Source: a virus
Length of the DNA: 22,148 nt
Reading direction: 5' to 3' (one strand)
Virus record (IMG/VR): IMGVR_UViG_3300009154_000310
Location: 1 to 22,148 of that record
The notes beneath the pieces are model-generated. The model saw only the letters and a program-made list of their open reading frames with translations. It did no database searches and was not told where the DNA came from. Every line of letters begins with the position of its first letter. Position 1 is the first letter of the stretch. Position numbers and translations under genes: made by a program. Below are positions 1 to 22,148 of the stretch, piece by piece.

Positions 1-510
1 AACGTCAACCACGCGGACGGGCAAAGTGTTGGTTGTGGCGGCAGAAGAGCCGTCAATACCGTAGTAAGAGTCACCAGTGTTGGTCGAGCCAACGTTGGCA
101 ACCAAAGCTACGTTAGAGCCAACAATCGAACGGCTGTAAGCCGTAGGAGCAGTGGAACTAGCAACAGTGGCAACAACTTTGAACACTGCACTTGGGTCAT
201 CCACAACATAGGCAAACGACATGTTGGTAGATGTAGATTGTGCTGCTGGGTAGTACTGACCCTGAACTGGCTGACCAGAAGAGTTAGTGTACGAGCAACC
301 AACCAATACGCCAACGATGTTACCGGAGTCAGTAGTTGAAGCAGCTACGATGTAGCCGTTGGTGTCTACTTTTACGGTATCGCCGTTCAGGATCGCTGTT
401 GCGTAGGCAGGGGCCACGGGGATTTGACGGATCGCTCCGGCGTAAGGCAAACCATCTAAACGATTCAATGGTTTAAAGCCGTACGTCTTGTCAATGGTAG
501 GATATGCCAT
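1..510 (-). CDS. Virion structural protein, capsid-decoration-like (3' end cut by window edge)
   Basis: The frame is open for 170 codons from an ATG at 510 to the left edge, so the C-terminus lies outside the window. A GGAG ribosome site sits 7 nt upstream of the start. The protein begins MAYPTIDKTYGFKPLNRLDG and is rich in Gly, Ser, Thr, Val and Asn with almost no long helices. Around residues 42-55 it has a GDTVKVDTNGYIV stretch typical of small beta-rich capsid-decoration proteins. Similar N-termini occur on unannotated head proteins of uncultured aquatic phages; I recall this as a pattern and could not search it. It follows the scaffold and the 152-aa gene in the head operon, where a capsid or decoration gene is expected. 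It could instead be the N-terminal part of a head fibre or capsid-associated protein. The major capsid gene is not seen and probably lies further left. Confidence 0.6.
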   Translation of the reverse strand, partial: MAYPTIDKTYGFKPLNRLDGLPYAGAIRQIPVAPAYATAILNGDTVKVDTNGYIVAASTTDSGNIVGVLVGCSYTNSSGQPVQGQYYPAAQSTSTNMSFAYVVDDPSAVFKVVATVASSTAPTAYSRSIVGSNVALVANVGSTNTGDSYYGIDGSSAATTNTLPVRVVDV

Positions 511-528
511 CTGAAGACTCCAAAAAAA

Positions 529-987
529 TTAAATACCTTTACCGAAAGTGACCTTAGAGCTTCGTTCTTTGAACATCGGCATCCGAGGATCATTCTCGCG
601 CATGAAGGTGTTATCCACTGAATTCATCTGCGCCTCTGCCTGTTGGCGGTAATACGCATCACGCTGTTCAGTAAACTCCACCGGGGTTTTGCAAAGCAAC
701 AAACCGCCGACTTCCACACTGTCTTGGAACTGACCGTTGGTCGATCCAAAAAGGCGAATTTCGGGATGGTCAGAAGCCTTAACGGGTTCCCAGCCTTCGC
801 GTAATTTGGCGGAAAGGTTAGTGGCGTCAGCCTTGTTTAAAGTACTGATCCGTATCCAACGAAAGGCATAACCGGGTTCCGGGTTCGGATCGGGTAGGAG
901 TTGCGGAGGCATCCATTGTTTTGGACGTTCAGCAATTTCGCGGGTTTCAAGATCACGACTTGGACGTGCAGCTTTTTCCATTTTCAT
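529..987 (-). CDS. Virion-associated hypothetical protein (152 aa)
   Basis: This is a soluble, charged protein with no signal peptide or membrane segment. The middle holds RWIRISTLNKADATNLSAKL followed by an EGWEPVKASDHPEI segment and a short hydrophobic GGLLLCKTP strand, which suggests a small alpha/beta fold. The C-terminal third is a helical region with many Arg and Gln and ends basic. The first ATG (987) overlaps the stop of the scaffold gene by 4 nt (ATGA), which implies translational coupling. A GAGG motif lies only 2 nt before that ATG but 8 nt before the third codon (ATG at 981), so the real start could be two codons later. Its place between scaffold and the decoration-like gene suggests a role in the head or in assembly. 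No enzymatic motif is visible and I do not recognise a named family. Confidence 0.75.
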   Translation of the reverse strand: MKMEKAARPSRDLETREIAERPKQWMPPQLLPDPNPEPGYAFRWIRISTLNKADATNLSAKLREGWEPVKASDHPEIRLFGSTNGQFQDSVEVGGLLLCKTPVEFTEQRDAYYRQQAEAQMNSVDNTFMRENDPRMPMFKERSSKVTFGKGI

Positions 988-1943
988 TTCCTCATTTCTT
1001 CAGCAACTTTACGAGCATAGAGTTCCAATGGAACGCCAAGCCGCTTAGCGATATTCACTTGCGATTGATTCAGCACGATCTTTTTAGGCGCTGTGCTTCT
1101 CGTCGCAGGTGCAACATTGTTGGATTTAGTGCGTTGAGGTTTAGCATCAACGGACTCGTCGGTTCCAAACTGGTCCGAGAATCTTGACCTGATGTCAGCG
1201 TCGATACGTCGATAGTATTCTTCGCTGCCAGCAGGAATTCCTTCGCCAACCAAATCTTCATGGACGCCCAAAGCATAGGCGGTCATGCGCTTGTTGTTTC
1301 CAAACCACTGATTGTTGTCTTTCCATGCAAGCAGTTTGTCGTCAACGGGAGCCTGTCTAGTTGGCTGTGAATTGATTTGTACAGGAGTTTCCTGCACTTG
1401 TAAAGGGGTGGGACGAAAATTGTTAACTTTGTCCGCCCTGATTTTGGCGTTTGTAAGAGCTTCTTGCGCTTCCAATAGCTTATCTGAGTCACCAGACTCA
1501 TAAGCCTCTTTGTACATGCGCTTTGCGTCATCAATCTCATTACCAACAACCCTTTTGGCCTGTTCAAGCAACGCAGTTTGGTTTTGATTAACAGAACCTT
1601 TGAGTTGATTGTTCTCAGCCAATATGGCTTGGGCCAGTCGAATTGCTTCTTCCTTCTCACGTTGCGCAGATTCTTTTGCACGGCGCTCTTCGTGATAACC
1701 CTTGGTGAAATGCTTGATGCGCTTTTGGACACTCTCGTCGTATTTGGTTAACTCTTCATCGTTGAATTCCTTTGGTGGCTCCACCATTGGTTTACGATTT
1801 CGGTCTTCCGGAGGGGTGTCATCCACCACCTCAATCTCTGGCTTCTCGTCATCGTCTGGGGCTACAACCCGGCCGCCTGCGCGTGGGTTTTTTTCCTCAG
1901 CCATGTCGGGAAACTCAAATTCGGTTTTTTCAATTTCAGCCAT
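984..1943 (-). CDS. Capsid scaffolding protein (putative)
   Basis: The 319-aa protein has the composition of a phage scaffold. Its first about 75 residues are very acidic and Pro-rich. A long charged helical/coiled-coil region follows (about residues 75-170, with runs such as KESAQREKEEAIRLAQAIL). A Gln/Pro-rich linker comes next, and the protein ends in a basic helix, LELYARKVAEEMRK. In scaffolds such a basic C-terminal helix is the usual capsid-docking element, and internal scaffolds fold mainly as elongated helices. The start at 1943 has AAGGAG 5 nt upstream. The stop overlaps the next gene by 4 nt. Its position between the co-chaperonin and capsid-type genes fits. No serine-protease triad is seen, so this is probably a scaffold without a fused maturation protease. 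The assignment rests on composition and context and not on a catalytic motif. Confidence 0.65.
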   Translation of the reverse strand: MAEIEKTEFEFPDMAEEKNPRAGGRVVAPDDDEKPEIEVVDDTPPEDRNRKPMVEPPKEFNDEELTKYDESVQKRIKHFTKGYHEERRAKESAQREKEEAIRLAQAILAENNQLKGSVNQNQTALLEQAKRVVGNEIDDAKRMYKEAYESGDSDKLLEAQEALTNAKIRADKVNNFRPTPLQVQETPVQINSQPTRQAPVDDKLLAWKDNNQWFGNNKRMTAYALGVHEDLVGEGIPAGSEEYYRRIDADIRSRFSDQFGTDESVDAKPQRTKSNNVAPATRSTAPKKIVLNQSQVNIAKRLGVPLELYARKVAEEMRK

Positions 1944-1952
1944 GATGACTCC

Positions 1953-2351
1953 TTAAGGACGTTGTATTCCTCTGGGATCCTGTACAACTGCTTGTACAGA
2001 ATCATCGTTAATAAGACGCCATTCAGTGCCGTGAATTTTCATTCGGGTGCCGGTGTTTGGCCGGACCAAAATAAAATCTCCAACTTTGCATGATGGTCCA
2101 GATGGAAAACGCGCCTTATCTTGGAACGCATCGGGGCCAATTTTGGCTACAAACAAAACGGGGGAGAGAAGCTCCTCGTAGTGCATTGTTTCTTTTGCTT
2201 TAAGCAAACCACCTTCGTATTCTTCTTGTGCATCTGGGAGCATGCACAGAAGGTGATAGGTTGCAGGATCGGGTACTTGCTTTGCCTTTTCTTCGGTGGT
2301 GGTATTAAGCACACCGGATAAGTCAATTGCACTTACATCGAATTCAGTCAT
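1953..2351 (-). CDS. GroES-like co-chaperonin (phage-encoded)
   Basis: The 132-aa protein carries a GroES/Cpn10 beta-barrel pattern. Around residues 31-50 there is a strand (YHLLCMLPDAQ) followed by YEGGLL, which lines up with the mobile-loop GGIVL of GroES. It continues with LFVAKIGPDAF, where GroES has EVLAVGNG. Near residue 90 KVGDFILVRPNTGTRMKIHG matches the GroES VGD-I-(F/V) roof and barrel strands, and the end INDDSVQAVV matches the last strand. It is longer than bacterial GroES (about 95 aa) by an N-terminal extension of about 30 residues and a short C-terminal tail. The hydrophobic mobile-loop tripeptide is reduced to LL followed by Lys, which may change affinity for host GroEL. T4 gp31 and RB49 CocO are known phage analogues that replace GroES for capsid folding. 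A gene between portal and scaffold suits that role. The start at 2351 has AAAGGA about 8 nt upstream and overlaps the preceding gene by 8 nt. Confidence 0.78.
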   Translation of the reverse strand: MTEFDVSAIDLSGVLNTTTEEKAKQVPDPATYHLLCMLPDAQEEYEGGLLKAKETMHYEELLSPVLFVAKIGPDAFQDKARFPSGPSCKVGDFILVRPNTGTRMKIHGTEWRLINDDSVQAVVQDPRGIQRP

Positions 2352-2544
2352 CGTTAGATTCCTTTAGTTTACGCACGAGGTCGCCGAGTTCACGTTGAGC
2401 GGTTCGGAGACCTCGGATGATTCCGCTCAACTCTTTGTAGTGATCGTAGGATGTAGCTCCACCATCACACAAAACTTGCACAATGCTTTTGACTTCTTCT
2501 TCAAATTTTTTATTGAGGATTTCAAGAATTTTTTCGTCCATCAT
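2344..2544 (-). CDS. Small helical protein after portal (66 aa)
   Basis: The protein is short, acidic/basic mixed and predicted all-helical. It opens with MMDEKILEILNKKFEEEVKS and closes with heptad-like repeats, LRTAQRELGDLVRKLKES, compatible with a short coiled coil. A single Cys-Asp-Gly-Gly turn separates the two helices. There is no membrane segment or nuclease motif. It starts in a TAATG overlap with the stop of the portal gene and runs 8 nt into the co-chaperonin gene, so it is clearly part of the head operon and probably translated by coupling. Small helical ORFs at this place in podovirus-like head operons often have no assigned function. It could be a minor head, assembly or chaperone-partner protein; I cannot tell which. 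Confidence 0.7.
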   Translation of the reverse strand: MMDEKILEILNKKFEEEVKSIVQVLCDGGATSYDHYKELSGIIRGLRTAQRELGDLVRKLKESNDD

Positions 2545-5012
2545 TAACCCCTTTGAGCCATCTGTTGAGCTTTAAGCTGGGCCTTGGCTTGCGCCGCTTG
2601 CTCTGCTTGGTTTAATTTTTGTTGATGAATTTGCTGAGCCTGCATCAGCTCCATTTGATGGCGTTGATTTTGTTGCTGAATTTCCTGATCGTGACGAGCC
2701 GCAATCATTTCAGGAGACTCACCATTTTTCATCATCATCTCTTGCTGTTTCATTTGAAGCTCTTGCGCTTGAAGTTGCAATTCGCCTTGAACTTTCTGCG
2801 CCTTGATTTGCACTTCTTGTTGTTTGATTTGCAATTCAGCTTGTTGCATTTGTACAACAGGGTCCTGCATTTGTTGCTGAGCTTGCTGCTGTGCCGCTTG
2901 TCCTTTGTTCAACTGGGTCAGTTGAGTTGAAGCCTTGGCCACAAGTTTGGACAATTGAACTTCTACGTCTTTGGACAGCTCTGCATTTGGCTCTGGCAAC
3001 GTAGCACCCAACTGCTCTTGAACACCGTTGCGATACTGGAATGCAACGTGCTCTGCAACGTGAGCCATGATAGCCGCTTGGATTTGCTGAGCCATTGGGT
3101 TCTGGCCGATCTGGCCCATTACCTTGGGGTCTTGCATCATCGAAGTGTGAGCTGCAATGTGGGCATCGTGGTCTTGATAGATAAACGCTTTTTGAGGCTT
3201 ACCAGTTAAGAAGCCCATGTTCTCGCTGATCGGGTCATGAGGCAACTGGTCGTCTTCAATAGGCACCAGTTTGTCGGCATTCTTAATTCCAAGCACTTCA
3301 ATCATCTGGCGATGCAATTGAGGCAAGTCATAAATCTGCGGAGCGCCTTGAGCCAATTGAATGACCGCTTGGTACTGCATGATCCGCTGGGCCATTGTCG
3401 AGCTGTTGGGATCGGACACAGGGATAACATCCACCATGTCGTAATCTTGGCGCTTGGCTTTACGCGAACCTTCAATCGGGTTGTACTCGTACTCGCCCGG
3501 GGTGTGGTCACGAATAATATCCCGCAGCAGTTTGAATTCTTGCTTCATTGAGAAGTGAACTCGCGCCTGAACAGCGGACATGTTCTTTAGCTGGCGCTCA
3601 AGCAAAGCCAAGGTAGTACCGACCGGAGCGTTTGCACTCATGTCGCTGATGTTCATATCAGCAATCGAACCAAGCCGGCGGCCTTCATCCGTGATTTGGT
3701 TGAGCAAGCTCATCAGAACTTGACTCGGCTCCTTGTATGGGAGCATCATAATGTTGTCGCGTACCGTACCGGAGGGCACATCCACGTCCCTAAATTCACC
3801 CGGAGCAATGGGTGTATCGTCACCCTTTACACGTAAACCGCGTGCTTTTAGGCCGCCGGGCAGGTTAGAAAGCGTGCCAGCATCCACCAATTGGCGAATA
3901 ATGCTGGTTCCAGCCCGGGCATAACCACCAATCAGGTGAATTAAACCCAATCCGTAAGCGCCAAAGCCGGGAATATACGTGTATTGGACGAAATGCTCGC
4001 GCTTTACCTTGCGTTCGTCGCTCTCTTCCCAGTTTCTACGGATGGCCAGCACTTCATTTGTGCCGCGATCAATCGTAATCACATAAGGAAGCGCGATTCC
4101 GTCTTCGTCTTCGTAGCCGGGCAGGTCATAGTCGATGTGAACTTCCAAAATCTGGTAGCGATCATCGTCCGTGAGTGAATATCCTTGGTCTTCGGCCTTC
4201 TTTTTTTCCACATCCGTGTGAATAGTGACCGGCTCACCCAGTTCTACATCGCAATAGAAGCCAGAGACCTGTAATTTTTTGATTTCGTTCTTTGTTTTGC
4301 GCATAACGTGGGTAACACGCTCGGCATTGAACAAACTTGAAGCTCCGTAGGGAATGATTACGTCTTCGGCCGGGATAAACGTGGCCATTTGACGGTCATA
4401 ACCCGGGTCAAAATAGATTTTCTTAAACGCAGCGCCAGCTAAACCTAATGAATACAGCAATCTTTCATGTTCTGGGCGGTATTCAGGCATGCCCTCTGTC
4501 AATTTGTAGTTCATGTCATCACGAACTCGCTCGGCCGCATCTTCTTTGAGCTTGTCAATGGCTCCGATAATCTCAGTTTTAACTGGGCCCGCCGCAGGGA
4601 ATGTCTCCAGAATGGTTTCACTTTGGAAACGTATCGCAGCTTCAGTCAAAATCGTTGAGTACACACCGCAAGCGCCCATCCAAGGCTCAGTGCGCTCCTC
4701 ATACTTCATGCCAAGGACTTCCAAGCCCTTGACGTACATCTCAACCCAGTCTTTACGGCTGTTAATGTCGGCGTCCACCATCTCGACAATGTCGCTGGCC
4801 ACTTTTTGCAGATCGCCGCCGGACATTTCTTCTGCCAAGTTGGCATCAAAATCCATCTCGTCGGTTTCTGGCATTAAATCAATCTCCACCCCGTCTATGC
4901 CGATCTGCACACCATCGGGATTTTCAATTTGAATCTCAATATCCGGGCCCTCGTCTTGTAAAAGACTGTCCAAACCCAAAGGTGCTTGGCTGATTGATTG
5001 TTCAATGCTCAT
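2544..5012 (-). CDS. Portal protein (P22-like head-tail connector)
   Basis: At 822 aa this is the right size class for P22-like portals (P22 gp1 is 725 aa). After an acidic N-terminus of about 55 residues there is the portal pattern: DADINSRKDWVEMYVKGLEV, then RTEPWMGACGVYSTILTEAA and a FQSETILETFPAAG wing region, then GLAGAAFKKIYFDPGYD and the FIPAEDVIIPYGA segment common to this family. The clip/stem region follows (GFGAYGLGLIHLIGGYARAG). The last about 130 residues are Gln-rich repeats (QMQQAELQIKQQEVQIKAQK and similar), predicted as a long helix that resembles the barrel-forming C-terminus of P22 portal. The portal dodecamer forms the DNA channel and binds TerL. It starts 8 nt after terL with AAGG upstream and ends in a TAATG overlap with the 66-aa gene. 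Confidence 0.92.
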   Translation of the reverse strand: MSIEQSISQAPLGLDSLLQDEGPDIEIQIENPDGVQIGIDGVEIDLMPETDEMDFDANLAEEMSGGDLQKVASDIVEMVDADINSRKDWVEMYVKGLEVLGMKYEERTEPWMGACGVYSTILTEAAIRFQSETILETFPAAGPVKTEIIGAIDKLKEDAAERVRDDMNYKLTEGMPEYRPEHERLLYSLGLAGAAFKKIYFDPGYDRQMATFIPAEDVIIPYGASSLFNAERVTHVMRKTKNEIKKLQVSGFYCDVELGEPVTIHTDVEKKKAEDQGYSLTDDDRYQILEVHIDYDLPGYEDEDGIALPYVITIDRGTNEVLAIRRNWEESDERKVKREHFVQYTYIPGFGAYGLGLIHLIGGYARAGTSIIRQLVDAGTLSNLPGGLKARGLRVKGDDTPIAPGEFRDVDVPSGTVRDNIMMLPYKEPSQVLMSLLNQITDEGRRLGSIADMNISDMSANAPVGTTLALLERQLKNMSAVQARVHFSMKQEFKLLRDIIRDHTPGEYEYNPIEGSRKAKRQDYDMVDVIPVSDPNSSTMAQRIMQYQAVIQLAQGAPQIYDLPQLHRQMIEVLGIKNADKLVPIEDDQLPHDPISENMGFLTGKPQKAFIYQDHDAHIAAHTSMMQDPKVMGQIGQNPMAQQIQAAIMAHVAEHVAFQYRNGVQEQLGATLPEPNAELSKDVEVQLSKLVAKASTQLTQLNKGQAAQQQAQQQMQDPVVQMQQAELQIKQQEVQIKAQKVQGELQLQAQELQMKQQEMMMKNGESPEMIAARHDQEIQQQNQRHQMELMQAQQIHQQKLNQAEQAAQAKAQLKAQQMAQRG

Positions 5013-5020
5013 GATGTGCC

Positions 5021-6535
5021 TTAATAGTAGACGGTTTTACGGCGGAAGCTTTGCAGCTCTTCGCGTTCATCGGATTCTAATCTCAGGAAGCCGCCTTGTC
5101 TAAACCTGAGTAACGCTTGTACGGTGGTATCTACCAAATCGTCGTGGGCCGCATTCGGGAAAGCAGCCATCTGGTCGATCACTTCTCTGGCCCATCTTGT
5201 ATCCGGTGCCCATACTTTCCCAGAGTTAAACATGTCCGACACGGAATTTAAACGCGCGATCTTATCGTTTGACTGCTGTCTTGTTCCTCGGGTCGGGGTG
5301 TATTCACTCACAGGAATTCCGGCTGCACGCATTTCAAATACCAACGGAGCTCCAGCCGCTTTGGCTTCAATAATACAGGCGTCTGGCTGCCAGTCCATAT
5401 AGTGGGCTTTGGCTTTTTCTTTGAGCTCGGGGAACTCCATTCGCTTTTGGAAAGAATCCAGCAGGATAATATTTGCATTGTTTGAATCCTCATCCATGTG
5501 GAAAACACCCCACGTCGTACAAGCGGAAAAGTCGGAGCGTTCATTTTTTGTAAACGCTGTATCCCACGACTGGATAATAAATTCACACCTCGGCGGCTCT
5601 TCCTTCTCCCAAATCCTCCACCACTCCCGCTTAACAATCGCTCCCTCTTCGCCAGTGGGCTGCTGCTGGTACTGAGCATTCCATTTAGCTGGAGATAGTT
5701 CTTCTTTCAAAGCTTCCAATAAATCCAATGGCCAGAACTCAGGCCACAAAGAAGCACCGCTCGGCATGATCGCAGGGAACTCAATGACATCCCACTCGTC
5801 AGGTCTCCCCCGCTCGATCGAGTCATTAATCACCCGGCCAATCAAATCCCGCTCGGACCATCTCGTCGCAATAATAATAATTGCCCCGTTAGGCTGAAGT
5901 CGCTGGCGGGGACCGGACGTGTACCACTCATACGACTTATCGTAAATACTGGGATCGTGCGCAGCGTTAGCCGCTTCTTGCTCCGTATGCGGATCGTCAA
6001 TGATGACCAGATCAGCACCCCGGCCAGTCATAGTACCTCCCACACCGATCGCAAAGTACTCTCCGTCTTTGTTCGTACTCCATCGGCCGGCAGCCTTACT
6101 ATCCTGTCTCAAAGTCACCCCGGGGAATACTTCCTCATACTGGTCACTCATTACCAAGTTACGCACCTTACGTCCAAACCCGACAGCAAGTTCTCCCGTG
6201 TTCGACGCTTGCATAACCTTCTTGCCCGGGTACTTCCCCAAAAACCAACTCGGAAACAAGTACGAGCCAAACTCACTCTTTGTATGCCGAGGGGGTAAAG
6301 AAATAGCCAGTCTTTTAATCTTCCCCGACGCAACATCCTCAAACTTCTTAGCCAGTACCGCATGATGTCGGCCATGAATAAACCCCGGCCACATCCGTTT
6401 AACGTAAGCCATGAAAGACGACTGACAGTTCTCCCGCTCCACAGAGAGCTTGTACTCATTCATCTTCCGGCGAAGCGTCTCAAACTTCTCCTGAGGCAAA
6501 GACGCTATCTGCTCATCCGTTAAATCAAACATCAT
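5021..6535 (-). CDS. terL: Terminase large subunit
   Basis: This is the DNA-packaging motor ATPase and headful or end-cutting nuclease. The N-terminal ATPase has a Walker A variant PPRHTKS at residues 81-87, typical of the terminase family related to psiM2 ORF9, and a Walker B LVIIDD at 176-181. A conserved GTMTGRGAD precedes the Walker B. The C-terminal RNase H-like nuclease supplies Asp324 (SWDTAF), Glu389 (IIEAK) and the Asp464-Asp465 pair (HDDLVD). The 504-aa length is normal and the protein looks intact. The start codon directly follows the stop of the winged-helix gene (TAAATG) with no good ribosome site, so translation probably depends on re-initiation. Two adjacent ATGs exist. Its neighbours are portal downstream and terS further upstream. 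Confidence 0.95.
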   Translation of the reverse strand: MMFDLTDEQIASLPQEKFETLRRKMNEYKLSVERENCQSSFMAYVKRMWPGFIHGRHHAVLAKKFEDVASGKIKRLAISLPPRHTKSEFGSYLFPSWFLGKYPGKKVMQASNTGELAVGFGRKVRNLVMSDQYEEVFPGVTLRQDSKAAGRWSTNKDGEYFAIGVGGTMTGRGADLVIIDDPHTEQEAANAAHDPSIYDKSYEWYTSGPRQRLQPNGAIIIIATRWSERDLIGRVINDSIERGRPDEWDVIEFPAIMPSGASLWPEFWPLDLLEALKEELSPAKWNAQYQQQPTGEEGAIVKREWWRIWEKEEPPRCEFIIQSWDTAFTKNERSDFSACTTWGVFHMDEDSNNANIILLDSFQKRMEFPELKEKAKAHYMDWQPDACIIEAKAAGAPLVFEMRAAGIPVSEYTPTRGTRQQSNDKIARLNSVSDMFNSGKVWAPDTRWAREVIDQMAAFPNAAHDDLVDTTVQALLRFRQGGFLRLESDEREELQSFRRKTVYY

Positions 6536-6910
6536 TTACTCAAGGTTCCGAAAATTAATGTACACAGGCCGGATCGTCCTACCCAGCCCGTCAATCTTCT
6601 TAATCACGCCAAGCAATACCAGCCGATCTACAATCTTCTTCGTGTTCCCAATACCCATCTTACCCCTCACATACGCTATATCCCTCAGCGTAGGACTGTA
6701 CCCATACTTCTTCCACCACGCATCAATCACCAAAAACACTTCTTTTTGCGCCGGGCTCATATCCATCTCCATGCACTTTATCTCTGTTAGGTCAGCACGT
6801 TTCTGCCTCATGACCCTGTGGATAACTTTGGAACGAGCCCTTATTTGTTTAAGGGGCGGTCTGGCAAAGGTATCCAATTCGTTATGTTGCAGTACTACTC
6901 CGGTATCCAT
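6536..6910 (-). CDS. LexA-type winged-helix DNA-binding protein between terminase genes
   Basis: The C-terminal about 73 residues (52-124) match the LexA N-terminal DNA-binding domain in order: SPAQKEVFLVIDAWWKKYGY, then SPTLRDIA as first helix of the HTH, a GIGNTKKIVDRLVLLG recognition region and the wing KIDGLGRTIRPVYI. LexA's S24 peptidase half is absent, so it cannot self-cleave like LexA. The first about 50 residues are a basic extension of unknown role. No clear ribosome site precedes the ATG at 6910. An internal ATG at 6811 has AGGG 4 nt upstream and would give a shorter protein that still holds the full winged helix. Its place between terS and terL leaves open a second DNA-recognition factor in packaging, or a late-gene regulator. 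The terS pattern itself is in the upstream gene, so this is not simply the small terminase. Confidence 0.75.
   Translation of the reverse strand: MDTGVVLQHNELDTFARPPLKQIRARSKVIHRVMRQKRADLTEIKCMEMDMSPAQKEVFLVIDAWWKKYGYSPTLRDIAYVRGKMGIGNTKKIVDRLVLLGVIKKIDGLGRTIRPVYINFRNLE
6837..6855. repeat. Hairpin repeat copy A inside the winged-helix gene
   Basis: These 19 bases (GCCCTTATTTGTTTAAGGG) are identical to 14519-14537. The core makes a 6-bp stem CCCTTA/TAAGGG with a 6-nt loop. Here it lies inside a minus-strand coding region and encodes part of residues 18-24 of the LexA-type protein, so its presence in a leader elsewhere cannot be due to protein conservation. Confidence 0.6.
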
Positions 6911-6955
6911 ATTTTGTCGTCAAAAATGTTGCTTAAAAAAGTAGCACCCCTACCC

Positions 6956-7699
6956 CTATTTTACCAAAAACGATGACGGGGGGTCTTCCTCAGATTGAGG
7001 GGTGGGGTCTGTTGGATTGGAAAAATTAGGGGCTGGTTCGAGTGGGATAGTATGTAAATATTGTAGGGACTCCTCCTGCGTGGCTGTGGGGGTCGGGGGC
7101 GGGTGGGTCTCGGCGGCGGCGGATTTCAGTTCGTCCAGCAGGTCGGCAGCCTGAGCGTCGATGACCTGAGCATCTATCGCGTGAGCGTTGGCCAGTGATC
7201 TAAGTTCGGCCATGATCTCCGCGCGCGCGTCAGTGCTGGACGTGATAACTGTCGTTTCCTTGCGCTCAGTGAATGCAGCCACCTCAGTCACGCCGCCCAA
7301 AACCTTTACCGCCTGCAGCCGGATCGCGTCCTTTGTGTCGGGATTGGTGGCCAGTTCCACCAGCGTGTTAATGACCAGCATGCGCAGGGCCGCAGGGTTT
7401 TTTATGTGTTCAGCCTCTTGCGCCCGCTTTATCGCTTCTATCTCCAGACTGATTCCCGAATGTTGCTTCATGAGGCTTGCTGCATTGCCCGCGGTTTTGG
7501 GTTTGGCCTTGTCACTGTAGACCTTGCGATAGGCACCGGCACCAGTTGCGCCCATTGCTACTTCACGCGCGAATGCCTTTTGTTTGCTTGTCAACTCTCG
7601 ATTGTTTCCAGTCAGCAAGGCCGAAACGGGTACAGAGTCGAGACCTTCAGTGATCTGCTTGCGCGTGAGCCGCTTAGGTGATTGTGTTGTGCTTGTCAT
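6956..7699 (-). CDS. terS: Terminase small subunit (putative)
   Basis: Residues about 35-95 carry the small-terminase pattern LTSKQKAFAREVAMGATGAG, then AYRKVYSD, a spacer with NAASLMKQHSG, and ISLEIEAIKRAQ, as in Terminase_2-type proteins where the N-terminal helix-turn-helix binds the packaging site. A central helical part (LRMLVINTLVELATNPDTKD) could be the oligomerisation core. The last about 60 residues are Pro/Thr/Glu-rich and disordered, plausibly contacting TerL. I chose the ATG at 7699. The frame is open back to a GTG at 7762, but a TACAAT -10 box lies 6 nt before this ATG and no Shine-Dalgarno is present, so the message may be leaderless. The protein from this start is 247 aa, long for a TerS because of its tail. 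Confidence 0.8.
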   Translation of the reverse strand: MTSTTQSPKRLTRKQITEGLDSVPVSALLTGNNRELTSKQKAFAREVAMGATGAGAYRKVYSDKAKPKTAGNAASLMKQHSGISLEIEAIKRAQEAEHIKNPAALRMLVINTLVELATNPDTKDAIRLQAVKVLGGVTEVAAFTERKETTVITSSTDARAEIMAELRSLANAHAIDAQVIDAQAADLLDELKSAAAETHPPPTPTATQEESLQYLHTIPLEPAPNFSNPTDPTPQSEEDPPSSFLVK

Positions 7700-7705
7700 G
7701 GTGCG

Positions 7706-7734
7706 ATTGTAGAGGAACAGCCAGAGAGCTGCAA
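7706..7734 (-). promoter_or_regulatory. Promoter of terS, probably leaderless
   Basis: Read on the minus strand, TTGCAG (7734-7729) and TACAAT (7711-7706) are separated by 17 nt. Transcription would begin about 6-7 nt after the -10 box, at or one base from the A of the terS ATG (7699). The lack of any ribosome site before that ATG agrees with a leaderless transcript. The -35 element falls inside one copy of a direct repeat (7721-7746), so binding of a protein there could control the promoter. Confidence 0.5.
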
Positions 7735-7746
7735 CGCTTCGCTGAT
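7721..7746. repeat. Direct repeat copy 1 upstream of terS
   Basis: The sequence CCAGAG-agct-GCAaCGCTTCGCTGAT closely matches 7841-7864, differing by a 2-nt insertion and a few bases. The shared core CGCTTCGCTGAT is identical. The two copies are about 120 bp apart in the divergent intergenic region beside terS. Such a place is where a packaging (pac/cos) recognition site or an operator could lie. Confidence 0.45.
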
Positions 7747-7840
7747 TCCCCGCGCTTAACACCCTGCAGCCGACGATCGACAGACCCGCCGAAACGACCG
7801 GAGAGGGTCCAGCATTACAGTTTCAGCCACTACAGCAACA

Positions 7841-7864
7841 CCAGAGCCGCACCGCTTCGCTGAT
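7841..7864. repeat. Direct repeat copy 2 upstream of terS
   Basis: This is the partner of the repeat at 7721-7746: CCAGAGCCGCACCGCTTCGC followed by TGAT. Unlike copy 1 it contains no good -35 box, so it is probably a protein-binding or packaging element and not a second promoter. Confidence 0.45.
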
Positions 7865-7908
7865 AGCCTGCGCCTATCGAATCCCGATTCTTGATAAAAA
7901 CAATTGTC

Positions 7909-7936
7909 TTGCATACCCCAAAAAACACCCGATAAT
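7909..7936 (+). promoter_or_regulatory. Rightward sigma70-like promoter
   Basis: TTGCAT (7909-7914) and GATAAT (7931-7936) are spaced by 16 nt and lie about 50 nt before the first rightward gene. A small inverted repeat AGGTTG-aatgg-CAACCT (7948-7964) falls at the expected start of the transcript and could be an operator or a 5' stem-loop. Confidence 0.5.
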
Positions 7937-7984
7937 AACTATCAGGCAGGTTGAATGGCAACCTACCACATAGGAGAAAAGACA

Positions 7985-8152
7985 ATGAAATATGTTTATT
8001 TGGTTATCGGGGCCGGCGGCTTTATTTTTGGCGTTTACGCCTCACAAGCCGACGCACAAAAAGTATTTAACGCACTGGCCGCAGATAACGACGGTTTACG
8101 GTTATCGACTGAACCAGTCATTACCAAGCCCGCCCATTTTCCCCAAAAATAA
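7985..8152 (+). CDS. Small hypothetical protein with hydrophobic N-terminus (55 aa)
   Basis: The start at 7985 is preceded by AGGAG 8 nt upstream. An in-frame ATG at 7955 exists but lies inside a hairpin and has no ribosome site. The N-terminus MKYVYLVIGAGGFIFGVYAS is hydrophobic, and the rest (about 35 residues) is soluble, with QKVFNALAADNDG and a Pro-rich end. The first 18 residues could be a short membrane anchor or a buried strand-turn. The pattern YLV-GAGGFIFGVYAS followed by DAQ resembles small phage proteins that present data on visible state, but I recognise no named family. It is the first gene of the rightward GC-rich cluster. Confidence 0.6.
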   Translation: MKYVYLVIGAGGFIFGVYASQADAQKVFNALAADNDGLRLSTEPVITKPAHFPQK

Positions 8153-8170
8153 ACCAAAGGACCCGACACC

Positions 8171-8338
8171 GTGAACGCCTACACAAACAACGGATACACC
8201 GACCGCGCTGATTATCTCGCCAGCCTATGCGACGAATACGACCCCCTAATGGTCCGAACGCTGGCCGCCCTACTGGGACCAGAAGAAGACTTCGACGGGC
8301 TTGTCAGCAGTTTGGAAGACTTCGCAGAAGGATATTAA
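8171..8338 (+). CDS. Small acidic protein, GTG start (55 aa)
   Basis: A GTG start at 8171 has AAAGGA 9 nt upstream. The 55-residue product begins MNAYTNNGYTDRADYLASLC and contains a LAALLGPEEDFDGLVSSLED segment. It is strongly acidic and predicted helical. The pattern (a tyrosine-rich start, then an LGPxEDFDGL motif and a short acidic end) is one I associate with conserved small proteins on betaproteobacterial plasmids and phages, with no known function. It has no membrane segment or metal-binding cysteines. Coding is supported by the ribosome site, strong GC-rich third positions and a good fit between flanking genes. Confidence 0.65.
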   Translation: MNAYTNNGYTDRADYLASLCDEYDPLMVRTLAALLGPEEDFDGLVSSLEDFAEGY

Positions 8339-8346
8339 ACAAACCC

Positions 8347-8365
8347 GCCCGCCTAACCAGCGGGC
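8347..8365 (+). other. Intergenic hairpin GCCCGC/GCGGGC
   Basis: A perfect 6-bp stem with a 7-nt loop (CTAACCA) lies between two small genes, just before a ribosome site. No T-run follows, so this is not an intrinsic terminator. It may affect mRNA stability or translation of the downstream gene. Confidence 0.35.
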
Positions 8366-8383
8366 ACCACAGGAGAAAAGACC

Positions 8384-8545
8384 ATGACACACAAAACCGC
8401 CGACACAATGCGCAGCACACTGGCCGCCATTTTTATCGCCCTGATACTGGGCACCGCATGGGCAAACCGCCCATATGAATGCGGGACCGATACCGATTGC
8501 GAAGCAGAAGAAGCAGCACGATGCTGGATTCTCTGCGAAGCATAA
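8384..8545 (+). CDS. Small secreted Cys-rich protein (53 aa)
   Basis: The product has a clear Sec signal peptide: a short charged n-region (MTHKTADTMR), a hydrophobic core STLAAIFIALILGTA, and an AWA cleavage site before Asn. The predicted mature peptide is only about 26 residues with four cysteines (positions spaced Cys-x5-Cys-x7-Cys-x3-Cys), compatible with two disulfides in the periplasm. AGGAG sits 8 nt before the ATG. It lies in the GC-rich small-gene cluster. A periplasmic phage peptide could act on the envelope or on superinfecting phage, but no function can be read from the sequence. It is acidic and lacks a lipobox. Confidence 0.65.
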   Translation: MTHKTADTMRSTLAAIFIALILGTAWANRPYECGTDTDCEAEEAARCWILCEA

Positions 8546-8562
8546 CCACAGGAGACAAGACC

Positions 8563-8721
8563 ATGAACCAATACGCCGCCACCATTGAAACCGACGACGA
8601 CGAACTAAACCGCGAAACAGTGGAATACGAAGCCTTCAGCGCCAGCGAAGCACAAGCCTACGCAATGGACGACTTGCAAGATAACCAGCGCATTATTGCC
8701 ATTTGGCAGCGCATTTTATAA
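8563..8721 (+). CDS. Small acidic hypothetical protein (52 aa)
   Basis: The ATG at 8563 is preceded by a leader almost identical to that of the gene before it (CACAGGAGACAAGACC versus CACAGGAGAAAAGACC). The product is MNQYAATIETDDDELNRETV followed by EYEAFSASEAQAYAMDDLQD and a hydrophobic C-terminus IIAIWQRIL. The layout of a short beta strand, a helix rich in Ala/Glu and a final strand resembles small single-domain phage proteins of unknown role. There is no membrane span or cysteine. The family is not recognised. Confidence 0.6.
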   Translation: MNQYAATIETDDDELNRETVEYEAFSASEAQAYAMDDLQDNQRIIAIWQRIL

Positions 8722-8746
8722 ACCAAAACGCACAGGAGCCTAAACC

Positions 8747-9139
8747 ATGAAACCCGAACACTTCGCCGACTTCGCAAATTCAATTCTTAGCGCAGGACTC
8801 ATGCGCCACAATGCCCACGGAGAGCCAGCCGCGCCCGCCGCCGTGACTGCAGCGCACGCACTGGCCGCCAAGGTTGACCGACTGGGCCAACTGGCCGCCG
8901 ACGTTGCCGCAATCGAGCTGGAGGCAGCCCGCATACGCGCCGAGCTGGAAGCCGCCGGACTGCGTGAAATACTGGGCCAGAATTACCGCGCCACTTTTGC
9001 GCCATGCAAGGGCGCGCAACGAATTGACTGGAAAGCCATTGCAGCCAAGTTCAAGCCGAGCCGCCAGCTAATCGCCGCGCACACAACGACGGGCAAAGAA
9101 TCCACCCGCATGACCATAACCGCACACCCCACACACTAA
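8747..9139 (+). CDS. Coiled-coil hypothetical protein, Gp157-like layout (130 aa)
   Basis: The N-terminal part is Ala-rich. A long amphipathic helix follows (about residues 38-75, LAAKVDRLGQLAADVAAIEL then EAARIRAELEAAG), predicted as a coiled coil. The C-terminal about 55 residues form a compact domain: a strand NYRATFAPCKGAQRIDWKAI, then IAAKFKPSRQLIAAHTTTG and a last strand TRMTITA. This coiled-coil-plus-IDWKAI-plus-RQLIA arrangement is a recurrent phage/plasmid small protein. Siphovirus Gp157-type proteins have a similar coiled-coil-then-small-domain layout, but I would not claim homology. AGGAG precedes the start. Confidence 0.6.
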   Translation: MKPEHFADFANSILSAGLMRHNAHGEPAAPAAVTAAHALAAKVDRLGQLAADVAAIELEAARIRAELEAAGLREILGQNYRATFAPCKGAQRIDWKAIAAKFKPSRQLIAAHTTTGKESTRMTITAHPTH

Positions 9140-9151
9140 GGAGCCCACGCC

Positions 9152-9454
9152 ATGAACATGACCGACATTCACACAATCGAAACCGACGACGAAGCCACGG
9201 CCGAAGACTACTACCAAGCCATGCAGCGCGCGATAAATTCCGGCACCGCTTGGAGTTTTCAAGGCAGTTATGGCCGCGCCATGATGGGCGCAATAACCGA
9301 CGGATTTTGCATGCTGGGCACCGCGCCCGCCCGCGACTACTACGGAAACCGCATACCCAGCCGCACCGAAGTGCAAGAAGGCACAAAGGGGAGTTACTCA
9401 TACGTGAGCCGCGCCAATGGTGAAGAATGGGCCGACATGATGGCCGAAGCATAA
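9152..9454 (+). CDS. Hypothetical protein (100 aa)
   Basis: The ATG at 9152 has AAGGAG about 8 nt upstream. A second in-frame ATG two codons later could also serve. The protein is acidic. It has a helix at DEATAEDYYQAMQRAINSGT, then an aromatic/Gly-rich core (WSFQGSYGRAMMGAITDGFC) and a short motif RDYYGNRIPSRTEV. The combination suggests a small alpha/beta domain with a conserved Tyr-Gly surface. No catalytic motif is visible. It lies 12 nt before the Gp88-like gene and is presumably co-transcribed with it. Confidence 0.6.
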   Translation: MNMTDIHTIETDDEATAEDYYQAMQRAINSGTAWSFQGSYGRAMMGAITDGFCMLGTAPARDYYGNRIPSRTEVQEGTKGSYSYVSRANGEEWADMMAEA

Positions 9455-9466
9455 GGAGATTACCCC

Positions 9467-10153
9467 ATGAAATACCAAGCAGTTAAACAAAGCAGCAACC
9501 GCAAGACCGGACCGATCCCGGTAACCTACAGCCAGCGCGAGACGTGCCCGCCCTCATGCCCGCATTACCTTGACGATTGTTATGCGGAAGGGTTTCACAC
9601 CCGCATGACTTGGGACAAGATACCCGCCCGAGGGGTAGAACTGGGCGCGCTTTTGCGCTTCATTGAATCAATGCCGGCCGGCCAAATATGGCGCCATAAC
9701 GTCGCCGGTGACTTGAACGGCAACGGGGAGGAACTGGACGCGGCCGAACTGGGGCAAATTGTTGCAGCCAACAAAGGCCGAAAGGGTTTCACCTACACGC
9801 ACAAGAAAAGCCCCGACGCCATCAAATGGGCACGCCATGCGACGGAATGGGGCTTCACGATCAATCTGAGCGCCGACGACGCGGGAGAGGCCGACCAACT
9901 GGCCGCGCATGGTTTACCAGTGGTTTGCATTGTGCCAATGGACACACCAAAACACACCACCACGCCCGCCGGCCGATCAATCCTAGTATGCCCCGCCCAA
10001 ACCGTTGATTACATGACCTGCGCGCTTTGTGGACTGTGCCAGAAGGCCGACCGCCGGCAGATTATCGGCTTCCGAGCCCACGGCACCAAAGCCCGCGAGA
10101 CCGACCACAAAGCCCGCCGCGTGATCCCACTTTATCAGGAGCGCGCACAATGA
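9467..10153 (+). CDS. Gp88-like cysteine-rich protein (putative metal or Fe-S binding)
   Basis: The 228-aa protein opens with KQSSNRKTGPIPVTYSQRET followed by a CPPSCPHYLDDCYAE cluster, the same order (S-N-x-K-x-G-P, then TCP-x-x-C, then CYA) as the mycobacteriophage Gp88 family. Next comes GQIWRHNVAGDLNGNGEELD and KGFTYTHK, both strongly conserved-looking. A second cysteine group CALCGLCQKAD lies near residue 188. The seven or so clustered cysteines suggest a bound metal or an Fe-S cluster, and the alternating beta/alpha segments would suit a TIM-barrel-like fold, but no radical-SAM CxxxCxxC is clean. The reaction is unknown for this family. The start at 9467 has AGGAG. The stop overlaps the next gene (ATGA). 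Many plasmids and phages of betaproteobacteria carry similar proteins. Confidence 0.7.
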   Translation: MKYQAVKQSSNRKTGPIPVTYSQRETCPPSCPHYLDDCYAEGFHTRMTWDKIPARGVELGALLRFIESMPAGQIWRHNVAGDLNGNGEELDAAELGQIVAANKGRKGFTYTHKKSPDAIKWARHATEWGFTINLSADDAGEADQLAAHGLPVVCIVPMDTPKHTTTPAGRSILVCPAQTVDYMTCALCGLCQKADRRQIIGFRAHGTKARETDHKARRVIPLYQERAQ

Positions 10154-10302
10154 AAGGCTTAGATTATTATTTCGGCTGCATGCTGGCCGATTATCTGGAC
10201 GCACCCGACGAGCCCGAGGCCGAGCCGGTGCCATGCGTTTATTGTGGCCACGACTGCGACGAGCACGACGATTGCACAAACCCCGATTGTCCCGAGCGAT
10301 GA
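10150..10302 (+). CDS. Small zinc-ribbon-like protein (50 aa)
   Basis: The ATG at 10150 overlaps the stop of the previous gene (ATGA), so I use this start and not the longer open frame that begins inside that gene. The N-terminal half is MKGLDYYFGCMLADYLDAPD with an acidic tail. The C-terminal half, CVYCGHDCDEHDDCTNPDCP, has five cysteines and two histidines in a spacing that could bind one zinc or two. Proteins this small with a zinc knuckle are often DNA- or protein-binding accessories. Coupling to the Gp88-like gene suggests that they act together. Confidence 0.65.
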   Translation: MKGLDYYFGCMLADYLDAPDEPEAEPVPCVYCGHDCDEHDDCTNPDCPER

Positions 10303-10313
10303 AAGGATCACGT

Positions 10314-10351
10314 TAAGCCCTTCCGTGAGGGTTTAGCGGGAAATTGTCCCG
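10314..10351 (+). other. Two tandem hairpins before the 60-aa gene
   Basis: Hairpin 1 is TAAGCCCT (10314-10321) with AGGGTTTA (10328-10335), one G-U pair. Hairpin 2 is CGGGA (10337-10341) with TCCCG (10347-10351), perfect. There is one base between them, and the ribosome site of the next gene follows directly. Neither is followed by a T-run, so attenuation or translational control is more likely than termination. Confidence 0.4.
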
Positions 10352-10367
10352 AACAGGAGAAAACATT

Positions 10368-10550
10368 ATGAGCACACAACAAAGCCCGAGCGCACAAGCC
10401 GCCGTTTTATGGATTCGAGCCCAATGGCATCGCGCACAGTCCCGCGATTTTTTAAACAACAGCACCGCGAGCATGTATCAGCATGAGCACGCAGCCGAGG
10501 CACTGGAGGCGCAAGCCGCCCAACTGACCCGCGAGGACATGGCCGCATGA
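10368..10550 (+). CDS. Small helical hypothetical protein (60 aa)
   Basis: The ATG at 10368 has CAGGAG 8-9 nt upstream, directly after two tandem hairpins. The product is all-helical, Ala/Gln-rich (SAQAAVLWIRAQWHRAQSRD, then EHAAEALEAQAAQL) and without cysteines or a membrane span. It could form a helical hairpin. It overlaps the next gene by ATGA. I do not recognise the family. Confidence 0.6.
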   Translation: MSTQQSPSAQAAVLWIRAQWHRAQSRDFLNNSTASMYQHEHAAEALEAQAAQLTREDMAA

Positions 10551-10729
10551 AATACCCTGAAGCCGCTTACATTAACGCCGGCCACGCATACGAGCGAGCC
10601 CGAACACCGCAAGCAACCCAAGCCCGCGCCCAGACAATCCGCACCATGCTGGAGGCCGAGCGAATAGACGACCGAGCCGAAGCCCGCCAACTGGTGGAGA
10701 CTGGCCGAGCCGAAGCCCGCCAACCCTGA
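10547..10729 (+). CDS. Small basic/acidic helical protein (60 aa)
   Basis: The gene starts in an ATGA overlap with the previous one. The protein is very rich in Ala, Arg and Glu (QARAQTIRTMLEAERIDDRA) and contains a short internal repeat: RAEARQLVETG is followed by RAEARQP. Low complexity and high GC make false-positive coding calls easier here, but the coupled start supports it. A function cannot be proposed. Confidence 0.5.
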   Translation: MKYPEAAYINAGHAYERARTPQATQARAQTIRTMLEAERIDDRAEARQLVETGRAEARQP

Positions 10730-10777
10730 CCGCCGGACCGCCCGCCAACCGGTGGGCACCCGCCCGCACCAGCTTTT

Positions 10778-10967
10778 CAGGCTGCGAGGTTGATCCATAT
10801 TTTTAGGCTGAGAGGTTGATCCATGAAAACTTTTCCCGAATCCGAAAACCCGTTGACGTTGGCATTGATTCAGTCCACGCGGGTACAAACACACACCGAC
10901 ATGGTTCAGGCTGTGAGGCTGATCCGTGCTTTGGAATCTAAATTAACAGGCTGCGAGGTTGATCGGT
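10778..10967. repeat. Cluster of four 21-bp direct repeats
   Basis: Four near-identical copies with core AGGCTGnGAGGTTGATCC lie at 10778-10798, 10804-10824, 10907-10927 and 10947-10967. Copies 1 and 2 are intergenic, and copy 2 supplies the ribosome site and first bases of the 62-aa gene. Copies 3 and 4 are inside that gene and are read in two different frames (as QAVRLIR and as GCEVDR). Conservation is therefore at the nucleotide level. Spacings are 26, 103 and 40 bp. A related copy (18 of 21 bases match copy 4) lies at 14218-14238 at the start of the ParB-like gene. Confidence 0.7.
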
Positions 10968-11011
10968 GCCGATTGGCCGCAGAAGTATTGATCGAAAGAC
11001 GACTGACATGA
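10823..11011 (+). CDS. Small protein overlapping the repeat cluster (62 aa)
   Basis: The ATG at 10823 uses a GAGAGG ribosome site that is part of repeat copy 2. The protein is helical and mostly basic at the end (MVQAVRLIRALESKL, then CRLAAEVLIERRL) with no recognisable domain. Because two repeat copies fall inside the gene in different frames, part of its sequence is probably dictated by the repeats. It overlaps a tiny membrane ORF by ATGA. Confidence 0.5.
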   Translation: MKTFPESENPLTLALIQSTRVQTHTDMVQAVRLIRALESKLTGCEVDRCRLAAEVLIERRLT

Positions 11012-11091
11012 TGACACGATGGGAAAAATTTGAACGGGCTGTGTTCCTGCTTTGCTTAATTGTTGTGGCTTGTAGCCTGTACTGGCCGTGA
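11008..11091 (+). CDS. Tiny single-span membrane peptide (27 aa)
   Basis: The ORF starts in an ATGA overlap and encodes MMTRWEKFERAVFLLCLIVV followed by ACSLYWP. About 16 residues form a hydrophobic membrane helix after a charged N-terminus, which implies an N-in orientation. Its last 36 nt overlap the 3' end of the convergent primase gene. The coupled start and the membrane-like composition support it. Its small size keeps confidence moderate. Confidence 0.45.
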   Translation: MMTRWEKFERAVFLLCLIVVACSLYWP

Positions 11092-11907
11092 GGGTAATCC
11101 TTTGGCGAGGGCTTGACTTGATCTAAACAAGCCGGCCCCGTCAGCAAAATCGTTGAAGTCGTGACCAATTACGGGAGGCATGAAATATGGCCATCCTATT
11201 TTTTTAGCTGTGTTCAATCCGGTTTGGCTGAAATCATTGTCCGCGACAATGAATCCCTCTTTCAGAGATGCCGCGATCTTTTCCATGTTGCCTGCGGAGA
11301 AGCATACGTGCAACGTATACCGTTTCTTCAATGCCTTCATGGCCGCTCGGATAGACAGGCCAGTCGCGTACCCTTCACAGAGAATGTGCGGGCCTTTGTT
11401 GTCCCAGACAAACTCAGCATTACTGGTGCGCTGGCCGAACAAAAACTTTTTCTTTCCCTCGGGCTCGATGATCTGCACGCCCACCAGATTAGGTCCTACA
11501 CGCATCGGGATCAGCAGCAGCAGCACTCCGTCTTTGACGTACACGTTGCCCTGTTCGTCGGGAAATCCCTTTGCTGAAAGGTAGGGGTGATGGGCGATCT
11601 GGCTTTCTTTCAGCATCCATGCAGCAGTCTTGGCCGCTTCAGCCTGCTTGCGTTTGATGTCGTCGTCTGCCTGTTTTGCTATGCGCTTTATTTTCTCGAA
11701 GTCCACCGCCGAATCAGCGTCAGCCTTCCAGACTGCAATCTCTGTCATCGTCGCGTGGTTTTGCAAAAAAGCATAGTCACCCATAAATTTGACCGACCCA
11801 TTCTTGTGGGCTGGCTTGTCTTCTGTCGCGTATCGTTTCCACTGGCCGACGGGTGGCATATGGTTTATGGCTATGCCGTGCAGCCTTGCAAATGAGATGA
11901 AGTCCAT
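11056..11907 (-). CDS. TOPRIM-domain DNA primase
   Basis: The 283-aa protein has a TOPRIM catalytic core: the conserved Glu in HILCEGYATGLSIRAAMKAL (Glu178), then the DxD in FIVADNDFSQTG (Asp223 and Asp225), and a third acidic patch HDFNDFADG. Before it, PYLSAKGFPDEQGNVYVKDG and LLLLIPMRVGPNLVGVQIIE match the region preceding TOPRIM in phage primase/helicase proteins. The usual N-terminal zinc finger (CHC2-like) is missing and is replaced by about 100 residues with a charged helix. There is no C-terminal helicase domain, because the helicase is the separate gene just upstream (2-nt gap). It probably makes RNA primers at the phage fork, or it may be a reduced primase that depends on a host partner. 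No start other than the ATG at 11907 is needed. Confidence 0.8.
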   Translation of the reverse strand: MDFISFARLHGIAINHMPPVGQWKRYATEDKPAHKNGSVKFMGDYAFLQNHATMTEIAVWKADADSAVDFEKIKRIAKQADDDIKRKQAEAAKTAAWMLKESQIAHHPYLSAKGFPDEQGNVYVKDGVLLLLIPMRVGPNLVGVQIIEPEGKKKFLFGQRTSNAEFVWDNKGPHILCEGYATGLSIRAAMKALKKRYTLHVCFSAGNMEKIAASLKEGFIVADNDFSQTGLNTAKKIGWPYFMPPVIGHDFNDFADGAGLFRSSQALAKGLPSRPVQATSHNN

Positions 11908-11909
11908 GA

Positions 11910-13376
11910 TTATTTTTTCGATTTGAGATAACGAATCAGCGCCGCTTTGACCGCCTTGTCAAATTCTTTCGAGGGCGTGACAGCCTTTTCATCAAGTCCT
12001 CTTGGCCAGACTCCAAACTTTTCTTTGTAGGTGTGGGCTGCTCGTCCTGCACTCCATCCTTTGTACTTGACCATGTACTGGCACATTCCCCACCAGTCTT
12101 GCTTGATGTCCCGACTTGCGCTGGGCGCCAGCTCCTCCATTTCTCCAGAGATTTCAACCACTTGATTCTTGCGCTCTCGGACGTGGCCGCAGTGCAAACA
12201 AGTGTCGGATTTACTTGGCCAAAACGCGCCGCACATCGGGCACTTGGCCGCCTCCTTTTCTTTGTCGGTCTTTTCTTTCTTGGGCTTCTCTCGCGTGTCG
12301 TCCAGCTCACTGACGCCGTTGTTGTAGACCTCTTCCCAATCCTCTTGAAACCGCAGATAGTTGCCCGAATGACACAGCCAAACGCCATACTCTTTGTCGG
12401 GATGGCTGCGCATGACTCGGCCCATCTGCTGGATGTGAGACGACAGTGACTTGCTGAAAGGTCTGGCCGACACACCGATCTTCACGTCAGGAACATCAAA
12501 ACCTTTGGTCAAAATATCAGTAGCAATCAGGCCATGAATCTCTGTGTCCGGCCGAGCGAAGTCCTCAATCACATCCTGCTTGAATGTGCCATCGTCTTTG
12601 TAGCTGATGGATACAAAGTTGTACCCCTCTTCACCGAACTTCTTTGCGAGGTCCGCACCGTGCGCCACACCTGAGCAAAAGACAATCGTCTTGACGGGCT
12701 TGCCGTATATCTCATGAGTCTTCTTGATCCACTCGGACACAATGTCGCCAGTGATCTGCATGCCGCGCTTCTCGGTTTCTTTGGACGACCATTCACCCGC
12801 GACTTTCTTTGCCCCGTCCATGTTTATTTCTTTGGCAATGAACACGCGAAGTGGTGCCAATACTTTTTGATCGACCAGCTCTTTGGTGGTGACTGTGCTG
12901 ACCACGTTCTTGTAAGTATCTCCAAGCCCTTTGGTAAAAGGTGTAGCCGATAAGCCGATCACTTTTATCTCGGGGTTGTTCTTGATGAACTCGATGGTCT
13001 GCGCCCGTTTGGCATGGCACTCGTCCACGATCATCAGGGAGAGGCCGGGAAAACTACCTCGCTTTTCGATGGTCTGCGCTGAACACACTTGGATGTACTC
13101 GTGAGGCCGATACCGCCAGTGGCCGGCCATCAGGACGCCGTGCTCGATCTTGTATTTCTCAAGGCGCTGGCTGGTTTGGTCGGTGAGAATAATCCGGTCA
13201 AGGATCATTGCAGACCTGTTGCCCTTCTTCATTGTGGCTTCAAGCAGAGCGATGGCCATCTCTGTTTTACCACCACCGGTGGGGCTGTAAAGTATTTGCG
13301 CGGTGTGCCCATCGGCAAAGCCTTTGCGCAGAGCATCAAGAGTTTTCTCCTGATACTCACGAAGTTTCAGTGACAT
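11910..13376 (-). CDS. SF2 DNA helicase, RadD-like with C-terminal zinc finger
   Basis: The protein is 488 aa from the ATG at 13376, which has AGGAG 6 nt upstream. The frame extends to a GTG at 13397 but without a better site. Helicase motifs appear in order: REYQ (Q-motif-like, residues 6-9), Walker A SPTGGGKT (31-38), DECH (118-121), SATP (143-146) and motif VI QMGRVMRSHP (about 318-327). Near residues 379-396 a CxxC-x10-CxxC zinc finger follows (CPMCGAFW then CLHCGH). DEAD/DEAH-type helicase plus a late four-Cys finger is the architecture of E. coli RadD (YejH), which acts in DNA repair/recombination. Phages use such proteins for replication or recombination. It sits between the ParB-like protein and the TOPRIM primase, so it is probably the replicative or fork-remodelling helicase. 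Confidence 0.88.
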   Translation of the reverse strand: MSLKLREYQEKTLDALRKGFADGHTAQILYSPTGGGKTEMAIALLEATMKKGNRSAMILDRIILTDQTSQRLEKYKIEHGVLMAGHWRYRPHEYIQVCSAQTIEKRGSFPGLSLMIVDECHAKRAQTIEFIKNNPEIKVIGLSATPFTKGLGDTYKNVVSTVTTKELVDQKVLAPLRVFIAKEINMDGAKKVAGEWSSKETEKRGMQITGDIVSEWIKKTHEIYGKPVKTIVFCSGVAHGADLAKKFGEEGYNFVSISYKDDGTFKQDVIEDFARPDTEIHGLIATDILTKGFDVPDVKIGVSARPFSKSLSSHIQQMGRVMRSHPDKEYGVWLCHSGNYLRFQEDWEEVYNNGVSELDDTREKPKKEKTDKEKEAAKCPMCGAFWPSKSDTCLHCGHVRERKNQVVEISGEMEELAPSASRDIKQDWWGMCQYMVKYKGWSAGRAAHTYKEKFGVWPRGLDEKAVTPSKEFDKAVKAALIRYLKSKK

Positions 13377-13387
13377 AAGTTTCTCCT

Positions 13388-13409
13388 GCCGGTACACATG
13401 CCCACCGGC
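13388..13409 (-). other. Hairpin between ParB-like and helicase genes
   Basis: GCCGGT (13388-13393) pairs with ACCGGC (13404-13409) around a 10-nt loop. It lies in the short gap before the helicase ribosome site. No T-run follows on the minus strand, so it is not a terminator. It could tune translation or mRNA processing. Confidence 0.4.
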
Positions 13410-13421
13410 TTGGGCAATGGA

Positions 13422-14243
13422 TTATTGCTCGTATTTCTTGAGTTGACGTTGCTGTGCGGCCACTTGCTTTTTGAGCTGAGCGCACTCGTCTTGGAAGCGA
13501 TCACGACTGCCTTTGAGCGAGACAATTTCTATCTCGGCAACACGCAATTGTTCACGCAGATCAGCGATCATTTCGCTGGCCGCTTGCTTTTCTTCGGCCG
13601 TTCCTTCCATACCAGAAACCGCGAGTTGTGTCGTTAACTCTGCATTTTCTTGAGTCAATCGTTCGATCAAATCTTGCTGCGCATCGTACTGAGGGGGCTC
13701 TGGTTCGGGCTCCTTCGGTGCCCCTACCTTAGCCTTGGCTGGGCGGCCAACGGGCTTGCTCATGGTTTTTGTTTCGCCGCTTGGCGTCTGGTATTCCACC
13801 TTGTCGGGCATCTTGCCGCTTGAGTTGCGCAGGTTGGACACGAATGTAATTGATACATCGCAGTGACGCGCAATTTCTGTGTTGCTTTTCTGGCTCCACT
13901 CAAAGTCATCTAAATGCGTCATTACCGCTTTGCGCTTGTCGGCTTGGGTGCGTCGCAGGCCGTGGTTGCTGTTGACGCTAGTCGCAAACAACTTGGCGTC
14001 GCGGAATGTGCCATTGACTACGTTGCACTTGATGCTGACCTTGCCGGCTCGCTTGTGAGCATGGTAGCGATGATAACCATCGGCCAGATAAAAGTGAACG
14101 CCATCAAAGAAGACCGACACCGGATCGAAGTCTGCGCCCTGCTCAATCTTGTATGCGTAATCCGTAACCGTTTCTTCGTCGATTGCGACACGCATTTGCA
14201 GGTCTGCATGCAGCACCAAGGCTGCGAGGTTCATCGGCTTCAT
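13422..14243 (-). CDS. ParB/Srx-fold nuclease-like protein with HTH and coiled coil
   Basis: The start ATG at 14243 has AAAGGA about 6 nt upstream and overlaps the 50-aa gene by ATGA. The open frame back to a GTG at 14330 is antisense noise over that gene. Residues 1-95 form a ParB N-terminal (ParB/sulfiredoxin) fold with DPVSVFFDGVHFYLADGYHR as key motif, where the DGxHR replaces ParB's GERR. Residues about 100-145 hold an HTH: KRKAVMTHLDDFEWSQKSNT, EIARHCDVSITFVSNLRNSS. After a Lys/Pro-rich linker the C-terminal about 85 residues are a Glu/Gln-rich coiled coil. It probably binds DNA as an oligomer; proteins of this kind can partition, regulate or nick DNA or bind CTP. It heads the helicase/primase genes, and a relative of the 21-bp repeat covers its codons 2-9. 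Confidence 0.8.
   Translation of the reverse strand: MKPMNLAALVLHADLQMRVAIDEETVTDYAYKIEQGADFDPVSVFFDGVHFYLADGYHRYHAHKRAGKVSIKCNVVNGTFRDAKLFATSVNSNHGLRRTQADKRKAVMTHLDDFEWSQKSNTEIARHCDVSITFVSNLRNSSGKMPDKVEYQTPSGETKTMSKPVGRPAKAKVGAPKEPEPEPPQYDAQQDLIERLTQENAELTTQLAVSGMEGTAEEKQAASEMIADLREQLRVAEIEIVSLKGSRDRFQDECAQLKKQVAAQQRQLKKYEQ
14218..14238. repeat. Related copy of the 21-bp repeat at the ParB-like gene start
   Basis: AGGCTGCGAGGTTCATCGG matches repeat copy 4 (10947-10967) at 18 of 21 positions. It covers codons 2-9 of the ParB-like gene on the opposite strand. The match may be chance or may mark an autoregulatory site; position and similarity both favour a real relation but do not prove it. 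Confidence 0.35.
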
Positions 14244-14392
14244 GTGTTTCCTTTTGTCATTGTCCAGCCCAGATAGAACCAGCGCCAGTAAGTTTGAATG
14301 TTGTCGTTTGTGTATCGAGTACCGCTCCACGAGGGGGCGTCCCTGCCTTTGGCTTCGATCAAAGCCTCAAATTTTTGTCTTGCTTCTTCCAA
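14240..14392 (-). CDS. Small TTG-started phage protein (50 aa), first gene of the leftward operon
   Basis: The frame opens at a TTG (14392) that directly follows an in-frame TAA and has a perfect GGAGG ribosome site 5 nt upstream. The protein is L(M)EEARQKFEALIEAKGRDAP followed by SWSGTRYTNDNIQTYWRWF and a short YLGWTMTKGNT end. The layout (an N-terminal RxxFE helix, a middle loop, then Y-x-x-W-x-x-W-x-x-W) is a common phage small-protein pattern in which a C-terminal W-GW helix packs on the first helix. Its stop overlaps the ParB-like ATG by 4 nt, so coupling is likely. No ATG is available, so a caller that ignores TTG would miss it. Confidence 0.7.
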   Translation of the reverse strand: MEEARQKFEALIEAKGRDAPSWSGTRYTNDNIQTYWRWFYLGWTMTKGNT

Positions 14393-14427
14393 TTAAACCT
14401 CCAAAAAAAAGTAAAAAATATCTTGCG

Positions 14428-14438
14428 ATGCTTAGCAT
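14428..14438. promoter_or_regulatory. Candidate operator, palindrome ATGCT-T-AGCAT
   Basis: This perfect 11-bp palindrome overlaps the start of the leftward -10 box at 14437-14442. A repressor bound here would block the leftward promoter and also lie between the elements of a weaker rightward promoter. No regulator can be assigned; the small wHTH protein encoded at 17334-17615 is one candidate. Confidence 0.4.
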
Positions 14439-14464
14439 TCTACAGTAAACTACACCCATGTCAA
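14437..14464 (-). promoter_or_regulatory. Consensus promoter of the leftward replication operon
   Basis: On the minus strand TTGACA (14464-14459) and TAGAAT (14442-14437) are separated by 16 nt, a perfect -35 and a 5-of-6 -10. It lies about 45 nt upstream of the TTG start at 14392 and drives the 50-aa gene, the ParB-like gene, the helicase and the primase. A weaker rightward pair, TTGCGA (14423-14428) and TAAACT (14446-14451) with 17-nt spacing, overlaps it and could serve the rightward operon. Confidence 0.65.
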
Positions 14465-14490
14465 CAGGTATATTTTATATCTTGCTGACA
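14459..14490. promoter_or_regulatory. Candidate operator, imperfect 32-bp inverted repeat TGTCA...TGACA
   Basis: The outer arms TGTCA (14459-14463) and TGACA (14486-14490) are perfect inverse complements, and the inner parts (CAGGTATA versus TATATCTTG) continue the symmetry with one gap. The left arm coincides with the leftward -35 box. The centre is AT-rich. This arrangement suits a dimeric repressor or activator site controlling both divergent operons. Confidence 0.45.
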
Positions 14491-14517
14491 GGTAGGAGAA
14501 AGTAAACAACAACTTGC

Positions 14518-14539
14518 TGCCCTTATTTGTTTAAGGGCA
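14518..14539. repeat. Hairpin repeat copy B, 8-bp stem in operon leader
   Basis: TGCCCTTA (14518-14525) pairs perfectly with TAAGGGCA (14532-14539) around the loop TTTGTT. The inner 19 bases (14519-14537) are identical to 6837-6855 in the winged-helix gene. It lies in the rightward leader between the promoter region and the 13-codon ORF, and no T-run follows, so it is not a classical terminator. Confidence 0.6.
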
Positions 14540-14559
14540 GGTCACTAAAAGGAAATCAC

Positions 14560-14601
14560 ATGAAATCAACAGTAAGAACTTTTGTTTTAAAAGGATATTG
14601 A
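14560..14601 (+). CDS. 13-codon leader ORF (MKSTVRTFVLKGY)
   Basis: The ATG at 14560 has AAAAGGA 5 nt upstream and the ORF stops at TGA 14599-14601, one base before the ATG of the next gene. The AAAAGGA inside its last codons is the ribosome site of that next gene, so translation of this mini-ORF would strongly affect the next start. With the hairpin just upstream it resembles a translational leader. The peptide is basic and short, without a run of one amino acid as in attenuators. Confidence 0.4.
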   Translation: MKSTVRTFVLKGY

Positions 14602-14602
14602 C

Positions 14603-14806
14603 ATGGATGCTGCACTGGACTTGATGAAAGAACTGGTAATTACCGCCGCAATCATCTTCGGCATTATGTGCCTTTTGGCCTTGTGCTTTTGGATGTACCC
14701 GAGCATGACGGAGGTCAAAAAGATGGACTGCTCCCTTGTGGAGTTTAGCCCTGACGTGGCACTGGAAGTTAAACAAGCATGCCGAGAGGCAAGGAGTAAA
14801 AAATGA
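14603..14806 (+). CDS. Single-span membrane protein (67 aa)
   Basis: One strong membrane helix, about residues 11-33 (LVITAAIIFGIMCLLALCFW), follows a short N-terminus. The C-terminal about 33 residues are soluble with two cysteines and a basic end (REARSKK). It has AAAGGA upstream and ends in an ATGA overlap with the lipoprotein gene, so both are membrane-associated and may work together. Small membrane proteins beside lipoproteins in phages include spanins and superinfection-exclusion proteins, but no lysin is adjacent, so spanin is not supported. Confidence 0.65.
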   Translation: MDAALDLMKELVITAAIIFGIMCLLALCFWMYPSMTEVKKMDCSLVEFSPDVALEVKQACREARSKK

Positions 14807-15171
14807 AAAAACTGATTACAACACTGGCTATTGCAACCCTTGCAGGGTGCTCATCTGATGCGGACGTTGCGTCGCAAAATATGTCTAAAGCCGCAGATAA
14901 CTTTGAGGTGGCGCGGCGCGTTATTTTTTATAACGGCATCACAAATGAATATATGTTGACCATTGAGGGGTACTGCTCAATTTTTCCAGAATCAAAAAAG
15001 CTGTCGGTGGTTTGCAAGACTGGCCCCGGCGCTTACAAAAAGCATTACCTTGGTCTATCAGACAACGTGACGTTTTTTGTTGAACAACTTGATGCAAAAA
15101 ATGTAGGCACAAGTTTTTATCGCGTGGTGTTTAAACCATCAACAATTATTCCTGATGTGGTGATGAAATGA
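14803..15171 (+). CDS. Phage beta-sandwich lipoprotein
   Basis: A lipoprotein signal is clear: MKKLITTLAIATLAGC with lipobox LAGC at residues 13-16, so Cys16 would be lipidated after cleavage. The mature part starts SSDADVASQNMSKAADNFEV, then RRVIFYNGITNEYMLTIEGY and GLSDNVTFFVEQLDAKNVGT, ending in YRVVFKPSTIIPDVV. I recognise this as the conserved phage 'beta-sandwich lipoprotein' pattern, found in many tailed phages of proteobacteria and actinobacteria. Two cysteines (about residues 58 and 71) in the beta domain may form a disulfide. The function is not established; surface location would allow a role in exclusion of other phages. Ser at +2 predicts outer-membrane sorting. Confidence 0.8.
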   Translation: MKKLITTLAIATLAGCSSDADVASQNMSKAADNFEVARRVIFYNGITNEYMLTIEGYCSIFPESKKLSVVCKTGPGAYKKHYLGLSDNVTFFVEQLDAKNVGTSFYRVVFKPSTIIPDVVMK

Positions 15172-15395
15172 AAGTAAAAGACCTGATCGAAGCGTTACAG
15201 ACCTACGACCAAGACCTGATGGTCATCCGCAGTGGATACGAAGGTGGCGTGGAAGAAGTAAGCAGCGTAGAACTTGAAGTCGTTGCGTTAAACGTTAATG
15301 AAGCGTGGTATTACGGAAGCCATGAAACGATTGACGATCTTGAGAGCAATGAATATCCGGGCCATGAGCGCATCAAAGCTGTTTACATAAGTTGA
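15168..15395 (+). CDS. Conserved phage hypothetical protein (75 aa)
   Basis: The gene starts in an ATGA overlap with the lipoprotein gene. The protein begins MKVKDLIEALQTYDQDLMVI and has an SGYEGGVEEVSSVEL strand region followed by WYYGSHE. The KVKDLIEAL-x-x-x-D-x-x-L-x-V start with a downstream GYEGG and WYYG is a frequent small phage protein pattern, usually unannotated. It is strongly acidic and has no membrane segment or cysteine. It is probably an intracellular early protein. No reaction can be inferred. Confidence 0.7.
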   Translation: MKVKDLIEALQTYDQDLMVIRSGYEGGVEEVSSVELEVVALNVNEAWYYGSHETIDDLESNEYPGHERIKAVYIS

Positions 15396-15404
15396 GGAGT
15401 TGAC

Positions 15405-15626
15405 ATGAAAACAATCATCCATGTAAACCAACACGTTATCAAAGCCAACGCCAAGAATGGCGCAAATGACCCTGCGCTGACGGTGAAGACGTACAAGACC
15501 ACAACCTATGCACACGCAGTGACGATCAACGGGCCGAGCCAAGTTATCTATTCAGAAAAGCCCCTATCCTGCGGTGCGCGGGTATGGATTGAGACTCAAG
15601 CAGAAGTATTCATTGACAAGGAGTAA
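15405..15626 (+). CDS. Conserved phage hypothetical protein (73 aa)
   Basis: GAGGAG lies about 5 nt upstream of the ATG. The protein begins MKTIIHVNQHVIKANAKNGA and continues with TVKTYKTTTYAHAVTINGPS, ending in a RVWIETQAEV strand. It is predicted mainly beta. I recognise the N-terminal motif HVNQHVIKxNxK as a recurrent feature of small phage and plasmid proteins without assigned function. It has one cysteine and no membrane segment. It lies 9 nt after the previous gene and 3 nt before the next. Confidence 0.7.
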   Translation: MKTIIHVNQHVIKANAKNGANDPALTVKTYKTTTYAHAVTINGPSQVIYSEKPLSCGARVWIETQAEVFIDKE

Positions 15627-15629
15627 GAC

Positions 15630-15866
15630 ATGAAGCCGTGCGCCATGTGCCCATGCAAACCGACAACCCCAGAGTTCCATAGAAATTTGGTAAGGAATAT
15701 GTACGGCCAAATCGTAATGTCTGGCGGGTTCCCCTGCCATGACAAGCACCCTACAGCGCACGTCCTACATCCAGACGCTATTGGCAAAGATGGGGCGTTT
15801 CATACGCCGGACTGTGCGGGATACAAATTGTGGGGCTTGACCCCGGATTTTAAGGAACAAAGATGA
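15630..15866 (+). CDS. Small Cys/His protein, possible metal binder (78 aa)
   Basis: The protein begins MKPCAMCPCKPTTPEFHRNL and has further Cys/His in FPCHDKHPTAHVLHPDA and DCAGYKLWGL. Five cysteines and several histidines in a short protein point to a zinc site or disulfides, with CxxCxC at the N-terminus as the most notable part. There is no signal peptide, so a cytoplasmic zinc-binding role is the simpler reading. The ribosome site AAGGAG lies just before. The stop overlaps the next ORF (ATGA). Confidence 0.65.
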   Translation: MKPCAMCPCKPTTPEFHRNLVRNMYGQIVMSGGFPCHDKHPTAHVLHPDAIGKDGAFHTPDCAGYKLWGLTPDFKEQR

Positions 15867-15958
15867 AACGACAAACACGACTGGAAGTTTACGTCACGGT
15901 GCTATGCGCTGTGTGTGCGTCATTGATTATTTGGAGGTTTTATGACTGGATGGCGTAA
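15863..15958 (+). CDS. Tiny membrane peptide (31 aa)
   Basis: The ORF starts in an ATGA overlap and has AAGGA upstream. It encodes MKRQTRLEVYVTVLCAVCAS followed by LIIWRFYDWMA: a basic N-terminus, one membrane helix (about residues 9-25) and a short aromatic tail. Its last 17 nt overlap the next gene in another frame, whose GGAGG ribosome site lies within it. It is too short for most gene callers. Confidence 0.5.
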   Translation: MKRQTRLEVYVTVLCAVCASLIIWRFYDWMA

Positions 15959-16190
15959 GAGGACGATCATGGAAATGGCGCGGGAGGCTGGGGCGGTATT
16001 CCCTGCTGACGGTAGCTACCACCAGTTTGAAAGACACGAAGACCTTGAAGCCTTTGCCGCGCTGGTGCGTGAAGATGAGCGTGAGGCGTGTGCAAAGGTT
16101 TGTGAAAGCATTAACAGCATTGAAGATTATTACGAAGAACGTACAGAGTTAGTTTGCGCTAAAGCCATCAAAGCAAGGGGACAAGCATGA
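15942..16190 (+). CDS. Hypothetical protein with EREACAKVC helix (82 aa)
   Basis: The chosen ATG has GGAGG 4 nt upstream. An internal ATG at 15969 also exists but lacks a ribosome site of that quality. The protein has MAREAGAVFPADGSYHQFER, then an acidic helix DLEAFAALVREDEREACAKV and ends with CAKAIKARGQA. The ending (EREACAKVCE... I-x-A-R-G) is typical of a widespread family of small phage proteins that carry a helix-turn-helix-like bundle of unknown role. It is joined to the next gene by an ATGA overlap. Confidence 0.65.
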   Translation: MTGWRKRTIMEMAREAGAVFPADGSYHQFERHEDLEAFAALVREDEREACAKVCESINSIEDYYEERTELVCAKAIKARGQA

Positions 16191-16666
16191 CTGAAAAAGA
16201 AATCAACAAAGCATTTGATGAGGAATACATCAAGTACCGTGACGCATTTCCAAAAGACTACGACATACCAGCCTTGGCACAGCCAGCACCTGTGCAGTAC
16301 CCATTGCCTGACGATATGTACGACAGCAAAGACTGGCGGGATGCCGACTATGCGGGCAGAGTCGAATGGCTGCACACGATGTACGAATCGAGCAAGAGAA
16401 CGCTTGATGCGTACACCACCCCACCCGCACAGCCAGCACCTGTGCAGGAGCCTGTGGCGATTGCCTTAAACACCGGAACAAAACAAGGTGTGAAGTGGCT
16501 GAAAAATGTTGAGCATCGTGTAAACCTTTACACCACCCCACCCGCAGCACAGCGTGAGTTTGTAGGGCTGACTGATGAGGAAGCACAATGGCTTTACGAC
16601 AACTGCCGAACGCCATCTAATTTGATTGATATGACTGAAGCCAAACTTAAGGAGAAGAACACATGA
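16187..16666 (+). CDS. Modular Pro/Gln-repeat hypothetical protein (159 aa)
   Basis: The protein is a mosaic of short modules separated by Pro-rich linkers: QPAPVQ linkers at about residues 32-37 and 82-87, YTTPPA at about 76-81 and 115-120, and a C-terminal module VGLTDEEAQWLYDNC ending in EAKLKEKNT. At DNA level one 21-bp block (16277-16297 and 16427-16447) and one 18-bp block (16412-16429 and 16529-16546) are exactly repeated. The C-terminal VGLTDEE...EAKLKEKNT module is repeated in the next gene. Phages of betaproteobacteria often have such linker-module proteins, of unknown role. It is joined to neighbours by ATGA overlaps on both sides. Confidence 0.65.
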   Translation: MTEKEINKAFDEEYIKYRDAFPKDYDIPALAQPAPVQYPLPDDMYDSKDWRDADYAGRVEWLHTMYESSKRTLDAYTTPPAQPAPVQEPVAIALNTGTKQGVKWLKNVEHRVNLYTTPPAAQREFVGLTDEEAQWLYDNCRTPSNLIDMTEAKLKEKNT

Positions 16667-16938
16667 TGATTAAACGCGATATGGCTTTGGATAATTTAAT
16701 CAAGGTCTGCCAAGAAACACTGCAAATCATTGGCGATATGGTTGAGGCCGACAGCGTGGCTTACTCCCGTGGCTACGAAGATGGCATGGCCGCTGAAGCG
16801 CAAGTGCAAAAAACTTTGAAGCCGTGGGTAGGGCTAACGGATGAGGAACAACAACAGGCGTACGAGCAATGGCAGAACGAAGGCTGGGGTGTTTTTTACC
16901 GAGCTATCGAAGCCAAACTCAAGGAGAAGAATACATGA
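16663..16938 (+). CDS. Hypothetical protein sharing the VGLTDEE/KLKEKNT module (91 aa)
   Basis: The gene starts in an ATGA overlap. The N-terminal half is helical (MALDNLIKVCQETLQIIGDM and YSRGYEDGMAAEAQ). The C-terminal half, VGLTDEEQQQAYEQWQNEGW ending IEAKLKEKNT, repeats the C-terminal module of the previous protein. The last about 28 nt of the two genes are almost identical, including the AAGGAGAAGAA ribosome site for the next gene. A duplication of a gene end is the simplest explanation. Confidence 0.65.
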   Translation: MMIKRDMALDNLIKVCQETLQIIGDMVEADSVAYSRGYEDGMAAEAQVQKTLKPWVGLTDEEQQQAYEQWQNEGWGVFYRAIEAKLKEKNT

Positions 16939-17069
16939 ACACTGAAGACGATGAATTTGAGCGCATCGAGCGTGAGATGCAGTGGCGGCAGATACCGGAT
17001 GATCTGCCCAAGGCCATACCATTCATTACCGAAGAAGAACTGCAACAACTTTTAAAGGACGAGACATGA
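16935..17069 (+). CDS. Very small acidic protein (44 aa)
   Basis: The ATG at 16935 overlaps the previous stop and has AAGGAG upstream, so I prefer it to the longer open frame that begins inside the previous gene. The product is MNTEDDEFERIEREMQWRQI followed by PDDLPKAIPFITEEELQQLL. It is acidic with two helices and no domain. It joins the next gene by ATGA. Confidence 0.55.
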   Translation: MNTEDDEFERIEREMQWRQIPDDLPKAIPFITEEELQQLLKDET

Positions 17070-17347
17070 ACCCCGAACAAATACAACAGTTTCACATCAA
17101 AGAAAGCCACATGGCCGAAGGCATTAGTGCCGACTACGTGTGGTACGAAGCATCAATGATCCGCAACGCAATGGAGGCCAGCCTGCACCGCTTTGACAAG
17201 GTGGTCAGCGTCATGGAGGCACGGCACAAAGAGCACATCAAAATGCTGCAAGATGTCATGGCAGAGAACCGTGCCCTTAAAGCTCGAATCAAAGATGACA
17301 CCATTTCAATCGTTGCAAATGTAGGAACAAAAAATGATCCGAAGTAG
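17066..17347 (+). CDS. Coiled-coil hypothetical protein (93 aa)
   Basis: The gene starts in an ATGA overlap. The protein has a Gln/His-rich start, then a helix YVWYEASMIRNAMEASLHRF and a coiled coil VVSVMEARHKEHIKMLQDVM, ENRALKARIK. Its C-terminus is short and polar. There is no membrane segment or enzymatic motif; it is probably an oligomeric small protein. It overlaps the next gene by 14 nt in a different frame. Confidence 0.6.
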   Translation: MNPEQIQQFHIKESHMAEGISADYVWYEASMIRNAMEASLHRFDKVVSVMEARHKEHIKMLQDVMAENRALKARIKDDTISIVANVGTKNDPK

Positions 17348-17615
17348 GCATCAATTGATCCGAGACATTTTGCTGGCCTCGGAGGACGGCTTGACCGTTA
17401 AGCAGATTGCAGAGGTTCTGGGTGATGACAACTACAGATCAGTGGCAAAGACGATAAAGCTGATCCACGGCGTGTACATTGACCGATGGATGGTCCCCAA
17501 GCGCGGCCAGTACGCGGCAGTGTATGACTGCGTAGAGGTTCCAGAAGATGCGCCGCACCCGACAGAGAGATACCTTCCACAAACCAAATGGCAACCAACG
17601 GAGCAAAGAGCATGA
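17334..17615 (+). CDS. Winged-helix-like DNA-binding protein (93 aa)
   Basis: The ATG at 17334 has AGGA 8 nt upstream and lies inside the previous gene. Residues about 5-50 resemble a winged helix: HQLIRDILLASEDGLTVKQI, AEVLGDDNYRSVAKTIKLIH, then VYIDRWMVPKRGQYAAVYD as wing. The remainder is a Pro-rich tail. It is the only clear HTH candidate in the rightward operon, so it is a reasonable candidate for a regulator of the divergent promoter region near 14400-14490. It overlaps the next gene by ATGA. Confidence 0.6.
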   Translation: MIRSRHQLIRDILLASEDGLTVKQIAEVLGDDNYRSVAKTIKLIHGVYIDRWMVPKRGQYAAVYDCVEVPEDAPHPTERYLPQTKWQPTEQRA

Positions 17616-17938
17616 AACCAATTGAATTGACAGTAGAAGAACTCCCGCACAGCGGCGATGTAGACCAGAACGGAGAGTTTCTTTTCCACTTGTACACATC
17701 CAACATGTGTGATGGGGAATTGGAAGAGGCTATGCCTGTGCTGATGAAATTATGGGAAGAAAATTTTGAAGTGAACTTGACCGTCACCATGAAAACAAGA
17801 GACCTCTTCAATCAATTGTTTGACATGTACAACGTGGGCGGCAAGATGGACTCAGAAGATGCCCCCCGTTTTCAAGCTCTGCGCAACGATTGCCAGTGGA
17901 TCATTGACCAAATTGACAAAATGAAAAAATTAACATGA
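17612..17938 (+). CDS. Acidic hypothetical protein (108 aa)
   Basis: I use the ATG at 17612 (ATGA overlap, GGAG about 11 nt upstream). The frame is open to an ATG at 17588 inside the previous gene, but that has no ribosome site. The protein has a beta-rich start (MKPIELTVEELPHSGDVDQN, GEFLFHLYTSN) and a helical end (RFQALRNDCQWIIDQIDKMK). It is acidic, without membrane segment or known motif. Confidence 0.6.
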   Translation: MKPIELTVEELPHSGDVDQNGEFLFHLYTSNMCDGELEEAMPVLMKLWEENFEVNLTVTMKTRDLFNQLFDMYNVGGKMDSEDAPRFQALRNDCQWIIDQIDKMKKLT

Positions 17939-18123
17939 TCGACGTATACGCAACCGAAGTGCAGGCCGTGGATGAGGATAACAACTTGCTGTTCACTTTA
18001 AAAATGGTGGACGAGTACTGCTGCACAATGGAACTCTCCAAGCCTTTGTTGTTGAGTAAAGGCAACTTGGAAGAGGTGCTGGGCGCCGTAAGACAAGCTG
18101 TGAAGATGCTGAGGCTGGAGTGA
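17935..18123 (+). CDS. Small hypothetical protein (62 aa)
   Basis: The gene starts in an ATGA overlap; its ribosome site is weak, so translation probably depends on coupling. The protein has beta strands (MIDVYATEVQAVDEDNNLLF, KMVDEYCCTMEL) followed by a helix NLEEVLGAVRQAVKMLRLE. A small alpha/beta domain is likely. Its family is not recognised. Confidence 0.55.
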   Translation: MIDVYATEVQAVDEDNNLLFTLKMVDEYCCTMELSKPLLLSKGNLEEVLGAVRQAVKMLRLE

Positions 18124-18560
18124 CACGCCCCATTTACGAGACGCCGGACGACCTTCACAATGAGGCTGATGTCCTGCGTCTCATCTCTAACTTATGGCCT
18201 TCTAAATTCCACAAGCTGCCCATTCGCTATCACCTTGATTACGCAGCCACCAAGGAAAACGGAGCAGTTGTAGCGTACTTGGAAATCAAAGTGCGTAAAC
18301 ACTCAATGGACCAGATCAACAGGTGGGGAGGCTACATGCTCAGCCTTGCCAAATTACAGACCGCTGAGTCACTGTGCCGGATCAGTAAAGCCGTCTTCGT
18401 CCTTGTCGTGAAGTGCCCCGAGGGTGTGTACTGGGCAAAGATCACTGACTTTACGCAATTCCCCGTAGTGATTGCCGGCCGGACAGATCGCGGGGACTCG
18501 CAGGACGTAGAGCCTTGCGTGATGATTCCTACGAAACTGTTTATTCCGTTAGCCAGCTAA
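18120..18560 (+). CDS. PD-(D/E)XK nuclease-like protein (146 aa), GTG start
   Basis: GTG at 18120 overlaps the previous stop (GTGA), and GAGG lies about 6 nt upstream. A PD-(D/E)XK core is visible: Glu15 in the first helix (HNEADVLRLI), Asp40 (RYHLDYAA), and Glu55-x-Lys57 in AYLEIKVRK. A long helix follows (MDQINRWGGYMLSLAKLQTA) and then VFVLVVKCPEGVYWAKI strands. Spacing between Asp40 and the ExK is 15 residues, normal for small endonuclease-like folds. A function as nuclease, nuclease-like anti-defence factor or recombination accessory is possible, but no target can be given. It is the last gene of the rightward operon before the gene-free island. Confidence 0.65.
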   Translation: MTRPIYETPDDLHNEADVLRLISNLWPSKFHKLPIRYHLDYAATKENGAVVAYLEIKVRKHSMDQINRWGGYMLSLAKLQTAESLCRISKAVFVLVVKCPEGVYWAKITDFTQFPVVIAGRTDRGDSQDVEPCVMIPTKLFIPLAS

Positions 18561-18854
18561 AAAAATTTCAGCGCAGCAGCCCCCAAGGGTGATAGCCACG
18601 GCTGTTCACTCACTGCCCAGAGGGCACACACAGCGCACTCCTAGCAAACCCATAAGGTAGCGATTCGTCGATAGGGCGTTTGTCTTCACCGCTTGCCGCC
18701 CAATCTTCCCCAGTCCCTCGCTAACAGGCTGGACGGCAGTTCATCTGGGGGTGTACCAGTGCCGGTGTTTACTTCCTCGCGGCCCATGCAGGCCCAGTGC
18801 TAACGTGAGGAGAACGGCTACTGTAGGGGTGGGGGTGGATACCCATAAACGAAA

Positions 18855-18963
18855 AGGCCGCTTACAACTGCGTCCGGTAGGAACCTTACCTAATAAATCC
18901 ACGACTCATCATTAGGTAAAGCGGAACGCATGTGTAAACGGCCTAACTCTCGTCGCTTCCTAC
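18855..18963. ncRNA. Three-tier stem with pseudoknot (part of the island)
   Basis: The outer stem is AGGCCGcTTACA (18855-18866) with TGTAAaCGGCCT (18933-18944), 11 of 12 pairs plus one G-U if on minus. The middle stem is TGCGTCCG (18869-18876) with CGGAACGCA (18922-18930), one bulge. The inner stem is TTACCTAAT (18886-18894) with ATTAGGTAA (18911-18919), perfect, loop 16 nt. The single strand between middle and inner stems, GTAGGAA (18877-18883), is complementary to TTCCTAC (18957-18963) outside the outer stem and so makes a pseudoknot. Four independent helices in 109 nt are not expected by chance. Confidence 0.7.
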
Positions 18964-18964
18964 G

Positions 18965-18999
18965 GCAACGGTTCCATTATAACCATACGGAATCGTTGC
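18965..18999 (+). other. 11-bp hairpin in the structured island
   Basis: GCAACGGTTCC (18965-18975) pairs with GGAATCGTTGC (18989-18999) around a 13-nt loop, with one G-U on the plus strand (which would be an A-C mismatch on minus). No T-run follows, so it is not a terminator. It directly abuts the pseudoknot arm at 18957-18963. Confidence 0.55.
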
Positions 19000-19015
19000 G
19001 TGTCAAGAAGTATTT

Positions 19016-19090
19016 TGGTTGCGGAGGCTGGATTCGCACCAGCGGTCTCTTGGTTATGAGCCAAGCGGATTCCTACTTTCCCACCCCGCG
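19016..19090 (-). tRNA. tRNA-Met(CAT), initiator-like, CCA encoded
   Basis: On the minus strand the 75-nt sequence begins CGCGGGGTGGG and ends CTCCGCAACCA. The acceptor stem leaves a C1-A72 mismatch, the hallmark of bacterial initiator tRNA, and the end CCGCAACCA equals that of E. coli tRNA-fMet. The anticodon stem-loop is CTTGG-CTCATAA-CCAAG with anticodon CAT. The T stem GCTGG/CCAGC is perfect. Oddities: only two of the three consecutive G-C pairs of initiators are kept next to the anticodon loop (the third is U-A), and the T loop reads TGCGAAT, so the nearly universal U55 is G. The D stem is short. It may be a functional variant, a decoy or a decaying copy. CCA is encoded. Confidence 0.8.
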
Positions 19091-19173
19091 ATAAAAGTTG
19101 TTGGCAACCGAGAATCCCCAGTCCGACACGACCCTAATAGCTATCGCCATCTGTCTTTGCTTAACCAACACGG

Positions 19174-19217
19174 CTGGGGACTAATCATGGATGAACCCAT
19201 ATAGTCGTCAATCCCCA
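19174..19217. other. Nested hairpin in the island
   Basis: GGGG (19176-19179) with CCCC (19213-19216), GACTA (19179-19183) with TAGTC (19202-19206) and ATGG (19187-19190) with CCAT (19197-19200) nest into one long imperfect hairpin. CTGGGGA (19174-19180) could instead pair with TCCCCAG (19115-19121), a 7-bp perfect alternative, so two mutually exclusive folds are possible. Confidence 0.45.
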
Positions 19218-19222
19218 TGCGT

Positions 19223-19301
19223 GTTAGTTGTTGGTGGCTCACATCAAGCAGTGTTTTTAAAACCAACTAACCGCAACGGCGCTAACCCGTTACACCACCA
19301 A
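19223..19301. ncRNA. H-type pseudoknot (part of the island)
   Basis: GTTAGTTG (19223-19230) pairs with CAACTAAC (19264-19271), 8 bp, and TTGGTGG (19231-19237) pairs with CCACCAA (19295-19301), 7 bp. Their order A-B-A'-B' makes a pseudoknot with the two helices contiguous on the 5' side. A further hairpin AACGG/CCGTT (19275-19291) lies within the last loop. The 7-bp closing stem gave a first impression of a tRNA, but no anticodon arm fits. Confidence 0.6.
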
Positions 19302-19378
19302 CACGGCTGAACCCGCTTGCATCACCGCGCCCAAGCAAAACTTAGGGACTCCGCAAAAAGGCTCATGCGTCTTGGTAG

Positions 19379-19406
19379 AAAAAACTCCCACGTCTGAGGT
19401 GGGAGT
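19379..19406 (-). terminator. Intrinsic terminator of the leftward nuclease gene
   Basis: On the minus strand ACTCCCAC (19406-19399) pairs with GTGGGAGT (19391-19384), 8 perfect bp with a 7-nt loop, followed directly by six T residues. It lies about 48 nt after the stop of the VRR-NUC-like gene. On the plus strand the hairpin is followed by AAAAC and would not terminate. Confidence 0.85.
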
Positions 19407-19453
19407 AAAACTCAACCGGAGTACCATGAAACAACCGAAGTTGCAGGGCAATC

Positions 19454-19738
19454 TTACACGCAAGATTTTAACAAAGCAAGCGCATCATCCGGCCCTAACA
19501 CTATGTGCAAGTTGTTTCCGGGCCACGAGTCGTGAAACTTTTTTTCGGCCGGCGACAGCTCTCGCGCAGAGGGCGGCTTCTTCCCGTCTTTCACTTCCAG
19601 CAAGAGAGTGTTGCCTCTGTACCACACCAGTAAATCAAATGTTCCGCCGTCGTTGATCTTCTTGACGAATGCACCGCACGCCTCAAGGGCGCTCACGATC
19701 TGCGTTTCGTTGGCATCTCTGCGTGCTGCAAGTCTCAT
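19454..19738 (-). CDS. VRR-NUC/PD-(D/E)XK-like small nuclease (94 aa)
   Basis: I place the start at the ATG at 19738 (AGGA about 9 nt upstream). The frame is open back to a GTG at 19825, but that covers the promoter region. The protein shows a compact PD-(D/E)XK core: Glu11 (ANETQIVSALEACG), Asp35 (GGTFDLLVWY) and Glu48-x-Lys50 (LLLEVKDGKK), then SARELSPAEKKFHDSWPG and a final strand LHIVLGPDDALALL. The order and short length fit VRR-NUC-like and other phage nucleases that act on branched or single-strand-containing DNA. It is transcribed alone, opposite to the recombination genes, from a divergent promoter region. The target is unknown. Confidence 0.75.
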   Translation of the reverse strand: MRLAARRDANETQIVSALEACGAFVKKINDGGTFDLLVWYRGNTLLLEVKDGKKPPSARELSPAEKKFHDSWPGNNLHIVLGPDDALALLKSCV

Positions 19739-19785
19739 AGGGTTTGTCCTAAGTAAATATTTTGCAAAACATATTGTATCGGGTG

Positions 19786-19815
19786 TTGACGAACCTGATA
19801 TGTAGTAGGTACAAT
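19786..19815 (+). promoter_or_regulatory. Rightward promoter of the recombination operon
   Basis: TTGACG (19786-19791) and TACAAT (19810-19815) are separated by 18 nt, about 30 nt before the first gene. A second TACAAT box on the minus strand (19778-19773) serves the leftward nuclease gene, with a poor -35. The two -10 boxes form an inverted pair (ATTGTA...TACAAT). Confidence 0.6.
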
Positions 19816-19844
19816 ACAACCTCACCTACCACACAGGAGTTACC

Positions 19845-20105
19845 ATGAAGAAAGAAAATGTTAAGTCTTCTGAAGTTCAGCATGAGCCAGAAGTTTTGGA
19901 AAGGTCAAAGGTTCTTGCCGCTCATTTGGCTGAGCTGCTCTACGCCCAAGAAGAAACCACTCAGGAAAAGATCGTTGCTGCTGGAATTGTTTTTTCATCA
20001 ATGGCTGCTATGCACGGGGTGCCGCTACCTCACGCAATTAATTTATTGGTTGGCTGCTACGGGCTGGCTGATAATTTCTTTGAAACAGCGGGGCCAATGC
20101 AATGA
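19845..20105 (+). CDS. Hypothetical helical protein (86 aa)
   Basis: The ribosome site ACACAGGAGTTACC precedes the ATG. The protein has a charged start (MKKENVKSSEVQHEPEVLER), a helix SKVLAAHLAELLYAQEETT and a hydrophobic C-terminal half (IVAAGIVFSSMAAMHGVPLP then LLVGCYGLADNFFE) too polar in its middle for a confident membrane span. It joins the nuclease gene by an ATGA overlap, which suggests a linked function. The family is not recognised. Confidence 0.65.
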   Translation: MKKENVKSSEVQHEPEVLERSKVLAAHLAELLYAQEETTQEKIVAAGIVFSSMAAMHGVPLPHAINLLVGCYGLADNFFETAGPMQ

Positions 20106-20971
20106 AGTTGACCAACAACCTCGGCCTGCCTGACACCTTTGTCAACGCAATCTCCCGGCCCACCTACACCAAGGGTGACGCACAGATCAGCGCGACAGAG
20201 ATACTCAACAGCCCGCGTATCGTGCAGCTCAAGCGAAAGCATTGGGACGATCTTGAAGAAGACGCAGCCGATATGGTCTGGTCGCTCTTTGGCTCGGCCG
20301 TCCACGAAGTCTTGCAACACGGCAAGGACGACCACCACATCGTGGAGGAGCGCATCCACACCGAGTATCTGGGCTGGAAGATCAGTGGTGCAATCGACCT
20401 GCAAGAAGTTTATGAAGACGGCGTTGTCATCAGCGACTACAAGGTCACCAGCGCATGGGCCGTGATGAACGAAAAGGCTGATTGGCACAACCAGTTAAAC
20501 CTGTACGGCTGGCTTGTCGAGCGTGTCAAAAAGCAAAAGGTTAAATCTTTGCAGATCATCGCCATCGTTCGAGACTGGTCACGCCGCGATGCGGCCACAC
20601 GCGAGGGCTATCCCAAAGCGCCAGTGACTGTGATCGAGCTGCCATTGTGGTCATACGCTGACCGTGAAACGTATATCGCTAAACGTTTAACGCTGCACAA
20701 CGATGCGTTCTTTGCCGTACACACAGGGCACGGCATGCCTGAGTGCTCAGCCGAAGAGATGTGGGAGAAGCCCACCATGTACGCAGTGATGAAGGAAGGC
20801 GGCAAGCGCGCCAAGAGCGTTCACATTAACAAGGCAGAGGCTGAAGTGGCCATGCCTTCAACAGGGTACTTTATCGAGGTACGTGAGGGTGACAGGACTC
20901 GTTGCTCTGGCTTTTGTCAGGTCAACAAGCAATGTGACCAATATCAAAAATATCTTTTAACCAAGGAGTAA
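20102..20971 (+). CDS. RecB/Cas4-like PD-(D/E)XK exonuclease
   Basis: The RecB-type nuclease motifs occur in order in this 289-aa protein: His68 in LFGSAVHEVLQHG, Asp99 in SGAIDLQEV, Asp112-x-Lys114 in ISDYKVTS, and the Gln131/Tyr135 pair in WHNQLNLYGWLV (QxxxY). Near the C-terminus Cys268, Cys272 and Cys278 (CSGFCQVNKQC) resemble the late cysteines of Cas4/AddB-type proteins, which with one earlier Cys hold an Fe-S cluster. No earlier cysteine is obvious, so either three Cys plus another ligand or no cluster. The neighbouring ERF and SSB genes make it the likely exonuclease that produces single strands for annealing. No Cas genes or arrays are present, so it is not part of CRISPR adaptation here. 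Confidence 0.8.
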   Translation: MKLTNNLGLPDTFVNAISRPTYTKGDAQISATEILNSPRIVQLKRKHWDDLEEDAADMVWSLFGSAVHEVLQHGKDDHHIVEERIHTEYLGWKISGAIDLQEVYEDGVVISDYKVTSAWAVMNEKADWHNQLNLYGWLVERVKKQKVKSLQIIAIVRDWSRRDAATREGYPKAPVTVIELPLWSYADRETYIAKRLTLHNDAFFAVHTGHGMPECSAEEMWEKPTMYAVMKEGGKRAKSVHINKAEAEVAMPSTGYFIEVREGDRTRCSGFCQVNKQCDQYQKYLLTKE

Positions 20972-20973
20972 TC

Positions 20974-21207
20974 ATGTTCATATCAAACAAAGACAAAGAA
21001 AGTATTAACTTTTCAATAACAGATTTATACAGCCGCGTGGACAAGTTGAGCCGAAGCCTCAATGCCGTGCTGGATAAACTGACCAGCCCAGAAGTCAACT
21101 TGGAAAAACTCACCAAGGCCAAACGAGAAAAACGTAATGCGTATGCGAGCGCGTATTACTACAGGAAGAAGGCCGAGAAGGCAGCAGCATCACAACCCAA
21201 GGAATAA
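20974..21207 (+). CDS. Small basic coiled-coil protein (77 aa)
   Basis: AAGGAG lies about 6 nt upstream of the ATG. The protein has a helix-forming core ITDLYSRVDKLSRSLNAVLD, then VNLEKLTKAKREKRNAYAS and a basic Tyr/Lys/Ala-rich tail. It is predicted as a short coiled coil with a basic end that could touch nucleic acid. It lies between the nuclease and ERF genes, 2-3 nt from each neighbour. No family is recognised. Confidence 0.6.
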   Translation: MFISNKDKESINFSITDLYSRVDKLSRSLNAVLDKLTSPEVNLEKLTKAKREKRNAYASAYYYRKKAEKAAASQPKE

Positions 21208-21209
21208 TC

Positions 21210-21407
21210 ATGCGGTTTAAAGAACACGTTACCAACTTTGACATTCAGCCCATCAGCAACAGTTTGATGCATGGTCCAATTACAGAAGAGATGATTGACT
21301 TCATCCTTCAACGTAACGACGAAAAGCGTGAGGCTTCGATTGCTTACCTCGGTGAGAAGTGGTTGCTGCATCCCAATAACAAAACACAACGCAAGGAAAT
21401 TCAATGA
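21210..21407 (+). CDS. Small hypothetical protein (65 aa)
   Basis: AAGGAA lies about 4-5 nt upstream of the ATG at 21210. The product is MRFKEHVTNFDIQPISNSLM, then EEMIDFILQRNDEKREASIA and a basic tail. It has no cysteine or membrane span. Its stop overlaps the ERF start by ATGA, so it is probably made together with the annealing protein. Confidence 0.6.
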   Translation: MRFKEHVTNFDIQPISNSLMHGPITEEMIDFILQRNDEKREASIAYLGEKWLLHPNNKTQRKEIQ

Positions 21408-22090
21408 CCGTTCACAAGAAACTGATGCAAGCTCGCGTCGAACTTCAAGGCATTCAGCTCAAGAAGTCTGGCCACAACAAGTTTGCAGGCTATAACTACT
21501 TTGAGCTGGGCGACTTCTTGCCCACTATCCAAATCATCTTTAACAGGATTGGCTTGTGCGGGGTAGTGTCTTACACCGCAGAGATGGCAACCCTGACAGT
21601 CGTGGACACCGAAGATGGCACGATCCTGCTCATTACTAGCCCGATGGCCGAAGCAAGCCTGAAGGGGGTTCACCCTATTCAGAATCTGGGTGCCGTGGAA
21701 ACCTACCAACGCCGCTACCTTTGGATGACCGCCCTTGAGATCGTAGAGCACGACGTGCTTGATTCCCAGACTCATGAGCCAGCCAAAGCAGCGCCAAAGT
21801 TGGTTTCTTTACCCGCCAAGGCACCGGTAGCCCCAAAGCAGATCGAGGGCAAGGAAGGCCCGTGGTATCTCAAAGTGACTACAGATCCAGAGGGAAACTT
21901 TGATGACTGGACTAATCTTGTGCAAGACGTTACGCAGATTGCCTTGGATCATGCCGAAAGCGAATCTGACGTAATGGCCATCTTCCGCAATAACAAGAAC
22001 ATATTTGACCAAGTCAAACAAAGCGCATCAGCTTACGAATCAATCTTGGCCATGTTTACCGTAGCTAAAAATCAATTTAAAAAGGACTAA
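21404..22090 (+). CDS. erf: ERF-family single-strand annealing protein
   Basis: The 228-aa protein has the ERF core in residues about 1-120: KLMQARVELQGIQLKKSGHN, the signature KFAGYNYFELGDFLPTIQ, a beta strand region, then GAVETYQRRYLWMTALEIVE with the T-Y-x-x-R-Y motif, and the following HDVLD. The C-terminal half is a Pro/Ala-rich linker with a short helical domain (VTQIALDHAESESDVMAIFR) similar in layout to the tail of P22 Erf. ERF proteins anneal single strands in phage recombination, with exonuclease and SSB as partners, both of which are adjacent. It starts in an ATGA overlap. The length agrees with the family (P22 Erf about 204 aa). Confidence 0.87.
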   Translation: MTVHKKLMQARVELQGIQLKKSGHNKFAGYNYFELGDFLPTIQIIFNRIGLCGVVSYTAEMATLTVVDTEDGTILLITSPMAEASLKGVHPIQNLGAVETYQRRYLWMTALEIVEHDVLDSQTHEPAKAAPKLVSLPAKAPVAPKQIEGKEGPWYLKVTTDPEGNFDDWTNLVQDVTQIALDHAESESDVMAIFRNNKNIFDQVKQSASAYESILAMFTVAKNQFKKD

Positions 22091-22092
22091 CA

Positions 22093-22148
22093 ATGAATTC
22101 AATTACAGTAGCCGGTACGCTCGGCAAAGACTGCGAACTCAAGCAGAC
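22093..22148 (+). CDS. ssb: Single-stranded DNA-binding protein (5' end only, cut by window edge)
   Basis: Only 18 codons are visible: MNSITVAGTLGKDCELKQ. The pattern (hydrophobic strand followed by GTLGKDxExK) matches the start of the OB fold of SSB. AAAGGA lies upstream, directly after the stop of the ERF gene. SSB would coat the strands used by the annealing protein. The rest of the protein is outside the window. Confidence 0.75.
   Translation, partial: MNSITVAGTLGKDCELKQ

Follow-up and report, generated by a model that had tools for sequence, protein, structure and literature searches.

A gene-free phage island with a minus-strand row of separate folded RNAs beside a tRNA, one of them a candidate mobile leader for larger RNAs

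Among described RNAs, the closest to the locus presented here are the large RNAs of phages. GOLLD is an elaborate phage and prophage RNA from metagenomes, often near tRNA islands and once downstream of a Met-tRNA; it is a single long RNA, with many members above 800 nt and a 3′ region that is universally conserved (PMC12286853). ROOL is phage-encoded, has pseudoknots, and is found near tRNAs (PMC12286853). Of a different kind are the RNA anti-CRISPRs (Racrs), which are solitary CRISPR repeats (PMC10651486).

The locus shares with GOLLD its place in a phage genome, its structured RNA, and an adjoining tRNA-Met; with ROOL it shares a phage-encoded origin, pseudoknots, and a tRNA neighborhood. 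It differs from GOLLD in having several small RNAs, of ~250 nt at most in the window (the whole stretch of DNA analyzed, a virus contig of 22,148 bases), and no single RNA of more than 800 nt. It differs from ROOL in that its units are much smaller and that one of them, B, has a separate promoter and U-run, and from both in its proposed layout of a leader plus interchangeable RNAs. A further feature of GOLLD and ROOL is a homo-oligomeric RNA nanocage. With Racrs the likeness is that of small autonomous non-coding RNAs as phage accessory genes, and the difference is that B has no repeat-like unit and has a conserved pseudoknot, the resemblance to CRISPR having been compared through Rfam only.

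Positions 18561-19371 are the sole stretch of at least 350 bp in the window without an ORF of at least 65 aa. A preliminary description had singled it out as the only long gene-free stretch, with a tRNA inside, and both points are borne out; the tRNA is a tRNA-Met (CAU) on the minus strand, 19090-19016. The same description took the stretch for a single giant RNA enclosing the tRNA. We find, with very little doubt, that the island instead strings together on the minus strand several distinct folded RNAs, none of them catalogued before, along with that one tRNA. The elements, in the order in which the minus strand reads them, are:

19379..19406, minus strand: E, an intrinsic terminator, ACTCCCACCTCAGACGTGGGAGT plus T6 (terminator scan)
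19298..19375, minus strand: C1, a degenerate copy of the handle stem with a 50-nt insert (sequence, direct repeats D2/D4, handle family)
19230..19302, minus strand: D, a tRNA-sized junction RNA (homologue covariation)
19165..19227, minus strand: C2, a handle stem with a 25-nt hairpin insert (handle family covariation)
19097..19169, minus strand: F, between C2 and the tRNA, a possible module with GUUGG/CCAAC as its closing stem (sequence only)
19016..19090, minus strand: tRNA-Met (CAU) (Rfam match)
18976..19006, minus strand: sigma70-type promoter of B, with TTGACA at 19006-19001, TATAAT at 18981-18976, and a spacer of 19
18852..18970, minus strand: B, a pseudoknotted RNA of ~120 nt (alignment, covariation)
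18822..18851, minus strand: linker behind the U-run of B (complementarity to the 5′ hairpin of B, family-wide)
18561..18821, minus strand: A, a structured RNA of ~240 nt with 10 helices (covariation in relatives)

As a comparison set we used 80 contigs with a relative of the exonuclease gene at 20102-20971, with which the island shares separate blocks (blastn and iterative nhmmer). On the minus-strand reading the order of the blocks is fixed: the E terminator, D and C, the tRNA, B, and A. Covariation among related phage contigs, whose absence the preliminary description had named as grounds for refutation, is present in all four structured elements (14 pairs in B, 33 in A, 11 in C, and 8 in D). 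The strand evidence, which had seemed to conflict, is settled by these alignments: in the minus-strand reading, every element has more G-U than A-C cells (B 104:2, A 100:4, C 64:6, D 38:2), thus the RNAs lie on the minus strand. One 0.8-kb island holds four covarying structured RNA families without an Rfam counterpart.

Folding energy follows the island only in places. There is an excess of folding at 18851-19000 on both strands (z = -5.4 on the plus strand and -5.6 on the minus strand), and at 19151-19300 on the minus strand only (z = -3.5); the other 150-nt windows of the island range from about -2 to +2.5. The dense complementarity reported earlier for the whole stretch holds in that many stems and one pseudoknot covary in relatives, while the folding excess is local only. 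The folding energy of A is mostly ordinary, so minimum free energy alone would miss it, and we dropped folding energy as a detector of the island RNAs.

Across its family, B measures ~90-125 nt. In the alignment, B sits at a fixed distance from a promoter and consists of a hairpin at the 5′ end, a long stem interrupted by a CA/GU internal loop, an inner hairpin, and a U-run. Over 84 sequences its 25 pairs are paired in 99.0% of cells and 14 of them covary; sliding the partners by 1-3 columns leaves a pairing of only 29-54%. In the window its main parts are:

18969-18965/18956-18952, minus strand: P1
18963-18957 with 18883-18877, minus strand: the pseudoknot, between a loop and a bulge strand
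18942-18933/18866-18857, minus strand: P2, with the conserved CA/GU internal loop

The pseudoknot between the P1 loop and the downstream strand has 7 of 7 positions paired in 121 of the 123 distinct RNAs, compared with 8.8% when partners are swapped, and 29 different loop sequences were seen. The pattern used to scan for B fixes parts of P1 and P2 but puts no constraint at all on the 3′ half, nor on the majority of loop positions, which keeps this test from being circular. Cutting the B units for the test did require a U-run, which is present too in an alignment that does not require one.

The −35 and −10 boxes match at 9 or more of 12 positions in 89 of the 123 B loci, versus 3.7% of random sites, and the −10 box keeps a fixed distance family-wide. 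The automatic promoter scan was limited to a spacer of 18, and so it missed the promoter of B with its spacer of 19. In the window the U-run is weak (TTTTCGTTT); most relatives have a strong terminator where B ends. B is a conserved pseudoknotted RNA that runs from a sigma70-type promoter to a stem and U-run, and its expression is predicted from the statistics of these two signals.

Element A consists of a conserved core (18819-18580) followed by a U-rich 3′ end. For 14 full-length relatives, RNAalifold proposes 47 pairs, 31 with double changes. Adding a pseudoknot between the loops AGCGA and UCGCU (UGCGU and ACGCA in contig L174) brings the structure to 52 pairs in the 14 sequences, 33 of them covarying and 96.1% paired, an absolute percentage that is optimistic given that the fold derives from the same alignment; the evidence is in the double changes. 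The slid controls are 28-48% paired. We observe that A (18721-18650) and D (19302-19230) have the loop motifs GUYAGCG and CUGCYUYAUG in common, which are mutually pairable (AGC/GCU), and A may hold a D-like core.

B and the DNA behind it are coupled by sequence. The 28 nt behind the U-run are complementary, family-wide, to the first 20 nt of B, and we call the resulting duplex P0. The mean duplex energy of linkers with their own B is -13.76, versus -11.61 ± 0.24 when permuted (0 of 5000 permutations, p<1/5000) and -11.89 ± 0.24 when permuted within the downstream family only. The signal stays significant when each loop class is represented by a single sequence (n = 29), and two controls, the next linker segment and another part of B, have no signal. 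In the window alone, P0 is a 10-bp match with one mismatch, no better than shuffles. Since P0 covers P1 and the pseudoknot loop, P0 is mutually exclusive with P1 plus the pseudoknot. That the linker lies beyond the U-run and yet co-evolves with B implies a role for the read-through RNA (or for the DNA). Pre-rRNA processing stems are long stems flanking an RNA unit, and P0 and the C handles resemble them in that respect; in contrast to them, P0 overlaps P1 and the pseudoknot, and nothing seen here points to RNase III cleavage.

A pattern scan locates B in at least 120 viral contigs, from phages mostly uncultured. Among the 120 B-contig matches listed, a relative of the exonuclease of the window turns up in only 10; a distant terminase gene is found in 27, as a rule no more than 450 nt away. 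By neighbor clustering there are at least four unrelated gene contexts: the window's own (nuclease, exonuclease, and ERF), a terminase pair, a replication initiator with a Cro-like regulator, and a group of small genes. B is present in 29 of 41 large phage records with one true site each, the few second rows repeating that site from the other strand, and at the threshold used it was not found in the other 12. In bacterial genomes we find B in 2 contigs only, of MAGs labeled beta proteobacterium and Comamonadaceae, for which the host assignment is weak. Both carry phage-like genes, thus B is no host gene in the sampled bacterial genomes. A packaging RNA of the phi29 pRNA type was considered for B and rejected, on account of the several gene contexts and the 12 of 41 large records without B.

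Nearly always, a larger structured RNA starts within tens of nucleotides behind B; in the window it is A. Strict clustering yields at least eight RNA families of at least three members behind B, which cover 111 of the ~120 units listed, and pairs with double changes occur in each of the eight downstream families with at least four members. Large examples measure ~650 nt (L035, L068, L015, L018) and ~400 nt (L005, L038, L039, L046, L050). Their consensus folds, which come from 4-5 sequences each, have energies of -122.8 and -111.6 kcal/mol, whereas shuffled columns reach -60 ± 6 and -61 ± 7; at that depth, counts of double changes do not decide the matter by themselves. At its own thresholds, Rfam gives no match for examples of either RNA. 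The distance from B to the next ORF at 75 aa (38% vs. 13% in the control) is too noisy to argue that the downstream DNA is non-coding.

The reading that we favor, with moderate confidence, is that B is a mobile leader before interchangeable large phage RNAs, and that C and D hold further exchangeable inserts. RNA polymerase would start at B. Some transcripts would end at the U-run and fold into P1, the pseudoknot, and P2, and others would read through into the large RNA, in which case pairing of the linker with the 5′ end of B (P0) would open P1 and the pseudoknot, cap the 5′ end, and keep B apart from the large RNA. Joint transcription of B and A is probable. The large RNAs would be interchangeable accessory RNAs that act in trans on the host (takeover or counter-defense) like phage "moron"-type genes; such a host-directed function, argued from mobility and autonomy alone, is plausible and somewhat doubtful. 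The C handles and D would carry more exchangeable RNA inserts next to the phage tRNA, and the ERF and exonuclease neighbors could drive, and so explain, the shuffling of modules via the repeated handles. Weighing against this reading are, in the window, the weak U-run and a P0 no stronger than shuffles, and in relatives such as L006 the occurrence of A without B, where a B-like RNA seems to stand in.

More tentatively, B may be a horizontally mobile header, set by many unrelated phages before interchangeable large RNAs, whose 5′ hairpin and pseudoknot form a two-state switch with the co-evolving anti-hairpin just past the terminator: in one state a small RNA would be released, in the other a large RNA would be produced or matured. 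If that were true, the header would be a general means of expressing and maturing large phage RNAs that have so far stayed hidden. B can serve as a search handle for the systematic discovery of large phage RNAs from the DNA behind it, and the leader-plus-RNA layout opens to testing what large phage RNAs do and how they are made, GOLLD and ROOL being still unexplained.

A related possibility, which we consider rather unlikely, is that B is a cis-acting leader that governs how the long untranslated RNA following it is transcribed, either as a conditional terminator or as a polymerase modifier similar to HK022 put. The put RNA is a structured phage leader that acts in antitermination at the start of a transcript. 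Compared by description, both are structured RNAs with which a phage transcript opens; B differs in its terminal U-run, in its loop-bulge pseudoknot, and in that untranslated RNAs, not protein operons, follow it. That B lies at +1 with varied long untranslated RNAs nearly always close behind is what a cis-acting leader would predict. However, P0 forms only past the U-run and hence cannot control termination there, and we found no alternative anti-terminator within B and no put-like structure.

It is unlikely that B is an independent, trans-acting small RNA, with the downstream RNAs present because the site is a hot spot for insertion of RNA genes. Its own promoter and U-run, the single copy per genome, and the horizontal spread all fit such an RNA, and the strong terminator that ends B in most relatives speaks for B acting alone and against the leader reading. 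But a downstream RNA accompanies B too regularly for that, and the complementarity of linker and B ties both together. An antisense small RNA in particular was rejected, as B has no conserved single-stranded seed for pairing.

The C handle has a constant stem of 17 bp, in which a tandem mismatch (CA facing GC or GU) hardly ever varies, and encloses inserts that range between 4 and 111 nt. Its arms are 94.4% paired, and 11 of the 17 pairs covary (122 distinct units in the loci). In C2 the pairing is CUAACACG-CA-UGGGGAUUG with UAGUCCCCA-GC-CGUGUUGG; C1 has the 5′ arm CCAAGACGCATGAGCC (19375-19360) and the 3′ arm CAGCCGTGTTGG (19309-19298). D has a covarying closing stem, GUUGGUGG/CCACCAAC, a variable arm, and two hairpins with invariant loops, one with the loop GUUAGCG and the other CAC-UGCUUNAU-GUG; among 37 distinct homologues, 97.7% of cells are paired and 8 of 14 pairs covary. 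In L196 and L152, D sits within a C handle. For the 3′ arms of the handles (GUGUUGGU) two partners are available, the 5′ arm of the same handle and the module that comes next (CCACCAAC), and alternative pairings therefore exist.

Two observations concern the handles. P2 of B (18942-18857) and the C2 handle (19227-19165) have the same tandem mismatch, CAUG opposite CAGY, possibly a common protein site or processing signal. In L052 (3743-3894), L059 (2432-2585), and L074 (1302-1452), the insert within the C handles measures 111 nt and has a T arm like that of a tRNA (GGGUUCAAAUCCC); in L052 and L059 ARAGORN calls no tRNA for it.

We consider it improbable that the C handles act as folded DNA, in the manner of integron attC recombination hairpins, shuffling RNA cassettes with the RNA form incidental. 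In favor, their inverted repeats are imperfect, contain an unpaired spacer, and surround inserts that vary from 4 to 111 nt, pieces of the island are gained and lost independently, and ERF and exonuclease genes are near. The attC R box reads RYYYAAC/GTTRRRY, however, a consensus that the handle 3′ end GTTGGTG by inspection does not meet; there is no tyrosine recombinase or integrase among the window proteins searched, and A, B, and D would be left unexplained.

One giant ornate RNA of the GOLLD or ROOL kind enclosing the tRNA is very improbable, even if size, the gene-free stretch, and the nearby tRNA would all suit it. Contig L005, with an exonuclease 99% identical, has B, D, C, and E, and contig L006 (92%) has A, a tRNA-Asn, a tRNA-Pro, D, and C. 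This independent gain and loss of pieces in close relatives, together with the promoter and U-run of B, indicates that the island is not one RNA; as the promoter of B comes after the tRNA and starts a new transcript, the tRNA is not enclosed. The covariance models of Rfam, including those for GOLLD and ROOL, report on both strands of the whole window (cmscan, E ≤ 5) only the tRNA, and a search of 18540-19420 at E ≤ 10 adds sub-threshold, chance-level matches to unrelated families. We therefore reject membership in GOLLD (no covariance-model match, independent pieces, an internal promoter) and in ROOL (no covariance-model match, nor one for the larger RNAs of relatives); what remains of the earlier assignment is an undescribed structured phage RNA beside a tRNA.

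Decayed or overlooked protein genes can practically be dismissed: the island does contain ORFs of 53-61 aa, but no reading frame is open in all homologues, and there are compensatory base pairs and no codon signal.

Nucleotide relatives of the island in isolated phages are matches to the tRNA only. We found no description of these RNAs in the literature, in a search with thin coverage of subscription papers. No described RNA family or arrangement compared here accounts for the island, which, within that incomplete literature coverage, we rate as new in kind.

The window is probably part of a phage genome of ~60 kb. Its phage genes include a large terminase, portal, primase, helicase, ERF recombinase, and exonuclease. 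In its terminase it comes closest, among isolates, to DSL-LC04, from a lake in China (54.6%), to the pelagiphages HTVC027P (52%) and HTVC023P (49%), and to Synechococcus phage MinM2 (47%); the genomes of these isolates measure 57-65 kb. DSL-LC04 and the names of the MAGs that contain B suggest a lake as the source. None of the island RNAs were seen in the stretches read of DSL-LC04, HTVC027P, HTVC023P, and MinM2, and the B model gave nothing convincing there. The island adjoins a PD-(D/E)XK exonuclease (20102-20971, plus strand) and an ERF single-strand annealing protein (21404-22090, plus strand). At the other border, E terminates the upstream minus-strand nuclease-like gene (19825-19454), marks the 5′ border of the cluster, and is kept in ~20-25 loci. 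The tRNA-Met has relatives in 7-12 loci. In the Rfam alignment it has a C1xA72 mismatch atop the acceptor stem (19016-19090), as in initiator tRNAs; an initiator tRNA in a phage would be unusual.

Two contigs present minor observations around the position of B. Just upstream of B in L049 (2365-2443, minus strand) there is a sub-threshold Rfam match to the Burkholderia sRNA ncS16 (26.8 bits, gathering 48, E 0.0087). In L006, where A is present and B absent, a divergent B-like RNA seems to replace B: at the position of B (2400-2520, minus strand) we find a TTGACA/TATAAT promoter, loop pairing of GUGAGAG with CUCUCAC, and a stem GCCGUUAAG/CUUAACGGC with T6. Behind it lies a module with CUUGAUGAUGGUG/CACCAUCAUCAAG as its closing stem, followed by A. 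Possibly, B represents a single branch within a wider superfamily.
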